From NCBI RefSeq assembly GCF_000328705.1, contig NC_019673.1:2542001-2606000 (forward strand): a DNA stretch of 64,000 nucleotides, given 5' to 3'. This DNA comes from Saccharothrix espanaensis DSM 44229 (GTDB lineage Bacteria > Actinomycetota > Actinomycetes > Mycobacteriales > Pseudonocardiaceae). The notes below the pieces were generated by a model that saw only the letters and a list, made by a program, of their open reading frames with translations, was not told where the DNA came from and did not search any database. A program made the position numbers and the translations under genes. This document shows positions 1 to 64,000 of this stretch, in pieces (position 1 is the first letter of the stretch; each line of letters starts with the position of its first letter).

Positions 1-254
1 TGCAGCCGGGCATCAAGGTGCGCGGCCGCGAGTACCTGCGGATCATCTACGGCCCGGACTACACCGAACCGGATAACCTCGCCCGCCTGCGGCAGCGCGC
101 CCTGGGTGCCAAGCGGTCGCTGGCGCTCCGCGAGTACGCCGTGGGGTTGGAAGCCCTGGAGCGCGCCGCTCGCGGCGAACCGCTGTGGCGGGTGCACGAG
201 TGCGTGTTCGCGGTCCTGGCCCTGGAGTCCGAACCGGTCGACCCGCGCCTGTAG
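1..254 (+). CDS. Polynucleotide kinase-phosphatase PnkP, C-terminal end (partial)
   Basis: The reading frame is open from the left edge of the window (codons from base 3) to the TAG at 252-254, so only about the last 83 residues are present. The sequence around VRGREYLRIIYGPDY and the ending RVHECVFAVLALESEPVDPRL-like tail are characteristic of the C-terminal ligase/adenylyltransferase module of bacterial PnkP. In the family this protein repairs cleaved RNA together with the Hen1 methyltransferase, which would be expected upstream, outside the window. Recognition rests on memory of the family C-terminus; the kinase and phosphatase domains are not visible here. Confidence 0.75.
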   Translation, partial: QPGIKVRGREYLRIIYGPDYTEPDNLARLRQRALGAKRSLALREYAVGLEALERAARGEPLWRVHECVFAVLALESEPVDPRL

Positions 255-293
255 CCGGCCACCCTCGCCAGGCGGCCCGGTCAGGTCCCCGCC

Positions 294-403
294 GCAGACC
301 GTGCGCGGTCAGGTCGCCGGCCGCAGACCGTGCACGGTCAGGTCGCCGGCCGCAGACCGTGCACGGTCAGGTCGCCGGCCGCAGACCGTGCACGGTCAGG
401 TCG
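294..403. repeat. 29-bp tandem repeat, about 3.8 copies
   Basis: Units start at 294, 323, 352 and 381. Each reads gcagaccgtgcrcggtcagg followed by tcgccggcc; the fourth is cut short at about 403. The unit contains the reverse complement of the last codons and TGA stop of the TetR-type gene on the minus strand, so the gene's 3' end has been multiplied. There are no spacers between units. Confidence 0.9.
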
Positions 404-815
404 AGCAGGCGGTCCACCGGGATGGTGGTGCGCTCGCTGCCCCACGCCAGGCCGGAGGCCAGGATTTGCACCTCCTTCGCGGTCACGTCCGCCGCCACCG
501 CGCCCGCCGCCTGGGCCCGGACCAGCAGGCCGGCGGCGGCGCGCATCGCGGCGCACGCGGTGTGCAGGTCCGAGCCCTCGTCCCGCAGCGCCGCCGGCAC
601 CGACTCGGGCAGGCCCCGGTAGGTCGTGGAGCGGGTCACGAACTCGGTCAGCCACTCGCGCAGCGCGTCGGCCGGCGGCGCGGCGGCCAGCGCCTCGGCC
701 TGGTCGCGCAGCAGCTCGAAGCGCTGCCGCAGCAGGGCTTCGAGCAGGGCTTCCCGGGTCGGGAAGTGCCGGTAGAGGGTGCCGATCCCGGCGCGGCGGG
801 CGATCTCCCTCAACG
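367..815 (-). pseudogene. TetR-family regulator, 5'-truncated
   Basis: On the minus strand the sequence reads as a TetR regulator from the second HTH helix (LREIARRAG, then TLYRHFPTREALLEALL) through a plausible ligand-binding domain to a stop at 367-369 inside the third repeat unit. The first roughly 25 residues, including helix 1 and the start codon, are missing. Upstream of about 815 the frame runs into antisense of an NmrA-type gene. The HTH also appears two residues short (RRAGIGTLYRHF where the family usually has RRAGVGIGTLYRHF). I infer a non-functional remnant that once repressed the divergent NmrA-type gene. Confidence 0.75.
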
Positions 816-1576
816 TCCGGGCGCTGGTCCGAGACGCGGCGCGCCCAGGGCGCGGGAGCCGGCGGCGGCCGGCGCGGAGCTGGTCGCCGGCGACATGCGG
901 GACCGCGGCTCGCTGGACCGGGCGGTGGCCGGCGCGCACGGGGTGTTCAGCGTGCAGCCCGCGGCCACGCCGGACGTGCCGGAGGTCGCGATGGGCGTCG
1001 CGGTCGCCGACGCCGCCGCGGCGGCCGGGGTCGGGCGCCTGGTCCACACCTCGGTCGGCGGGGCCGACCGGGACGCCGGGATCTCGCACTGGAGCACCAA
1101 GTGGCGCATCGAGCAGCACCTGCGCGGGCTCGGTCTGCCCACGACGGTGCTGCGGCCGGTGATGTTCATGGAGAACCACGCCAGGCCGGGGATGGGCGTG
1201 CTCGGCGAGCGGGCGCTGGTCCGGCTGGTCCCGCCGCACGCCACCGTGCAGCTCATCGCGGTGCGTGACATCGGGGCGCTCGCCGGGTTGGCGTTCGCCG
1301 ACCCGGACCGCTACGCCGGGCAGGCGCTGGAGATCGCGGGCGACGAGGTCACGAGGGGTGACCTCGTCGCCGCGCTCGTTGCGGCGCTGGGCCGGGAGAT
1401 CGACACCGGCCCGCTGCCGATCGTTCGCCGGGTGGCGGGCGGACATCACGGCGCTGCGGGCGCTGCACCCCGACCTGTGGGACCTGCCGACGTGGCCGGC
1501 GAACGGGGGCGCGGCGCTGCTCAAGGAGCACCGGGGCCAGGAGGAGCGCCGGGGCCAGGAGGAGGGCCGGGAGTAG
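815..1576 (+). pseudogene. NmrA-family NAD(P)-binding oxidoreductase, truncated and frame-broken
   Basis: The recognisable protein begins at VRALVRDA (about 815), lacking the Rossmann GxxGxxG start that should precede it. It then shifts frame near 842-856 to reach AGAELVAGDMRDRGSL, continues through TSVGGADRD and LRPVMFMEN, and shifts frame again near 1421-1430 to reach RADITALRALHPDLWDLP. Two frame breaks plus a missing N-terminus argue for a decayed gene. Its tail overlaps the 3' end of the convergent adenylation gene. Intact relatives are NADPH sensors or quinone/imine reductases. Confidence 0.7.
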
Positions 1577-3041
1577 GAGCAGCGCCGGGACCGGGAGTAG
1601 CGGCGGTGCCGGTCAGGGCGCGCCGGTCCACCTTGCCGTTCGCGGTGCGCGGCAACGCTTCCACCACCCGCACCCGGTCCACGATCATGTGGCGCGGCAG
1701 CCGTTCCGCGCAGCGGCGCTTGGCGTCGAGCAGGCCGAACGCGCTGCCGGCCGCGGGCACCACGTACGCCGTCAGCAGGGCGTCCATCCCGCTCCCGACG
1801 ACGGCCACCGCCACCTCGCTCACCTGCGGGTGGGACTGGAGCGCGGCCTCCACGTCACCCAGCTCGACCCGGTTGCCGCGAAGCTTCACCATGTTGTCCC
1901 GGCGGCCGAGGTAGTGGAAGTCGCCGTAGCGCAGCACCACCCGGTCCCCGGTGCGGTACGGGCCGCGGTGCGGTTCGGCGCCGTGGTAGCCGAGCATCAC
2001 CGTCGGACCGTCGACCACCAACTCGCCCTCTTCCCCCGGTGCCGCAGGGCTCCCGTCGTCCCGCTCGGCCCACGCCCGGTCGCCCGAGCAGGCCCGGCCG
2101 ATCGGGGCCGGGTGCGTCCAGTCGGCCGGCACGTCGGTCACCTCGTAGAACGTGCAGACGTTCGTCTCGGTCGGTCCGTACAGGTTGAGCAGCCGGATCG
2201 CGGGGAAGCGGGACCGCAGTGCGCGCAGGTGGTCGACGGGGTACGGCTCGCCGGCGAACAGCACGGCCCGCAGGTCCGGTAGGTCGGCGGCGAGCAGCCC
2301 GCCGTCGCGCGCCATCAGGATCAGCACCGACGGCACCGAGTACCACACGGTGATCCGTTGCGCGGAAAGGAGTTCGACCAGCAGGCGCGGCGCGTACGCG
2401 GTCTCCTGCGGCACCAGGTGGACCGACGCGCCCGCCAGGAACGCGACGTAGAGGTCCAGCACGGACAGGTCGAAGTGCAACGGCGCGTGGTTGGCGAACC
2501 GGTCCGCCGACTCGGCCTTCAGCTCGACCGCCGCCCACTCCACGAACGCCATCGCGTTGCGGTGCGAGATCCGGACGCCTTTCGGGACCCCGGTGGAACC
2601 CGAGGTGTAGAGGATGTACGCCAGGTCGTCGAGCGAGGACCGCACCGGCGGCAACGGTTCCACCGGACCGCCGCCGAGCGTCACGCACGCGGTCGTGAAC
2701 TCGTCGCCCAACGCCCGCGCGCCCTCCGGCGTGGTGATCACGACCCTGGGCGCGCAGTCCCGGATCACCTGCGCGGCCCGGTCGACCGGGCTCAACGGGT
2801 CGACCGGCACGTACGCCGCGCCGAGTCGCAACGCCGCCTGCATCGCGACGACGGAGACCGTGGACTTGGGCAGCCACAAGGCGACCCGGTCACCGGTCAG
2901 TACGTCCATTGTGGACAGCAGGTGGCCGAGACGGTCGGCCTCGACGTCCAGCTCGGCGTAGGTCAGCGCGCCGTCGCCCGCCGTCACGGCGAGCGCCGTG
3001 CTCGACGCGTGCTCCCGGACCAGGTCGTGCAGGAGTTTCAC
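1521..3041 (-). CDS. Stand-alone adenylation enzyme, L-prolyl-AMP ligase type
   Basis: This 506-residue single-domain adenylation protein should activate an amino acid and load it onto the carrier protein encoded at 4355-4636. Core motifs are present: YTSGSTGVPKG (A3), HFDLSVLDLY (A4), NLYGPTET (A5), YRTGDR (A7), GRRDNMVKLRGNRVE (A8) and RTANGKVDRR with the A10 lysine. Aligning the pocket by eye to GrsA gives D-L-L-Y-L-A-L-V-C, which is the L-proline code I recall for PltF/RedM enzymes. The C-terminus is a low-complexity Pro/Gly/Ala tail. The GTG start overlaps the TGA of the dehydrogenase gene by 4 bp, so the two are translationally coupled. Confidence 0.9.
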   Translation of the reverse strand: MKLLHDLVREHASSTALAVTAGDGALTYAELDVEADRLGHLLSTMDVLTGDRVALWLPKSTVSVVAMQAALRLGAAYVPVDPLSPVDRAAQVIRDCAPRVVITTPEGARALGDEFTTACVTLGGGPVEPLPPVRSSLDDLAYILYTSGSTGVPKGVRISHRNAMAFVEWAAVELKAESADRFANHAPLHFDLSVLDLYVAFLAGASVHLVPQETAYAPRLLVELLSAQRITVWYSVPSVLILMARDGGLLAADLPDLRAVLFAGEPYPVDHLRALRSRFPAIRLLNLYGPTETNVCTFYEVTDVPADWTHPAPIGRACSGDRAWAERDDGSPAAPGEEGELVVDGPTVMLGYHGAEPHRGPYRTGDRVVLRYGDFHYLGRRDNMVKLRGNRVELGDVEAALQSHPQVSEVAVAVVGSGMDALLTAYVVPAAGSAFGLLDAKRRCAERLPRHMIVDRVRVVEALPRTANGKVDRRALTGTAATPGPGAAPTPGPPPGPGAPPGPGAP

Positions 3042-4162
3042 AGCCCCAGCTCCTTGGCCATCTGCTCCAACTGCATCTCGGACGTGCCGGAGAACGTGGT
3101 GGCCGCCAAGGCGTCCAGGAGTTCGTGCGCCACCCCCGGCCCGATGCGCACCCCGGTCCCGCCGAGGACCCGCACCGCGAACGCGGCCACGTCCACCGCG
3201 ACCTCGCTGACCGCGAGCTTCGCGCCGGCCACGTCCAGCGCCGCCCGCCCGCCCCGGTCCAGCCGCCAGCACGCCTGCCACAGCAGCAGCCGGGCCGCCT
3301 CCAGCCGGCCGTGCAGCCGGGCGATCGCGTGCGCCACGGCCTGGTTCTTGCCGATCGCCCGGCCGAACTGGCGGCGCTCCCGGGCGTGCGCCACGCACCG
3401 CTCCAGCAGCCGCCCCGCCTGCCCCAGGTAGGCGGCGAACAGGCAGGTCCGCTCCCACCGCATGGACGACTGGAAGATCGCCGCGCCCTGCCCCGGCACG
3501 CCGAGCACGTGGTCTGCGGGGACCCGGCACCCCTCGAACCGGACCTCGCCCACCGGGCAGGTGTGCAGCACCGCCTTCTCGAACGGCTCCACCGAGAGGC
3601 CGGGCGTGTCCCGCTCCACGACGAACCCGGTCACGCCCAGGTGGCCGAACTCCGGGTCGGTGGAGGCGTAGACCACGAACACGTCGGCCTCGGGCGCGTT
3701 GCTGACGAACGACTTCACGCCGTCGAGCACGTAGTGGTCGCCGTCCGCGCGGGCGGTCGCGCGCAGCGCCGTGACGTCGGACCCCGCGTCCTGCTCGGTG
3801 ATCGCGTTCGCCCCGACCCACTCGCCCGACGCGAGCAGCGGCAGCACCCGTTCGCGCACCCGCTCGTCGCCGTGCTCGGCGATCGGCATCGCGCACGCGA
3901 ACAGGTGGGCCAGCGCGGCGAACACCAGCCCCAGGTCCGGGCAGCCGAGCCCGAACGCCTCCATGGCGCGGGCGGTGTCGAGGAACCCGCGCCCGGAGCC
4001 GCCGTGCTCGGCGGGCACGCTGTAGCCCAGCAGCCCGGCCTCGCCGCACCGCCGCCACCGCTCCCCGGCCAGGCCGGCCGGCCGCTCGTCGGGCCAACCG
4101 GCGGTCGCCGCGCGGACGCGGTCGAAGTCGGCCTGCGCGGCCGGGTGCCATCCGAAGTCCAC
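3038..4162 (-). CDS. Acyl-CoA dehydrogenase-type prolyl-carrier dehydrogenase
   Basis: This 374-residue protein has the acyl-CoA dehydrogenase fold: ANAITEQDAGSD and the C-terminal RVLGGTGVRIGPGVAHELLD and TFSGTSEMQ segments are family hallmarks. Beside a proline-type adenylation enzyme and a carrier protein it is best read as the FAD enzyme that oxidises prolyl-S-carrier to pyrrolyl-2-carboxyl-S-carrier (PltE/RedW type). The GTG start at 4162 gives a usual family length (VDFGWHPAAQ); longer in-frame starts exist up to about 4300 but would add an Arg-rich stretch containing a TTA codon. It is the first gene of the minus-strand pair and is divergent from the carrier gene. Confidence 0.85.
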   Translation of the reverse strand: MDFGWHPAAQADFDRVRAATAGWPDERPAGLAGERWRRCGEAGLLGYSVPAEHGGSGRGFLDTARAMEAFGLGCPDLGLVFAALAHLFACAMPIAEHGDERVRERVLPLLASGEWVGANAITEQDAGSDVTALRATARADGDHYVLDGVKSFVSNAPEADVFVVYASTDPEFGHLGVTGFVVERDTPGLSVEPFEKAVLHTCPVGEVRFEGCRVPADHVLGVPGQGAAIFQSSMRWERTCLFAAYLGQAGRLLERCVAHARERRQFGRAIGKNQAVAHAIARLHGRLEAARLLLWQACWRLDRGGRAALDVAGAKLAVSEVAVDVAAFAVRVLGGTGVRIGPGVAHELLDALAATTFSGTSEMQLEQMAKELGL

Positions 4163-4354
4163 GCGACCGAACAGTAAGCAGCCCGCGCCGGGTTGTCCTC
4201 CCCTGGAATACCGGCCCCGACCTGGCCGCACGGACAGGTCCGGCCTCCGCCGAACGGCCGGCCGCACCCGCCATTCCGACGGAAGACAGCGGTTTTCCAC
4301 CCCTCATAGCATCCCCACCACATCCGGTGGTGCGGCACGGATACGGAGATGTGC
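4163..4354. promoter_or_regulatory. Divergent promoter region of the pyrrole cassette
   Basis: About 190 bp separate the divergent dehydrogenase/adenylation pair from the carrier/halogenase operon. The region is less GC-rich than the flanks near 4250-4340 and should carry both promoters. A ggag at 4345-4348 sits 6 bases before the ATG at 4355 and decides the carrier-protein start over the ATG at 4349. I could not identify a confident operator. Confidence 0.5.
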
Positions 4355-4636
4355 ATGGAACACGCTGAGGTGCTCGGCACGCTGACGGAGTTCATCAGGG
4401 AGAAGGTGCTGGACTCCGCCGGGGTGGAGGTCCTCCCGGACACCCCGCTGCTGGAGTGGGGCATCCTTAACAGCCTGTCCACGACCGCCCTGGTCGTGTT
4501 CATCGGCGAGCGGCTCGGGGTCGACGTGCCCGCCGAACGCATGGTGGGCCGCAACTTCCGGGACCTGGACAGCATCACGCGGTTGGTGCTCGAACTGGAG
4601 AACGACGTCCGCGAGTCTGAGCTGGGGGCACTGTGA
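4355..4636 (+). CDS. Stand-alone acyl/peptidyl carrier protein
   Basis: This 93-residue acidic protein has the carrier fold with the attachment motif EWGILNSLS. Ser40 of N-S-L is the expected 4'-phosphopantetheine site. LLEWGIL before the serine resembles PltL-like type II carriers that hold proline and pyrrole-2-carboxylate. The ATG at 4355 is preferred because a ggag lies at the right distance, while the ATG at 4349 abuts it. The gene overlaps the halogenase start by 4 bp (GTGA), matching a carrier that presents substrate to the halogenase. Confidence 0.88.
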   Translation: MEHAEVLGTLTEFIREKVLDSAGVEVLPDTPLLEWGILNSLSTTALVVFIGERLGVDVPAERMVGRNFRDLDSITRLVLELENDVRESELGAL

Positions 4637-5979
4637 CAGACGTTGACTTCGACATCGGCATCATCGGCGGCGGCCCCGCCGGTTCCACCATCGCCTCCTA
4701 CCTGGCCAAGGCGGGCATGTCGGTCGTGCTGCTGGAGGGCGAGCTGTTCCCCCGGCCGCACGTGGGGGAGTCGCTGATCCCGGCGACCACCCCGGTGCTG
4801 GCCGACATCGGGGCACTGGCCAAGGTGGACGAAGGCGGGTTCCCGCGCAAGTACGGCGCGGCCTGGACCTCCGCCACCAGCAACGACATCTCCAACCTGG
4901 GTTTCAAGCTCTCGCACGGGTTCAAGGCCGCCGAGGTCGAGTTCCGCGAGCGCGACCAGAAGAACGTCGACCAGGACTACACCTACCACGTCGACCGCGG
5001 CCAGTTCGACCTGCTGCTGCTGCAGCACAGCGAATCCCTGGGCGCGAAGGTCTACGAGGGCGTGCGGGTCCAGCGGGTCGAGCTGGCGGAGGACGTCAAG
5101 AAGATCGTGTTCACCCTGGGGCGGCGGGAGATCGGCGTCCGGGTGCGGCTGGTGGTCGACGCCAGCGGGCGCAGCACCCTGCTCGGCCGCCAGCTCAAGC
5201 TCAAGGTGCCCGACCCGGTGTTCAACCAGTACGCCATCCACACCTGGTTCGACGGCCTGGACCGGTCGGCGCTCGCGGTGGACAAGAAGCAGGCCGACTT
5301 CATCTTCATCCACTTCCTGCCGATCACCGACACGTGGGTCTGGCAGATCCCCATCACCGACACCATCACCAGCGTCGGCGTGGTGACCCAGAAGAAGCAC
5401 TTCACCGCCGCCAACCAGCAGTGGGGCGCGTTCTTCGAGGAGTCCATGGCGAGCCGGCCGGAGCTGGCCGAGGCGCTGCGCAAGGCCGAGCGGGTCCGCC
5501 CGTTCAAGCCGGAGGGCGACTACAGCTACGCCATGAGGCAGGTCTGCGGCGACGGCTGGCTGATGGTCGGCGACGCGGCCCGGTTCGTGGACCCGATCTT
5601 CTCCAGCGGCGTCAGCGTCGCCATGAACAGCGCGCGCATCGCCTCCTACGACATCCTCGAAGCCGCCGAGCGCGGGGACTTCGGCAAGCCCTCGTTCGAC
5701 CGCTACGAGGCCAAGCTGCGCCGCGCGGTGAGCAACTGGTACGAGTTCATCTCGATCTACTACCGCCTCAACATCCTGTTCACCGCCTTCGTCGCGGACC
5801 CGCGCTACCGGCTGGACGTGCTGCGGATGCTCCAGGGCGACGTGTGGGACGGCGACGGCGAACCGGCGGCGCTGACCCGGATGCGGGACATCACCCGCGA
5901 GGTCGAGGAGAACCCGGACCACCTGTGGCACCCGCACCTGGGCACGCTGCGCGCGCCGAGCCAGGCACCGATGTTCTGA
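4633..5979 (+). CDS. FAD-dependent halogenase, pyrrolyl-carrier type
   Basis: This 448-residue flavoprotein begins with the dinucleotide motif GGGPAGST (residues 12-19). It has the halogenase WxWxIP motif as WVWQIP at 235-240 and a lysine at position 73 in PRKYGAAW, where flavin halogenases keep the catalytic Lys. [15 protein letters not shown] at about 313-327 closes the FAD site. [12 protein letters not shown] near residue 43 is typical of the carrier-dependent branch (PltA, Clo-hal, HrmQ) rather than tryptophan halogenases. It should chlorinate the pyrrolyl group on the adjacent carrier. Halide, position and number of halogens cannot be read from sequence, and no flavin reductase lies nearby. 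Its GTG overlaps the carrier stop. Confidence 0.9.
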
Positions 5980-5992
5980 GGAGACGAGTGAC

Positions 5993-7360
5993 GTGAAGAA
6001 GTACTTGCTGTCCGAGGACGACCTGCCCGCCCAGTGGTACAACATCCTGCCGGACCTGCCCAAGCCGCTGCTGCCGCCGCTGCACCCGGTGACCCACGAG
6101 CCGATCACCGCCGCCGACCTCCAGCCGCTGCTGCCCGACGAGGTGATCGCGCAGGAGTTCAGCCCGCAGCGGTGGATCGACATCCCCGAGGAGGTCCGCG
6201 ACGTCCTCAAGATCTGGCGGCCCTCCCCGCTGTACCGGGCGGACCGGCTGGAGAAGGCGCTGGACACCCCGGCCAAGATCTACTTCAAGTACGAGGCGGT
6301 CTCGCCCGCCGGCTCGCACAAGCCGAACACCGCCATCCCGCAGGTGTTCTACAACGCCCGCCAGGGCGTGAAGCGGGTGACCACGGAGACCGGCGCGGGC
6401 CAGTGGGGCTCGGCGCTGTCCTTCGCGGGCAGCCTGTTCGGCGTCGAGGTCACCGTCTACATGGTCAAGGCGTCCTTCCAGCAGAAGCCGCACCGGCGCT
6501 CGCTGATGGAGACCTGGGGCGGCGAGGTGTTCGCCTCGCCCAGCACGCGCACCCAGGCGGGCCTGAAGATCCTGGCCGACGACCCGGACTCGCCGGGCAG
6601 CCTCGGCATCGCGATCAGCGAGGCCGTGGAGGACGCGCTGGCCCACGACGACACCAAGTTCGCGCTCGGCTCGGCGATGAACCACGTGGTGCTGCACCAG
6701 ACCGTGATCGGCCTGGAGGCCAAGCGCCAGCTCGAGATCGCCGGCGACTACCCGGACGTCGTGGTCGGCTGCGTCGGCGGCGGGTCGAACTACTCCGGCC
6801 TGACCTTCCCGTTCCTGGCCGACACGCTGACCGGGCGGCGCACCGGGACCCGGTTCATCGCCGCCGAGCCCTCCGCGTGCCCGACGTTGACCAGGGGGCA
6901 GTACGCCTACGACTACCCGGACACCGCGGGCCTGGGGCCGTTGCTGCACATGAAGACCATGGGCCACGGCTTCATCCCGCCGCCCATCCACGCGGGCGGC
7001 CTGCGCTTCCACGGCGACGCGCCCACGTTGTGCCTGCTGCACGACGAGGGCTTCGTGGAAGCCCGCGCCTACAACCAGAACGAGGTCTTCACCGAGGCCG
7101 TGCGGTTCGCCCGCACCGAGGGCTTCGTGATGGCGCCCGAGTCGTCGCACGCGCTGCGCGGCGCGGTCGCCGAGGCGCTGGCCGCCAAGGAGGCCGGCGA
7201 GGCCCGCACGATCCTGTTCGGGTTCTCCGGTCACGGCCACTTCGACATGGGCGCGTTCGACTCGTTCCTGGCGGGCCGGTTGGAGGACTACGACCTGCCG
7301 CAGGAGCAGATCGACGCGGCGCTGGCCGACCTGCCGAACATCCCGGCCAGGACGGTCTGA
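5993..7360 (+). CDS. trpB2: Tryptophan synthase beta-like PLP enzyme (TrpB2 type)
   Basis: This 455-residue fold-type II PLP enzyme matches the TrpB2 subgroup in its long N-terminus and PLP lysine in AGSHKPN (Lys110), plus [10 protein letters not shown] and the phosphate-binding VGGGSNYSG. TrpB enzymes use serine to form an aminoacrylate that is attacked by a nucleophile such as indole. There is no trpA or other trp gene here, and the gene sits inside a halopyrrole operon, 13 bp after the halogenase with an aggag site. I infer a dedicated beta-substitution reaction rather than primary tryptophan synthesis, perhaps with a pyrrole nucleophile. A salvage TrpB2 role remains possible. Confidence 0.88.
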
Positions 7361-8314
7361 GTGTCCGGAGTGGACTGGGTGGACGTGCACCACCACGCGT
7401 ACCACGGGCGGCTGGCCGACGCGCTGGCCGCCCGCGGCGTGACCCACATGGCACCGGGCGTGCCGGTGCCGCGCTGGGACCCCGCCGACACGGTCGCGGT
7501 GATGGCCGAGCACGACCTGGCCGCCGTCGTGCTCTCGGTGCTGGTGCCCGACGCCGCGCTGGTGCTCCCGGACGCGGCGGCGCTGGTGCGGCAGACCAAC
7601 GAGTGGACGGCGGAGGTGGTGCGCGAGCGCCCGGAGCGGTTCGGCCTGCTGGCCACCCTGCCGCTGCCGGACCTCGACGCCGCGTTGGCCGAGGTCGCGC
7701 ACGCCTACGACGTGCTGGGCGCGGACGGCGTGGTGCTGCCCGCCTCCCTGGCCGACGGCGCGATCCTGGGCGACCCCGGCCTGGACCCCCTGCTGGCGGA
7801 GCTCGACCGGCGGGACGCCGTGGTGTTCCTGCACCCGAACCCCCACTACCGGTGTTCGTGCACGGGCGCGTCGGACTTCGCCGCCGCCGTGCCGCCGCCG
7901 CTGGTCGACTTCGTCATGGACACCACCCGCGCGGTGGCGAACCTGCTGTTCCGGGGCGCGCTGCGGCGGTTCCCCCGGATCCGGTTCGTGCTCGCGCACG
8001 GCGGCGGGACCATCCCGTTCCTGGTGGGCCGGCTGGAACTGGCCCGCACCTGGGTGCTGCCCGGCCAGGACGGGTCGGTGGGCGAGGAGCTGGGCCGGCT
8101 CTACTACGAGACCGCGCAGTCCTCCACGGCCGCCGCGCTGGCGTGCGTGGAGGCCGTCGCGCGGCCGGGGCACGTGCTGTTCGGCACGGACTTCCCGTTC
8201 ATGGGCGCGGCGGTGGTCGGGCAGACCCGGCGCGAGGTGGCCGCGCACCGGCCGGACATCGGCGCGGCGGGGCTGGCGCTGTTCCCCCGGCTGCGCGCCG
8301 CCGCGAGGAGGTAG
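7361..8314 (+). CDS. Amidohydrolase family 2 protein, ACMSD/decarboxylase-like
   Basis: This 317-residue TIM-barrel metal enzyme has the N-terminal HxH (DVHHHAYHG), a mid-protein HPNPH, FVLAHGGG and C-terminal FGTDFPF that together form the metal site of the ACMSD and dihydroxybenzoate decarboxylase group. Most relatives are non-oxidative decarboxylases of aromatic or enoic acids; some are hydrolases. GTG directly follows the TGA of the TrpB2 gene, so both are in one transcript. In this context a decarboxylation of a pyrrole-2-carboxylate is attractive but is inference. Confidence 0.82.
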   Translation: MSGVDWVDVHHHAYHGRLADALAARGVTHMAPGVPVPRWDPADTVAVMAEHDLAAVVLSVLVPDAALVLPDAAALVRQTNEWTAEVVRERPERFGLLATLPLPDLDAALAEVAHAYDVLGADGVVLPASLADGAILGDPGLDPLLAELDRRDAVVFLHPNPHYRCSCTGASDFAAAVPPPLVDFVMDTTRAVANLLFRGALRRFPRIRFVLAHGGGTIPFLVGRLELARTWVLPGQDGSVGEELGRLYYETAQSSTAAALACVEAVARPGHVLFGTDFPFMGAAVVGQTRREVAAHRPDIGAAGLALFPRLRAAARR

Positions 8315-8315
8315 C

Positions 8316-8786
8316 GTGCGTTATTTCGAGGATTTCCGGGTCGGCGACGTGCACGAATTGGGCAGTCATCGGATTTCCGCGGTGGAGATCCGGTCATTCG
8401 CCCGGCAGTACGACCCGCAACCGGTGCACCTCGGCCGGTCGGCCGAACCGATGATCGCCAGCGGGTGGCACGTGGCGGCCGTGTTCATGCGGCTCTACGT
8501 CGATTCGGTGATCAGCGGTTCGGCCGCCGAGGTGTCGCCGGGGATCGACGAACTGCGCTGGTTGCGCCCGGTGCGGCCGGGTGACCTGCTGGTCGGCCGG
8601 TCGACCGTGCTGGGCGCGACCCCGTCGCTGTCCCGGGCGGACTGCGGGATCGTGCGCCAGCGCGGCGAGCTGGCCGACGATTCCGGGCGGCCGGTGCTGC
8701 GGTTCGTGTTCTACGGATTGATGCGAAAGCGCGAATACGACCCCGCCGCCGCCGGGGTGATCCACCCCGATACGCTCGGGGCATGA
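8316..8786 (+). CDS. MaoC-like hotdog-fold hydratase or thioesterase
   Basis: This 156-residue protein has the single-hotdog MaoC pattern: an N-terminal YFEDFRVGD, then FARQYDPQPVHLG with the Asp and His of the hydratase dyad, then IASGWHVAA. Family members hydrate enoyl thioesters; some hotdog proteins cleave thioesters. No thioesterase gene is otherwise present in the cassette, so release of the acyl group from the carrier is a possible role. A gaggagg site at 8304-8311 precedes the GTG, and the gene follows the amidohydrolase by one base. Confidence 0.8.
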   Translation: MRYFEDFRVGDVHELGSHRISAVEIRSFARQYDPQPVHLGRSAEPMIASGWHVAAVFMRLYVDSVISGSAAEVSPGIDELRWLRPVRPGDLLVGRSTVLGATPSLSRADCGIVRQRGELADDSGRPVLRFVFYGLMRKREYDPAAAGVIHPDTLGA

Positions 8787-9244
8787 GCGGACCGACTCCG
8801 GCGCAAATCCTGGAAGCGGCGGGCGTGCCCTTTTCGTCTTTCCCGCACGCGCCCATCCGGACGTACGAGGACATCGAGCGCGAGTTGGCCCTGCCCGCCG
8901 AGCGGCTGCTCAAGACGCTGGCGTTCCGCGCCGAGGACCGGTTCGTCCTGGTGTCGATGCCGATGCTGCTGCCCGCCGGCTACGGCAAGATCGCCAAGGC
9001 CGCGGGCGTCTCGCGCTCGAAGCTGCGCCGCGCTGGGGAGGACGACCTGGCCGTGCTCGGCATGGCCCCCGGCGGCATCAGCCCGTTGACCGAGGTGGCC
9101 GACCGCACGGTGGTGTTCCACCCGTCGGTGCCGGAGATGGGCAAGGTCTACTGCGGCAGCGGCCGCGACGACGTGACCATCGAGGTCGACGCGGCCGCCC
9201 TGGTCGAGCTGGTCAAGCCGGTCATCACCGACGTGGCGAACTGA
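8783..9244 (+). CDS. YbaK/ProX-type aminoacyl-tRNA deacylase
   Basis: This 153-residue protein is a single YbaK/ProX (INS-type) editing domain, with the conserved lysine in LLKTLAF, then MLLPAGYGKIAKAAG and a glycine-rich GMAPGGISP. Such free-standing domains hydrolyse mischarged tRNA, classically tRNA(Pro) or tRNA(Cys/Pro) errors. Its ATG overlaps the MaoC stop (ATGA), making it the last gene of the operon. Placement beside enzymes that handle proline-derived chemistry suggests self-protection against a product that can be misacylated. That link is inference. Confidence 0.85.
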   Translation: MSGPTPAQILEAAGVPFSSFPHAPIRTYEDIERELALPAERLLKTLAFRAEDRFVLVSMPMLLPAGYGKIAKAAGVSRSKLRRAGEDDLAVLGMAPGGISPLTEVADRTVVFHPSVPEMGKVYCGSGRDDVTIEVDAAALVELVKPVITDVAN

Positions 9245-9254
9245 CGCACGGCCT

Positions 9255-10445
9255 TCACACCCGCACGAGTTCCGGCTCGCGCTCCCGGTGCAGCAGCGTG
9301 ACCAGCGGCCCGGTCATCATCGTGGTGAGCACGGCCATCAGCACCAGTTGCGAGTACAGGTCGCGGTCGAGCAGGCCGAGTTGCAGGCCGATGCTCAGGA
9401 TGACCAGCTCGGTCAGGCCACGGGTGTTGAGCAGGGTGCCCAGCGTCGCCGACTCCCGCCAGCCCAGCCGGCAGAGCCGGGCGGCGAGCACCGCGCCGGC
9501 GAACTTGCCACCGACCGCGACCAGCAGGATCAGCCCGAAGTCGGCGAAGCCGGACCAGGTGATCCGGGACAGGTCGACGTTGAGCCCGGCGACCACGAAG
9601 TAGACCGGCAGCAGCAGCACCTTGCCGACCTGCTCGATGCGCAGCGTCACGCCCGCCCGCAGGTCCGTCCCGTGCGGCATGACCAACCCGAACAGGAACG
9701 CGCCGAAGATGAAGTGCAGCCCCATCCACTCGGTCAGCGCGCTCCAGCCCAGCAACCCGATCAGCACCACGGCGAACATGTCCCGCCGGGAGTCCGCGAT
9801 CCGCGCCAGCAGCGGCCGCACCACCAGGAAGCCCACCAGGGCCAGCGGCAGCACCAGCAGCAGCCGCCACTGGTCGGACGTGCCCACGCCGAGCGTCGCG
9901 ATGGCCACCGCCAGCATCGACCACGCCAGCAGGTCGCCCAGCGCGGCACTGCCCAGCGCGAGCACGCCGACCTTCGACCCGCTCAGGTTCCAGTCGCCGA
10001 TCATCCGCGCCAGCACCGGGAACGCGGTCACCGCCATCGCCGTGCCCAGGTAGAGCACGAACGCCACGCGGTCGTCGTCGGGCCGCAGCGCGGTCGCCAG
10101 CAGCACGCCCAGCACGAACGGCGTCAGCATGGACCCCAGCGACAGCACGGTGATCGCGCCGAGCCGCTCGCGCAGCAGGTCCCGGTTGAACTCCAGGCCG
10201 ACCAGGAACATGAAGAACACCAGCCCGACGTTGGCCAGCGAGCTGAGCATCGGCCGGATGTCGGCCGGGAACACCAGGTCCGCGACCGCCCCGCCGAACA
10301 GGGTCGGTCCGACCAGCACGCCCGCCAGGATCTCGCCGACCACGGCGGGCTGCGCGAGCCGGGTGGCCAGCCGGCCCATCACGTTGGCCAGGGCGACGAT
10401 CGCGGCCAGCGCCACCAGCAGCGCGACCACCTGCTGGGAGCTCAC
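9255..10445 (-). CDS. CPA2-type cation:proton antiporter
   Basis: This 396-residue membrane protein has about twelve predicted hydrophobic segments. It contains VGEILAGVLVGP near residue 36 and FFMFLVGLEFNRDLL near 77, both typical of the KefB/GerN-like Na+(K+)/H+ exchanger domain; no TrkA-N domain follows. The gene converges on the deacylase gene with only 10 bp between stops. Its GTG overlaps the exporter stop by 4 bp (GTGA), so it is coupled to the EamA gene. It could energise or balance export of the cassette product, or be unrelated. Confidence 0.85.
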   Translation of the reverse strand: MSSQQVVALLVALAAIVALANVMGRLATRLAQPAVVGEILAGVLVGPTLFGGAVADLVFPADIRPMLSSLANVGLVFFMFLVGLEFNRDLLRERLGAITVLSLGSMLTPFVLGVLLATALRPDDDRVAFVLYLGTAMAVTAFPVLARMIGDWNLSGSKVGVLALGSAALGDLLAWSMLAVAIATLGVGTSDQWRLLLVLPLALVGFLVVRPLLARIADSRRDMFAVVLIGLLGWSALTEWMGLHFIFGAFLFGLVMPHGTDLRAGVTLRIEQVGKVLLLPVYFVVAGLNVDLSRITWSGFADFGLILLVAVGGKFAGAVLAARLCRLGWRESATLGTLLNTRGLTELVILSIGLQLGLLDRDLYSQLVLMAVLTTMMTGPLVTLLHREREPELVRV

Positions 10446-11338
10446 ACCGGCACCGGTTCACGCCTGCTGCGCGCGGGTCGCAGCCCGATCGCCAGGCCCA
10501 CCAGCACCAGGCACGCGCCGACCAGGTCGGCGGTCCGGGGCTGGCCGGTGCCCAGCACAACCGTGGAGACCACCGCGCCGACCGGCAGGAAACCGGAGAA
10601 CAGCCCGGCCTTGTCCGCGCCGAGCCGGGGCAGCGAGGAGTACCAGCACAGGAACGCGAACACCGTGACCACCACGGCCAGGTAGCCCAGGGCGAGCGCC
10701 TCGGCCGCGGTCGGCACCCGCACCAGGTCCGGCCCGTCGACGACCAGCCCGACCACGACCAGTTGCGGCACCGCCAGCGCCGCCGAGTACGCCGACACCC
10801 GGATCGCGCCGAGTCGGCCCAGCACCGGAAGCGCCAGCAGCGAGAACCCCGCCTCGCAGGCCAGCGCGCCGAACGCGAGCAGCAGCCCCAGCGCCGACCC
10901 GCCGCCGAACCCGCTGGTCACCGCGACCCCGACGACCACGACCACGGAGGCCAGCAGGACCCGGGGCGCGGGCTTGCGCCGCTCCATCACCGGGCCGAGC
11001 AGCGCCAGCACGATCGGCACCGCGGCCACCACCGTGCCCACGGTCGCCGGGTCGGCGGACCGGGTGCTCTCCACGATCAGCACGTTGAACGCCGTCAGCC
11101 CGGTCAGCGCGAGCGCCGCGAGGTAGAGGACCTCGCGCCGGGTGAGCCGGATCAGGCCCTTCCCGGACACCTGCGCCACCACGAGCAGCAGCAGCGCGCC
11201 GAACAGGTAGCGCACGGCCTGCCCGCCGTAGACGGGGTAGTCGTGCAGCGCGGGCGAGACGCCGGTCAGCGTGCCCACCAGGAACATCGCCGTCGCAGCG
11301 CCCAGCGCACCGCGTTGCACGTTGGTCAGGTTGAGCAA
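10442..11338 (-). CDS. EamA/DMT-family transporter, putative exporter
   Basis: This roughly 298-residue protein has ten hydrophobic segments in two repeated five-helix halves and a basic C-terminus, the EamA layout. Members export amino acids and small metabolites (RhtA, YdcZ relatives). The best start is uncertain: a TTG at 11338 gives the full first helix and an in-frame GTG lies 15 bases further in. It starts within a few bases of the stop of the LuxR-type regulator gene, so all three minus-strand genes probably form one operon. Export of a cassette amino acid would fit. Confidence 0.82.
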   Translation of the reverse strand: MLNLTNVQRGALGAATAMFLVGTLTGVSPALHDYPVYGGQAVRYLFGALLLLVVAQVSGKGLIRLTRREVLYLAALALTGLTAFNVLIVESTRSADPATVGTVVAAVPIVLALLGPVMERRKPAPRVLLASVVVVVGVAVTSGFGGGSALGLLLAFGALACEAGFSLLALPVLGRLGAIRVSAYSAALAVPQLVVVGLVVDGPDLVRVPTAAEALALGYLAVVVTVFAFLCWYSSLPRLGADKAGLFSGFLPVGAVVSTVVLGTGQPRTADLVGACLVLVGLAIGLRPARSRREPVPV

Positions 11339-11341
11339 GGT

Positions 11342-11992
11342 TCACGGCCTCCGTGCGGTTTCGGACAGTTCACCCACGTTGATCAGCCCGGTCTCGTAGG
11401 CGTAGGCGACCGCGCTCGCGCGGTTGGGCAGCCGGAGTTTGCGCAGCAGGTTCTGCACGTGGAACTTGACGGTGCTCTCGGTCAGCGACAGGTGCCGCGC
11501 CATCTCGGAGTTCGTCCGGCCGCCGACCAGCAGCCGCAGCACGTCGGTCTCCCGGCGGGTGATGCGCTCCAGCGGCGGTTCGCCCCGTTCCGCGGCGCGC
11601 GGCGCGGGCCCGGCGTAGAAGGCGTAGCCCGCGGCCAGCATCCGGATGGCGCTGAGGAACTCGTCCGGGCCGGACGTCAGCGGCAGCACGCCCACCCGGG
11701 GCGTGTCCGGCAGGACCGCGTTGTCGTCCACCACGAGCACGCTCGCCGAGGGTCGTCGGTCGAGGAACCTGCGCGCGGCCAGCGGTGCCCTCGGCACGTC
11801 GGCCAGACACCCGATCACCACGACGTCGGGCAGCTCCCGGGTGTGCCGGGCGAGGCTTTCGAAGGTGTCGACCTGGTGCGTGACCTCGATCCCGGGAGCC
11901 TCGTCCAGGATTTTTCGCATCCCGATCCGGAAAAGCGTTCTCCGCTCCGCCAGGATGATCCGGATGAGATTGCCGATGAGTGCGTTCTTCAC
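11342..11992 (-). CDS. LuxR/NarL-family regulator with atypical receiver domain
   Basis: This 216-residue protein has a receiver-like N-terminal half and a C-terminal LuxR HTH (ERITRRETDVLRLLVGGRTNSEMA, then STVKFHVQNLLRKL in the recognition region). The receiver lacks its phosphorylation site: the usual D at the end of beta-3 is glycine (PDVVVIG), and the acidic pair near the N-terminus reads A-E. I infer a ligand- or level-controlled orphan regulator. The GTG at 11992 (VKNALIGNLIRII) fits the domain; further upstream the frame is non-homologous. It heads the exporter operon and is the candidate controller of the cassette. Confidence 0.82.
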   Translation of the reverse strand: MKNALIGNLIRIILAERRTLFRIGMRKILDEAPGIEVTHQVDTFESLARHTRELPDVVVIGCLADVPRAPLAARRFLDRRPSASVLVVDDNAVLPDTPRVGVLPLTSGPDEFLSAIRMLAAGYAFYAGPAPRAAERGEPPLERITRRETDVLRLLVGGRTNSEMARHLSLTESTVKFHVQNLLRKLRLPNRASAVAYAYETGLINVGELSETARRP

Positions 11993-12847
11993 AGGACCGG
12001 CCCCCAAGCCTGGTGTGCGTGCGACGCAGCCGCCGGTGGCTCGGGCGGTCGTGGCGAAAGAATGCGCTCGACCGCCGTCACGAACGGCTTCGGCCCCCGG
12101 CCGCGCCCAGCCCCAGTGCTGCGCGGTCGTCCGGCGCACGATGTTCGATGTTTCGGTTGCCGTTCAGCGAGAACAGTTCTCCCGCGCCGTACCGGCCGGC
12201 GGTGACCCGCGGCCCGGCGTCGTCGGACGCGTCCGGCCTGCGACGGGTAATGCGGCGGGCTTACTTCCGTCGGCCATGCCTCCCCCAGTTCCCCCGTGAT
12301 TGTCCACCGTGGACCGAATCCCCCATGCCCGATCAATAGTTCACGTTTCGCACGATCAACACAACCTACCCGGGGAGATTGCGCCGAACGGTCGACGTGA
12401 ATGCGCCGCCGGACTGCGCCGCAATCTGTTTTCGGGCAGTCCGGCGAACCGGTCGGCGGAACCGACCGCCGCCGTCGTGGGGTACGCCCGACCTCGGTCG
12501 TCGCCGCGCCGGTCGCGGTGGTGCGGCCGGTCGCGACGGCGGGCCGCGCGGTGCCGGAGAGGCGGAGGTCCCACGTTTCGCGGTGGTGCCGACGGGTGCT
12601 CGGCTTCGACCGTACGCGTGGTTCGGACTGGTGTGGCCGATCCGCAGATCTGCGGTTACGTCGAGGTGGGATGGAATAGCCCGAAGGTGAGCCGGGATCG
12701 GCCGTCGGAGTGACGCCGGCGACGCACCGCGACAACGATCCGGGGCGACGGAGGGGAATCACCACAATGGGCCGGAAATAGGCGGGTGATTCACCGTCCC
12801 GACGCCTCGCCGGACGGCCCGGGGCGACTTCGGAATACCGCCGGGGG
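11993..12847. other. 855-bp intergenic region without a recognisable gene
   Basis: No frame shows convincing protein homology or codon bias. The stretch around 12300-12370 is distinctly lower in GC than its surroundings and holds two direct copies of cgatcaa about 24 bp apart. A perfect-arm palindrome, gtccaccgtggac, lies at 12302-12314. This probably contains the promoter of the LuxR/exporter operon and marks the edge of the biosynthetic cassette. Confidence 0.55.
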
Positions 12848-13684
12848 TCACCCGCCGAACGCGCGCAGCAGCGGGTTGTTCCGTGAACGGCGAAGTACGA
12901 CCAGTGACGTGGTCACGGTCGGCCGGGACAGCCGGCGGTAGGCGATGTTCGGCGCGGCCGGCAGTTCCGAGACCCGGTAGAGGACCGTCCACGACGGCGC
13001 GGCGCGGCCCAGGTCGGCCAATGTCCGCTGCAACGTGGTGAATTCGGGACCGAGCGGCTGGTCGGCGGGCAGCGCCGCGGTGACCAGCCGGTGGAACGGC
13101 GGGTTGCGGTCCGGCGGGGCCAGCCGCAGCGGCAGCGCGGCGAAGTGCTCCGGGTCGGGCTCGGGCTCGGCGGCCAGCGGGTGGTCGGCGGGCAGCGCCG
13201 CGTACAGCGGGTCCGTCCACACCGGGATGGTCGCCAGGTCGCGGGTCGGCGTGGCGGCCCGCACCAGCGCCGCGTCCAGCCGCCCGGAGCCGACGGCGGC
13301 CAGCCGCTCGGCGGGCGGGACCTGGGTGAGCCGCACCTCGACGCCGGGCGCGGCCAGCGCGGCCAGCACGTCGTGGACGCGCGGGTCGTTGAGCGTGCCC
13401 AGGCGCAGCACACCGGTCGTCCCGGCGGCGATCTCGGCGGCCACCCGGCGGGTCCGCTCGGCGGCGGCCAGCACCGCGTGCGCCTCGGGGAGCAGGCGCT
13501 CGCCGGCGGCGGTGAGCCGGGTGGTCCGGGTGGTCCGGGTGAACAGCGGCACGCCCAGCCCGCGTTCCAGCCGGCGGACCTGCTGGCTGACCGCGCTCTG
13601 CACGATGCCCAGCCGGGCGGCGGCCTTCGCGAAACCCCGCTCCTCGGCGACCGTGACGAAGTAGCGCAACTGCCGAAGTTCCAC
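12848..13684 (-). CDS. LysR-family transcriptional regulator
   Basis: This 278-residue protein starts MELRQLRYFVTVAEE and has the LysR HTH (FAKAAARLGIVQSAVSQQV), followed by a substrate-binding domain in which LRLGTLNDP and the VRLTQVPPAE region form the first lobe. It is divergent from a cupin gene with 108 bp between starts. LysR regulators commonly control the divergent neighbour, and a dyad in between supports that here. The ligand is unknown. Confidence 0.88.
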   Translation of the reverse strand: MELRQLRYFVTVAEERGFAKAAARLGIVQSAVSQQVRRLERGLGVPLFTRTTRTTRLTAAGERLLPEAHAVLAAAERTRRVAAEIAAGTTGVLRLGTLNDPRVHDVLAALAAPGVEVRLTQVPPAERLAAVGSGRLDAALVRAATPTRDLATIPVWTDPLYAALPADHPLAAEPEPDPEHFAALPLRLAPPDRNPPFHRLVTAALPADQPLGPEFTTLQRTLADLGRAAPSWTVLYRVSELPAAPNIAYRRLSRPTVTTSLVVLRRSRNNPLLRAFGG

Positions 13685-13731
13685 CGGTACCCCGATTCAT
13701 CACTTCCGGTGATCGCCGCCATCTGCAACTG

Positions 13732-13745
13732 CCGGTGGTCACCGG
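13732..13745. promoter_or_regulatory. Dyad ccggtg-gt-caccgg, candidate LysR operator
   Basis: Six-base perfect arms with a two-base centre lie between the divergent LysR and cupin starts, and a partial copy (acttccggtgat) lies about 20 bp to the left. Position and symmetry fit a LysR recognition/activation site. No binding data exist, and GC-rich dyads arise by chance fairly often. Confidence 0.4.
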
Positions 13746-13792
13746 CTTGTTCCCGGGATTGACTCGGGTCACGTCGTCGAAGGGGGAGCGCG

Positions 13793-14248
13793 GTGTTCCG
13801 CAACGAGAGTGCCGAGGTGGTCCGGCTGGCCGGGGGCAGCAGGTTCGAACTGCTCGCCGACGGGCCGGACACCGGGGGTGTGGTGGGCGCGAACCGGCTG
13901 GTGCTCGACGTCGGCGCGGACGGCGCGAAACCCCACTTCCACGCCCGGTCGTCGGAGGTGTTCTACGTCCTGGGCGGCGTGCTGGAAGTCCTCGTGGGCG
14001 ACCGGCGCACGACGGTGGCCGAGGGCGGTCTGCTCGTCGTGCCGCCGACCACGCCGCACGCGTTCGGCGCGGCGGCGGGGAGCCCGGCCGACGTGCTGGT
14101 GGTGATGACGCCGGGCGTGCGGCGGTTCGGCTACTTCCGGCACCTGGGCCGGATCGCCGCCGGCACCGACACGTTCGAGAACCTGGTGCCCAGGCAGGAG
14201 GAGTACGACGTGCACTTCGTGGACCTGCCGGACTGGCGCTCGATCTGA
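13793..14248 (+). CDS. Cupin-domain protein
   Basis: This 151-residue single cupin has motif 1 around KPHFHARSSEVFYVLGG, giving His, His and Glu metal ligands, and motif 2 around VPPTTPHAF. The last 40 residues form a tail with a Tyr/Phe-rich FGYFRHLGRI. Small cupins of this type are often dioxygenases, isomerases or sugar/metabolite-binding proteins; the substrate is not evident. The GTG start follows a gggggag site. Divergence from the LysR gene suggests it is the regulated target. Confidence 0.8.
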   Translation: MFRNESAEVVRLAGGSRFELLADGPDTGGVVGANRLVLDVGADGAKPHFHARSSEVFYVLGGVLEVLVGDRRTTVAEGGLLVVPPTTPHAFGAAAGSPADVLVVMTPGVRRFGYFRHLGRIAAGTDTFENLVPRQEEYDVHFVDLPDWRSI

Positions 14249-14260
14249 GGGCCGGTGCTC

Positions 14261-14274
14261 GACCGCCGGCGGTC
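14261..14274. terminator. Palindrome gaccgccggcggtc between convergent genes
   Basis: A perfect 14-bp palindrome lies in the 24-bp gap between the cupin stop and the stop of the convergent SDR gene, and touches the latter. It may act as a bidirectional terminator, but there is no loop and no T tract. Confidence 0.3.
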
Positions 14275-15187
14275 AGCGCCGGAACGTCTCGCGGATCGCG
14301 TCGTCCAGCACGCCCGGCCGGCCGACGCCGATGAACAGCTCGCGCAGCAGCAACCGGTCCACGTGCGCGGGGTCCAGGCCGGACTCCTTGCCCGAGAACC
14401 GGTGCGCGACGCCGGTCAGCCGCAGCAGACCCTTGAGTACCGCCGGGTGCAGCCGCCGCACCCGGCGCGGGCGGCCCGCGGCGTCGGCGATGCGGGAGAA
14501 CATCCCGTGCCACGTCATGTTCTCGTCGGCGACCGGGAGGTCCGCGCCGGACGCCTCCTCCAACGCCGTCACGGCCACCTCCGCCACCCGCTCGGCCGAG
14601 GTCGCGGCGCTCCCGCCGGGCGGCGCGACCAGCGGCCACCCGGACCGGGCCCACCGGTCCAGCGGGCCCGCCCAGTTCGGCAGCCGGTCCCCGGCGCGGC
14701 CGAACACGAACGGCAGTTCCAGCACGGCCACCGGGAACCCGGCGGCCTCCCGGGCGGCGCGGGCCTGCTCGACCCGGCTGCGCAGGTACGGGTGCAGCTC
14801 GGTGAGCCGCCAGTCCGGGTGCTCGCGGTGGAAGTGCGCGTAGTACGAGCCGAGCACGACGCCCCGGCTCAGCCCCTCCTCGCGGGCGGCGGTGAACAGC
14901 TCCCGCACCGGCGCCACGTTGCCCCGGTGGAACGCCGGGTAGGCGGGCCGGCGCGGGATGCTCCGGTCGTCCACGCCCGCCGCGAACACCACACCGTCGT
15001 GCCCGGCCACCAGCGGACGCAGGTCCGCGGCGTCGGCCGAGGTCACGTCCAGCACGTGGTCGAGCCCCGCGCGACGGGTGCGGGCGGCGGTGGTCGCCTC
15101 GTGCCCACGCGCGCGGAGCCGCTCCACGACGTGCTGACCGACCAAGCCACTCGCACCCACCACGAGGATCCGCATGTCGGTGATCAT
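14273..15187 (-). CDS. NAD(P)-dependent epimerase/SDR-family oxidoreductase
   Basis: This 304-residue protein has the extended-SDR nucleotide motif GASGLVGQHV near the N-terminus (after MRILVV) and GSYYAHF followed by LTELHPYLRSRVEQ, where the catalytic Tyr/Ser region lies although the exact YxxxK is not kept. A PFVFGRAGDRLPNW segment resembles the substrate loop of dihydroflavonol-reductase-like enzymes. ATG at 15187 (MITDMRIL) and ATG at 15175 are both possible; neither has a strong ribosome site. Its start region overlaps upstream sequence of the divergent ATP-grasp gene. Substrate unknown. Confidence 0.8.
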   Translation of the reverse strand: MITDMRILVVGASGLVGQHVVERLRARGHEATTAARTRRAGLDHVLDVTSADAADLRPLVAGHDGVVFAAGVDDRSIPRRPAYPAFHRGNVAPVRELFTAAREEGLSRGVVLGSYYAHFHREHPDWRLTELHPYLRSRVEQARAAREAAGFPVAVLELPFVFGRAGDRLPNWAGPLDRWARSGWPLVAPPGGSAATSAERVAEVAVTALEEASGADLPVADENMTWHGMFSRIADAAGRPRRVRRLHPAVLKGLLRLTGVAHRFSGKESGLDPAHVDRLLLRELFIGVGRPGVLDDAIRETFRR

Positions 15188-15329
15188 CCACTGTTCAGGG
15201 CCCTTGGCAATCCCCTCGGCCCACCACCCGTGGCGGCACCCCCGCACCGGTTCAGGCCCCGGCGAGCCGGCGCGGGCCGTCGTCCGGCCCCTGCGCGGGG
15301 TCGCCGGGCCTCGTGCTTGGCTGTGCCGC

Positions 15330-16121
15330 GTGGCGCGTTTTCAGGAGACGGGGCAGCGGCACTTCGTCGCTCAGATCGAGCAGGCGGGTGTGGAAGCCGG
15401 GGCCGAGGTGCGCTGGCACAGCGACCACTGGCTGGCCGAGCTGGTCACCGACGAGCGGCGGGCGTTGATCATCGGGCAGGTGTTCCCGCTGAACAACGCG
15501 GCGGCGGCGCAGATCGCGACGGACAAGGTGGCGACCTGCGCGCTGCTCGCCGCCGCGGGCCTGCCGGCCGTGCCGCACCACCTGCTGCGGTTCCGGAACC
15601 TGCCCGACCCGGTCGCGCTGACCCGCGAGCTGGTCGGGCTGCCCGCCGTCCTCAAACCGCACCGGGAGAGCAGCGGCGTGGACGTGCTGCGGGCCGTGGA
15701 CGAGGCGCAGGCCCGCACGGCGCTGGCCCACCTGGCGAGCCGGTACCGGGCGATCGCGGTCTCGCCGTTCCTGCCGATCGAGGACGAGTTCCGGCTGGTC
15801 GTGCTCGACGGCGAGGTGCTGCTGGTCTACCGCAAGGTGACCGCGCCGGGGGAGTGGCGGCACAACCTGCACTTCGGCGCGCGGCCCGAACTCGACGTCG
15901 ACCCGGCGGCGCTGCCCGCGCTGACCTCGTTGGCCCTGGCCGCCATGCGGGCGCTGGACCTGCGGTTCGCGAGCGTGGACGTGGCGGTGGTCGCCGGCCG
16001 GCCGAGCGTGCTGGAGGTCAACAGCGGCGTGATCCTGGAGCACTTCAGCCACGCCGGCGACCGCCACCGGGCGCTCGCGGCCGACGTCTACCGCGCCGCC
16101 GTGCGGGCCTGCCTGGCGTAG
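15330..16121 (+). CDS. ATP-grasp family carboxylate-amine ligase (RimK-like)
   Basis: This 263-residue protein has an ATP-grasp core: TDKVATCALLAAAGLP, then the lysine-bearing VLKPHRESSGVDV, SPFLPIEDEFRLVVLDGEV and the Mg-binding VLEVNSGVILEHF. Relatives join a carboxylate to an amine with ATP (RimK, cyanophycin-synthetase-like, or small peptide ligases). No carrier or peptide partner gene is adjacent. The GTG at 15330 (VARFQETGQRHF) is chosen because homology starts there; the frame stays open to about 15174, overlapping the SDR gene start. Confidence 0.8.
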   Translation: MARFQETGQRHFVAQIEQAGVEAGAEVRWHSDHWLAELVTDERRALIIGQVFPLNNAAAAQIATDKVATCALLAAAGLPAVPHHLLRFRNLPDPVALTRELVGLPAVLKPHRESSGVDVLRAVDEAQARTALAHLASRYRAIAVSPFLPIEDEFRLVVLDGEVLLVYRKVTAPGEWRHNLHFGARPELDVDPAALPALTSLALAAMRALDLRFASVDVAVVAGRPSVLEVNSGVILEHFSHAGDRHRALAADVYRAAVRACLA

Positions 16122-16141
16122 TCGCGTCCCGTCGACAGGGC

Positions 16142-16213
16142 GGCGGACACCGACCGGTCGGCGGACGCTGTCCGGCTGGCGGACACCGACCGGTCAGCAG
16201 ACGCTGTCGGTCG
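16142..16213. repeat. 36-bp imperfect tandem repeat, two copies
   Basis: Copies at 16142-16177 and 16178-16213 share ggcggacaccgaccggtc and then diverge by a few bases. The second copy overlaps the stop codon of the secreted SBP56-like fragment, so the repeat seems to have replaced or interrupted that gene's 3' part. Confidence 0.8.
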
Positions 16214-16658
16214 GCTTCGGGTTGACGAGGCCGAACAGCGGGCGCAGCCGCAGGCCCAGCCACGTGCCGCAGTGGCCCGCGTAGACCGTGTCACCCTTGT
16301 GCCACACGTACTGCATGTGGTGCGGCTCGTTCTCCACCAGCGGCCCGACGGTGGCCGTGTTGACCACCTTGCCGTAGCTCGGCGACCCCTCGGTGGCGTC
16401 GATGACGGCCAGGAAGTCGGGGCCGGGCAAGGCGTTCACGATCTTGCCCAGCCCGTCCGACGCCGCCGCCGCGCCGCGGACGAGGTGGTTCTTCACCCAG
16501 TACTGCTTGCCGTCCGACGCGGTCTTCGAGTCGGTGGTCGTCTGGACGTCCGCGTACGCGGCGGTGCTCTCCCCGGTGTAGGTCACCGCACCGGCGGCGA
16601 GAACCGCCGCCAGGGCGCTGATCAGCATTTTTCGCCTTCGCGGCGAGCTGGACAACAT
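16194..16658 (-). pseudogene. Secreted SBP56-like (selenium-binding/methanethiol oxidase) protein, C-terminally truncated
   Basis: The 154-residue frame starts with a signal peptide (basic SSPRRRK then a hydrophobic Ala/Leu core) after a gaggggt ribosome site. It then reads like the N-terminus of actinobacterial SBP56 proteins: NHLVRGAAAASDGLGKIV, LPGPDFLAVIDATEGSPSYG and NEPHHMQYVWHKGDTVYAG. Full family members exceed 400 residues; here homology fades after DTVYAG and ends at PKPTDSVC at a tandem repeat. I infer a deletion that removed the propeller. A short secreted protein could still be made. Confidence 0.6.
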
Positions 16659-17049
16659 GCAGACCCCTCGTTGACTGGAATAGGTCCGGTGCCCCGGAAT
16701 GGATTCGTGAATGGGTGCGGCGAATGGTCGAAATGGTCTCGACGGCCCTGGGGTGTCAAACCGCGACCAGTGGGTGAGACGCCGACAGGCGGCGGGCAGA
16801 TTCCCCCGAACGGTGCATTGCGTTGCTGCGCGATTGCGGCGGAAATCCGAACGGACAGTTAACTCCACAGTTCAGCAAGGGTGTACTTCGCTTACGCAGG
16901 GTCATCGGACGTCCGTGGTGCCGAACGTTCCCGAATGAACCCGCACGATCCGGGCCGGCCGTCCGGCGAACCCGTCGGGCACATTCGAATCTTTTCGCCC
17001 GGTCGACCAGTTGTCCGGGTGTACCGACCGACCTCGGAAAGGAAGCGGA
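16659..17049. other. 391-bp divergent intergenic region
   Basis: No gene is seen. The region lies between the secreted SBP56-like fragment and the XRE/GIY-YIG gene, is lower in GC in places (16700-16740 and 16980-17000, with ttcgaa), and should hold both promoters. A clear ribosome site (aaggaag) at about 17039-17045 precedes the GTG at 17050. Confidence 0.5.
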
Positions 17050-17838
17050 GTGTCCGTCCACGAGTTCGCGAAGAGCCTGCGAACGCTGCACGTCGAATGC
17101 GGCAAACCCAGCTACCACCGGATCCGGGGGCTCGCCCCGGAGCACGCCCTGCCGCCCGCGACCGTCAGCGAGGTGCTCAACGGCAAGCGGCTGCCCAAGG
17201 CCGAGTTCATGCAGGCGTTCGTCCGCGCCCTGCTGCGCCACCGCGACGGCGGCGACACCCGCCGGCACGACGAGGAAGTGGCGCGGTGGCGGCGCAAGTG
17301 GCAGCACGCCGTGCTGAGCCCGCGCTCCACCCGTTCCCTGCTCGACCGCGGCCTGTCCGCGCGAGACGAGTCCGGCGGGCGGTGGGGCGACGCCGAAGGC
17401 GGGTGCTACGCGCTGTACGGCCCGGACGGCGAAGCCGTGTACATCGGACAGACCGATGCCAATCTGGGCACGGCCGTCCGAGCCCGCCTGGCCCTGCTGC
17501 TCGACCCGGTCGCCGAGGTCGAGCTGTGGCCAGCGCCGCGCGGTCGGTCACTGGACGTGCTCGAACGCGCCGTCTACCGGAAGGCCCTCGGAGAACGCGC
17601 GGACCTCCCCCCGTCCCACCGGTTCCCGCTCACCGGCGAGGACGGGGACGTGCGCATCGCCCGCCGTGCCGCCGAACTGGCCCGGCTCGCCGCGTCCGTG
17701 GTGGACGGCGACACCGGCGAGGCGACGCGACGGGCCCTGGCCGTGGAGGCGACCCGGTTGGCGCGCTTGGCCGTTGCCCGCTTCGCGCGGTCGACCGGGC
17801 GTTCGGCGGCGGAGGTGTCCGCAGACCTCACGGAGTGA
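17050..17838 (+). CDS. XRE-type HTH protein fused to a GIY-YIG-like domain
   Basis: This 262-residue protein has an N-terminal XRE-like HTH (residues about 1-65; PATVSEVLNGKRLPK is the recognition part). A basic linker with RWRRKWQHAV follows, then a GIY-YIG-like module at about 117-190: CYALY at 119-123, YIGQT at 131-135, arginines 144 and 146 and a glutamate at 172 in the expected order. GIY-YIG domains are single-metal nucleases used in repair, restriction and homing. The C-terminal 70 residues are helical and Ala/Arg-rich. The function is unknown; a sequence-directed nuclease or a regulator with a degenerate nuclease fold are both possible. Confidence 0.65.
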   Translation: MSVHEFAKSLRTLHVECGKPSYHRIRGLAPEHALPPATVSEVLNGKRLPKAEFMQAFVRALLRHRDGGDTRRHDEEVARWRRKWQHAVLSPRSTRSLLDRGLSARDESGGRWGDAEGGCYALYGPDGEAVYIGQTDANLGTAVRARLALLLDPVAEVELWPAPRGRSLDVLERAVYRKALGERADLPPSHRFPLTGEDGDVRIARRAAELARLAASVVDGDTGEATRRALAVEATRLARLAVARFARSTGRSAAEVSADLTE

Positions 17839-17975
17839 CGGTCTGCCTACTGTCCCGGAAGGAATGACCGAGGACGGCCTTCGGCGGAATGGCCATTGGC
17901 GGAACAACGGCGAGTGCGGTCGCGGCGCGCGCGGTGTCTTGCGAGGATGAGGGCCACTAGCCCAAGGAGGATCCG

Positions 17976-18389
17976 GTGGCCTCACGACTCAACCCGTACA
18001 TCAGCTTCGCGGGCAACGCGCGCGAGGCGATGGAGTTCTACAAGAGCGTCTTCGGGGGCACCCTGAACCTGAGCACCTTCGGCGAGTTCGGCCCGCCCGA
18101 CGCGCCCGAGGGCGACAAGATCATGCACGGCCAGCTGGACACGCCGAGCGGCTACACGCTGATGGGCGCCGACACGCCGCCCGGGATGTCGCACAACCCG
18201 GGCGACAACATCACCGTCAGCCTCAGCGGCGACGACGGTGACGAACTGCGCGGCTACTGGGAGCAGTTGGCCGACGGCGGGCAGGTCACCGTGCCGCTGG
18301 AGAAGCAGATGTGGGGCGACGAGTTCGGCGCGTGCGTAGACCGTTTCGGAATCGCGTGGATGGTCAACATCCAGGGCGAGCAGGCATAG
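17976..18389 (+). CDS. VOC-superfamily (PhnB-like) protein
   Basis: This 137-residue protein begins RLNPYISFAGNAREAMEFY and contains FGGTLNLSTFGE and a C-terminal DRFGIAWMVNI, the pattern of PhnB/3-demethylubiquinone-methyltransferase-like VOC proteins. Those fold as paired beta-alpha-beta-beta-beta units and often bind a metal or small ligand; catalytic roles are usually untested. The GTG start has a strong aaggagg site. It appears monocistronic. Confidence 0.88.
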   Translation: MASRLNPYISFAGNAREAMEFYKSVFGGTLNLSTFGEFGPPDAPEGDKIMHGQLDTPSGYTLMGADTPPGMSHNPGDNITVSLSGDDGDELRGYWEQLADGGQVTVPLEKQMWGDEFGACVDRFGIAWMVNIQGEQA

Positions 18390-18602
18390 CTTCCTCCCTT
18401 CATCCCTCCCTTCACCCCAGCCTTCACCCCCAGACGCTTCCTCCCGAACTCGCTCGGCAAACCGGGCCTGGCTACCTCACTGTCTGCTGTGGACATACCG
18501 GGTCTCTTCGTCGCGCCGGATGCCGACCGGCGAGACCTGGCGTGGACCGGGGTGCCGTCGCTGGACCTGACCCCTCGCCGGCACCGCCTGCCGGGATCGC
18601 CT

Positions 18603-18647
18603 GCCGGGACCGCCGGGACCGCCGGGACCGCCGGCACCGCCGGCACC
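18603..18647. repeat. 9-bp tandem repeat, five units (gccgggacc / gccggcacc)
   Basis: Three units of gccgggacc are followed by two of gccggcacc, with looser copies on both sides. On either strand it would encode a low-complexity Ala-Gly-Thr or Gly-Pro-Gly run, but there is no start, ribosome site or domain around it. Confidence 0.85.
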
Positions 18648-18893
18648 GCCTGCCGGGACCGCTGGGATCGCCTGCCGGGGCCGCTCGCCGGCGCGGGCCG
18701 GCGAGTGCTCCCGTCGCGCGATTGCGCCGTCGACCTGCGGGCGCGCACGTCCCGCAGGTCGCCACTCTCCACGGTCCTGGCCGCACCCAGACCGCCCCTC
18801 CTGCCCGGTTCCGCCCGCTTGGCTGACCAGGCCCGCCCACCTGGCCCCGTGAGCCCGCACAGCCCGCACAGTGGGTCAGGTGGCACGTCGCTC

Positions 18894-18944
18894 GGCTGGT
18901 CGGTCGGATGGGCAGCGAGTCGGCTGGCTGGTCGGTCGGATGGG
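18894..18944. repeat. 19-bp direct repeat ggctggtcggtcggatggg, two copies
   Basis: Exact copies at 18894-18912 and 18926-18944 are separated by 13 bp. No associated gene was found. Confidence 0.85.
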
Positions 18945-19222
18945 TAGGGGTCGGTTCGGTGGGGTCGGGGGTCGGGGGCCGCCGGGTGGCCGCGCCTTGT
19001 TTTCTCCGGCAACGAACGGTGGGGTGGAATCGTGCCTGGTCGGCGGGGTATTCAGCTCTTCTGATGAATCGTCGCGAGCATGACAACCGGATGGTGGTCC
19101 GGCGGCATTAAGGGGCCGGGTTCGGGTGATTTGCGTTGTCGCGTGCAACCCGGTGCGGGTGCGCGGCGTCTTGTCGGTAGGTTTGGCCGAACCGGCGTGT
19201 TGGCTTGGGTAGGGGGAAACCG

Positions 19223-20224
19223 GTGTCTGTAGCGGGGTTGGGGCGTGTTTTCGGCGCGGCCTTGGTGCTGTTGGTCGTCCAAGGGTGCTCTTCCGGCGGT
19301 GAGGAGGCCGCCAATCCCGGAATGGCGCCTCGGGGCACCACCATGACCACCGCGAAACCTTCGCGCCAGGACCTCAGCAACAAGGTCGCCCTCACCGGCA
19401 AGGTGACGATGAACCCGGTCTTCGGGCTGGTCGCGCCGGTCGGCGGGCAGGTCCGCTACTGGGAGGTCGCCGAGGCCAAGAGCACCCCGACCAAGCCGAC
19501 CCGGGTGGCCACGGTCTGGGTGGACGGCACGCCCAACCACGTCGACGTGCCCGCCGGCTCGACGTTCGGCGGGCGGCTGGTCGACGACCGCTCCACGGTC
19601 ACCGTCGGGATGCCGGTCGCCTCCGCCAAGTACGCCGGCTACGGCATCGTCGCCGACATCAGCGGCGAGCAGGCGTACCAGATCGCCGACTCCGCGACCG
19701 GCACCGTGCGCGCCCAGATCAAGAACGGCCCGGGGCCGTTCGACTGCTCGCTGCTCGGCACGATCGCCGCGCTGCCCGCCGGCACCGTGCCCGCCGCGCC
19801 GCCCCAGCAGGAGCAGCCGGCCAAGGACGACAAGCAGACGCCCGGCCGGGCCACGCCCCCGCAGCAGCCCGACCAGCCGAAGGACACCTCCGGCCCGACC
19901 GGGCTCCGGCTGGTGTGCACCGCACCCGACGACGTGAAGCTCATCAACGGCGCGACCGCGACCCTCGAAGTCGTCACGGCCAGCGCGCAGAACGCGCTCG
20001 TCGTCCCGGTCGAGGCCGTCGCCGGCGGGCAGGGCAAGGGCAAGGTCGACGTGCTCGCGGCGGACGGCTCGCGGCAGACCAAGGACGTCGTGCTCGGCCT
20101 GACCGACGGCAAGGTGGTGGAGGTCAAGGACGGGCTGACCGGCGAGGAGACGCTGGCCGTGCCCGGTCCCGACCTGCCGCGCGGTCCGGAGAACGCCGGG
20201 CAGCCCGAGGTCGGTTCCAGGTGA
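19223..20224 (+). CDS. Lipoprotein periplasmic-adaptor-like subunit of an ABC efflux system
   Basis: This 333-residue protein has a lipoprotein signal peptide ending VVQGCSS. It then has a weak membrane-fusion/adaptor-like layout: a beta-rich N-terminal part (VALTGKVTMNPVFGLVAPVGGQV), a Gln/Pro-rich insert around residues 190-225 and a C-terminal barrel-like segment with ALVVPVEAV and DGKVVEVKDGLTGEE, as in HlyD/MacA-type adaptors. It overlaps the ATPase gene by 4 bp (GTGA). Together with the next two genes it forms a MacAB-like tripartite unit adapted to a Gram-positive envelope. Substrate unknown. Confidence 0.75.
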   Translation: MSVAGLGRVFGAALVLLVVQGCSSGGEEAANPGMAPRGTTMTTAKPSRQDLSNKVALTGKVTMNPVFGLVAPVGGQVRYWEVAEAKSTPTKPTRVATVWVDGTPNHVDVPAGSTFGGRLVDDRSTVTVGMPVASAKYAGYGIVADISGEQAYQIADSATGTVRAQIKNGPGPFDCSLLGTIAALPAGTVPAAPPQQEQPAKDDKQTPGRATPPQQPDQPKDTSGPTGLRLVCTAPDDVKLINGATATLEVVTASAQNALVVPVEAVAGGQGKGKVDVLAADGSRQTKDVVLGLTDGKVVEVKDGLTGEETLAVPGPDLPRGPENAGQPEVGSR

Positions 20225-20919
20225 CGCCGCTGATCCGGCTCACCGGCGTGCGCAAGACGTTGAAGGGCCAGGAAGAACCGCGCACCATCCTGGACGGCGT
20301 GCACCTCACCGTCCACAGTGGAGACTCGATCGCGATCCTGGGCCGCTCCGGCTCGGGCAAGAGCACGCTGCTCAGCGTCATCGGGCTGTTCGACCGGCCC
20401 GACTCCGGCGAGTACCTGTTGGGGGAGCGGGACATCACCCGCGTCCCGGAGCGCAAGGCCGCCGCGCTGCGCAGCGCCGAGTTCGGCTTCGTGTTCCAGC
20501 GCTTCTTCTTGCTCAAGCACCTCAGCGCCGCGCAGAACGTGGCGATGGCGCTGGTCAACGGCCAGGGCTGGCTGCCGCGCCGCAAGCGCCGGGCGCAGGT
20601 GCTGGCGGCGCTGGACCGGGTCGGCATCGCCCACTTGGCCAAGCACAAGCCGCCCCGGCTCTCCGGTGGCGAGCAGCAGCGGGTGGCGATCGCGCGGGCG
20701 CTGGTGCGCGAGCCGCGGATCCTGCTGGCCGACGAGCCGACCGGCGCGCTGGACACCGAGACCGGCAACCTCGTGGTCGAGGTGCTGCGCTCCACCACCG
20801 ACCAGGGCTGCGGGCTGGTGCTGGTCACCCACGACCGGGACCACGCGGCGAAGATGGGCCGGGTGCTCACCCTGTCCGACGGCCTGCTGCACCCGACCGC
20901 CGGGCGGGTGGTCGTGTGA
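20221..20919 (+). CDS. MacB/LolD-type ABC transporter ATP-binding protein
   Basis: This 232-residue ATPase has Walker A GRSGSGKST, Q-loop VFQRFFLL, signature LSGGEQQR, Walker B ILLADEPTGALD and the H-loop in VLVTHDRDH. These match the LolD/MacB group, which powers mechanotransmission-type export and not transport through a channel. The GTG start overlaps the adaptor stop, and the stop overlaps the permease start (TGATG). Confidence 0.92.
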   Translation: MTPLIRLTGVRKTLKGQEEPRTILDGVHLTVHSGDSIAILGRSGSGKSTLLSVIGLFDRPDSGEYLLGERDITRVPERKAAALRSAEFGFVFQRFFLLKHLSAAQNVAMALVNGQGWLPRRKRRAQVLAALDRVGIAHLAKHKPPRLSGGEQQRVAIARALVREPRILLADEPTGALDTETGNLVVEVLRSTTDQGCGLVLVTHDRDHAAKMGRVLTLSDGLLHPTAGRVVV

Positions 20920-22223
20920 TGCGGCTGTCGGGACGGCTGCGGTCGTCGCTGATCATCGGCGGGCAGGGCATCCGGGCCCGCAAGCTGCGCACGTTCCTGT
21001 CCATGATCAGCCTGTTCATGGGCGTCCTGGCGGTGGTGGCGGTGCAGGCGGGATCGGAGATCGCGAACCGCGCGATGCTCGCCGACGTCGAGCTGTTCCA
21101 GGGCAAGGACGGCACCCGGCAGATGTACGTCGGCGGGGAGAACAACAGCGTCGCGATCGCGCTGGACACCGTCGCCGGCCGGTCCGACGCGGTCGCCGTG
21201 ACCACCGTGCAGGCGATCATCGGCGAACCGGGCGTCAAGCCGATCAACGAGGGCGGCGGCCCGATCGACCAGCCGGGGCGCGGCGGGCCGAACATGACGT
21301 GCGACGAGACCGGCTGCCACGAGCTGCCGGACCCGAACCGGGGCGCGCCGCCGGGCCAGGCGATCGAGTTGCAGCTGACCGGGCTGTCCGGCGACATCCG
21401 GGTGTTCCGGCCGTTCCGCCAGGTCTCGGGGCAGTGGCTGGACTTCGCGGGCGACCCGTCGCTCGCGCCGCGCCTGGTGCTGAACAAGAAGGCGGCCGAG
21501 GCGTTCGACCGCTTCCAGGTGCCGGCCGAGATGCGGGTGACCGGGGCGGTGGCCAACGCCACCCCGCGCTTCATCGGGGTGGTGGACGACGGCGGCTACG
21601 GGCCGGCTGCCTACGTGCGCTCCGACGAGCTGGGCAACTGGTTGGCGGCGGCCGACATGAGCGACGGGCAGCGCGGCCCCGGCCTCCAGGTCATGCTGTC
21701 CCCGCAGGCGTCCGACGTGGAGCACACGCTGCGCGCGCGGCTGGTCGCGGACGGCATGAAGCCCGAGCAGATCAACGTGAACACGATCAACACGCTGGAG
21801 CGGATGTCCGACCAGCTCACCCTGATGCGGTGGATCTTCCTGGGGATGGCGGCGCTGGTGCTGCTGATCGGCATCGCGGGCATCCTCAACGTCGGCCTGG
21901 CCACGGTGGGCGAGCGGATCGAGGAGTTCGCGCTGCGCCGCGCGGTGGGCACACCCCGGTTGCTGCTGGCGGGCATCGTGCTCGCCGAGACCCTGCTGAC
22001 CGGTCTGCTCACGGCCGCGGCGGCGATCGGCGTGGGCGTGGTGGGGTTGCAGGTGGCGGGCGGCATGTTCGGCTCGCGGTACCCGTCGCTCCAGGGGGTC
22101 GCGTTCCCCTGGCAGGCCGGGGTGGCGGGCATCCTGGCGGGCCTGATCGCCGGGGTGCTGGGTGGTCTGGTGCCGGCGATCCGGGCGGCCCGGATCCCGA
22201 TCGCGACCGTGATGCGCGCCTGA
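20919..22223 (+). CDS. MacB/FtsX-type ABC transporter permease
   Basis: This 434-residue protein has one N-terminal helix (FLSMISLFMGVLAVVAV), a large extracytoplasmic domain (about residues 50-290) with a CDETGCHELPD cysteine pair, and three C-terminal helices beginning WIFLGMAALVLLIG with the FtsX pattern ILNVGLATVGERIEEFALRRAVG. This is the MacB fold. A GTG three bases upstream is an alternative start. Likely exports a peptide, lipid or antibiotic together with the two preceding proteins. Confidence 0.9.
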   Translation: MRLSGRLRSSLIIGGQGIRARKLRTFLSMISLFMGVLAVVAVQAGSEIANRAMLADVELFQGKDGTRQMYVGGENNSVAIALDTVAGRSDAVAVTTVQAIIGEPGVKPINEGGGPIDQPGRGGPNMTCDETGCHELPDPNRGAPPGQAIELQLTGLSGDIRVFRPFRQVSGQWLDFAGDPSLAPRLVLNKKAAEAFDRFQVPAEMRVTGAVANATPRFIGVVDDGGYGPAAYVRSDELGNWLAAADMSDGQRGPGLQVMLSPQASDVEHTLRARLVADGMKPEQINVNTINTLERMSDQLTLMRWIFLGMAALVLLIGIAGILNVGLATVGERIEEFALRRAVGTPRLLLAGIVLAETLLTGLLTAAAAIGVGVVGLQVAGGMFGSRYPSLQGVAFPWQAGVAGILAGLIAGVLGGLVPAIRAARIPIATVMRA

Positions 22224-22300
22224 CCGACTCCCGCGCCTGACCGACGCCTGCGCGGGAGCGCCGGCAGGGCGGGAGCGCCGGGCCGGAAGGCGAAGCGCCG

Positions 22301-22340
22301 CAACGAGAAGTGCGCAACGAGAAGTGCGCGATGCGAAGTG
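22301..22340. repeat. 14-bp tandem repeat caacgagaagtgcg, about 2.8 copies
   Basis: Exact copies at 22301-22314 and 22315-22328 are followed by a degenerate third copy. It lies in the gap between convergent genes, just left of the terminator hairpin. Confidence 0.75.
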
Positions 22341-22347
22341 CCGGGAC

Positions 22348-22378
22348 GGAGCCCGCGGTGTCCGACGCCGCGGGCTCC
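22348..22378. terminator. Bidirectional terminator hairpin
   Basis: Perfect 11-bp arms ggagcccgcgg and ccgcgggctcc flank a 9-base loop. It sits between the convergent ABC permease and the flavoprotein gene. There is no T tract, as is common in high-GC actinobacteria. Confidence 0.75.
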
Positions 22379-22392
22379 GGTCGTGGGTGGGG

Positions 22393-24063
22393 TCAGGCCC
22401 GGCCGAGGAGGGTGCTGCCGGACGCGAGGCGGGCGGTGTCCAGGTGGCCGGTCCGGTCGTGGTCGAGCTGGTCGAACGTGGCCGCCGCCGTGTCGGCCGG
22501 GGTGCCCAGCGCGCCGAGCAGGCGCTGGAACTCGCGCAGGGTCAGCGCTCCGTCCGCGTCGGTGTCGGACAGGCCGAGCACGGCGTCGGCCAGCGGCGCG
22601 AACGCGTCCAGCGCGGAGAGCTCGTCCAGCGCGCCGGTGAACGCCGCCCGGTCCACGCCGGTCGTGCCGAAGCGGGCCAGCACGGCCCAGAACTCGTCGC
22701 ACGCGTCGGCCACCCGGCGGGCGCGCTCGGTGTCGGCCGGTTCGTCGAACGCGGCCACCAGACCCCGGCCGAACGCCGCCAGGTCGGCCGGGCCGATCAA
22801 CCCGTCGCGGTCGGCGTCGAGCAGGTCGAACGAGGAGACCCCGCCCTGCTCGGGGATCCGCTGCACGGCCTTGTCCCGCAGGTACTCCAGCACGGCCTGG
22901 CTGGCGACCGCGCCCTGGCCGATCGCGGAGCCGATCCGCTTGACCGTCCCGGACCGCACGTCACCGGCCGCGAACACGCCGGGCAGCGACGTCTCGGTGA
23001 GCAGCGGGTCGCGGTCGGCCGACCACGCCCCTTCGACGCGCAGCAGGTCCGTCCCCGTCACCAGGTACCCGCGAGTGTCCAGAGTAGACCGACCGGCGAG
23101 CCACTCGGTGCACGGCGTCATCCCGATCAGCACGTACAGCGAGGTCGCCGGCACCGAGGAGATCTCGCCGGTGCCGTTGTCCCGCACCACGATCCCGCTC
23201 ATCTTCCCGGTGCCGGTCACGGCCGCCACCTCGGCGTGCGCGCGCACGCCGACCAGGTCCGACTCCTCGATCCGCCGCACCAGGTAGCGCGACATCGGGC
23301 TGCCCTCCAGCGACGGCCCGCGCACCAGCAGCGTCACCCGCACGCCGTGCTCGGCGAGGTAGAGCGCCGCCTGGCCGGCGGAGTTGCCCGCGCCCAGCAC
23401 GTACGCGTCCGACCCGGCGGTCTGCACGGCCACCGGCGTGGAAGCGCCGTAGTACACGCCGATGTCGCGCAGTTCCTCCGCGCCCGGCACGTCCAGCGGA
23501 CGCCAGCGCATCCCGGTCGCCACCAGCACCGCGGTGCCGCGCGCGGTCGTCCCGTCGTCGCTGTCCACGGCCCAGTGGTCGCCGTCGCGGCGCAGCCCGG
23601 TCGCCCGCCGCGCGGACAGCCACTGCACGCCGAACCGCCGCGCCTGCGCCAGTGCGCGCTGCGCGAGGTCGCCGCCGGACAGGCCGGTCGGGAAGCCCAG
23701 GTAGTTCTCGATGCGGGAGGTGGACCCGGCCTGCCCGCCGGGTGCGTCGTCCTCGATGATCACCACCCGCAGGCCCTCGCACGCCGAGTAGACCGCCGCG
23801 GCCAGCCCGGCCGGTCCGCCGCCGACCACGACCAGGTCGTAGTCGCCGCCGCCGGCCGCGTCGGTCAGCCCGAGCGCGGTCGCCAGCTCGATCAGGCTCG
23901 GCTCGAACAGCACGTCCCCGCCGGGCAGTTCCAGCACGACCGACCCGGCGGGGCCGATCGCGTGCGTTTCGAACGGGACCTGGTTGCGGGCCAGGAAGTC
24001 CTTGATCGCGTAGCCGCGCGCGGAACCGACCGGTTCGACCACGCGCAACGGGGATTCCGCCAC
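22393..24063 (-). CDS. Thioredoxin-reductase-like flavoprotein with C-terminal EF-hand domain
   Basis: This 556-residue protein has an N-terminal glutaredoxin-like segment (YAIKDFLARNQVPFE, about residues 18-70). A FAD/NAD(P) oxidoreductase core follows (VVGGGPAGLAAAVYSA near 80; VLGAGNSAGQAALYLAEHG for NADPH; GVFAAGDVRSG near the FAD end). The C-terminal 170 residues have EF-hand loops DADRDGLIGPAD, DTDADGALTLRE and a weaker DHDRTGHLDTAR. The thioredoxin-reductase CxxC is absent: the equivalent position reads GVYYGAST. The EF-hand part resembles calerythrin. I infer a calcium-responsive oxidoreductase whose electron acceptor is not thioredoxin. It is divergent from another EF-hand gene. Confidence 0.85.
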   Translation of the reverse strand: MAESPLRVVEPVGSARGYAIKDFLARNQVPFETHAIGPAGSVVLELPGGDVLFEPSLIELATALGLTDAAGGGDYDLVVVGGGPAGLAAAVYSACEGLRVVIIEDDAPGGQAGSTSRIENYLGFPTGLSGGDLAQRALAQARRFGVQWLSARRATGLRRDGDHWAVDSDDGTTARGTAVLVATGMRWRPLDVPGAEELRDIGVYYGASTPVAVQTAGSDAYVLGAGNSAGQAALYLAEHGVRVTLLVRGPSLEGSPMSRYLVRRIEESDLVGVRAHAEVAAVTGTGKMSGIVVRDNGTGEISSVPATSLYVLIGMTPCTEWLAGRSTLDTRGYLVTGTDLLRVEGAWSADRDPLLTETSLPGVFAAGDVRSGTVKRIGSAIGQGAVASQAVLEYLRDKAVQRIPEQGGVSSFDLLDADRDGLIGPADLAAFGRGLVAAFDEPADTERARRVADACDEFWAVLARFGTTGVDRAAFTGALDELSALDAFAPLADAVLGLSDTDADGALTLREFQRLLGALGTPADTAAATFDQLDHDRTGHLDTARLASGSTLLGRA

Positions 24064-24233
24064 TCACGCCTCCCGAGGAGAAGCCAGGGTGCCGACGCTA
24101 GTGGCCGGCGGCGGACGCGCTCGCGGGCGCGACCAGGTTCACCCCAACAGGTCACGATCACCCCACGGGTGGTCGGCACCATGTATCTGTAGTGCGATGG
24201 GGCACCCCTGTCACGTAGGGGGAAGGACCGGTC

Positions 24234-24743
24234 ATGAACGACTTGGCGCGGTTGCGCGAGAAGCACGCCAGACGTTTCGACATGTTCGACGCGAACGGCG
24301 ACGGGGTGGTCCGGCAGCGGGACTTCGCCGGGCTGGCGGAGCGGTTGGTGCGCAGGTTCCGGGTGCCGCCGGGGTCGATCGGGGCGGAGCGGGTCCGGGC
24401 GTCCTACGAGATGGTGTGGCTGTTCCTGCTGGCGCACTGCGGTGCCGACGGGCAGGTGACCAAGGCCCGGTTCCTCGACGCGCTGGGCAGCACGGACCTG
24501 GCGTGCCGGATCGGCGCGGCGGACGCGGTGGCGGTGCGGGAGTGCGGCGCGGCGGCGGACGGCGTGGTGGACATCGAGCACGTCGCGGAGATCATCGTGG
24601 CGATGGGGGCGCACCCCGGCGACGCCCCGGTGATCCGCGAGGCGCTCAAGCCGGACGGCAAGCTGCTGCCGGTGACGACGGTGACCCGGCTGGTGTCGGG
24701 CTTCTTCGCCGACGCCGTGCCGTCCGGCCTGTACGGGCGCTGA
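24234..24743 (+). CDS. EF-hand calcium-binding protein (calerythrin/calsymin-like)
   Basis: This 169-residue protein has a clear first EF-hand loop, DANGDGVVRQRD, within RFDMFDANGDG. Degenerate second and third loops appear around CGADGQVTKARF and AADGVVDIEHV. The helical pattern matches the C-terminal domain of the flavoprotein across the 170-bp divergent gap, so the two may have arisen by domain duplication. A gggggaagga site precedes the ATG. It probably senses or buffers cytosolic calcium. Confidence 0.85.
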   Translation: MNDLARLREKHARRFDMFDANGDGVVRQRDFAGLAERLVRRFRVPPGSIGAERVRASYEMVWLFLLAHCGADGQVTKARFLDALGSTDLACRIGAADAVAVRECGAAADGVVDIEHVAEIIVAMGAHPGDAPVIREALKPDGKLLPVTTVTRLVSGFFADAVPSGLYGR

Positions 24744-24833
24744 CCGACACGCCCGAGGATCTCCGGCGTCGGGGTGCCGCGCGACCACGTCGCCGCATCG
24801 GCACGGGTCGACACGTGGTGAGCCCGCGGCGGG

Positions 24834-25448
24834 TCAGCCGATGCGCAGGCCGAGGGCCATGGCGATGGTGATGGCCTGTTCGGGCTCGATCCGCGCGCCC
24901 GCCAACGCCACCGAGGTCGGGTCGATGCCGGACAGGTCCGAGCCGCGCAGGTCGGCCTTGGTGAAGTCCGCGCCGTGCAGCCACGCGTCGGACAGGTCGA
25001 CCCCGGCGAACTCCGCGCCCTGGCAGCGCGCGCCGGTCAGGTCGACGTCGTGCATCCGCACCCCGCTGAACGACGCCCGGCGCAGGTCCAGGCCCGGCAT
25101 CCCGGCGAACGACCAGTCGCCGCCGACCACCTTCAGCAGGTCGTAGGAGCCGCCGTCGAACATGCTGCCGACCAGCTTGCAGTCGGTGAACGTGGCGTCG
25201 AAGAACTCGCACCGGACGAACACGCAGTTCACGAACGCCGCCCCGGTGTGTTCCGAGGCGTTGAACTCCACGCCTCGGAACACGCACCCGGTGAACGTGC
25301 AGCCCCGGTTGGCCAAGCCCGCCATGTCGACGTCGGCGAACTCGGTCCGCTCGTACTGCTCGCCGGCGATCTCGTTGACCGTCCAGTCCCGGTCGCGCAC
25401 GGTCCGGTCGGTCTGCGGTGTCGGGATGCCCCGTCTGCGTTCGGCCAC
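24834..25448 (-). CDS. Pentapeptide-repeat protein
   Basis: This 204-residue protein is mostly A(D/N)LXX-type repeats in two blocks, about residues 33-95 (CTFTGCVFRGVEF and CVFVRCEFFDATF) and 120-185 (DLRRASFSGVRMHDVDLTGA, then DLSDAWLHGADF). Each block would form a quadrilateral right-handed beta-helix. Qnr/MfpA-like relatives bind DNA gyrase and protect it from inhibitors. Here a GGSYDLLKVVGGDWSF break separates the blocks, as in Qnr-type proteins. Function unproven. Confidence 0.85.
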   Translation of the reverse strand: MAERRRGIPTPQTDRTVRDRDWTVNEIAGEQYERTEFADVDMAGLANRGCTFTGCVFRGVEFNASEHTGAAFVNCVFVRCEFFDATFTDCKLVGSMFDGGSYDLLKVVGGDWSFAGMPGLDLRRASFSGVRMHDVDLTGARCQGAEFAGVDLSDAWLHGADFTKADLRGSDLSGIDPTSVALAGARIEPEQAITIAMALGLRIG

Positions 25449-25484
25449 ACCGGGACTATTCCAGCCCTCGGGCCCGCACCACCG

Positions 25485-26237
25485 TCAGGGAGCGGTGCGG
25501 CGGCGGAACAGCAGGGCGGTGCCGACGCCGCCCACCACCGTGAACGCGGTGCACCACAGCACGGCCGCCACGCCCGAACCGCCGACCGGGCCGCTCATCA
25601 TCAGGCCGCGCAGGGTCTCGATGACCGGTGTCACCGGCTGGTGCTCGGCCACGCCCCGCAACGCCGCCGGCATCGTGTCCGTGGGGACGAACGCGCTGCT
25701 CAGGTACGGCAGGAACATCACCACGAAGGAGAACGCGCCGGCCGCCTCCGGGGTGCGGGCGAGCAGGCCGAAGCACGCCGCGAGCCACGAGACGCCCACC
25801 ATGAACAGCAGCAGCACCCCCGCCACGCCCAGCCACGCCAGGGGGCCGCCGGTCGGTCGGAACCCGATCAGCAGCGCCACCGCGAGCACCAGCGACGTCG
25901 ACACCGCGTTGCGCGCCTTGCTCGCCACGACGTGCCCGACCAGCACCGCCGACCCGGCGATCGGCAGTGACCGGAACCGGTCGATCACGCCCGTGGTCAT
26001 GTCCGAGTTGACGCCGACCGACGTGCCGCCCGCGCCGTAACCCGCGCACAGCAGGATGATCCCGGGCACCACGTAGTCGACGTACTGCGTGCCCACGGCG
26101 ATCGCGCCGCCGAACACGTAGACGAACAGCAGCAGGATCACCACCGGCAGGATCACCGCGACCAGCAGCGCGTCGACGCTGCGCGCGCTGTGCCGCAGCC
26201 CCCGCCCGATGAACGTCACCGAATCACGCAGCACCAC
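25485..26237 (-). CDS. ABC-2 type transporter permease (DrrB-like)
   Basis: This 250-residue protein has six hydrophobic segments and the ABC-2 pattern (VAVILPVVILLLFVYVFGGA, later DMTTGVIDRFRSLPIAGSAVLVGHV), as in daunorubicin-resistance DrrB permeases. It overlaps the preceding ATPase gene by 14 bp, so the two are coupled. It probably exports a hydrophobic drug together with that ATPase. Confidence 0.9.
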   Translation of the reverse strand: MVLRDSVTFIGRGLRHSARSVDALLVAVILPVVILLLFVYVFGGAIAVGTQYVDYVVPGIILLCAGYGAGGTSVGVNSDMTTGVIDRFRSLPIAGSAVLVGHVVASKARNAVSTSLVLAVALLIGFRPTGGPLAWLGVAGVLLLFMVGVSWLAACFGLLARTPEAAGAFSFVVMFLPYLSSAFVPTDTMPAALRGVAEHQPVTPVIETLRGLMMSGPVGGSGVAAVLWCTAFTVVGGVGTALLFRRRTAP

Positions 26238-27156
26238 GCACCTCCGGGCCGGTCAGGGACAGGAACACCTCGTCCAACGTCGGGCGGTGCAGCTCCACCC
26301 GGTCCACCGGGACGTCCCGCCGGTGCAGCAGGTCGAGGACTTCCCGCACGTGCCGCGCGCTGCCGTCGCCGGGCACCCGCAGGCTCAGCTTCGCCACGTC
26401 CGGCAGGCCGTCGAGCACCGCCCCGGCGCCCGCCAGCGCGGCCCGGTCGGGCAGGAACAGCTCGACGGTCGCGGTGCCGGCCCGGCCCTTGAGCTCGGCG
26501 GCGGTGCCCTCGGCGACGACGTCGCCGCCGTGCAGCACGGCGATCCGGTCGGCCAGCCGGTCCGCCTCCTCCAGGTACTGGGTGGTGAGCAGGACGGTCA
26601 CGCCGGACCGGGCCAGGTCCGCGACCGCGGCCCAGACCTCGCGCCGGCTGCGCGGGTCCAGCCCGGTGGTCGGCTCGTCGAGGAACAGCACCTCGGGGCG
26701 GACCACCAGGCTCGCCGCCAGGTCGAGCCGGCGGCGCATCCCGCCGGAGTAGGTCGACGCCCGGCGGTCGGCGGCGTCGGCGAGGTCGAAGCGCTCCAGC
26801 AGCTCGGCGGCCCGGTCCCGGGCGGCGCGCCGGTCCAGCCGGCGCAGCCGGGCCATCATCGCGAGGTTCTCCCGGCCGGTCAGCAGCTCGTCCACGGCGG
26901 CGTACTGGCCGGTCAGGCTGATCGCCGCGCGCACCCGGCGCGGTGCGGCGACGACGTCGTGCCCGGCGATGCGGGCGGTGCCGCCGTCCGGCCTGAGCAG
27001 GGTGGCCAGCACCCGCACGGTGGTGGTCTTGCCGGCGCCGTTCGGGCCGAGCAGGGCGAACACCTCGCCCCGCCGCACGCCCAGGTCGAGCCCCTTGAGC
27101 ACGGGGTGCCCGCGGAACGACTTGCGGAGGCCCACCGCCTCGACTGTGTATGTCAT
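26224..27156 (-). CDS. ABC transporter ATP-binding protein (DrrA-like)
   Basis: This 310-residue ATPase has Walker A GPNGAGKTT, signature YSGGMRRRLDLA, Walker B LFLDEPTTGLD, LTTQYLEEAD with the H-loop region, and the C-terminal DrrA extension of about 90 residues ending near VELHRPTLDEVFLSLTG. The ATG at 27156 lies inside one arm of the TetR operator, and a TACACT-like -10 about 7 bases upstream suggests a leaderless transcript that the divergent repressor would block directly. Confidence 0.92.
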   Translation of the reverse strand: MTYTVEAVGLRKSFRGHPVLKGLDLGVRRGEVFALLGPNGAGKTTTVRVLATLLRPDGGTARIAGHDVVAAPRRVRAAISLTGQYAAVDELLTGRENLAMMARLRRLDRRAARDRAAELLERFDLADAADRRASTYSGGMRRRLDLAASLVVRPEVLFLDEPTTGLDPRSRREVWAAVADLARSGVTVLLTTQYLEEADRLADRIAVLHGGDVVAEGTAAELKGRAGTATVELFLPDRAALAGAGAVLDGLPDVAKLSLRVPGDGSARHVREVLDLLHRRDVPVDRVELHRPTLDEVFLSLTGPEVRGAA

Positions 27157-27180
27157 AGACCTAAGTGTATGACATACACA
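27145..27180. promoter_or_regulatory. Double TetR operator between drrA-like and tetR genes
   Basis: Two copies of gtgtat-N3-atacac lie side by side: gtgtatgtcatagac at 27146-27160 (one mismatch) and gtgtatgacatacac at 27165-27179 (perfect). The pair also forms a 12-bp inverted repeat, tgtgtatgtcat at 27145-27156 and atgacatacaca at 27169-27180. The spacing of 19 bp between sites is typical for TetR dimers bound side by side. The left site includes the ATPase start codon. Confidence 0.85.
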
Positions 27181-27221
27181 CGACTAGACTGCAAGCCTGC
27201 GACGAGCACGGATGCGAGGAC

Positions 27222-27896
27222 ATGGGCGACTCGGTGTGGGAACGGCGGGACAAGGAGCCCCGGCAGGGTCTCAGCGTCCGGCGGATCGTGCGGGCCGCGA
27301 TCGAGCTGGCCGACGCGGACGGGCTGGCCGCCGTCTCGATGGCCCGCGTCGCCGAACGCCTCGGGTTCACCACCATGTCGCTCTACCGGCACGTGCGCAG
27401 CAAGGACGAGCTGCTCCTGCTCGTGGTCGACACCCTCGCCGAGCCGCCCGCGTGCCTGGCCGAGCCGGTCGACGGGTGGCGAGCGGGCATGGAGCGCTGG
27501 TGCCGGGAACACCTCGCCGCGCTGCGCCGGCACCCCTGGGTGCTCCAGGTCCAGGCGTCCGCGCCGCCGAGCACGCCCAACCAGCTCGCGTGGATGGACC
27601 ACGGCCTGCGCGTGCTGGAGGAGACCCCGCTGTCGCCGGACGACCGGATGTCCGTGCTGCTGCTGTGCACGGGGTTCGTGATGAGCCAGGCCCGGTTCAC
27701 CGTGGACGTGTCCGACCAGGCCGAGCGGGACTACGGGGCGCTGCTCCAGCGGACCGTGGACGCCGAGCGCTACCCGGCGCTGCGCCGGGTCGTGGACGCG
27801 GGCACGTTCGGCGCGGCCGGCGCCGACCAGGACCACGACTTCACGTTCGGCCTGGCCCGGCTGATGGACGGCGTGGAGCGCCTGGTCCGGGGCTGA
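27222..27896 (+). CDS. TetR-family repressor of the adjacent ABC exporter
   Basis: This 224-residue protein has an N-terminal HTH (SVRRIVRAAIELADADG, then VAERLGFTTMSLYRHVRSKDELL) and a C-terminal TetR_C domain typical of actinobacterial drug-efflux repressors. The ATG at 27222 follows gcgagg; an in-frame GTG at 27165 would start inside the operator and is unlikely. It is divergent from the DrrAB-like pair and the double operator lies between them, so autoregulation and efflux control are likely. Confidence 0.9.
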   Translation: MGDSVWERRDKEPRQGLSVRRIVRAAIELADADGLAAVSMARVAERLGFTTMSLYRHVRSKDELLLLVVDTLAEPPACLAEPVDGWRAGMERWCREHLAALRRHPWVLQVQASAPPSTPNQLAWMDHGLRVLEETPLSPDDRMSVLLLCTGFVMSQARFTVDVSDQAERDYGALLQRTVDAERYPALRRVVDAGTFGAAGADQDHDFTFGLARLMDGVERLVRG

Positions 27897-27898
27897 CG

Positions 27899-28654
27899 TC
27901 AGCCCACCACGACCCGCGCCCACAGCTCGTGGTGCGCGGTGAGGTGCGCGATGTCGCGCCGGTAGAGGTCCGCGTGGCCGGCCGCGATGTGCCGGGCGAA
28001 GTTCTCGTCGCCGGCGGCGGCGGACGCGTGCATGAAGTCGACCAGGCTCGCCAGGCGCGGGCCGAGCGCGTCCACCACGTCTTGTCGCTCGTCCCGGCTG
28101 CGGCCGTAGGAGTCGAGGAACAGCCTGGCCCGGCGCGCCTGCTCGGCCGGCGGTGGACTGTCCACAGTGGACAGCGGGGTGAAGCGGTAGAGGGCGTGGG
28201 CGAGATCCCAGCAGCGTGGGCCGGGATGGGCGGCGTCGAAGTCGAACACGCCGGTCGTGACACCCCGGTCGAACACGCAGTTGTACGGGGCGAAATCGCC
28301 GTGGCAGACGACTTCCACCGGTTCCACGGCGGGCAGTTGCCAGCGGTGGCCGGCCTTGTCCGGCAGGTGCGCCGTCGCGTCGTGCACCCGGCGCAGCAGG
28401 CCCGCCGCGCTGACCAGCGCGCTGTCCCGGCGTGCCTGCTCGGGCACCGGGTCCGTGCCCGCCTCGCCGGGCAGGAAGTCGAGCACCTCGCGCCCCTGCG
28501 CGTCCACGCCGTGCCGGCGCGGGACCCCGCGCACCCCGGCGGCGGCGAGCCGGCCGAGCAGCCACTGCGTGGCCTCGCTCCACGCGCGCACCGGACGCCG
28601 GACCGTGCTCCCGATGCGGACGACCGTCGTCGTGCCGCCGGCGAACTCCTCCAC
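27899..28654 (-). CDS. APH/choline-kinase-fold phosphotransferase
   Basis: This 251-residue protein has the catalytic Brenner motif CHGDFAPYN and the metal-binding VFDFDAAHPGPRCWDLA, both diagnostic of the aminoglycoside phosphotransferase superfamily. Members phosphorylate antibiotics, choline, homoserine or small metabolites; substrate cannot be told. GTG at 28654 (VEEFAGGTT) fits the family start. It converges on the tetR gene with a 2-bp gap. The coding sequence contains the palindrome ctgtccacagtggacag at 28158-28174. Confidence 0.85.
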   Translation of the reverse strand: MEEFAGGTTTVVRIGSTVRRPVRAWSEATQWLLGRLAAAGVRGVPRRHGVDAQGREVLDFLPGEAGTDPVPEQARRDSALVSAAGLLRRVHDATAHLPDKAGHRWQLPAVEPVEVVCHGDFAPYNCVFDRGVTTGVFDFDAAHPGPRCWDLAHALYRFTPLSTVDSPPPAEQARRARLFLDSYGRSRDERQDVVDALGPRLASLVDFMHASAAAGDENFARHIAAGHADLYRRDIAHLTAHHELWARVVVG

Positions 28655-28695
28655 GCGCCCGACGCTAACCGATCGCGGCCTTCGGGCGAACCGGA

Positions 28696-28980
28696 TTACT
28701 CGTCCACCAGACGAGCCCGAGCGTCGCCCGCCGCCGCCGGCCCGATCCCGACGCCCTGGAACCGGCCGGGCCGGGCGAAGTCCAGTAGCGCCAACGCCAT
28801 CAGCACCACGTTGACCTGCCCGTAGGCGAGGCTCGCCTGCACCGGTTCCAGCCACAGCGCCACCGCCGCCGCGCCCGCCGCCACCGGCCGCGGCCGCTCG
28901 GTCAGCCTGGTCGCGCACCACACCGGGACGCCGAGCGCGGCCACCGTGAGCGCCGCCATCACCAGCCGCGCCACCTCCAT
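28696..28980 (-). pseudogene. GT87/DUF2029 membrane glycosyltransferase fragment
   Basis: The 94-residue frame contains ALWLEPVQASLAYGQVNVVLMALALLDFARPGRFQGVGIG, split here as hydrophobic helices around a conserved YGQVN element typical of actinobacterial mannosyltransferases of the GT87 family. Those proteins are about 400 residues with ten or more helices. Both the N-terminal and C-terminal parts are missing, and the tail degenerates after GVGIG. I infer a remnant. Confidence 0.6.
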
Positions 28981-29067
28981 CGGGACCAGGAACGCCTGGA
29001 TGAAATCGCGCCGTCGATCCGCCCTGGCCTGACCGGGGTGGATCGAGCGCGCTTCCGCACGACCAGG

Positions 29068-30045
29068 TCAGCGGAAACGCTTGCGCAGCCACCACATCGC
29101 ACCGATCACCAGCGCGGCGGACAGCACCGTGAACAAGGTCGCCTCGATGCCCTGGAACAGCCAGAACCGGTCACCGGGATGGACCAGGGCGGCCCGTTTC
29201 ACCAGGCCGTGCCCGGCCATGCACTGGCCGACCTGGTCGGTGGACGCAGCGCGGCACGCCCGCTCGATCTCGAGCGCGGTGTCGACGTCGACGAAGTCGC
29301 CGGTCCGGTCCGCGTACCCGTGGCCGATGGTCCACCGGCCCCGGTCGGCCGGGGTCTGGCCGGCCTCGGTCAACGGCGTGGTCGACACGACCGGCGTCTG
29401 GTAGTGCGGCCGGACGAACCACCGCACCGAGTACAGCGCGCCGGCCCAGACCGCGAGGGTCAGCGCCATCGCGGGCACCACGCGGCGGACCGCCAACCCC
29501 ACCACGATGCCCAGCGCCACCGCGAACAGCGTGTAGGACGCCAGCGCCAGGGGGTGGACCTCGAACCGCCGCACCTGAAGGCGTTCGTACGACCCGGCCA
29601 GCGCCCCCAGCCCGGAGGTCCACCACAGGTACGTCGCGCCGAGCAGCGCCGCGCCGAGCGTGGCCGGCACCGCGATCACGGCGACCTTCGCGGCGAACCA
29701 CCGGCGCGGGCCCACCTGCTGGCTCAACACCAGCAGGTGGGTGTGCTGCTCCCACTCCCGGGCCAGCGCCGGCGCGCCCAGGAACAGCCCGGCCAGCGCG
29801 GCGAACCCGATCAGGCCGAACCGGACGCCCTCGGCCGTCTCCCGGAACGCCGAGGCCGCGTTCCAGCCCGATTCGGACAGCCGGCAGGACGCCGTCAGGG
29901 ACTCGGCGCAGAGCCGTAACTCCTCGTCGGTGAGCTGCGCCGGCATGGCGAACCGGTGGTAGACCATCACGGCGATCGCGACCAGCGCGTACCCGCCGAG
30001 CGCGAGCAGGGCGAGGCGCTGCTGCCGCCAGGCGAGCCAGATCAC
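29068..30045 (-). CDS. ABC transporter membrane subunit
   Basis: This 325-residue protein has about six hydrophobic segments and begins IWLAWRQQRL, a start seen in actinobacterial ABC-2-like membrane proteins that sit beside YtrA regulators. A charged extracytoplasmic loop with paired cysteines (LRLCAESLTASCRLSES) lies between the first two helices, and another Cys-containing loop precedes the last helix. The GTG overlaps the ATPase stop by 4 bp. Likely partner of the following ATPase. Confidence 0.78.
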   Translation of the reverse strand: MIWLAWRQQRLALLALGGYALVAIAVMVYHRFAMPAQLTDEELRLCAESLTASCRLSESGWNAASAFRETAEGVRFGLIGFAALAGLFLGAPALAREWEQHTHLLVLSQQVGPRRWFAAKVAVIAVPATLGAALLGATYLWWTSGLGALAGSYERLQVRRFEVHPLALASYTLFAVALGIVVGLAVRRVVPAMALTLAVWAGALYSVRWFVRPHYQTPVVSTTPLTEAGQTPADRGRWTIGHGYADRTGDFVDVDTALEIERACRAASTDQVGQCMAGHGLVKRAALVHPGDRFWLFQGIEATLFTVLSAALVIGAMWWLRKRFR

Positions 30046-30866
30046 GCCGCCACCTCCTCGTGGCGCAGGTACGCGGCGACCAGTTCGTCGAGACTCGGTG
30101 TGTCGACCTGCTCGGCGGGCAGTTTCAGCGGACCTCCCAGTCGCAGCAGGGCGCGCAGTTGCCGCTCGCCCGTCCGGGACTCGACCACCCGGTGCGGCCA
30201 GAGGTCGGTGTCCCGCGGCACGGCGACGACCTTGTGCTGCTCCAACAGCGTTTCCACGTCCTCGGACAACCGGACGCGGCCCTGGTCGAGCAGCAGCAGG
30301 TGGTCGCAGACCCCTTCGAGGTCGGCGAGCACCAGCGACGACAGGACGACCGTGGTCGCGTTCTCGGCGACCGCGACCATGATGGCGCGCAGGCTCTCCT
30401 GCCGCGCCGCCGGGTCCATTTCGGACAGTGGCTCGTCCAGCAGCAGCACCTGCGGCCGCCGGGCCAGCGCCACGACCAGCGCGAGCCGGGCCCGCTGCCC
30501 GCCGGACAGCCCGCCCACCCGGCCGGTGCGGGCCAGCCCGGCCTCCTCCACCAGCCGGTCCGCGTACGCGGCGTCCCAGCCGGGGTTGGCGACCTGCCCG
30601 AACCGCAGCACCTCGGCGACGGTGAACGAGCGGTAGAGCGGCTTGTCCTGCGCGACGAACGCCACCTCGCCGATCGCCTCGACCTCGCCCGAGGACGGCC
30701 GCAGCAGCCCGGCGGCCAGCTTGAGCAGCGTGGACTTGCCCGCGCCGTTCGCCCCGACCAGCGCCGTGACCCGACCTGCCGCGAGCTCGAACGAGCAGTC
30801 CCGCAACGCCTCTTTCCGGCGATACCGCAGGCCGAGCCCGCGCGCCCGCACGGCAACGCTCACCAT
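30042..30866 (-). CDS. ABC transporter ATP-binding protein (YtrB-like)
   Basis: This 274-residue ATPase has Walker A GANGAGKST, signature LSGGQRARLAL, Walker B LLLDEPLSEMD and a switch region ending in Ser (VVLSSLVLADLE), where many ATPases have His. The C-terminal 60 residues are variable. It lies between the GntR gene and the membrane subunit in one operon, the arrangement of Ytr-type transporters that respond to cell-envelope stress. Confidence 0.88.
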   Translation of the reverse strand: MVSVAVRARGLGLRYRRKEALRDCSFELAAGRVTALVGANGAGKSTLLKLAAGLLRPSSGEVEAIGEVAFVAQDKPLYRSFTVAEVLRFGQVANPGWDAAYADRLVEEAGLARTGRVGGLSGGQRARLALVVALARRPQVLLLDEPLSEMDPAARQESLRAIMVAVAENATTVVLSSLVLADLEGVCDHLLLLDQGRVRLSEDVETLLEQHKVVAVPRDTDLWPHRVVESRTGERQLRALLRLGGPLKLPAEQVDTPSLDELVAAYLRHEEVAA

Positions 30867-30884
30867 GTCTCCCCCAGAAGAACG

Positions 30885-31262
30885 TCAGAAGCGCTGGTCC
30901 AGCACCGAGCGGAACAACGCTTCCACGTCCTCCCGGCCCATGCCGTACTCCCGCGCGTGGTCCATCCACTCCAGCAGGTCGCCCCGCAGCGGCGAGCCCT
31001 CGGCCACTCCCGGTGTGACCAGCGACCGGCGCACGAACGTGCCCAGCCCCGGCCGCGGTTCGACCAGTCCCTCGCGTTCCAGTTCGCGATACGCCTTGAG
31101 CACGGTGTTGGGGTTGATGGCGGTCTGCTCCACCACCTCGCGCGCGGTCGGCAGCCGGTCGCCGGGGCCGAGCAGCCCCAGTCGCAACGCCTGCTTGACC
31201 TGGTGGACGAGCTGGAGGTACGTGGCCACCCCGGACCGCCGATCGATCCGGAACTCGATCAC
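30885..31262 (-). CDS. GntR-family repressor, YtrA subfamily
   Basis: This 125-residue protein has a winged HTH (PTAREVVEQTAINPNTVLKAYRELEREG) with a very short C-terminal tail (about 50 residues) and no effector domain, the hallmark of YtrA regulators. It starts GTG at 31262 after a ggggttgag site and is the first gene of the ABC operon. An inverted repeat 12 bases upstream is the probable autoregulatory site. Confidence 0.9.
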   Translation of the reverse strand: MIEFRIDRRSGVATYLQLVHQVKQALRLGLLGPGDRLPTAREVVEQTAINPNTVLKAYRELEREGLVEPRPGLGTFVRRSLVTPGVAEGSPLRGDLLEWMDHAREYGMGREDVEALFRSVLDQRF

Positions 31263-31273
31263 CTCAACCCCTT

Positions 31274-31289
31274 CACTAACTGATTAGTG
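31274..31289. promoter_or_regulatory. YtrA-type operator cactaa-ctga-ttagtg
   Basis: A perfect 6-bp inverted repeat with a 4-bp centre stands out as AT-rich in a 70+% GC setting, directly upstream of the gntR-type gene. A second half-like element (aatcactatt) follows at 31290-31299. Its position fits repression of the regulator/ABC operon. Confidence 0.75.
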
Positions 31290-31382
31290 GAATCACTATT
31301 ACCCGCGCCCCCGGCCGTTGTCAACCGAGGCCGGCGCGGTCGGTCGGGCCTCGGGCGGCGATCCGGCGCAGTCGGGCGGCGG

Positions 31383-32630
31383 TCAGGGGCGCAGGAGGCC
31401 GTCGACCCGGCCGGCGTGGTCGTCCAGCACGCGGCCCGGGTCGGTGCCCAGCACGTCGGCCAGCACGCTCGCGTACACGTCGCGGAAGTCGGTGGTCTGC
31501 TTGAGGTCGCCGTCGGCCAGGTCGGTCAGGCTCGGCTGCGCGCCGTAGAACCCGCCGTTCACCTTGTCGCCCAGCAGGAAGACCGGCCCGGCGGTGCCGT
31601 GGTCGGTGCCGTCGCTCGCGTTCGCGCGCACCCGCCGGCCGAACTCCGAGTACACCAGCACGACGACCCGGCGTCCCCGGTCGGTCCGCCGCATCCGCCG
31701 CACGAACGGCGTCAGCGCGCCGTCCAGCTCGCCGAGCAGCCGCTGCTGGGTGTCCCGCTCGTCGGCGTGCGTGTCGAACCCGCCCAGCGACACCGAGTAG
31801 ACCCGCGTCGGCACCTCGGCCTCGACCAGGTTGGCCACCACGTCCAGCTGCGCGGCCAGCTGGGAGTTCCCGCCGGCCGACGAGCCCTTGTCGCGCCGCT
31901 CGTCCGGGTCGTCCTCGGTCGACGGGTCGTGCGCCGCCCCGCCCAGGATCCGGACCGCGTCGTGCAGGTCCGCGATCGACCGCGAAGCTCTTGCCTGCCA
32001 GACCTCCTCACCGTTCTGCGGCGTCCCGAGCGCGGCGAAGGCGGCACCCAGCCTGCCGTCCGGCAACGCCAAGCCGCCCACCGGGAACGACGCCGCCGCG
32101 GTCCGCGCGCCCGCCAGCATGGGCGGCAGCACGGGTTCCACCGACAGCGCGCGCAACGGGTCCGCGCCGCTCTCGTCGAGCCACCGCCCCAGCCACCCGG
32201 TGGGCACCGACGTGCGCGGTGACGCGGTCTGCCAGATCGCCATCGACCGGAAGTGGCTGTGGTCCGGCGTCGGGTAGCCGACCCCGCGCACGACCGCCAG
32301 GCCCTTCTCGTCCCACAACGACTTCAGGCCCTTGAGCCCGGGGTTGAGGCCCAGCCCGTCCCCGAGGTCGAGCACGTCCTCGGGCCGGTGGGCGAGGTCC
32401 GGCCGGGCGTCCTGGTAGGCGCGGTCGGCGGCCGGGATCACCGTGTTCAGGCCGTCGTTGCCGCCGTAGAGCGTGACGACGACCAGCACGGCCGCGTCCG
32501 GGTCCAGCGGGTCGTCGGCCGCGGCCGTCATCAGGTCGTCCCAGCCGACCCGCGTCGCGCCCACGGCGAGCGCGCCGGCGGCGGCCACCCCGGAGAAGGT
32601 CAGGAACCGGCGTCGGGTCAGGTTCTTCAT
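31383..32630 (-). CDS. DUF1501 protein, Tat-exported
   Basis: This 415-residue protein has a twin-arginine signal (TRRRFLTFSGVAAAGALAVG) and DUF1501 landmarks: LVVVTLYGGNDGLNTVIP, then RGVGYPTPDHSHFRS, GGFDTHA and VYSEFGRRVRANASDGTDHGTAGP. The fold belongs to the alkaline phosphatase/sulfatase superfamily. It overlaps the DUF1800 gene by one base (TGATG). The two families almost always occur together and are thought to form a secreted pair; their activity is unknown. Confidence 0.9.
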   Translation of the reverse strand: MKNLTRRRFLTFSGVAAAGALAVGATRVGWDDLMTAAADDPLDPDAAVLVVVTLYGGNDGLNTVIPAADRAYQDARPDLAHRPEDVLDLGDGLGLNPGLKGLKSLWDEKGLAVVRGVGYPTPDHSHFRSMAIWQTASPRTSVPTGWLGRWLDESGADPLRALSVEPVLPPMLAGARTAAASFPVGGLALPDGRLGAAFAALGTPQNGEEVWQARASRSIADLHDAVRILGGAAHDPSTEDDPDERRDKGSSAGGNSQLAAQLDVVANLVEAEVPTRVYSVSLGGFDTHADERDTQQRLLGELDGALTPFVRRMRRTDRGRRVVVLVYSEFGRRVRANASDGTDHGTAGPVFLLGDKVNGGFYGAQPSLTDLADGDLKQTTDFRDVYASVLADVLGTDPGRVLDDHAGRVDGLLRP

Positions 32631-33886
32631 CACCTGCTCACCACGTATTCGGGGGCGCACGCGGCCACGGTGGCCAGGTGTTCGGGTTTGTCGACGCGGC
32701 TCAGCGCGTCGCGGGTGCGATCGGACCACGCGTCCACGGACAGCAGTTCCCGCACGGAGTCCGCGCCGGTGACCGACTTCAGGTCGGCCTTCGCCGCGAG
32801 CAGTTGCGCGACCTTCACCCGGGCCACGCCCGCCGCGGTGGTCAACCACGCGCCGCCGGCCGCCCACCCGCCGACGCTGGGTGGTCGAAACGGCAGTTGG
32901 CCCATGCCGCGCAGCCCGTTGCCGAGCTGCTTGACCGCCTTGTCGTCCAACGAGTCCCACCGCACGCCCAGCGCGCGCATCAACCCCAGGGCCCACTCGA
33001 CGGGCTGCTTGACCAGAGTCGTGGCCGGGTCGCGGAACGCGGGTTCGGCGGCGATGGCCCGTAGCACCGATCGAATGTCCTTGGCGTGCGCGGAAACCAG
33101 CCGGTCGACCGTGTCTGCGGCGGGCGGCGTGGCCGACACCAGCCGGAACCACAGCCGGCCCACGACGAACCGCGCGGACTCCGGCCTCGCGAGCACAGCA
33201 TCCACAAAGGACTGCACGGTGAAATAGCCGATGATGCCCAGGACCGTCTTCGGCTGGTCGTCGTGGCGCTTGGCGACGAACTGCGCCTCCGCCTGGTCCC
33301 GCCGCACGGTCCACCCGGTCAGCACCCGGGCCGCCTCGCGCACGTCCTGCTCGGTGTAGTGGCCGATGCCCAGGGTGAACAGCTCCAGGTACTCCCGCGC
33401 CAGGTTCTCGTTCGGCGACCCGGCCCGGTTGTCGTTGCCGTCCAACCACAGCAGCAGCGCCGGGTCGACGACCATCGCCCTGGCCAGCGCCGGGAACCCG
33501 TCCAGGCCGAGCCGCCGGAACGCCTCGTTCTGCGCCAGCATGTGCCACGGGCTGCGCACCTTCTGCTCGCTGGTCGCGAAGTGCCCGTGCCAGAACCAGG
33601 TCAGCCGCTCGGTGGCGGTGTCGGTGGCGACCATCCGCGCCAGCCACCACGACGTGAGCGCCTTCTCCTCCACCGCCCGGCGCTGGTTGGCGTCCTTCTT
33701 GGCCTGCTTGTCACCCCGGGCCAGGACCGGTGGGTCCAGGGTGAGCGCGGGCGTGGCGACGGGCGCGGGCGTGAGCAGCCGGTCCAGCGTCGCGGCGAAG
33801 CCGCGGTCGAGGTCGCCGGGGCGCGGCCCGAAGCCGAACCGGTCGTGCAGCCGGCGCACGGCGGCGCGTTCGTCGAGTTCCGGCAT
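32630..33886 (-). CDS. DUF1800 protein
   Basis: This 418-residue protein has the DUF1800 pattern: RRLHDRFGFGPRPGD near the N-terminus, WWLARMVATDTATERLTWFWHGHFA, ENLAREYLELFTLGIGHYTE and REAARVLTGW. No Tat or Sec signal is evident from the ATG at 33886; a GTG at 33922 would add 12 residues without changing that. It is co-translated with the DUF1501 gene. Members may be exported by hitch-hiking on the Tat-bearing partner. Confidence 0.88.
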   Translation of the reverse strand: MPELDERAAVRRLHDRFGFGPRPGDLDRGFAATLDRLLTPAPVATPALTLDPPVLARGDKQAKKDANQRRAVEEKALTSWWLARMVATDTATERLTWFWHGHFATSEQKVRSPWHMLAQNEAFRRLGLDGFPALARAMVVDPALLLWLDGNDNRAGSPNENLAREYLELFTLGIGHYTEQDVREAARVLTGWTVRRDQAEAQFVAKRHDDQPKTVLGIIGYFTVQSFVDAVLARPESARFVVGRLWFRLVSATPPAADTVDRLVSAHAKDIRSVLRAIAAEPAFRDPATTLVKQPVEWALGLMRALGVRWDSLDDKAVKQLGNGLRGMGQLPFRPPSVGGWAAGGAWLTTAAGVARVKVAQLLAAKADLKSVTGADSVRELLSVDAWSDRTRDALSRVDKPEHLATVAACAPEYVVSR

Positions 33887-34175
33887 GTGCGCAGCATCTG
33901 GTGCCGCGCACACCGTCGCCACCCCTTCCGGGCTTCCTTCAGCGGAAGCTCAGGGACGCCGCTGGCCCAGGACGGCCCGGCGTCCGAACTCCACGGCTCG
34001 GACGTGTCGAGTAGTGGCTGGTCAGGCAAGAGATTCATGACTGGTCGATCAATCACTCTTGATGCCGGAAACGGCCGATCCACCCAGCGGCCGTTCGGGT
34101 CAGCGGCGGTGGGGTGCAGTGAGCGGTGCGCGACCTGTCGTGCGCTGTCTGTAGCGCCCGGTCAACAGCGCCCAG

Positions 34176-34742
34176 TCAGTAGTGCCGGATGCCGGCGGAG
34201 AGGGTGCGGGCCCACGGTGCGTCGACCTCGCCTGCGTCGACCGCGACCACGAGGTGGCACAACATCCCTCGCGCGAAGAACTGCTGCACCTGCGGCTCGC
34301 TCGCCCCGGACACCCCGCGCACGTACTCGACGGTCCGGGCGTACCCGCGTTGCAGCACCTCGCGCACGGCGGGTTCGGAGATCGCCGCGCACTGGGCGTG
34401 CATCTGCACCAGCAGCAGCGCGTTCTCCTTGGCGATGAGCTTGGCGTACACGTCGCCCATGGCGTGCAGCACCGCCTCGGGCGTGCTGCCCTCCGCCTCG
34501 GCGACGCCGTCGCCCAGGCTCTCCCGGATTCGCGTGAAGCAGCGCTCCACCACGGCCAGGAACAGCGCCGCCTTGTCCGGGAACAGCCGGTACACGTACG
34601 CCTGGGAGATGCCCGCCGCCTTCGCGACCTCACCGGTCGTCGTGCCGTAGTAGCCCTTGGCCCCGAACGTGCCCAGCGCCGTCCGCAGCACGGTTTCGCG
34701 GCGTTGGTCGGCGGTCGACAGGCGGCGTTCGGCGGGCGGCAC
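34176..34742 (-). CDS. TetR-family transcriptional regulator
   Basis: This 188-residue protein has an N-terminal HTH (TTTGEVAKAAGISQAYVYRLFPDKAALF) and a C-terminal domain resembling the AcrR/QacR group. The GTG at 34742 is favoured because a near-consensus promoter lies so close that the message would start at or next to this codon; a TTG at 34754 is the alternative. It is divergent from the beta-helix lipoprotein gene with 87 bp between starts and may control it. Confidence 0.88.
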   Translation of the reverse strand: MPPAERRLSTADQRRETVLRTALGTFGAKGYYGTTTGEVAKAAGISQAYVYRLFPDKAALFLAVVERCFTRIRESLGDGVAEAEGSTPEAVLHAMGDVYAKLIAKENALLLVQMHAQCAAISEPAVREVLQRGYARTVEYVRGVSGASEPQVQQFFARGMLCHLVVAVDAGEVDAPWARTLSAGIRHY

Positions 34743-34748
34743 AAGACT

Positions 34749-34777
34749 AATCAACCACTCACACTTTCTCGTGTCAA
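34749..34777 (-). promoter_or_regulatory. Promoter ttgaca-N17-ttgatt for the TetR gene, probably leaderless
   Basis: On the minus strand a consensus -35 (ttgaca, 34777-34772) is followed after 17 bases by a -10-like ttgatt (34754-34749), and the GTG start lies 6 bases further. This geometry predicts a leaderless transcript. Confidence 0.6.
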
Positions 34778-34829
34778 GTTCCGGGAGCCATGGTCGCGTG
34801 ACGCCCGTTCGGGTGCCTAGGGTGCGCGC

Positions 34830-35993
34830 ATGTCCCGTCGCTGGGTGCCCTGGGTGGCCGTGCTGACCGTCGTTCTCGCCGCCTGTGGCACGTCGTCGTC
34901 ACCGGCGGCCGCCCCGTCGTCCACCGTCCCCACCGTCACGACCTCCACGACGACGGCCACCACCACGACCATGACGACCACGACCACCACCACGACGACG
35001 GTCACCCGGGCCAAGCCCGCGCCGGCGGGCAACCCGGGCGGCACGGCGGTCGTCCCGGAGGAGGCCGGGCCGGAGGACGTCCGCGAGCCCACCACCGTCG
35101 TCGGCACCGGCACGCCGGCCGGCTGCACCTCGCAGGCCGTCGTGGCGGCCGTCGCGGCGGGCGGGGTGATCACGTTCGACTGCGGCCCCGAGCCGGTCAC
35201 CATCACGATGGCCGCGACCGCGCGGGTGCGCAACGACGGCCCGCGCGAGGTGGTGATCGACGGCGGCGGCCTGGTGACGCTCAGCGGCGGCGGGCAGCGC
35301 CGGATCCTCTACCAGAACACCTGCGACGCGGCGCTGGGCATCACCACCTCGCACTGCCAGGACCAGGACCACCCCCGGCTCAGCCTGCAGAACCTCACCT
35401 TCGCCGACGGCGACGCCACCGGCGACACGGTCGAGGGCGGCGGCGGTGGCGCGGTGTTCGTGCGCGGTGGGCGGGTCAAGGTGGTCGACTCCCGCTTCCG
35501 GGGCAACCGGTGCGACCAGACGGGCCCGGACCTCGGCGGCGCGGCCATGCGGGTGCTCGGCCAGCACGGCGGCCGGCCCGTGTACGTCACCGGCAGCACG
35601 TTCAGCGGCGGCGTGTGCGCGAACGGCGGAGCGCTGAGCAGCATCGGCGTGTCGTGGGTGATCCTCAACAGCGTGTTGAGCGGCAACTCGGCGGTCGGCC
35701 GGGGCGCGAACCCGGCCCGCGCGGGCACGCCCGGCGGCGGCAGCGGGGGCGCGGTCTACGTCGACGGCAACCGGTTCACCGTGCGCATCGCGGGGTCCGT
35801 GGTCGAGGACAACCGGGCCAACGAGGGCGGCGGCGCGGTGTTCTTCGTCAGCAACGACCGCAGCGGCACGTTGGCGGTCGAATCCTCGGCGCTGCGCCGC
35901 AACCCGAGCGCCGGTTTCGAAACCCCGGGGTACAAGGGAATCTTCTTCCTGGGCGCGGCGGATCCGACCGTGAGTGGTTCAACCATTCAGTAA
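34830..35993 (+). CDS. Right-handed beta-helix lipoprotein
   Basis: This 387-residue protein has a lipoprotein signal peptide ending VLAACGT. A Thr-rich linker (residues about 33-60, nearly all Thr with a few Val/Ser/Met) follows. The remainder is a repetitive domain with LSLQNLTFADGDA, GGGGGAVFVRGGRVKVVDSRFRGN, GGRPVYVTGSTFSGG and GGGSGGAVYVDGNRF. These glycine-rich turns with alternating small and hydrophobic residues are typical of parallel beta-helix proteins (Pmp-like/pectate-lyase fold). Two Cys-containing loops suggest disulfides. Role on the cell surface is unknown. Confidence 0.82.
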   Translation: MSRRWVPWVAVLTVVLAACGTSSSPAAAPSSTVPTVTTSTTTATTTTMTTTTTTTTTVTRAKPAPAGNPGGTAVVPEEAGPEDVREPTTVVGTGTPAGCTSQAVVAAVAAGGVITFDCGPEPVTITMAATARVRNDGPREVVIDGGGLVTLSGGGQRRILYQNTCDAALGITTSHCQDQDHPRLSLQNLTFADGDATGDTVEGGGGGAVFVRGGRVKVVDSRFRGNRCDQTGPDLGGAAMRVLGQHGGRPVYVTGSTFSGGVCANGGALSSIGVSWVILNSVLSGNSAVGRGANPARAGTPGGGSGGAVYVDGNRFTVRIAGSVVEDNRANEGGGAVFFVSNDRSGTLAVESSALRRNPSAGFETPGYKGIFFLGAADPTVSGSTIQ

Positions 35994-35998
35994 CAGCA

Positions 35999-36030
35999 GG
36001 GGAATTCGGCGAACGCCGGAAAAATTCCCG
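35999..36030 (+). terminator. Stem-loop after the beta-helix gene
   Basis: An outer stem gggaatt/aattccc and an inner stem cggc/gccg around a gaac tetraloop follow the stop codon by 6 bases, with an A-rich bulge. It is plausibly the gene's terminator. Confidence 0.45.
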
Positions 36031-36048
36031 TCGTTCGTCGGATTGTGA

Positions 36049-37335
<1,287 letters not shown>

Positions 37336-37361
37336 GCCCGCGAAGAGTCTTCCCGGGCACG

Positions 37362-37394
37362 TGACGGGGCCCGCTGCGAGGGTGGGCCCCGTCA
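37362..37394 (+). terminator. Strong terminator hairpin after the protease gene
   Basis: Perfect 11-bp arms tgacggggccc and gggccccgtca flank an 11-base loop, 27 bases after the stop codon. No T tract follows. Confidence 0.8.
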
Positions 37395-37556
37395 ACGCGT
37401 CCGGTCGGGCCCTCGCTCCCAGCGCCACCACCCAGACCGGCGTCCCGCTGACCTGGTCCGTCGGTCACCGGCAGGTCGACCAACGTCACCGGCCTCGCGG
37501 CGGACGCCGAGTGCTCGTTCACCATGGTCGCGACCGGCGCGGCGGCGCTCGCGGCG

Positions 37557-38111
37557 CTACCTGGTGCGCACCAGCTTCCAGCCGACCAGGACGCAGCCGA
37601 CGAGCATCAGCACGCCGTGCGCGATGCGGCCCGCCGGCGGCATGAAGAACTGCGGCAGGAACAGCGCGAACGCCACGGCGTAAGGGATGGCGAGCGCCTT
37701 CAGCTCGACGGCGGCGAGGATCGCGCCGGCCGCGAGCAGCAGCAGGCCGACGCCGAACATCGTGATGGCGGCGGGCTGGTAGCGGACCGCGTCGACCAGC
37801 TCCAGCAGCGCGGGGTCCGGGTCCTGCGCCGCCCGCAGGCCGATGGCGTGCAGCCCGAAGACCTCCGCGCCGTAGTAGGGCAGCGTCAGCCCCGCGCCGA
37901 CGGCGGCGACCAGCGCCGCCCGGCGGACCGGGAGGGCGATCGCGACCAGGACGAAGCCCGCGACGGCGAACAGGTGGGACGTGATCCACGCGGTGGTGCC
38001 CATGGCGGTGAGGCCGTGGACGGTCGTTTCGTCCGAGTACGGCCGGAGCACCGGGTAGAGCAGGAAGAACACCCCGGCGAGTCCGAACGCGCCGGCCTGG
38101 AACCTGGTCAT
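37557..38111 (-). CDS. Integral membrane protein of unknown function
   Basis: This 184-residue protein has five to six hydrophobic segments and begins MTRFQAGAFGLAGVFFLLYPVLRPY. ATG at 38111 follows a ggagg site. No catalytic motif is visible. It is divergent from a TetR gene, and the operators between them overlap its promoter region, so it is probably the repressed target. Confidence 0.75.
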   Translation of the reverse strand: MTRFQAGAFGLAGVFFLLYPVLRPYSDETTVHGLTAMGTTAWITSHLFAVAGFVLVAIALPVRRAALVAAVGAGLTLPYYGAEVFGLHAIGLRAAQDPDPALLELVDAVRYQPAAITMFGVGLLLLAAGAILAAVELKALAIPYAVAFALFLPQFFMPPAGRIAHGVLMLVGCVLVGWKLVRTR

Positions 38112-38139
38112 CGGTGCCTCCGTGAGCACTAGTCGTTTT

Positions 38140-38206
38140 AGAGAGCGGTGCTCTCTTCGTCGGAATGCTGACGGCGTCGGGTGGTCCGTGTCAAGAGCAG
38201 TGCTCT
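38140..38206. promoter_or_regulatory. TetR operators agagagc-ggt-gctctct and agagca-g-tgctct
   Basis: Two inverted repeats built on the same gagc/gctc core lie at 38140-38156 and 38194-38206, and a further half-site (gtgctctctc) lies at 38219-38228. They sit between the divergent membrane-protein and TetR genes. Confidence 0.8.
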
Positions 38207-38248
38207 CAGTTGTTGCCTGTGCTCTCTCGGTCGGCCATCATCGACGCC

Positions 38249-38923
38249 GTGGCGACGACACCCAGGCAGCGCGCGCGGGCGCAGGCGATCGAGGACATCA
38301 AGCGGATCGCCCGGGAACAGCTGGCCCAGGAGGGCAGCGCGGCGCTGTCCCTGCGGGCCATCGCCCGTGAACTGGGGATCGTGTCGTCGGCGGTGTACCG
38401 GTACGTGCCCAGCCGTGACGAGCTGCTGACCATGCTGATCATCGACGCCTACAACTCGTTGGGCGACGCGGTCGAGAAGGCGGAGGCCGCGTGCCCCCGT
38501 GACGACCTAGCCGGCCGGTGGCGCGCCCTCGCCGTGGCCGCGCGCACGTGGTCGGTGGCCCGGCCGTCGGAGTACGCGCTGATCTACGGCAGCCCCGTGC
38601 CCGGCTACCACGCACCCGTCGAACGGACCGGCGAACCCGGAACCCGGGTGTCGATGCTGCTGATGTCACTGCTGGCGGACATCCAACGCGGCCGCCCACT
38701 GGTGTCGTTGACCGGTCCGCTGGGCGGCGACTTCGCCGTACTGCGCGATTTCCTCGGGCTGTCCATCGGCGACGACCTGCTGGCCCGCGGCTTCCTGGCG
38801 TTCTCGGCGCTGTTCGGCGTGATCAGCTTCGAACTGTTCGGCCAGTACGTCGGCAGCCTGACCGACTACGAAGCCCACTTCACCCACCAACTCGACTCCC
38901 TGTCGGCTTTGCTGGGCCTGTGA
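38249..38923 (+). CDS. TetR-family transcriptional regulator
   Basis: This 224-residue protein has a standard N-terminal HTH (SLRAIARELGIVSSAVYRYVPSRDELL) and a C-terminal TetR_C-type domain with YALIYGSPVPGYHAP, a feature of many actinobacterial TetR proteins. GTG at 38249 is chosen because an upstream in-frame ATG at 38165 would lie among the operators. It is likely autoregulated and controls the divergent membrane protein. Confidence 0.88.
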   Translation: MATTPRQRARAQAIEDIKRIAREQLAQEGSAALSLRAIARELGIVSSAVYRYVPSRDELLTMLIIDAYNSLGDAVEKAEAACPRDDLAGRWRALAVAARTWSVARPSEYALIYGSPVPGYHAPVERTGEPGTRVSMLLMSLLADIQRGRPLVSLTGPLGGDFAVLRDFLGLSIGDDLLARGFLAFSALFGVISFELFGQYVGSLTDYEAHFTHQLDSLSALLGL

Positions 38924-38992
38924 CCGGTTCCCACGCGCGAACGGAAGAGCCCGCAGCAGGTCGCCCCGCGAGACCCCTGCGGTGATCCGAGG

Positions 38993-39928
38993 TCACGTGG
39001 TGCGCGCGTGGCGGTAGTCGGTGGGGGTCATGCCGTACGTGCTGCGGAACAGGCGGCTGAAGTGGGCGGGATCGGTGAAGCCCCAGCGGGCCGCCACCAC
39101 GTGGACCGGTTCGGTGCGGGCGGTCAGGTCGTGGCGGCTGCGTTCCAGGCGTCGGCGGCGGATCCAGGCGGCCACGCCCAGGTCCTGGCCCGCGAACAGG
39201 CGGTGCAGGTGGCGGGTGGAGATGTGGTGGGCGGCGGCCACCGCCGCGGGGCACAGCGCCGGGTCGGCCAGGTGCCCGTCGATGAACGCCCGCACCCTGG
39301 CCACCAGCGCGTCGGGCTGCGGCGGGCCGGTGCCCAGGCGCCTGGCGAGCAGCGCGGCCAGCAGGTCCAGCGAGATGGCCGCCATCCGGGCCGCGTGCTC
39401 CTCGTCACCGCCCGCCGCCAGTTCCCGGACCGCGCCCGCGAGCAGGCCGCCCAGCCCGTCCCGGCCGGGTAATCGGGTCGCCAGCGCCGGTTCGACCTGG
39501 TCGGGGCTCAACGGCAGCAACGACTTCGGGAACTGCACCAGCAGCGTGCCGCACGGACCGGTCAGGTCCGTCGCCCAGCCCAGGAACGGCCGCGACGAGT
39601 CGTAGAGGGTCATCTCGCCCGGTGCCAGGGCGGCTTCCCGGCCGCTCTGCCGCACCCCGAACACGCCGCCCAGGTTGAGCACCAGGTAGTACCGCTCCGG
39701 GTCGAAGCGGCGGATCAGCCGCGGCGTCCGCTCGGTGCGCAGCGGCGAGACCGTCAACCGCGCCAAGCGCACCGCGCCGAGGTCCAGGCAGTGCGCGTCG
39801 GCGCGGAAGTCGGCGGCGTGCTCGGTGCGCAGCACCAGCGGCCCCAGCGCGCGTTCGGCGATCCTGCGCCAGGACGCGAACCGCTCGGCCACCGGCAGGT
39901 CCTCGGTGTGGAACTCGGCTTCGATCAA
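38993..39928 (-). CDS. AraC-family transcriptional regulator
   Basis: This roughly 311-residue protein has an AraC-binding-like N-terminal domain (FASWRRIAERALGPL, then GGVFGVRQSGREAALAPGEMTLYDSSRPF) and a C-terminal double HTH (AAAHHISTRHLHRLFAGQDLG, then VAARWGFTDPAHFSRLFRSTYGMTPTDYR). The start is uncertain: a TTG at about 39928 fits domain length, and the frame stays open to a TTG at 40009. It is divergent from the sensor kinase gene. Confidence 0.87.
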   Translation of the reverse strand: MIEAEFHTEDLPVAERFASWRRIAERALGPLVLRTEHAADFRADAHCLDLGAVRLARLTVSPLRTERTPRLIRRFDPERYYLVLNLGGVFGVRQSGREAALAPGEMTLYDSSRPFLGWATDLTGPCGTLLVQFPKSLLPLSPDQVEPALATRLPGRDGLGGLLAGAVRELAAGGDEEHAARMAAISLDLLAALLARRLGTGPPQPDALVARVRAFIDGHLADPALCPAAVAAAHHISTRHLHRLFAGQDLGVAAWIRRRRLERSRHDLTARTEPVHVVAARWGFTDPAHFSRLFRSTYGMTPTDYRHARTT

Positions 39929-40098
39929 CGCGTCGTCACCCCCGGGACGCGCCTCCCCGGGCGGCGCGCCGCAAGACCATCGGTACCGAACGCCGGCCGG
40001 GGCCGTCAACCTCCGACTGTTAACGCCATGACCGTCAACAGGCCACTTCGCGGCCGCGTACCGCCATCCGCACGACCGGGCCCGGCTACCTTGGGGCC

Positions 40099-41637
40099 AT
40101 GCTCCTGACGTCCGCGATCCTCGCGGTGAGCGCGGTCTACGTGATCGCGGGGGTGCTCAGCCGCCGGGCGCAGCCGCGCAACCGAACCGGCGTGCTGATG
40201 GTGGTCGTCGGCCTGGGCTGGACCGCGGACCTGCTGCTGGACCGCCCGGACGACTTCATCTACCACGTGGCCGCCAAGTCGTGGCCCGCCGTGCTGGGGC
40301 ACCTGGTCACCGCGTTCCCGACCGGACGGCTGCGAACGGTGCCACGCCGGGCCGTCGTCATCTCGGGCTACCTGTTCGCGGTCGTGCTGACCGCGGCCTC
40401 CTACTGGCCGGGCCGGCCGTGGACACCCGTTCTCGAGAGCGCCGAGACGCCGCTGACGTTGCTCGTCGGGCTCGCCATGCTGGGGCTGCAACTGCACCGC
40501 TGGCGGTGCAGCAGCATGGCGCAGCGGCGCACGCTCACCTCGATGCTGGGCGCGTCCCTGGTGGCGGTGATCGCCTACACGGCGTGGAAGCCGATGACGG
40601 AGGCCGGGCTGACCCAGCCGATCGTCGCGCTCATGCTCGCGCTGGTCGGCATCCCGTTCGCCTACCTGGCGGGGTTGCTGCGCCGCCGGGTGGACCGGGC
40701 CGGGCTCGCCGACCTGGTGGTGCGGCTCAACGCCGACGGCCCGCGCGCGGGCGTGCGGGACGCGTTGGCCGCGACCCTGCGCGACCCCGGCCTGCGGGTG
40801 GCGTACTGGACACCGGCGCAGGAGCGGTACGTCGACGCGTCCGGCGCGCCGGTCGAGGCGGACGAGAACTCGGTGCAGACCCGCGTCGACCGGGGCTCGT
40901 CACGGGTCGCCGTCCTGCTGCACGACCCCGGCCTGGACCTGGAACTGGTGGACGCGGCGTGCGCGGCGGTGGCGCTGGCCCTGGAGAACGAGCGGCTGGC
41001 CGCCGAGCTGCGCGCGCGGCTGCGCCAGTTGGCCGAGTCGCGCCGCACCCTGCTGCGGGCGGGCGAGGTCGAACGCCGCCGGCTCGAACGCGACCTGCAC
41101 GACGGTGTGCAGCAACGGTTGCTGTCGGTGGCGATGACGTTGGGGCTGGCCGAGACGCTGCCGGCCGAGCGCGGGCGGGCGCTGGTCGCCGAGGCCAAGT
41201 CGGCGGTGCTCGCCACGATCGACGACGTGCGCGCGCTGTGCCACGGCATCCACCCGCCGGTGCTGACCGAACGCGGCCTGGGCGGTGCCGTGCGGGAACT
41301 CGCCGCGCTCGCCGGGCCGGGCGTCGAACTCGTCGTGGACATCGGCACACCGCTGCCGCCACAGGTGGAGACGACCGCGTACTACGTCGTCGCGGAAGCG
41401 TTGGCGAACGTGACCAAGCACGCCGGCGCGTCGCGCACGAAGATCGCCGTCACCTCCGGTGGCGGCTCGCTGGTGGTGCGGGTGGACGATGACGGCCGGG
41501 GCGGCGCGGACGTGCGCGGCGGCTCGGGGCTGCGCGGTCTGACCGACCGCGTCGAGGCGACTGGGGGGACGATGAAGGTGGTCAGCACCGTGGAGACGGG
41601 GACCAGCGTGCGGGTGGTGCTGCCGTGCGGGTCGTGA
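40099..41637 (+). CDS. Two-component sensor histidine kinase (NarL/LiaS type)
   Basis: This 512-residue protein has seven or so N-terminal hydrophobic segments (to about residue 195), a GAF-like middle and a HisKA_3 domain with the phospho-accepting His in ERDLHDGVQQRLL. A HATPase follows, with EALANVTKHAGAS (N box) and DDDGRGG, GLRGLTDRVEATGG (G boxes). It overlaps the response-regulator gene by 13 bp. The signal is unknown. Confidence 0.9.
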   Translation: MLLTSAILAVSAVYVIAGVLSRRAQPRNRTGVLMVVVGLGWTADLLLDRPDDFIYHVAAKSWPAVLGHLVTAFPTGRLRTVPRRAVVISGYLFAVVLTAASYWPGRPWTPVLESAETPLTLLVGLAMLGLQLHRWRCSSMAQRRTLTSMLGASLVAVIAYTAWKPMTEAGLTQPIVALMLALVGIPFAYLAGLLRRRVDRAGLADLVVRLNADGPRAGVRDALAATLRDPGLRVAYWTPAQERYVDASGAPVEADENSVQTRVDRGSSRVAVLLHDPGLDLELVDAACAAVALALENERLAAELRARLRQLAESRRTLLRAGEVERRRLERDLHDGVQQRLLSVAMTLGLAETLPAERGRALVAEAKSAVLATIDDVRALCHGIHPPVLTERGLGGAVRELAALAGPGVELVVDIGTPLPPQVETTAYYVVAEALANVTKHAGASRTKIAVTSGGGSLVVRVDDDGRGGADVRGGSGLRGLTDRVEATGGTMKVVSTVETGTSVRVVLPCGS

Positions 41638-42257
41638 TCGCGGAGGACTCGACCCTCTTACGGGAAGGGCTGACCCGGCTGCTGGCCGAGGCCGGCTTCG
41701 ATGTCGTGGCGGCCGTGGAGGACGCGGACGGGCTGGTGGGCGCGGTCCAGCGGCACCGACCCGACGTGGCCATCGTGGACATCCGGATGCCGCCGACGCA
41801 CACCGACGAAGGGCTGCGCGCGGCCGTCGCGCTGCGCCGCGAGCACCCCGCGACGGGAGTTCTGGTGCTGTCGCAGTACGTCCGGGTCAGCTATGCGGCG
41901 GAACTGCTGGAAGAAGGCGCGGACGGCGTCGGCTACCTGCTCAAGGACCGCGTGTCGGACCTGGCCGAGTTCACCGCCGCCGTCCGCCGGGTCGGCTCGG
42001 GCGGGTCCGCCTTCGACCCGGCGGTGGTGGGCCAACTGGTCGGCCGGCGGCGCGACGACCGGCTCACCGAACGGGAGCGGGCGGTGCTCGCGCTGATGGC
42101 CGAGGGGCGCACGAACCAGGCCATCGCGGCGCGGCTGTTCATCGCGGAGCGGACCGTGGAGAAGCACTGCACCGGCATCTTCACCAAGCTGGACCTCTCG
42201 GCGAGCCCGCACGACCACCGCCGCGTGCTGGCCGTCCTGCGCTACCTCAACGGCTGA
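41625..42257 (+). CDS. NarL/FixJ-family response regulator
   Basis: This 210-residue protein has an intact receiver: AEDSTLL acidic pair, phosphorylation Asp in VAIVDIRMPP, and the Lys in GYLLKDRV. A LuxR HTH follows (LTERERAVLALMAEGRTNQAIAARL, then RTVEKHCTGIFTKL). GTG at 41625 lies inside the kinase gene, giving translational coupling. Unlike the orphan LuxR regulator at 11342-11992, this receiver keeps all key residues. Confidence 0.92.
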   Translation: MRVVIAEDSTLLREGLTRLLAEAGFDVVAAVEDADGLVGAVQRHRPDVAIVDIRMPPTHTDEGLRAAVALRREHPATGVLVLSQYVRVSYAAELLEEGADGVGYLLKDRVSDLAEFTAAVRRVGSGGSAFDPAVVGQLVGRRRDDRLTERERAVLALMAEGRTNQAIAARLFIAERTVEKHCTGIFTKLDLSASPHDHRRVLAVLRYLNG

Positions 42258-42488
42258 CCCACCCAGGGCGGACAGGCTGCCGGCGCTGCGAGTGCGTGTC
42301 CGGCGCAACGTGCGCCCGGCGCGGACGTCCGGGTGCGCCGGCGTATATCCGGCGGGCGTGCTTTCGCCGGCGGCGCGATCGCGGGTGACCGGCGTTGGTG
42401 TGGGCGGGCCGGAGGTGTGGCTAGCCGCACCAACGGCGGGTGGTGGCACGGTTCCCGCGCCGCGCGTCGGCGCGGGAACCTGGGCGCC

Positions 42489-43511
42489 ATGTTGCAACAG
42501 GGGCGGACCAGGGCTTCCCACCGCACAGACCTGATCACCGTGCTGCTCGGCACGTGGTTCTCGCTGGGCTTGTTCCTCGACGCGTGGGCGCACTCGAACG
42601 TGCCGGAGCTGGAGACGTTCTTCACGCCGTGGCACGCGGTCTTCTACTCCGGGTTCGCCGCGACCGGCGCGTGGATCCTGTGGTTGGTGTGGCGCAACGT
42701 GCAGGCCGGGCGGCGCGGGCTGGACGCGGTGCCGGTGGGGTACGGGCCGGCGGTGCTCGCGCTGCCCGTGTTCGCCGTTTTCGGGGCCGGCGACTACCTG
42801 TGGCACACGCTGATCGGGATCGAGCAGGGGATCGACATCCTGTTCAGCCCGACCCACCTCGGCCTCATCACGTCCATGATCGTCATCCTCACCACACCGC
42901 TGCGCACGCTGTGGATGGACAAGGACGTGACCGCGCCGTCGCTGCGCAGGTTCCTGCCGGCCGCGCTGGCGCTGTCCTTCACCACCGCGCTGGTCCTGCT
43001 GTTCGTCTCCTACGCCGACGCCACGATCTACGGGTCCCAGGGCGTGCTGCGGGCGTTCAGCTTCGACAAGGCCGACGGCGGGTCCTCGGGGGCCAACCGG
43101 CTGGCCTCCTCGATCACCATCACCAACCTGGTCCTGATCACCCCGCTGCTGCTGGCGGCCCGGCGGTTCCGGCTGCCGGTGGGCACGGCCACCATCCTCC
43201 AGGTCGTGGTGATGCTGCTGAGCACGGCGGTGGCGAACTACGAGAACCTGGGCACGGCCGCCGCGTTCCTGCTGTCCGGCATCGTGATCGACGTCCTGCT
43301 GTGGTGGCTGCGCCCGTCGGAGGAGCGGCTGCGCGAGTACCGCGCCTTCGCCTTCGCCGCGCCGCTGGTCACCTGGGTCTTCTTCTTCGCCGCGGCGGGG
43401 ATCGGCGCGGGCGGGATGCCGAGCGTGACCGAGATGTGGACCGGCGCGCCGCTGGTCGCGGCCCTGCACGGGCTGCTGCTCGCGATCGTGCTGGTGCCGA
43501 CCCGGCGATGA
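42489..43511 (+). CDS. Polytopic membrane protein, first gene of a four-gene operon
   Basis: This 340-residue protein has about nine hydrophobic segments. Conserved-looking polar residues cluster in helices and loops: FLDAWAHSNVPELETFFTPWHAVFYSG (two His), GDYLWHTLIGIEQGIDILFSPTHLGL (two His) and ALHGLLLAIV near the end. The His placement suggests metal or heme coordination, but no known family motif is recognised. Its stop overlaps the next start (ATGA). Confidence 0.75.
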   Translation: MLQQGRTRASHRTDLITVLLGTWFSLGLFLDAWAHSNVPELETFFTPWHAVFYSGFAATGAWILWLVWRNVQAGRRGLDAVPVGYGPAVLALPVFAVFGAGDYLWHTLIGIEQGIDILFSPTHLGLITSMIVILTTPLRTLWMDKDVTAPSLRRFLPAALALSFTTALVLLFVSYADATIYGSQGVLRAFSFDKADGGSSGANRLASSITITNLVLITPLLLAARRFRLPVGTATILQVVVMLLSTAVANYENLGTAAAFLLSGIVIDVLLWWLRPSEERLREYRAFAFAAPLVTWVFFFAAAGIGAGGMPSVTEMWTGAPLVAALHGLLLAIVLVPTRR

Positions 43512-44284
43512 GGGTCTTGTTGCTGGTGCTGGGTTTCCTGCTGCTCACGGCCGGACCCGCGCACGCCCACGCGGGCGGGCTCACCCCGCAGGACGAGCTG
43601 AGCTCGGTCACCGAGGTCGACCCGCCGCTGCCCGGCGTGACCGCGCGGATGGTCAACCACGGCACCCAGTTGGAGATCCGCAACGACGGCCCGGTGCCGC
43701 TCGCGGTCGCCGACCGGGTGGTGCGGCCCGGGGAAGTGCTGCGGTACCGCGACGATCGCACCCGGGCCGCCACGTGGGAGGTGCCGCTGGGCACGTCCGC
43801 GGTGCGCGGCCGGGTGGAGTCCACGCCGGGGCCGAATCCGCTGTGGTGGCTGCTGGCCACCGCGCTGCTCGCGGTCGGCGGCTACTTCCTCAAGCACGCC
43901 ACGGGTTTGCTCGCCGGGGGAGTGGTCGTGGTGGCCGCCGCGCACGTCCTGCACGCCATCGGGTCGACGCTCGCGGTGACCGGTGAGTCGTTCGTGCCGC
44001 TGATGGCCGGGGCGAGCGGGGTCGGCCTGGTGGCGTGGCCGCTCGCGGTCCTCGCCGTGGTCGCCGCGGTGCGCCGCTCGCCCGCCACCGCGTTCATCGC
44101 CGCCGTGGTCGGCGCGATGCTGGTGGTGGCGGGCATCCCGGACTTCGACAGCTTCCGGTTCTCCCAGTTGCCCTTCGCCGGTCCGGCCGACGCCGACCGG
44201 TGGCTGGTGGCCCTCACCCTCGGCGGCGGGCTCGGCCTGGCCGCCGGCGGGTTCGCGTTCATGAGGAAGGACCTGGCCCGGTGA
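43508..44284 (+). CDS. Membrane protein with signal peptide, second gene of the operon
   Basis: This 258-residue protein has a signal peptide ending AHAHAGG. A beta-rich extracytoplasmic part of about 90 residues follows (GTQLEIRNDGPVPLAVADRVVRPGEVLRY region), then five hydrophobic segments and a short cytoplasmic tail. The mature N-terminus starts with His-containing AHAHAGG, as do some copper-handling proteins. It overlaps the cupredoxin-like gene by 4 bp (GTGA). Confidence 0.72.
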   Translation: MRVLLLVLGFLLLTAGPAHAHAGGLTPQDELSSVTEVDPPLPGVTARMVNHGTQLEIRNDGPVPLAVADRVVRPGEVLRYRDDRTRAATWEVPLGTSAVRGRVESTPGPNPLWWLLATALLAVGGYFLKHATGLLAGGVVVVAAAHVLHAIGSTLAVTGESFVPLMAGASGVGLVAWPLAVLAVVAAVRRSPATAFIAAVVGAMLVVAGIPDFDSFRFSQLPFAGPADADRWLVALTLGGGLGLAAGGFAFMRKDLAR

Positions 44285-44601
44285 TCCGAGTTCTGCTGTG
44301 CGCGGTGCTGCTGGTGGTGACGGCGTGCTCGTCCGCCCCGGCGGCCCCGAGCGGTCCGCTGGTGCTCTCGCTGTCGGTCGACCAAGCCTCGCCGCAGCGC
44401 GTCGAGGCGGTCAAGGGGCAGGCGGTCGAGCTGACCGTGACCAGCAGCGGACCGGTCGACGTGCACGTGCACGGGTTCGACGTGTTGGCCAAGGCGGACA
44501 AGGACAAGCCGGCCGTGCTGAGGTTCGTCGCCGACCAGACCGGCACGTTCGACGTCGAAGCCCACCCGGACACGCTGTTGGTGCAGCTGGTGGTGCGGTG
44601 A
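44281..44601 (+). CDS. Small cupredoxin-like lipoprotein
   Basis: This 106-residue protein has a lipobox (VVTACSS) followed by about 85 residues with a beta-sandwich pattern: KGQAVELTVTSSGPVDVHVHGFDVLA and FVADQTGTFDVEAHPDTLLVQLVV. The HVHGFD and EAHPDT elements resemble a cupredoxin in which the copper Cys is absent. It may bind copper loosely or act as a scaffold. It is coupled to its neighbours by 4-bp overlaps on both sides. Confidence 0.75.
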   Translation: MIRVLLCAVLLVVTACSSAPAAPSGPLVLSLSVDQASPQRVEAVKGQAVELTVTSSGPVDVHVHGFDVLAKADKDKPAVLRFVADQTGTFDVEAHPDTLLVQLVVR

Positions 44602-45692
44602 CGTTCCTGGCTCACGGCGTCGGCGAACGGCACGACCTGCCGCTGCCGTTGGACCTCGTGCTGCAAGGCGCGGCGGTGGCGCTGTTGGCCTCGTTCCTCG
44701 CGCTGGGCCTGCTGTGGACGACGCCGAGGTTCACGCCCCGGGCCGAGCGGGCGTCACGCGAGTGGTGGCCGGTGCAGGTGCTGATCCTGGCCGCGCTGCC
44801 GTTCGTTCCCGGGCAGGCCTGGCCGCACCTGGTGTTCGTGCTGCTCTGGGTAGGGCTCGCGGTGGTGTCGATGCTGTTCGGCCCGGTGTGGCGGGTGGTG
44901 AACCCGTTGCGCCTGGCCGCCCGCGTCACGCTCGGGCGCGCGTACCCGGAGCGGCTGGGGCACTGGCCGGCGGCGCTGGGGCTGCTCGTGTTCACGTGGG
45001 TGGAGCTGGTGGAGCCGCACGCGCTGCCGTGGTTCCTGCTCGGCTACGCGGTGGTGAACGTCGCGGGCGGCGTCGTGTTCGGGCGGACGTGGTTCGAGCG
45101 GGCCGATGGGTTCGAGGTGTACTCGACGTTGCTGGGACGGCTGTCGCCGTTGCGCGGCAACCCCTTCCGAACCTTGGTCGCGACACCGGTCCGGCCGGGG
45201 CTGGTCGCCGTGGTGGCGGTCTGCCTGGGGTCCACGGCGTTCGACAGCATCGGGGCGACGCCGACGTGGGCCCGGCTGGCCCCGGTGCCGGACTGGCTCG
45301 GGCTCGTGCTGGCGGTCGCGGTCGTGGCGGGCAGCTTCACGGCGGCGTGCCGGCGGACGAGCGGCGACCTGGCGCACTCGCTGATCCCGATCGTGGCCGG
45401 GTACGTGGTGGCGCACTACTACTCGCTGCTCGTCGTGGAGGGGCAGCGGGCCGTCGCGCTCCTGTTCGGCACCAGGGACTTCACGCCCGTCGACACGCCG
45501 GCCGCGCCGGTCGTCGTGGCGTCGGTGCAGATCGGCGCGGTGCTGACCGGGCACCTGCTGGCCGTGGTGTCCGCGCACGACCGCGCGCTGCGGTTGCTGC
45601 CCGGCCGACAACACCTGACCGGCCAGGTACCCCTGCTGGTGCTGATGGTCGGCTACACGTCGGGCGGGCTCGCGCTGCTGTTCGCCGGGTAG
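44598..45692 (+). CDS. Polytopic membrane protein (annotated elsewhere as fenitrothion-hydrolase-like)
   Basis: This 364-residue protein starts TFLAHGVGERHDLPLPL and has about ten hydrophobic segments, with a FGPVWRVVNPLRLAAR loop and a C-terminal VAHYYSLLVVEGQ. I recall proteins with this start being annotated as fenitrothion hydrolase in actinobacteria; that name is weakly grounded. It ends the operon with the cupredoxin-like lipoprotein, so a shared role in metal or redox chemistry at the membrane is more likely. Confidence 0.7.
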   Translation: MTFLAHGVGERHDLPLPLDLVLQGAAVALLASFLALGLLWTTPRFTPRAERASREWWPVQVLILAALPFVPGQAWPHLVFVLLWVGLAVVSMLFGPVWRVVNPLRLAARVTLGRAYPERLGHWPAALGLLVFTWVELVEPHALPWFLLGYAVVNVAGGVVFGRTWFERADGFEVYSTLLGRLSPLRGNPFRTLVATPVRPGLVAVVAVCLGSTAFDSIGATPTWARLAPVPDWLGLVLAVAVVAGSFTAACRRTSGDLAHSLIPIVAGYVVAHYYSLLVVEGQRAVALLFGTRDFTPVDTPAAPVVVASVQIGAVLTGHLLAVVSAHDRALRLLPGRQHLTGQVPLLVLMVGYTSGGLALLFAG

Positions 45693-46023
45693 TGGCGGAG
45701 TTCCTGGTATACGGTCGATTGGCGCAGAACGGCTGCGCGCGCGGCCGTGCACCACCCACCCGACGTCGCTCCCGCGACGCTGTGTCGCCGATGTGCGGAC
45801 ACGGTCGGCCCAACCCGTTGCTCCGACAAGGGGTCCGAGTCCGCATTCGCGCGGACCAACGCCGTGGCGCATCCGCCGCCGGTGGTCCCGTTTCCCCTGA
45901 CGGCTTGGCTTTTCCCGGCACACGGATGAACGGCCTTGTTGCCGGAACGGCCCGATCACTACCTTTCGTAAGCGATGAATTCGCGGATCTGTGGAATTCA
46001 CTCCCGGTGGTGAGAGGACCGCA
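45693..46023. other. 331-bp intergenic region
   Basis: No gene is recognised. Short frames here have no ribosome site or domain. The right end is lower in GC (45940-46010) and leads to a gagagg site before the ATG at 46024, so a promoter for the DUF4239-type pair is expected there. Confidence 0.5.
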
Positions 46024-46782
46024 ATGAACGTGTACACCACAGGTCTGCTGTGGGTCGGTGGCGCGGCCGTGTTCGCCGCCGTGATCGCCTACCTGATCCG
46101 CAAGTACGGCCCCGACGAAGGACGTTCGGCCAACAACGAGGCCGCCGGGCAGGTGTTCACGATCGTGGGCGGCCTGCACGCGGTCCTGGTGGCGTTCGTC
46201 CTGATCGCGTTGTTCGACGCGGTCGGCGCGGCCGGGCAGTCGGCGTACAAGGAGGCGGACGGGCTGGTCGCGGCCACCTGGGCCGCCGACGCGCTGTCCG
46301 CGGAGACCGGCGAGGAGGTGCGGCAGCTCTCCCGCGCCTACGCGATCACCGTGATCAACGACGAGTGGCCCGAGCTCGCCGCCGGCCGGGACTTCGAGTC
46401 CGAGGGCTGGAACCAGCTCGACCGGATCCGCCGGGTGGTGGCCGCCGCGCCCGCCGGCGACGAGTGGCTGATGGACCGCAAGAAGGAAGCCGCTTCCCAG
46501 CTGTGGCAGGTGTTCCAGGCCCGGCAGGAGCGGCTGGACGCGGCGGGCGGCGGCGTGAGCGCCGTGGTGTGGTTCGTGCTGGTGATGGGCTCGGTGCTGT
46601 CCATCGGCCTGCCGCTGCTGTTCGGCGGCCCTCTAATGCGAACGCACGTGCTCATCGTCGCGACCCTGGCGGCCACCATCACGTTGCTGCTCTACGCGAC
46701 CTACCAGCTCCAGAACCCCTACGGCGGTGGTGCCGAACTCGCGCCGGACGCGTTCCGACTGGCCGTCGAGCGGTTCGGATGA
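46024..46782 (+). CDS. DUF4239-type (bestrophin-like) membrane protein
   Basis: This 252-residue protein has two N-terminal and two C-terminal hydrophobic segments around a long soluble middle (KEADGLVAATWAADALSAETGEEVRQLSRAYA), the arrangement of DUF4239/bestrophin-like proteins. A role as an anion channel is suggested for the broader group but not shown. Its stop overlaps the next start (ATGA). Confidence 0.75.
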   Translation: MNVYTTGLLWVGGAAVFAAVIAYLIRKYGPDEGRSANNEAAGQVFTIVGGLHAVLVAFVLIALFDAVGAAGQSAYKEADGLVAATWAADALSAETGEEVRQLSRAYAITVINDEWPELAAGRDFESEGWNQLDRIRRVVAAAPAGDEWLMDRKKEAASQLWQVFQARQERLDAAGGGVSAVVWFVLVMGSVLSIGLPLLFGGPLMRTHVLIVATLAATITLLLYATYQLQNPYGGGAELAPDAFRLAVERFG

Positions 46783-47870
46783 TCGACCTCTTGGCGGTGG
46801 CGGTCTGCTCGACCATCCAGGTCGAGGCGGTCCACCACGGGCCGTCGGCGGTCTACCTGGTCGACCTGCCCTCCGGTGCCGTGCGGGGCCTGGGCACGCT
46901 GGACGTGCGGGTGAACGCGATCGGCTACTCCGCGCCGCAGGACCGGGTGTACGGCCTGGACGACGACGGCCGGGTGGTCGCGCTGGACCGCGCGGGCCGC
47001 CGGCTCGACGTGCCCTCGCGTCCCTCGCACCTGCTCCGGCACGCGACCGCCGGCGTGGTGGTCGGCGAGCGGCTCGTGGTGCGGTCCGGGCCGAGGCTGC
47101 TCGCGGTGGACGTGAACCCGAACAGCGGGCGGTACCTGGAGGTCGTGCAGGAGACCTGGCTGTGGCCCGCGCCGGAGGCGTTCACCGTGGACGACTTCGA
47201 CCTGAACCCGGCGGACGGCCTGCTCTACGGCGTGGCGACGTTCTCGCACGGCCACGCGTACCCGGTGACGATCGACCCGTCGTCGGGGAAGGTGCGCAAG
47301 GTGCCCGGCGCGGGTCGGCTGCCCGGCGGTGACGCGTACGGGGCCGTGGTGGTCGGGCGGGACGGGGCGTTATACGCGACGAACAACCGCGAAGACCGCC
47401 GCAGCACGCTCTACCGGGTCGCGCTGGACGGTTCGGGCGCGGTGGCGGAGATCCTGACCCGGCCCGCCGTGCGCACCCTCGACGCCGCCGGCTGCCTGTC
47501 CGTGCCGCCGGTCGTCGAACCGCCCGAACCGACGCCCGAACCGACGCCCGAACCCACCCCGGAACCGCCGATCCCGCCGCAGCAACCCGGCGTGCCCCAG
47601 GTCCCGGTGCCGCCGGTCCCCGGCGCACCGCCCGCACCGCCGCCGCCGCCGGACCAACCCCCGCCCGACGAGCCGACCACCACCACCACCACCGAGCCGG
47701 CCACGACACCGCCCCCGTCGAAGTCCCGCATCGCCGTGGCCGAGCCGCGTGCCGAAGAGGTCACCTCGATCAACCGCAACGTCCGCGACCAGCGCCGCTG
47801 GGGCCTGGTGGCGATCCTGCTGATCCTGGGCGCGGGCGCACTGGCCCGCCAGAACGCCCGCCACCGCTAG
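46779..47870 (+). CDS. Beta-propeller-like protein with proline-rich stalk and C-terminal membrane anchor
   Basis: This 363-residue protein has an N-terminal propeller-like domain of about 240 residues with repeating YLVDLPSGAVRGLG, VNAIGYSAPQDRVYGLD and LYGVATFSHGHAYPVTID blades, as in DUF6923. A Pro/Glu/Thr-rich stalk (residues about 250-320, with PEPTPEPTPEP and TTTTTTEP) follows, then a final hydrophobic helix (WGLVAILLILGAGALA) and a basic end. No classic signal peptide is obvious. It is co-translated with the DUF4239-type gene. Confidence 0.7.
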   Translation: MIDLLAVAVCSTIQVEAVHHGPSAVYLVDLPSGAVRGLGTLDVRVNAIGYSAPQDRVYGLDDDGRVVALDRAGRRLDVPSRPSHLLRHATAGVVVGERLVVRSGPRLLAVDVNPNSGRYLEVVQETWLWPAPEAFTVDDFDLNPADGLLYGVATFSHGHAYPVTIDPSSGKVRKVPGAGRLPGGDAYGAVVVGRDGALYATNNREDRRSTLYRVALDGSGAVAEILTRPAVRTLDAAGCLSVPPVVEPPEPTPEPTPEPTPEPPIPPQQPGVPQVPVPPVPGAPPAPPPPPDQPPPDEPTTTTTTEPATTPPPSKSRIAVAEPRAEEVTSINRNVRDQRRWGLVAILLILGAGALARQNARHR

Positions 47871-47944
47871 AACCCCACCGCGACACCGGCCCGTGCCGGC
47901 CGCAACCCCGCCGGCCGCACCCCACCGCAGGCACCGCTACGGGA

Positions 47945-48280
47945 TCAGGGGGCGTACTGGTCGATGCTGTCGGGGTCGGTGCGGACGCCGTGCAGCACGG
48001 CGTCGAGCAGGCCCGGGAAGCGCTCGTCCAGGTCTTCGCGGCGCAGGGAGAGCAGGTGCGCGCGCCCGGACGGGCGTTGCCAGATCACGCCCGCGTCGCG
48101 CAGGACGCGCCAGTGGTGGGTGAGCGTGGACTTCGAGATCTCCTTGCTCAGCACCGTCCCGCAGGGGTGCTCGCCGCCGCCCGCGAGCACGCGGACCACG
48201 GCCAGGCGCATCGGGTTGCCCAGCGCCGTCAGCACGTTCTCCAGCTTGATCTGGTCCCGGTCGGGGTGGTGGCCGATCAC
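47945..48280 (-). CDS. ArsR-family transcriptional regulator
   Basis: This 111-residue protein has a winged HTH (LTALGNPMRLAVVRVLAGGGEHPCG, then SKSTLTHHWRVLRDAGVI). A CxxC metal site is not present; one cysteine (HPCGTV) occurs at the position used by the C-H type. It is divergent from an MFS exporter gene with 86 bp between starts. Confidence 0.88.
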   Translation of the reverse strand: MIGHHPDRDQIKLENVLTALGNPMRLAVVRVLAGGGEHPCGTVLSKEISKSTLTHHWRVLRDAGVIWQRPSGRAHLLSLRREDLDERFPGLLDAVLHGVRTDPDSIDQYAP

Positions 48281-48289
48281 CCAACCCAG

Positions 48290-48347
48290 TGTACGTCAGT
48301 ACGAGAGTTATCGTACGATCCGACCGTACGTAAATAGTCGTACTATC
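48290..48347. promoter_or_regulatory. Palindromic array (atcgtacgat and related cgtacg sites), ArsR operator
   Basis: The perfect 10-bp palindrome atcgtacgat lies at 48310-48319, a cgtacg core at 48325-48330, and imperfect copies flank them. The array is AT-rich compared with the surroundings and fills the ArsR/MFS promoter gap. Confidence 0.75.
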
Positions 48348-48366
48348 GAATCGTAAGGACGTCCTC

Positions 48367-49776
48367 GTGGCCGACCACCGCAAGCCGGGCCTCAGCCTCG
48401 CGCTGCTCGCCCTGGCTCAGTTGATCTTCGCGCTCGACCTCAACATCGTGTTCGTCGCGCTGCCCGACATCGGCGCGGAACTCGGCTTCACCAGCCAGAC
48501 CCAGCAGTGGGTGGTCAGCGCCTACGTGGTGGTGGCGGGCGGGTTCCTGCTGCTCGGCGGACGGGCCGCGGACCTGCTCGGCCGCCGCCGGGTGTTCGTG
48601 CTCGCCCTGGCGATCTACGCGGTGTCCTCGCTGGCCGGCGGCCTGGCGACCAGCCCGGCCGTGATCATCGCGGCGCGGGCCGTGCAGGGCCTGGGCGGCG
48701 CGCTGCTGCTGCCGTCCACGTTGGCGCTGCTCAACAACCTGTTCGAGGAGGGTCCCCGGCGCAACCGCGCGCTCGCCGTCTGGGGCGGCGCGGGCGCCAG
48801 CGGGCTGACCGTCGGCGCGCTGCTCGGCGGCGTGCTGACCGAGGGCTTCGGCTGGCCCGCGGTGTTCTTCGTGAACGTGCCGCTGGCGGGCGCGGTGGCG
48901 TTGGCCGCGCTGGCGGTCATCCCGGCCGACGAGCGCGGCGGGCCCCGCCGGCGGTTCGACCTGCCCGGCGCGCTGACCGTGACCGGCGGCGCGACCCTGC
49001 TGGTGTTCGTCCTGGTGCAGGGACCGGAGGTCGGCTGGACCACGCCGACGGTCGTGGTCGCGGCGGTGCTGGCGGTGGCGCTGCTGGCCGCGTTCGCGGT
49101 CATCGAGAAGCGCAGCGCCGACCCGTTGATGCCGCCACGCCTGCTGCGCAACCGGAGCCTCCTCGTCGCCGTGACGGTCACCGCGATCTTCATGGGCACG
49201 TTCGGCGCGCTGCCCTACTTCCTGACCGTGCTGCTGCAAACCGTCCACCAGTTCTCCGCGCTGGAGGCCGGGTTGGCGTTCCTGGTGCCGTCGCTGGCGA
49301 TCGCGTCCGGCACCCAGATCGGTGAGCGGATGGCCACCCGGCTCGGCACCCGGGCCACCCTGGTCACCGGGTTCGCCATCGGCATCGTGGGCACGGCCGG
49401 CCTCGCGCTCGGGTTCGACGCCGGAGCCACCTTCCTCGCCGCCGTGCCGGGCCTGGTGGTCTCGGGCGTGGGGCAGGGCATCGTGTGGACCGCGATGTGG
49501 ATCGCCGCGTCGTCCGGCGTCGCCGCGCACGAGCAGGGCGTCGCGTCCGGCCTCGCCTCGACCGCGCTCAACCTGGGCAACGCGGTCGGCCTCGCGGTGC
49601 TGATCGCCGTCGCCAACGCCGGCGTGCCCGACGGCGACGCTGCCCGCGCGGCGACCGCGGCCGGCGGGGCGCTGGCCGTGCTGCTGACCGCGGCGGGGAT
49701 GGTCGTCGGGCTCGTCGCGGTGTTCGCGCTGCCGCGCAAGGTCGGTGCGACGCCACCTGTCCCCGCGCCGGTGTGA
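48367..49776 (+). CDS. MFS drug transporter, DHA2 family (14 helices)
   Basis: This 469-residue protein has fourteen hydrophobic segments. Family motifs include LDLNIVFVALPDIG in helix 1, GRAADLLGRRRVFV (loop 2-3), ARAVQGLGGALLLPSTLAL and VNVPLAG. This is the EmrB/QacA-type drug:H+ antiporter group. The GTG start has an aagga site. The divergent ArsR-type gene and palindromic array make inducible efflux likely. Substrate unknown. Confidence 0.92.
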   Translation: MADHRKPGLSLALLALAQLIFALDLNIVFVALPDIGAELGFTSQTQQWVVSAYVVVAGGFLLLGGRAADLLGRRRVFVLALAIYAVSSLAGGLATSPAVIIAARAVQGLGGALLLPSTLALLNNLFEEGPRRNRALAVWGGAGASGLTVGALLGGVLTEGFGWPAVFFVNVPLAGAVALAALAVIPADERGGPRRRFDLPGALTVTGGATLLVFVLVQGPEVGWTTPTVVVAAVLAVALLAAFAVIEKRSADPLMPPRLLRNRSLLVAVTVTAIFMGTFGALPYFLTVLLQTVHQFSALEAGLAFLVPSLAIASGTQIGERMATRLGTRATLVTGFAIGIVGTAGLALGFDAGATFLAAVPGLVVSGVGQGIVWTAMWIAASSGVAAHEQGVASGLASTALNLGNAVGLAVLIAVANAGVPDGDAARAATAAGGALAVLLTAAGMVVGLVAVFALPRKVGATPPVPAPV

Positions 49777-49908
49777 CCCGGGCGTGCCGGCCGGCGTCGT
49801 CCGGCACACCCACCCCGCGTCCTCCGAAGTGCGGACGCCGCCCCCGACCATCGGCCGACTCGGTCACCGCCGCGCCGGCCCTAGGTTTCCCGGTCGGGGA
49901 GGCAATCG

Positions 49909-51027
49909 ATGAGTGGACGGATCACGGCACTGGACGTGCTGCGCGGCGTGGCGATCCTGGGCACGCTGGGCACCAACATCTGGATCTTCACCGACCCGGA
50001 CGGGCCAGGTGGGTTCCTCACCGGGGCGTCGGGGGCCGGTGAGGCGCTGCTGCGGATGGTCAGCAACGGGAAGTTCCTGGCACTGCTGTCGATCCTGTTC
50101 GGGATCGGGTTGGCGGTGCAGCACCGGTCGGCGGTCAAGCGGGGGCAGCGGTGGCCCGGGTGGTACCTGTGGCGGTCGGCGCTGCTGATGGTCGAGGGTG
50201 CGCTGCACTTCGTGCTGATCTTCGAGTTCGACGTGCTGATGTTCTACGCGCTGGTGTCCGTCGTGGTGGCGTTCGTCGTCGGGCGCGGGACGCGGGTCGT
50301 GTGGGGGTGGGCGATCGGGGCCGCCGTCGTGCACCTGGCGCTTGTCGGGTTGCTGACGTTGGGGATGGTCACCGGGCGGGCGTCGCTCGCCGGCGGGATG
50401 GCGATCGACACGTCGAGCTGGTGGGCGCACGTCCAGTCGCGGCTGGACCACGTCGTGGCGTTGCGTTTCGAAGCCGTGTTCGTGCTGCCGCTGAGCACGG
50501 TGCTGTTCCTGGCCGGGGCGATGCTGCTGCGCGCCGGGGCGTTGGAGGACTCCACGCGGGGTCACCGGATCCAGCGCCGGCTGATGGGGTGGGGCCTGGG
50601 GGTCGGGCTGCCGCTGAACGTGCTGACCACGCTGGCCGGCGGCGAGTGGTTCGCGGTCGACCGGTACGTGTGCGCGCCGGCGGTGGCGTTCGGGCTGCTG
50701 GGCGGGATCACCGCGCTGGTGCACCGGATGCGCGCCGAACCGGGGGTGCTGCGGCGCGGCGTGACGGCGGTGGGGCGGTCGGCGCTGTCGTGCTACATCG
50801 GGCAGAACCTGATCGCGTCGGTCCTGTGCTACCGCTGGGGACTGGACCTGACCGGCCGGTTCGGGCACCTCGGGGTGTGGTTCACCGTCGGGATGTGGGT
50901 GGTGGTCTCGGGGCTGCTGATGCTCGGGGCGACGTGGTGGATGGGCCGCTTCAGCCGCGGCCCGGTCGAAACGCTGTGGAACTGGGCCTACCGCGCACCG
51001 CAACGCCGTCCGACGCCGGTCGCCTGA
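49909..51027 (+). CDS. DUF418-family membrane protein
   Basis: This 372-residue protein has about ten hydrophobic segments, begins RITALDVLRGVAILGTLGTNIW and contains FGIGLAVQ near residue 64, both typical of DUF418 (YeiB-like) proteins. The C-terminus has the DUF418 domain with SALSCYIGQNLIASVL and WMGRFSRGPVETLWN. Function unknown in the family. Confidence 0.88.
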   Translation: MSGRITALDVLRGVAILGTLGTNIWIFTDPDGPGGFLTGASGAGEALLRMVSNGKFLALLSILFGIGLAVQHRSAVKRGQRWPGWYLWRSALLMVEGALHFVLIFEFDVLMFYALVSVVVAFVVGRGTRVVWGWAIGAAVVHLALVGLLTLGMVTGRASLAGGMAIDTSSWWAHVQSRLDHVVALRFEAVFVLPLSTVLFLAGAMLLRAGALEDSTRGHRIQRRLMGWGLGVGLPLNVLTTLAGGEWFAVDRYVCAPAVAFGLLGGITALVHRMRAEPGVLRRGVTAVGRSALSCYIGQNLIASVLCYRWGLDLTGRFGHLGVWFTVGMWVVVSGLLMLGATWWMGRFSRGPVETLWNWAYRAPQRRPTPVA

Positions 51028-51099
51028 CCGCCTGCCGGTCACGGTGGGGCGTCACGATGGGGCGTCACGGTGGGGCGAGCAGCGCGCGGATCGCGGTGG

Positions 51100-51294
51100 G
51101 CGTGTGGCCGGTGTGCCGGCGAGGTCGCCCTCACCGGTGGCGCGGGCGTCGGTGACGAACACCCGGTCGGCCTCGGGCACTGGCGTGCGCGCGGCAGCCG
51201 CGATCCACCGAAGCCGGACTTCGAGCCCGGTGACGGGAACTGGCTGTTGCTCGCCGATCCGGAAGGGCACCTGTTCTGCATCAGCACCGGCTGA
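51100..51294 (+). pseudogene. VOC-superfamily remnant
   Basis: Only the last beta strand region is recognisable (DGNWLLLADPEGHLFCIS, ending at TGA 51292-51294), preceded by sequence whose frames do not join into a full glyoxalase-like domain. Complete members are about 120-240 residues. I infer a decayed gene in the otherwise empty 51028-51385 interval. Confidence 0.5.
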
Positions 51295-51385
51295 CGTCGC
51301 CGGTCGGCACCGGTGTCCACATCGGACACGGTGACACTTCGGTGTTATCTCGTGCGGGCGGTGGGGGCGGCGTAACGTCGTTGGC

Positions 51386-52135
51386 ATGACTGCGGAACGC
51401 GGACGGGTGCGGGTCGAGACCGGGACCAAGCGGGTGCGGGCCTACCTGGCGGGATCGCCGGTGGTGGACACCGTGCGGCCCGCGCTGGTGTGGGAGAAGC
51501 CGTACTACCCGACCTACTACTTCCCGGCGGCGGACGTGCTGGCGTCGCTCGTGCCGACCGGTGACGTGGTGCGCTCGCCCAGCCGGGGGTCGGGCGAGGT
51601 GCACGACGTGAAGATCGGTGACGTGGTGGCCGCCGGCGCGGCGCTGACGTACCCGGAGTCGCCGCTGGAGGCGTTGCGCGGGCTGGTGCGGCTGGAGTGG
51701 GACGCGATGGACGAGTGGTTCGAGGAGGACGAGCCGGTCTACGTCCACCCGCGCGACCCGTACACCCGGGTCGACGCGTTGCCCAGCAGCCGGCACGTGC
51801 GGGTCGAGATCGACGGCGTGGTGGTCGCCGAATCGCGCCGGCCGGTGGTCCTGTTCGAGACCGGGCTGCCCGCCCGGTACTACCTGCCGATGACCGACGT
51901 GCGGATGGACCTGCTGCGGCACACGGAGTTGCGGACGAGTTGCCCGTACAAGGGCACGGCGGAGTACTGGTCGGTCGTGGTGGGTGACGAGGTGCACGAG
52001 AACGTCGTGTGGGGGTACCGGACGCCGTTGCCGGAAAGCCGCGCGGTGGCGGGGCTGGTGTCGTTCTACAACGAGAAGGTCGACATCGTCGTGGACGGCG
52101 TGCGCGAAGAGCGACCGCGGACGCCCTTCAGTTGA
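51386..52135 (+). CDS. Tandem DUF427 protein
   Basis: This 249-residue protein has two DUF427 units. The first contains VRAYLAGSPVVDTVRPALVWEKPYYPTYYFP and the second contains VRVEIDGVVVAESRRPVVLFETGLPARYYLP, so each half repeats the V..VVA/VDS.RP..V.E....P.YY(F/L)P pattern. The C-terminal SCPYKGTAEYWSV is also diagnostic. The biochemical role is unknown. Confidence 0.9.
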   Translation: MTAERGRVRVETGTKRVRAYLAGSPVVDTVRPALVWEKPYYPTYYFPAADVLASLVPTGDVVRSPSRGSGEVHDVKIGDVVAAGAALTYPESPLEALRGLVRLEWDAMDEWFEEDEPVYVHPRDPYTRVDALPSSRHVRVEIDGVVVAESRRPVVLFETGLPARYYLPMTDVRMDLLRHTELRTSCPYKGTAEYWSVVVGDEVHENVVWGYRTPLPESRAVAGLVSFYNEKVDIVVDGVREERPRTPFS

Positions 52136-52565
52136 CTCGATCGGGTTAATCGGGTAACCGGTTCGGATCGGGTGGACCTACTCGACCCGGGCAAGATCGA
52201 GTCGGTGGCCGGCTGGGTCCGGGGCACGGTGTGAGCCGCTGCTTGACGTGGGCCTGCGACGACGAGGTGCCCGTGCTGCGGCTGGGCGGCGAGCCGCCGT
52301 CGTCCGCGAGCGCCGCGAGCAGTTCGATGCAGTCGGCCGAGGGCGGGCTGCTCACGGCGTTGACCGACCAGGGCTGCGACTCCCCGCTGATCCCGCCCGC
52401 GCCGTGCACCGTGCCGCCGACACCGCGCTCCGCCGCGTCGCCGGCGTGCGTGGCTGCCCGGACCGAGGTCGCCTCGGTCGCCTTGGCCGGCGTTCCCACG
52501 TCCGGTTGACCGACCCTCGCGGCCCTTCCGTCGCTGCCCGTGAAGGCGGACGCCGTAGGAACGGG
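52136..52565. other. 430-bp interval without a clear gene
   Basis: No frame gives a recognisable domain. Several short open frames overlap on the plus strand, and the region looks like decayed coding sequence, but I cannot assign a family. The right end leads into the UDG-fold gene. Confidence 0.4.
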
Positions 52566-53243
52566 GTGTTCCGCCCGGACGGCGGATGGTCGCCAGTCGT
52601 CGTTCCGGTGGAAAGTCGCCTGGTGCCCTCCAACGTGTTCCCGGCGTCGCCCAAAGGCCACCGCGACCCCCGGATCGTCGCCCGCAAGATGACGCTCCTC
52701 CAGGCTCCGCACATGAAGCCGCTGACCGAGTTCGCCCGCAGGATCGGGACCGACCGCAAGGTCGACGTGCCGCTGTTCGACCCGGCGAGCGGCGGCGTCA
52801 AGGCGAAGGTCCTCCTGCTGCTGGAGTCGCCCGGACCGGCCTCGACGGCGACCAGGGCGGGCTCCGGCCTGATCTCGCTGGACAACGACGACCAGACCGC
52901 GGTCAACGGGTTCACCGCGCTCAAGGAGTCGGGGCTGTCCCGCGAGGTGTGCCTGAACTGGAACGTCGTCCCGTGGTACCTCACCGGCCACGCGCCGACG
53001 CCCGCCGACCTGCGCGCGGCCGTGCCCTACCTGGTAGAGCTGCTCGGGCTGCTCAAGGAGCTGAAGGTGGTGGTCGTCCTGGGCACCCCCGCCGGCACCG
53101 GCTGGAGCCTGTCCGGGCGCGGCTACGGGCTGAAGGTCTTCAACGCCCCCCACCCGTCGCCGCAGTCGATCAACCGCGACCGAGCCACCCGGTGGCCGCA
53201 GTTGGTGGGCGCGTTCCGCCAAGCGGCGGAGGCGCTCAAGTAA
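52566..53243 (+). CDS. Uracil-DNA-glycosylase-superfamily protein
   Basis: This roughly 225-residue protein has a UDG-fold pattern: VLLLLESPGPAS in place of the water-activating loop, NWNVVPWYLTG, LGTPAGTGW and the DNA-intercalation motif PHPSPQSIN. It lacks the iron-sulfur cysteines of families 4 and 5, so it is an atypical branch. GTG at 52566 has an agga upstream; GTG at 52608 and a downstream start near LVPSNVF are alternatives. DNA repair activity is inferred only. Confidence 0.7.
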   Translation: MFRPDGGWSPVVVPVESRLVPSNVFPASPKGHRDPRIVARKMTLLQAPHMKPLTEFARRIGTDRKVDVPLFDPASGGVKAKVLLLLESPGPASTATRAGSGLISLDNDDQTAVNGFTALKESGLSREVCLNWNVVPWYLTGHAPTPADLRAAVPYLVELLGLLKELKVVVVLGTPAGTGWSLSGRGYGLKVFNAPHPSPQSINRDRATRWPQLVGAFRQAAEALK

Positions 53244-53565
53244 CCCCGCTCCCGCGCCCCGGGCACCACGATCGGGTCGCACGCCCGGTACCCCCGAAAG
53301 AGGCCCCATCACGTCGATCCCGCTCACTCACCGCGACCGGGCACACGCTGCTCTTTCCGTCGCAGAACAGCTGCTCGTAGGCGGCTCGGGCGGCGTGGCG
53401 GCCGGTGGGGCGTGCGATTTGGTCCGAGTGGGCGCTCCCGGTGCCGGTCATCCGTGCGCCGCGCCTTCCGCCTGCCGACACCGGTTCTGATGGTCCGAGC
53501 GGGCTTTTCACCTCCCGGCCTCCCGGGGGACAAGCCCGCGCTCGCTGCGACGCTTCGAGATCACG
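53244..53565. other. 322-bp interval between convergent genes
   Basis: It lies between the stop of the UDG-fold gene and the stop of the WYL regulator gene. Short frames exist on both strands, but none shows a domain or ribosome site. I see no strong hairpin. Confidence 0.45.
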
Positions 53566-54540
53566 TCATGGCGACGGCTTGTCACGCACCGAGCGGTCGA
53601 TTCGTCCGCGCAACGACCTCAGGTGTTCCACCAGTTCCGGCGGACCGTGCACCTCGAACTCGCAGCCCAGTTGCACGAGCTGGAACGCCAAGTAGTCCAG
53701 CGTGTCGGTGTGGCTGCGGACGTGCGTGCGGTGCTCGTCCACCGCCGTCAGGTCGCCGGGGGTGTCGCCGAGCCGTTCGCGCACCTGGTCTAGCGGCAGG
53801 TCGACGGTGGCCACGGCGCTGTACGTGGGTGCGCGGCCGAGCATCCGGTCCCGCATGTAGGTAGCGACGTCGGCGGTGGGCAGGTCGCGGTGTGGCGCGC
53901 GGGCCGCCGTGGGGTTCAGGTGCTGCATCCGGTCTACCCGGAAGACCCGCCAGTCGTCCCGGTCGACGTCGAAGGCCAGCAGGTACCAGCGGCGGCCGAT
54001 CGGCAGCAGGTGGCGCGGCTCGACGTGCCGGCGGCTCTCCGCGTCGGAGCCCGTCCGGTAGTGGAAGCGCAGGCGCTCGCGGTTGGCGATCGCGCCGGCC
54101 AGGGTGGTCAGGTGCTCCGGGTCGACGGTGGTGGTCGGGCCGCCGAGGGAGACCGGGACGGTGGCCGCGCCGAGTGCGCCCACCCGGCGGCGCAGCCGGG
54201 CGGGCAGGACCTGTTCGAGCTTGGCCAGGGCGCGGACGGACGCCTCCTCGATGCCCGTCACGGCCTGGCGGGCGGCGGTGCGCAGGCCGACCGCGATGGC
54301 GACGGCCTCCTCGTCGTCCAGCAGCAGCGGCGGCATGGCGGTGCCGGCGGCCAGCCGGTAGCCGCCGTCCGCGCCCATGCTGGCGTGCACCGGGTAACCC
54401 AGGTCGCGCAGGCGCTCGATGTCGCGGCGGATGGTCCGGGGGCTGACCTCCAGCCGCTGGGCCAGTTCGCTGCCCGGCCACTCGCGCGGGGTTTGCAGCA
54501 AGGACAGCAGCGCCAGCAGCCGGCCCGGGGTGTCGGTCAT
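53566..54540 (-). CDS. WYL-domain transcriptional regulator (YafY-like)
   Basis: This 324-residue protein has an N-terminal winged HTH of the HTH_11 type (LAQRLEVSPRTIRRDIERLRDLGYPV) and a WYL domain (RERLRFHYRTGS, HLLPIGRRWYLLAFDVDRDDWRVFRVDR). A C-terminal WCX-like extension follows. WYL domains bind nucleic acid or nucleotide ligands. A perfect inverted repeat 20 bp upstream of the ATG is the likely autoregulatory site. Confidence 0.92.
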   Translation of the reverse strand: MTDTPGRLLALLSLLQTPREWPGSELAQRLEVSPRTIRRDIERLRDLGYPVHASMGADGGYRLAAGTAMPPLLLDDEEAVAIAVGLRTAARQAVTGIEEASVRALAKLEQVLPARLRRRVGALGAATVPVSLGGPTTTVDPEHLTTLAGAIANRERLRFHYRTGSDAESRRHVEPRHLLPIGRRWYLLAFDVDRDDWRVFRVDRMQHLNPTAARAPHRDLPTADVATYMRDRMLGRAPTYSAVATVDLPLDQVRERLGDTPGDLTAVDEHRTHVRSHTDTLDYLAFQLVQLGCEFEVHGPPELVEHLRSLRGRIDRSVRDKPSP

Positions 54541-54560
54541 GCCGTCGATGATGCCGCACG

Positions 54561-54583
54561 ACTAGGACCTGGCCTGTCCTAGT
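54561..54583. promoter_or_regulatory. Inverted repeat actaggac-N7-gtcctagt, WYL-regulator operator
   Basis: Perfect 8-bp arms with a 7-bp spacer lie just upstream of the WYL regulator start and downstream of the NmrA-type gene. Arms of this kind are AT-richer than the surrounding DNA. Confidence 0.75.
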
Positions 54584-54656
54584 TGCCGACCGGGGACGGC
54601 ACCCGCCCGACAAGAGGGTGCCGCACCCGCACAGCCGGCCCGCCGGCCGGGGTGGC

Positions 54657-55418
54657 CTACGCCGTGGCGCCGACTTCCCGGGCCCAGCGCTCGAACGAGC
54701 CGGCGGGGCGGCCCAGGACGCGGGACACGTCGTCGGTCACCACGGCGTTGCGGCCCGACCGCGACCACAGCACGCCGTTGCGCCACGCCGGGTCGAACGC
54801 CGCCGGGTCCACGTCGACCACCTCGACCGGCCGGCCGCGCGCCGCCCCGAGGATCGCGACCTGCTCCGGCACGCTCAACGCCGCCGGCCCGGTGAGCGTG
54901 TACAACCGCCCGTGGTGCGCGGACGTGGTCAGCGCCTCCACCGCGACGGCCGCCACGTCACGCGGGTCGATCACGGCCTGCGGCACGTCGCCGGTCAGGT
55001 TGTGGACCGGCTCGCGGGTCAGGTTCGTCGCGAACGACGACGGACGCAGCACGGTCCACTCCAGGCCGCTGTCCCGCACGGCCTCCTCGCCGGCCAGGTG
55101 CCACGGGGCGATCACCTCGCCCTCCCACTCCTCTCCGGTGCCGATCGCGGACAGCCGCACGATCCGGCGCACGCCCGCTTCCCGCGCCGCCGCGACGAAG
55201 TTCACGTCGTGCTCGGCGGTCTGGGAGGCCGGGACCAGGTACGCCGCCTCGACCCCGGTCAACGCCGCCACCAGCGACCCCGGGTCGTCGTAGTCGCCGT
55301 GCACGTCGTCGGGTCGGGTGGGGTCGCGGGTCATGCCGCGGACGTCCGCGCCGCGCTCCAGCAGGAGCGAGCGGACCAGTCCGCCGGTGGTACCGGTCGC
55401 GCCGGTGATCAGGAACAT
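54657..55418 (-). CDS. NmrA-family NAD(P)-binding protein
   Basis: This 253-residue protein begins MFLITGATGTTGGLV (Rossmann motif) and continues with VRGMTRDPTRP, IVRLSAIGTGEEW, LEWTVLRPSSF and a C-terminal FERWAREV. This is the layout of NmrA-like NAD(P)H-binding proteins such as quinone/imine reductases. It is intact, in contrast to the broken relative at 815-1576. It lies upstream of the WYL regulator in the same direction and may be regulated by it. Confidence 0.88.
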   Translation of the reverse strand: MFLITGATGTTGGLVRSLLLERGADVRGMTRDPTRPDDVHGDYDDPGSLVAALTGVEAAYLVPASQTAEHDVNFVAAAREAGVRRIVRLSAIGTGEEWEGEVIAPWHLAGEEAVRDSGLEWTVLRPSSFATNLTREPVHNLTGDVPQAVIDPRDVAAVAVEALTTSAHHGRLYTLTGPAALSVPEQVAILGAARGRPVEVVDVDPAAFDPAWRNGVLWSRSGRNAVVTDDVSRVLGRPAGSFERWAREVGATA

Positions 55419-55467
55419 GGGCAGAGCCTGCGCCCGGCCGGGCCCCGGGCGATTGGAAAAATCGGCG

Positions 55468-56435
55468 CTACCGCTTCGCCCGGCTCGGTGCCACCCGCGG
55501 CGGTTCGTTCGGCATCTTCGGGTACACCGGCGGCCACGGGGCGTCCATCAGCCCGGCCGCCAGGTCCCGCTGGGACATCTCCAGCAGCGCGGCGATGGAC
55601 TGCGGCCGCTCCGCCATCTCCGCCCACGGGTCCGGCCGGCCGGGAACCGTCGCGATGGTCAGCGCATCGGGGTCCACTGTGGACAGTTCGGTCCAGGCGA
55701 CCGGCGTCGACACCTGCGCTCCGACGCGGGCCGGGCGCACCACGCGCCGAACACCGTCTTGTGCGGGGCGTTCTGGTTGTAGTCCACGAAAACCCGCGCG
55801 CCCCGTTCCTCCTTCCACCACTGCGCGGTCAGCTGCTCGGGGTGCCGCCGCTCCAGTTCGCGGGCCAGCGCGACGGCCGCCGCCCGCACCTGGTAGCTGT
55901 CCCACAACGGTTCCAGGGCCGCGTAGACGTGCAGTCCCCGCGAGCCGGTGGTCTTGACGTACGACGTGATCCCCAGCTCCGCCAACAGGTCCCGGGTCAG
56001 CAGCGCGGCCTCGCGCACCTCGGGGAAGCCGATGCCGGGCGAGGGGTCGAGGTCGACGCGCAGCTCGTCGGCGACGTCCGGAGCGCCCGCGCGCACCGGC
56101 CACACGTGGAACCCGAGGCACCCCAGGTTCACCGCCCACAGCACGTGCCGGATGTCGGCCGCCACCAGCGCTTCGGCGGTGGTGCCGTTCGGGGTGGACA
56201 CGGTGGTCGTGCGCAGCCAGTCAGGCGGTGACTTGGGCACCCGCTTCTGGAAGAACGACTTTCCGCCCGCGCCCTCGGGGTAGCGCTCCATGAGCAGCGG
56301 ACGGTCGCGCATGGTGCGCATCAGCGGTTCCGCGACGGCCGCGTAGTACCGCGCCAGGTCCAGCTTCGTCTCCCCGCGCTGCGGGAAGAACACCTTGTCC
56401 GGGCTGGTGATCGGCACACCTTCGACCTCGGTCAC
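55468..56435 (-). pseudogene. LigD polymerase-domain (primase-polymerase) gene with a frameshift
   Basis: From ATG at 56435 the frame reads as a stand-alone LigD polymerase: SPDKVFFPQ, RYPEGAGGKSFFQKRVP, RVDLDPSPGIGF (catalytic Asp pair), KTTGSRGLHVY and VFVDYNQNAPHKTVFGAWC. At about 55727-55737 homology jumps to another frame (RVGAQVSTPVAWTEL) and continues to a TAG at 55468-55470. A single base seems to be missing in a C/G-rich run. In intact form it adds nucleotides at DNA ends during non-homologous end joining. Sequencing error is a real alternative to gene loss. Confidence 0.8.
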
Positions 56436-56502
56436 GACTCGATCACCCCAACCTCGACCCCGACCACCCGGCTCACGACCCCGGAAACCCCGGACGCCCC
56501 GG

Positions 56503-57555
56503 TCATGGTCGGAACATCTCGGTCAGCTCGGCCGGCGGCACCTCTTCGAGCTGCCGGTAGGTGCACGAGTCCGGCGTCCGGTCGGGGCGGAAGCGGACCA
56601 GCCGGGCGGTGTGCCGGAACCGCGTGCCCTGGACGTGCTCGTAGCGCACCTCGGCCACCAGTTCCGGCCGCAGCGGCTCCCACGACAGCGTCTTGTCCGG
56701 GGCCCAACGGCTCTGCGCGCCGGGGGTGGCGGCGTCGAGCCGGGCCCACTCGCCCCACGGGTGGTCGTCCAGCGCGCGGGCCCGGTACGGCTCCAGCTCG
56801 GCCACCAACTCCCGTCGTCGCGTGGCGGTGAAACTGCTGGCCACGCCCACGTGGTGCAGGGTGCCCTCGTCGTCGTACAGGCCCAGCACCAGCGAGCCGA
56901 CGCCCTCGCCGTCCTTGTGCGTCCGGTAGCCCGCCACCACGCAGTCGGCGGTGCGTTCGTGCTTGACCTTCCACATCACCCGGCGGTCCTGCTCGTAGGG
57001 CAGGTCGGTGCGCTTGGCGACCACGCCGTCGAACCCCGCGCCCTCGAACCGGGTGAACCAGTCCTGCGCGACGTCCGGGTCGTCGGTCGCCGGCGTCAGG
57101 TAGAGGCCGGGCGTCTCGGTCAGGGCTTCGGCCAGCAACGCGCGGCGCTCCCCGAACGGCACACCGGTCAGGTCGCGGTCGCCGAGCGCGAGCAGGTCGA
57201 ACGCCACGAACGACGCGGGCGTCTCGGCGGCCAGCTTGCGCACCCGGGACGCGGCCGGGTGCAGGCGCAGTTGGAGCAGGTCGAAGCTCAGCCCGTCCGG
57301 GGTGACGATGACGACCTCGCCGTCCACCACGCACCGCGCCGGCAGCCCGTTCGCGAGCAGGTCGGCGACCTCGGGGAAGTACCGGGTGAGCGGGCGGTCG
57401 TTGCGGGAGCCGAGCTCCAGCTCGTCGCCGTCGCGGAACACCACGCACCGGAAGCCGTCCCACTTCGGTTCGTAGACCAGTCCGGGCTCGCGGGGCACCT
57501 CGCGCACGGCCTTGGCCAGCATCGGGCGCACGGGCGGCATCACGGGCAGGTCCAC
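56503..57555 (-). CDS. ATP-dependent DNA ligase (LigC/LigD ligase-domain type)
   Basis: This 350-residue protein has ligase motif I EPKWDGFRC with the adenylated lysine. Motif III is around FVAFDLLALG, motif IV around FDGVVAKR, and motif V around MWKVKHERTADCVVAGYR. An OB-fold domain follows, with RYEHVQGTRFRHTARLVRFRPDR. GTG at 57555 (VDLPVMPPVRPMLAK) matches the family start. It precedes the polymerase-domain gene on the same strand, so the pair corresponds to a split LigD lacking a nuclease domain. No ku gene is in the window. Confidence 0.92.
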   Translation of the reverse strand: MDLPVMPPVRPMLAKAVREVPREPGLVYEPKWDGFRCVVFRDGDELELGSRNDRPLTRYFPEVADLLANGLPARCVVDGEVVIVTPDGLSFDLLQLRLHPAASRVRKLAAETPASFVAFDLLALGDRDLTGVPFGERRALLAEALTETPGLYLTPATDDPDVAQDWFTRFEGAGFDGVVAKRTDLPYEQDRRVMWKVKHERTADCVVAGYRTHKDGEGVGSLVLGLYDDEGTLHHVGVASSFTATRRRELVAELEPYRARALDDHPWGEWARLDAATPGAQSRWAPDKTLSWEPLRPELVAEVRYEHVQGTRFRHTARLVRFRPDRTPDSCTYRQLEEVPPAELTEMFRP

Positions 57556-57667
57556 CGGGGGAGCGTAAGCCGAGAACGGGTTTTTCACCCGCGCGCCGAA
57601 TCGAGGGCGACAGTTGTCCGCAATGGGTTTTAGAGTTGGCCCCAACGACCACGGAAGAAGGCCAGTC

Positions 57668-58174
57668 ATGACGAACGCCACCGCGCCGCTCACCGCCGAG
57701 CAGACCGACCTGCTGACCACCCTGGCGCGGCACCGAGGTTTCCTGCTGCACACCGTGCAGGGCCTCACCGACGAGCAGGCGGCGGCCACCCCGACCGCCA
57801 GCGCGCTGTCCTTGGGCGGCCTGATCAAGCACGTCCGGACGGTCGAGGAGGGCTGGCTGCGGTTCGCCGTCGGCGGCGCGGAGCTGATGGAGAGCGAGCA
57901 GGCCGACTGGGAGAACGGCTTCCGGATGGTGGCGGGCGAGACGCTGGAGGGCCTGGTCGCCGCCTACGCCGAGACCGCCCGCAAGACCGAGGAGACGGTG
58001 GCCGGCCTCGACATGGACACCGCGCACCCGCTGCCGGTCGCGCCCTGGTACGAGCCGGGTGCCGTGTGGACGGTCCGCCGGGTGCTGCTGCACATGATCG
58101 CCGAAACCTCGCAGCACGCGGGCCACGCCGACATCCTCCGGGAGACGATCGACGGCCAGAAGACGATGGGCTGA
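57668..58174 (+). CDS. DinB-family protein
   Basis: This 168-residue four-helix protein has the DinB/DUF664 pattern: LSLGGLIKHVRTVEEGWL and a C-terminal LLHMIAETSQHAGHADILRE. The H-x(2)-H and earlier His would bind a metal. Many members are thiol-dependent S-transferases that use mycothiol or bacillithiol. The ATG at 57668 has a gaagaagg site. It is divergent from the ligase gene. Confidence 0.9.
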   Translation: MTNATAPLTAEQTDLLTTLARHRGFLLHTVQGLTDEQAAATPTASALSLGGLIKHVRTVEEGWLRFAVGGAELMESEQADWENGFRMVAGETLEGLVAAYAETARKTEETVAGLDMDTAHPLPVAPWYEPGAVWTVRRVLLHMIAETSQHAGHADILRETIDGQKTMG

Positions 58175-58308
58175 CCGCCGCCCACGACCGGGGGAGGCCC
58201 ACCGGCGTATTCCGGGTTGCGCGACCGGATGACCGTGAGGTTTCCCCCACGCTGCGAACCGGCTTGGTCTCGTAGAGTGCGGACGGGATGAGCCACGAAG
58301 GAGCGGCA

Positions 58309-59313
58309 ATGGGGCTGAAGATCGGCTACAAGGCCTCCGCGGAGCAGTTCGGGCCGCGGGACCTCGTCGAGTACGCGGTACGCGCGGAGGAAGTCGGCCT
58401 GGACAGCGTGACGGTGTCCGACCACTTCCTGCCCTGGCGGCACGAAGGCGGGCACGCGCCGTTCGCGCTGACCTGGATGGCCGCGGTGGGGGAGCGGACC
58501 AGCCGCGTGCTGATCGGCACCAGCGTGCTCACGCCCACGTTCCGCTACAACCCGGCGGTGATCGCGCAGGCGTTCGCCACCATGGCGCTGCTGCACCCCG
58601 GCCGGATCATGCTCGGCGTCGGCACCGGCGAGGCGCTCAACGAGATCGCGGTGTCCGGCCGTGAGTGGCCCGAGTTCAAGGAGCGCTTCGCCCGGCTGCG
58701 GGAAGCCATCCGGCTCATCCGCGAGCTGTGGACCAGCGACAACGTCAACTTCGACGGCGAGTACTACCAGCTGGTCAACGCCAAGGTCTACGACCGGCCC
58801 GAGCAGCCGGTGCCGATCTACGTCGCCGCCGGCGGCCCGACCGTGGCCAAGTACGCGGGCCGCGCGGGCGACGGGTTCATCTGCACGTCCGGCAAGGGCA
58901 TGGAGCTCTACACCGACCAGCTGCTGCCGGCCGTCGCCGCCGGCGCCGAGGCCGCCGAGCGCGACCCGGCCGCCATCGACCGGATGATCGAGATCAAGCT
59001 CTCCTACGACCGCGACCCGGAGGCGGCGCTGGCCAACACCCGGTTCTGGGCCCCGCTGTCGCTCACCCCCGAGCAGAAGCACTCGGTGGACAGCGCGGAG
59101 GAGATGGAGCGGCTGGCCGACGAACTGCCCATCGAGCAGGTCGCCAAGCGCTGGATCGTCGCCTCGGACCCGCAGGACGCCGTCGACCAGATCAAGCCGT
59201 ACCTCGACGCGGGCCTCAACCACCTGGTCTTCCACGGCCCCGGCCACGACCAGGAGCGCTTCCTGACCCAGTTCTCCGAGGACGTCGTCCCGCTGCTGCG
59301 CAAGCTCGGCTGA
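58309..59313 (+). CDS. fgd: F420-dependent glucose-6-phosphate dehydrogenase
   Basis: This 334-residue luciferase-like TIM-barrel protein matches FGD closely: [40 protein letters not shown] (His in the active-site region), [28 protein letters not shown] and [13 protein letters not shown] oxidises glucose 6-phosphate and reduces coenzyme F420, the main F420H2 source in actinobacteria. ATG at 58309 is preferred over 58288 because gaaggag lies 7-8 bases upstream. Length matches the usual 336 residues. Confidence 0.94.
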
Positions 59314-59320
59314 CCCGCCC

Positions 59321-59349
59321 GGTGGGCGCGGGCACGACTCGCGCCCGCC
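59321..59349 (+). terminator. Hairpin after fgd
   Basis: A ggtgggcgcggg / ctcgcgcccgcc stem with two mismatches and a short loop follows the stop by about 8 bases. It fits a factor-independent terminator without a T tract. Confidence 0.55.
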
Positions 59350-59464
59350 GTCCGGTCCACCGCGCGACCGGGCCTAGGGCGAGCACCCGATCCGGTGCAG
59401 CCGCACCCCGCGTCGGTGAACACGGCCCTTGATCCGGCCCCGCCCGTGCGAACGTCTCCCCGCC

Positions 59465-59545
59465 GAGCCCACGTCGTCCGAGTACGACGCCAAGCCCGCC
59501 GCGCTTGAGTACGACGCCGAGCCCACGTCGTCCGAGTACGACGCC
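59465..59545. repeat. 27-bp tandem repeat, three copies, codon-length
   Basis: Units start at 59465, 59492 and 59519. The first and third are identical; the middle one differs in its centre and first base, and each ends in gagtacgacgcc. The 27-bp period is nine codons, and read in the plus frame it would encode E-P-T-S-S-E-Y-D-A. No start, ribosome site or domain surrounds it. It lies in the 250-bp gap between fgd and the cupin-like gene. Confidence 0.85.
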
Positions 59546-59563
59546 GAGCCCGGTGGGAAGGGG

Positions 59564-60010
59564 TCAGAAGCGGGCGAAGCGGCGGATCTGGTCCTCGTGC
59601 GACGGGTAGCGGGGGACGAGGTCGTCGGCCTTCGCGAACTCCACCACGTCGTCGGTGTACGGCGGCACGACGACCGTGCCCACCAGGGACCACTCGCCCT
59701 GCGGCGCGCTCGCCTGCCAGACGCCCGGCTCGACGGCCACCTGCGGGCGTTGGCCGGCGGCCAGGTCGAGGCCCAGCACCGGCTCCCGCACCTCGCCGTC
59801 CGGGTGCAGCAGCAGCATCCGCAGCGGCGCGCCCGCGTGGTAGGCGTAGATCTCCAGGTGCGCCAGCCTGTGCAGCCCGGAGAACTCCGGCGCGCGCAGC
59901 AGGTAGTAGATGGCCGACGCCTCCGCCGAGCGCCACGACTGGCCCCAGTGCCCGCCCTCGACCGGCAGTTCCGCCAGGTCGAGCAGCTCGACCGCCTCTT
60001 CCGGGGTCAC
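59564..60010 (-). CDS. DUF985/cupin-5-like protein
   Basis: This 148-residue protein starts [22 protein letters not shown] and contains SAIYYLLRAPEFSGLHRL, YHAGAPLRMLLLHPDGEV and PGVWQASAPQGEWSLVGTVVVPPY, which match the DUF985 cupin family. The fold is expected to bind a small ligand; no enzyme role is known. GTG at 60010 overlaps the stop of the GGDEF gene by 4 bp, so it may be co-expressed with cyclic-di-GMP synthesis. Confidence 0.85.
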   Translation of the reverse strand: MTPEEAVELLDLAELPVEGGHWGQSWRSAEASAIYYLLRAPEFSGLHRLAHLEIYAYHAGAPLRMLLLHPDGEVREPVLGLDLAAGQRPQVAVEPGVWQASAPQGEWSLVGTVVVPPYTDDVVEFAKADDLVPRYPSHEDQIRRFARF

Positions 60011-61530
60011 GACAGCTCCGCCTCCACCGATCCGTGCACCACGACCATCCCCTTGCCCAGCCGTTTCGCCGTGTACATCGCCGCGTCCGCGCTGCCCAGC
60101 AGGTCGTCCGCGGTGAGCGCCGGGTCGGGCGCGTCGCGGTGCGAGATGCCGATGCTGGCCCGGATGTGGTGCACGCCGCCGGCCGTCCGGTGCGGTGACG
60201 ACATCGCGTCCAGCACCCGCCGGCCGATCTCCTCCGGCGGCGACGGGTAGCCGTCCACCAGGATGCCGAACTCGTCGCCGCCCAGCCGGGCCACCGTGTC
60301 CTGCGCGCGCACGCAGTGCTGGAGGCGTTGGGCGACGATCCGCAGCACCGCGTCGCCCTCGGCGTGGCCGTAGTTGTCGTTCACGTCCTTGAAACCGTCC
60401 ACGTCGATGAACAGCACCACCAGCGGGTCCGGGTTCTCCAGCGCCGCGTCCAGGCGCTCGCGGAACAGCACGCGGTTCGCCACCCCGGTCAACGGGTCGT
60501 GGTACGCCTGGTGCCGCAGCCGCTCGCGGCTGTCGCGCAACTGCTCCAGCAGCCGCACGTTGTCGATCAGGGTGAACAGCTGCCGGGCGATCACCAGCAG
60601 CACCACGGCCAGGCCCACGTAGATCTCGAACGGGTTGAGCCGCACGCCGGTCGCCGTGCCCACCACGATGAACAGGCCGGTGATCAGCATCGGCAGGTAG
60701 GGCACCAGGATGTGCAGCATCTCGCCCGCGCGCAGCTTCCCGGCGGCGACCCGCTCCCGGCCGGCGCTGCTCGGCGCGATGGAGGACAGGAAGTACAGCG
60801 CCGGGCACACCATGAACCCGATGTCGGCGGCCACCGGGATGTCCGTGACGCCCTTGCTGACCAGGAACGCGAACACCCAGCCGGACGCCGACTGGCCCAG
60901 CCCCGCCAGCGCCACGAACAGCATCGGCAACTGCCGCACCGACCGGTGCGACCACGACGACACCAGCAGCACGACCAGCATCACCAGGTACGCCGCCGGG
61001 TGCGCCACCACGGTCGCGAAGCCCGGACCGGACGTGGCCCACGCCCGCACCATCGACTCCAGCAGCGACACCCAGGTGAGCACGAACAGCGAGCCGACCA
61101 CGATCAGCCCGTCCAGCACGATCACCACCCGGCTGCGGTGGTTGGGCAGCGAGCCCGCCCCGCCGTGCCCGAGCACCAGGACCGCGAACAGGGCCAGCAC
61201 CGGCACCAGGATGAAGCCCAGCGGGGCGACCGTGGTCGAGGGCAGCGGGACGCCCAGGAACACCTGGCCCCACGTCCACGCGCCCAGCCCCACCACCAGG
61301 CTGGCCATCGAGGCGGCCATCCACAGCCGCCACCGCCGCGCCGTGCCCTGCCGGCGCAGCCCCGCCCGCCAGTAGCAGACCATCGCGGCGCCGGCCCCGG
61401 CGAGCTGGGTGAACTTGTCGACCGCGATCGCCGTCGAGCGCTCCAGCGCGCCGGACAGCACCAGGGTCACCACCACGACCAGGAACGCGCAGACGGCCGC
61501 CGCGATGAGGCTGAACCGTCTCAGGGTCAT
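60007..61530 (-). CDS. Membrane-bound diguanylate cyclase (GGDEF)
   Basis: This 507-residue protein has about ten hydrophobic segments (to about residue 310) followed by a GGDEF domain: [13 protein letters not shown] near its start, [14 protein letters not shown] with metal-binding Asp, and the intact active-site GGDEF at 417-421. An inhibitory-site RxxD (RAQD) lies exactly five residues before GGDEF, so product inhibition is likely. No EAL domain follows. It should make cyclic di-GMP from two GTP in response to a membrane-sensed signal. ATG at 61530 gives [12 protein letters not shown]. Confidence 0.92.
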
Positions 61531-61711
61531 GGCACCCCGCCTATGCCGCGACTGGAGTCGATCAGTGGACCGAGCCACTGTATTGACCCGGTGACGCTGT
61601 GTCGACCTGGGGGTGTCCGTTGGTCACCGAAAGCGTGTCGGGCGGGGTCCGCGGGCGGTCAGCCGGTACGGTTCGAACTGGTGTTCGTGATGGTCTCGGC
61701 GAGGGGGCGGC

Positions 61712-62317
61712 GTGCGCGTGTTCGGAGTCGACCCCGGCCTGACCCGGTGCGGGTTCGGCGTGGTCGACGGCGGCCCCGGCCGCACCGTGAAACCGGTCGC
61801 CGTGGACGTCGTGCGCACCCCGGCGGACGAGGACCTCGCGGTCCGGCTGCTCCGGCTCTCCGACGCCGTGGAGGAGTGGCTGGACCGCTACCGGCCGCAG
61901 GCGGTCGCCGTGGAACGGGTGTTCAGCCAGCACAACGTGCGCACCGCGATGGGCACCGCCCAGGCGGGCGGCGTCGTGGCGCTGTCCGCCGCGCGCCGGG
62001 GCCTGCCGGTCGTGTTCCACACCCCCAGCGAGGTCAAGGCCGCCGTGACCGGCTCCGGCCGCGCCGACAAGGCCCAGGTCACCACCATGGTCACCAAGCT
62101 GCTCGGGCTCAAGGAGGCGCCGCGGCCCGCGGACGCCGCCGACGCCCTCGCGCTGGCCATCTGCCACCTGTGGCGCGCGCCCATGCGCGCCCGGCTGGAG
62201 GAGGCCCAGGCCAGGGCGGCCGAACTGGCCCGCGCGCACCGCGCGAGACTTGCCCAGGCCAGTGCCCGGCTCCCCGCCGGGCCGACGGGCGCCAAGACCG
62301 GAGGGAAGACCAAGTGA
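61712..62317 (+). CDS. ruvC: Holliday junction resolvase RuvC
   Basis: This 201-residue endonuclease has all four acidic catalytic residues: Asp7 ([10 protein letters not shown]), Glu68 ([12 protein letters not shown]), Asp141 and Asp144 ([15 protein letters not shown]). RuvC cuts Holliday junctions in the RuvABC resolvasome. The C-terminal tail after residue 165 is longer and more basic than in E. coli, which is common in actinobacteria. The stop overlaps the ruvA start (GTGA). Confidence 0.97.
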
Positions 62318-62904
62318 TCTCCTCGCTGCGCGGGCAGGTGCTGTCCATCGGACTCGACCACGCGGTCGTGGAGGTCGGCGGCGTCGGCTTCGCCGTGCAG
62401 GCCACGCCCACCACGCTGGCCGTGCTGCGCCGCGGCGAGGAGGCCCAGCTCGCCACCGCGCTGGTGGTCCGCGAGGACTCGCTGACCCTGTTCGGGTTCG
62501 CCGACGCCGAGGCGCGCGAGCTGTTCGGCCTGCTCCAGACGGTGTCCGGGATCGGCCCCCGGCTCGCCCTGGCCACCCTGGCGGTGCTGGAGCCGGACAA
62601 GCTGCGCGCCGCGCTCGCCGAGGGCAACATCACCGTGCTCACCCAGGTGCCCGGCATCGGCCGCAAGGGCGCGGAGCGGCTGATCATCGAGCTGCGGGAC
62701 AAGGTCGGCCAACTGCAGACCGCGCCCGCCGCCGCGTCCGGCACCGGCCTGGTGCGCACCCACGTCGCCGAGGCGCTGCTCGGGCTCGGGTTCCCGGCCA
62801 AGCAGGCCGAGCAGGCCGTGGACGCGGTGCTCGCCGAGGACGGCTCGCTGGGCACCTCCGAGGTGCTGCGCCGGGCGCTGGCCGCGTTGGGCCGCAAGCG
62901 ATGA
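62314..62904 (+). CDS. ruvA: Holliday junction DNA-binding protein RuvA
   Basis: This 196-residue protein has the N-terminal OB fold ([25 protein letters not shown]), tandem helix-hairpin-helix motifs ([20 protein letters not shown] and [22 protein letters not shown]) and the C-terminal RuvB-binding three-helix domain ([16 protein letters not shown]). It binds four-way junctions as a tetramer and recruits RuvB. The stop overlaps the ruvB start (ATGA). Confidence 0.97.
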
Positions 62905-63965
62905 CCTTCGAGGAGTTCGAGCCGGAGGGCGCGCTCGACCCGCTGCGCGACCCCGCCGAGCGCGACGTCGAGTCCACCCTGCGGCCCCGGGACCTGCACG
63001 AGTTCGTCGGCCAGCCGAAGGTGCGCGAGCAGCTGGAGCTGGTGCTGCAGGGCGCGATGCGGCGCGGCGCGCCCCCCGACCACGTGCTGCTGTCCGGGCC
63101 GCCGGGCCTGGGCAAGACCAGCCTCGCGATGATCATCGCCGCCGAGCTCGGCGCGTCGCTGCGGATCACCTCCGGCCCCGCCCTGGAACGCGCCGGCGAC
63201 CTCGCCGCGATGCTGTCCAACCTGGTCGAGGGCGACGTGCTGTTCATCGACGAGATCCACCGGATGGCCCGGCCCGCCGAGGAGATGCTCTACCTGGCGA
63301 TGGAGGACTTCCGGGTCGACGTGGTGGTCGGCAAGGGCCCCGGCGCGACCAGCATCCCGCTCGACATCGCGCCGTTCACCCTGGTCGGCGCGACCACCAG
63401 GTCCGGCGCGCTGACCGGGCCGCTGCGCGACCGGTTCGGCTTCACCGGGCACATGGAGTTCTACAACGCCGACGAGCTGGAGCTGATCATCCGGCGGTCG
63501 GCCAAGATCCTGGGCGTCGACCTGCGCGAGGACGGCGGCCGGGAGATCGCCGGGCGCTCGCGCGGCACGCCCCGGATCGCCAACCGGCTGCTGCGCCGGG
63601 TGCGCGACTTCGCCGAGGTGCGCGCCGACGGCGCGGTGACCCGGGACGTGGCGCGCGCCGCGCTGGCCGTCTACGACGTGGACGAGCTGGGCCTGGACCG
63701 GCTGGACCGGGCGGTGCTGGGCGCGCTGGTCAAGTCGTTCGGCGGGGGGCCGGTGGGCGTCTCGACGCTGGCCGTCGCGGTCGGCGAGGAGCCGACGACG
63801 GTCGAGGAGGTGTGCGAGCCGTACCTCGTCCGCGCGGGTATGTTGGCGCGTACGCCGCGTGGCCGGGTCGCGACCGCCACGGCGTGGCTGCACCTGGGGC
63901 TCCAGCCCCCGGCGAAGGCCCCTGGTGAGGCCACCCGCACGCTGTTCGACGACGCCGGCGACTGA
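62901..63965 (+). CDS. ruvB: Holliday junction branch-migration ATPase RuvB
   Basis: This 354-residue AAA+ motor has Walker [10 protein letters not shown] (66-74), Walker [11 protein letters not shown] (113-122), sensor I in LVGATTRSG, an arginine-finger region GPLRDRFGF, and sensor [24 protein letters not shown]-terminal winged helix ends the protein. RuvB hexamers drive branch migration. The remaining 35 bases to the window end carry no feature; yajC/secD genes often follow in actinobacteria, outside this window. Confidence 0.97.
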
Positions 63966-64000
63966 TCGGGATTGCTGACCTGGCACAATCGGCGGCGGCA

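Follow-up and report, generated by a model that had tools for sequence, protein, structure and literature searches.

The window, as we call the whole stretch of 64,000 nucleotides that was analyzed, contains the eight genes that the original prediction placed between 1521 and 9244: four front-end proteins of a halopyrrole pathway, a TrpB2, an amidohydrolase, a MaoC-fold protein and a tRNA deacylase, all agreeing in position and family. The unit is longer than first noted, reaching 11992 and adding an antiporter, an EamA exporter and a LuxR regulator. Its genes are as follows.

1521..3041, minus strand: A, a stand-alone L-proline adenylation enzyme (AMP-binding family, pocket code DLLYLALVC, solved relatives)
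3038..4162, minus strand: ACAD, a prolyl-carrier dehydrogenase (proline to pyrrole) by family and NCBIfam, overlapping A by 4 bases
4349..4636, plus strand: CP, a carrier protein (PP-binding), beginning at 4349 or 4355, with GILNSLS as the attachment motif
4633..5979, plus strand: HAL, a flavin-dependent halogenase of the PltA group (Trp_halogenase/FAD; WVWQIP, Lys73)
5993..7360, plus strand: TrpB2, a free-standing PLP-dependent beta-synthase from a clade confined to the cassettes (PALP; retains K110 and E132, with F223 where others have Tyr)
7361..8314, plus strand: AHD, an Amidohydro_2 protein, proposed chloropyrrole-2-carboxylate decarboxylase (H10, H12, H158, H213, D277, R224)
8316..8786, plus strand: MaoC-fold (hot-dog) protein, proposed thioester-releasing enzyme (D33/H38 dyad)
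8783..9244, plus strand: YbaK-type aminoacyl-tRNA editing domain (tRNA_edit family), proposed self-protection; in 10 of 15 cassettes
9255..10445, minus strand: CPA2-type cation:proton antiporter, scoring under the family cut-off; in 10 of 15 cassettes
10442..11338, minus strand: EamA (DMT) exporter; in 13 of 15 cassettes, with a LysE exporter in the remaining 2
11342..11992, minus strand: LuxR-family regulator, with a relative in all 15 cassettes

Recurrence of the gene set

A search for the same gene set in other actinomycetes had been suggested with the original prediction. Whole-genome searches found a close AHD match (E of 1e-70 or better) in 17 genomes, and because 15 of these carry all seven core genes in the same order (the other 2 carry remnants), we reject a chance neighborhood. 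Genera with full cassettes include Saccharothrix, Amycolatopsis, Streptosporangium, Sphaerisporangium and Nocardiopsis. AHD was found in 6 of 25 genomes of its own genus at E 1e-60 and, at E 1e-70, in 7 of 390 genomes of its own family (the own genome counted in both), in 10 of 341 genomes of the family of G256 (8 full cassettes and the 2 remnants) and in 2 of 394 genomes of the class sample. Among 13 loci, 10 are cassettes; no other core gene accompanies L021–L023, which are 35–36% identical. Loci recovered twice were counted once (L008/L012, G007; L009/L014, G011; L011/L015, G021; L010/L016, G018; L017/L039, G692; L018/L040, G599; L019/L041, G603; L020/L043, G529; L024/L037, G688), as was L013, which is G828 by match position and identity.

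The cassettes are also uniform in detail. With starts chosen by script to fit those of the window, the gap between TrpB2 and AHD is −8 to +10 bases, and the 4-base overlap of A and ACAD is present, in all 15. The pairwise distances of A, ACAD, HAL, TrpB2, AHD, MaoC and LuxR correlate (r of 0.84–0.98 over 105 pairs), and dN/dS is 0.07–0.39 in comparisons with three copies. In L020 and L026, the LuxR relative is perhaps unrelated because its identity is only about 33%. Plasmid searches gave one record for HAL, a cluster from a cyanobacterium that includes P450, NRPS and PKS genes, and ten for AHD, at 36–41% identity.

Front end and assembly-line partners

Proline adenylation enzyme, ACAD, carrier and PltA-type halogenase co-occur in all 15 cassettes, the combination expected of a thiotemplated halopyrrole pathway. 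The pocket code, WVWQIP, Lys73 and GILNSLS were all re-read as originally given. The best solved relative of A is L-proline–[L-prolyl-carrier protein] ligase (6o6e, E 2.4e-146), and A is thus of the proline type, on which the original prediction depended, by both code and relatives. Proline is less sure as the substrate in L020 and L026 because their codes deviate (DLFYAAFVC and DLLYVAFVC, respectively). The best solved relatives of HAL are ChlB4 (7fco), the 5buk halogenase and PltA (5dbj), at E 3.7e-179 or better, and the two best NCBIfam matches of ACAD, to the prolyl-PCP dehydrogenases PigA (396 of 500 bits) and RedW (392 of 650 bits), both stay under the cut-off.

The central claim of the original prediction, that this is a compact halopyrrole cassette lacking PKS and NRPS genes, holds for the window and its relatives. 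Among frames of at least 250 residues in the 15 cassette stretches, whose flanks are about 0.5–10 kb except in the window, there is no condensation-domain motif and no convincing ketosynthase motif. Two matches to the ketosynthase pattern were read as false: the one in L042 lies inside the A gene, and the one in L014, located in an open frame, fits the motif poorly. Within the own genome, the distance from A to the next AMP-binding match is about 135 kb, and to the closest ketosynthase match about 310 kb. The transfer of the pyrrolyl moiety that usually follows, to a PKS, NRPS or acyltransferase, therefore finds no partner in these stretches, although one could lie at a distance.

TrpB2, the amidohydrolase and the accessory genes

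TrpB2 scores above two curated cut-offs (TIGR01415, 629.5 versus 518.85 bits; NF009057, 696 versus 366 bits). All 15 cassette TrpB2s retain the lysine of GSHK and the glutamate of ETGAGQW, the latter being, we presume, the residue that activates the carbon nucleophile. Residue 223 is Phe in all 15 but Tyr in all 28 other TrpB2s with this column and in canonical TrpB. TrpB2 matches occur in 32 genomes, and the comparison rows come from 29 besides the own genome; G100 and G136 gave no locus and were unused, and row L073 is gapped at the counted columns. By Salmonella numbering, which we take to apply, F223 falls at the indole site, so that one fixed change of the cassette proteins probably sits near the nucleophile site. 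In the tree, which carries a long-branch warning, all cassette TrpB2s fall together in a single clade (SH-aLRT 100). We reject a housekeeping role because a separate TrpB adjoins the single TrpA of the genome, because this is the only TrpB2 and because the cassette TrpB2s group apart.

In AHD, the HxH, His, His and Asp metal/catalytic set is invariant in all 17 rows of alignment A2 (14 cassettes and 3 proteins from outside). L015, omitted from A2 and from the MaoC alignment A3 for its long inserts, also shows these AHD residues. The nearest solved relatives named for a function are non-oxidative decarboxylases. Against a decarboxylase reading, Amidohydro_2 also contains 4-oxalomesaconate hydratases, a meta-cleavage hydrolase and PtmU3.

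The MaoC-fold protein matches the fold of 3exz and scores 27.8 bits in Pfam against a cut-off of 27. Its Asp/His dyad, as in MaoC-type hydratases, is invariant in all 14 rows of A3; keeping this dyad, the protein offers no direct reason for a thioesterase label. No dedicated thioesterase was seen among the cassette genes. We infer that one of two cassette proteins, the MaoC-fold protein or AHD, hydrolyzes the chloropyrrolyl thioester.

An amino-acid-type exporter adjoins every cassette, and we propose an amino acid product because EamA in 13 cassettes is matched in the other 2 by LysE, a member of a different family. Transporters of both families also move compounds other than amino acids, which counts against this reading. 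The L020 cassette is flanked by an MFS transporter as well. The YbaK protein (PF04073, 61.8 bits) is absent from 5 of the 15 cassettes; the lysine of LLKT, presumably catalytic, is kept in 10 of 10 copies, and the score for the NCBIfam Cys-tRNA(Pro) deacylase is below its cut-off (41.3 versus 153.25 bits). YbaK may shield the tRNAs of the producer, a weaker part of the picture; none of the papers listed by an open-access search on YbaK and self-resistance contained YbaK.

A proposed route and its relation to known systems

We consider it reasonably probable that the product of the cassette is beta-(mono- or dichloropyrrolyl)alanine, a non-protein amino acid that is exported in free form. A would load L-proline onto CP, ACAD would oxidize the prolyl group to pyrrolyl-S-CP and HAL would chlorinate it, three steps that follow from how closely A, ACAD and HAL match characterized families. 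Everything beyond the carrier-bound chloropyrrole is more conjectural. After hydrolysis of the thioester, AHD would decarboxylate the chloropyrrole-2-carboxylate in a metal-dependent reaction, as isoorotate, gamma-resorcylate and ACMS decarboxylases do. TrpB2 would then turn L-serine (or O-phosphoserine) into the aminoacrylate and add the free chloropyrrole, which is electron-rich, to it, a step modeled on tryptophan synthase acting on indole. EamA, or LysE in two relatives, would export the amino acid, and YbaK, where present, might remove it from mischarged tRNA. That these elements together constitute a new logic, in which halopyrrole release, decarboxylation by the amidohydrolase family and C-alkylation with serine by a dedicated TrpB2 yield a secreted beta-(chloropyrrolyl)alanine antimetabolite while a dedicated YbaK edits the producer's own tRNA, is a possibility that we advance tentatively.

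Other readings of the same genes can be drawn. AHD could itself be the thioesterase, with TrpB2 then alkylating, on C or N, a chloropyrrole that retains its ring carboxylate. PtmU3, which we take to be a thioesterase, is an Amidohydro_2 relative, and the cassette shows no other clear thioesterase. But PtmU3 is last of the 38 relatives listed for AHD and absent from the best 50 folds, where the relatives named for a function are decarboxylases, and a ring carboxylate would lower nucleophilicity; we think this reading unlikely. It seems very unlikely that the cassette merely feeds chloropyrrole-2-carboxyl to a distant PKS or NRPS, with TrpB2, AHD and MaoC serving another, linked purpose. The host encodes many ketosynthase and AMP-binding domains, often within long frames, and known proline-derived pyrroles are said to enter assembly lines (PMC10849742). 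Yet no convincing PKS or NRPS motif lies near any of the cassettes, over flanks of about 0.5–10 kb except in the window, and TrpB2 and AHD adjoin the halogenase and co-vary with it in all 15.

It is also conceivable that TrpB2 performs no C–C coupling, acting instead on serine or another amino acid by elimination or by N- or S-alkylation, and that a small halopyrrole is secreted. The reactions of PALP enzymes are indeed varied. However, the glutamate that presumably activates a carbon nucleophile is kept throughout, and exporters of two amino-acid-type families accompany the cassettes, which makes such a scheme highly improbable in our judgment, even though free halopyrroles are released by the Bmp pathway (PMC5577590).

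If beta-(chloropyrrolyl)alanine is indeed the product, the cassette would reveal a third fate for the common halopyrrole on its carrier, in addition to loading onto a PKS or NRPS and to free bromopyrroles. It would also provide a natural TrpB2 whose substrates are pyrroles instead of indole, an amidohydrolase-type pyrrole-2-carboxylate decarboxylase and a small, heterologously testable route to chlorinated amino acids, in which one gene may protect the producer by tRNA editing. The gene combination, unfamiliar when first noted, remains so: titles and abstract openings in the open-access literature (subscription journals being mostly outside this scope) showed no description of such a pathway, no known cluster with an assigned product and no pathway to a pyrrolylalanine natural product.

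The pyoluteorin/marinopyrrole module (PltF-PltE-PltL-PltA; Mpy16) shares the front end, from the adenylation enzyme for proline and the ACAD to the free-standing carrier and the halogenase of the PltA type. There the acyl group goes to a PKS, whereas here TrpB2, an Amidohydro_2 protein and MaoC stand in place of any nearby PKS or NRPS. TrpB2 itself shares family score and catalytic lysine and glutamate with the TrpB-like TIGR01415 enzymes, but its clade differs by fixed changes including Tyr to Phe at 223, and the genome has no second TrpA. AHD shares fold and metal/catalytic residues with isoorotate, gamma-resorcylate and ACMS decarboxylases but is only about 19–23% identical to them in the fold comparison, and its decarboxylase role is putative. 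The Bmp pathway to tetrabromopyrrole and pentabromopseudilin likewise takes proline to a halopyrrole-S-carrier and finally a released, decarboxylated halopyrrole (a release that we propose here), by hydrolytic offloading and spontaneous decarboxylation after tetrabromination (PMC5577590); a decarboxylase is thus not always needed. Bmp couples a phenol through a P450, whereas our cassette would couple serine through TrpB2. Finally, the chalkophomycin chm genes (ChmF-J) share hydrolytic release of a proline-derived pyrrole from its carrier, again a putative step here, but ChmF is an alpha/beta hydrolase, and the chm acid is re-activated for an NRPS and is N-hydroxylated rather than chlorinated (PMC10849742).

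Gene layout and the halopyrrole module

The eight genes named in the original prediction are all present, as judged by reading frames and family matches, in the 9.36-Mb genome of S. espanaensis, and three further genes run toward them.

1521-9244 (within), minus strand: proline adenylation enzyme (A) and prolyl-carrier dehydrogenase (ACAD), divergent from the plus-strand group
1521-9244 (within), plus strand: carrier protein (CP), PltA-group halogenase (HAL), PLP beta-synthase (TrpB2), Amidohydro_2 protein (AHD), MaoC hot-dog-fold protein and YbaK tRNA-editing-type protein, in that order
9255-11992, convergent to the plus-strand group: CPA2-type antiporter, EamA exporter and LuxR regulator

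Intergenic spacing is tight: -4 (ACAD/A, CP/HAL and MaoC/YbaK), 0 (TrpB2/AHD), +1 (AHD/MaoC) and +13 (HAL/TrpB2). To the left, positions 367-1524 appear by eye to hold pieces of a broken-looking TetR regulator and of an NAD-binding protein, with short repeats at ~290-450. The A protein, whose gene lies near 1521, has a Pro/Gly-rich tail of low complexity.

By sequence, the first half of the cassette is a standard halopyrrole module. Among solved structures, A is closest to an L-proline--[L-prolyl-carrier protein] ligase (6o6e, E 2.4e-146), and its specificity code on rereading is DLLYLALVC, which we take to be the proline code for this adenylation group and which recurs exactly in 13 of 15 cassettes; both agree with the proline-type enzyme originally predicted. 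In NCBIfam, ACAD scores highest against two prolyl-PCP dehydrogenases, PigA and RedW, in each case under the curated cut-off. HAL matches ChlB4, PltA and 5buk (presumably Mpy16) at E 3.7e-179 or better. WVWQIP and the Lys73 equivalent in HAL, like the GILNS motif in CP, are kept in all 15 cassettes. The pathway thus predicted almost certainly extends as far as a chloropyrrolyl-S-carrier.

Recurrence and inheritance of the cassette

The search for the gene set in other actinomycetes that the original prediction had proposed found the seven-gene core repeatedly. Searches with AHD yielded 15 distinct full cassettes, in all of which A, ACAD, CP, HAL, TrpB2, AHD and MaoC occur in unchanged order: the window and five others of its genus (which also includes Saccharothrix yanglingensis, S. 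obliqua and S. tamanrassetensis), Amycolatopsis sp. CA-126428, Streptosporangium saharense and Streptosporangium carneum, Sphaerisporangium album and Sphaerisporangium melleum, Nocardiopsis ansamitocini, and genomes G693, G256 and G426. Accessory genes vary: a LuxR relative accompanies all 15 (only 33% identical in two), EamA 13, the antiporter 10 and YbaK 10, the last being absent beside five.

The cassette is rare. At E 1e-70 or better, AHD matches occur in 2 of 394 genomes sampled from the class (own genome included), in 7 of the 390 from the family and in 10 of the 341 from the family of G256, two of these being remnants. The latter gene sets, L044:9669-12977 (G650) and L045:7004-10279 (G646), look like cassette remnants that retain A, AHD and the LuxR relative alone; the 19.5 kb yielded no ACAD, carrier, halogenase or TrpB2, and in one of the pair the AHD match contains an internal TGA.

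Because gene order is conserved, pairwise distances of seven proteins (A, ACAD, HAL, TrpB2, AHD, MaoC and LuxR) correlate at 0.84-0.98 (105 pairs) and dN/dS is 0.07-0.39 (eleven proteins against the related loci L007, L015 and L013, where the gene is present), the set is, on this comparative evidence, inherited and maintained as one unit. The HAL of Amycolatopsis is 94% identical to that of the window, closer than that of some congeners (84% in L014), and its TrpB2 is nested inside the TrpB2 group of the window's genus, which suggests horizontal transfer. L015:10001-11672 contains low-complexity stretches, namely a ~40-residue insert in AHD and a long MaoC tail.

A proposed route to a chloropyrrolyl amino acid

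We propose that the carrier-bound chloropyrrole would be released, decarboxylated and coupled by TrpB2 to serine, giving beta-(chloropyrrolyl)alanine, a scheme that we hold, as a whole, with moderate confidence. AHD would act between the pyrrole-2-carboxyl module and TrpB2 and make an electron-rich nucleophile resembling indole out of an electron-poor acid, and such a placement of a decarboxylase makes chemical sense. In the profile search, its solved relatives are headed by 2f6k (no named function), followed by decarboxylases of isoorotate (listed as uracil-5-carboxylate), ACMS, 5-carboxyvanillate and gamma-resorcylate; the last four of the 38 rows are 4-oxalomesaconate hydratases and PtmU3, and a single-sequence search also gave a weak match to a meta-cleavage compound hydrolase. 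The 50 top-ranked folds listed for the AlphaFold model (pLDDT 89.7) are 2f6k, the decarboxylases just named and those acting on salicylate and dihydroxybenzoate, apart from a few chains of unclear function. H10, H12, H158, H213, R224 and D277 are invariant across cassettes, and R224 lines up with the arginine in the GRI motif of ACMSD, presumably a ligand of the substrate carboxylate.

The role of the MaoC-fold protein is the weakest link of the proposal. It is a hot-dog protein found in every one of the 15 cassettes and hence the first candidate for the putative thioester release, with AHD the second; it keeps an Asp/His dyad (D33 and H38), and its nearest structure is 3exz.

TrpB2 matches the TrpB-like family at 696 bits; no other TrpB2 was found in its genome, where a separate TrpB adjoins the single TrpA. 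A quick tree without bootstrap, built from the 15 cassette proteins plus 29 further TrpB2s of the class sample, places the former in one clade (SH-aLRT 100, with a program warning of long branches meeting). All 15 keep K110, the lysine in GSHK, and E132, the glutamate in ETGAGQW. All 15 also have F223, whereas the 28 others with that column, like canonical TrpB, have Tyr; by alignment this position would correspond to Tyr186 in the Salmonella enzyme, a residue near the indole site. The fixed differences (15/15 versus 28/28) also include M229 (Leu in the others), P309 (Gly), G315 (Thr), F339 (Tyr) and E368 (Ala). Given the kept catalytic residues and these fixed changes, the chemistry is probably retained and the nucleophile changed. 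A further cluster, on plasmid p1 of Streptomyces angustmyceticus (L079:7038-12991), has a TrpB2 (46.5% identical) together with an AMP-binding enzyme, an acyl carrier protein, a LysE exporter and an FAD/NAD(P)-binding protein, and pabB as well as isochorismatase-family and class IV aminotransferase genes are close by. It may be an independent pathway that pairs a carrier with a TrpB2 to make an aromatic amino acid.

An amino acid is the probable product: the two cassettes that lack EamA, L020 and L026, have a translocator of the LysE family instead (PF01810; E 3e-28 and 1e-30), adjoining YbaK, and this swap between amino-acid-type exporter families supports an amino-acid-like compound, although an MFS transporter also lies close to the L020 cassette. 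EamA lies left or right of its cassettes, its best NCBIfam match in the window being TIGR00950 (carboxylate/amino acid/amine transporter), under cut-off. YbaK, an aminoacyl-tRNA editing domain, would fit putative protection against mischarging, although five of the 15 cassettes lack it. A GntR/aminotransferase regulator, which we take to be MocR-type, stands beside six cassettes (L017, L018, L019, L038 and L042 by Pfam; L024 by an 82-88% match to three of the other five).

Comparison with known pyrrole pathways

The original prediction saw no PKS or NRPS, and the wider survey agrees: in the same genome the AMP-binding match nearest to the A gene, other than A, is ~135 kb away and the nearest ketosynthase match ~310 kb off, and a motif scan of the 15 cassette stretches (17-64 kb; flanks mostly <10 kb) found no condensation-domain motif. 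Two ketosynthase-pattern matches in that scan were judged false. Its unfamiliarity with the gene combination also holds, in that no description of such a pathway was found in the open-access literature searched, subscription journals lying mostly outside that search. According to a 2024 study (PMC10849742), in characterised proline-derived pyrrole pathways the pyrrole passes unhydrolysed to the next NRPS or PKS, with the chm pathway of that study as the exception. In the bmp pathway, as outlined in a review (PMC5577590), a tetrabrominated pyrrole is offloaded hydrolytically and then decarboxylates spontaneously. The cassette differs from the halopyrrole-like module of the cyanobacterial Brasilonema plasmid pBOCT1 (L036:7298-25253), whose halogenase is 61% identical and where, in the ordinary arrangement, NRPS and PKS genes follow.
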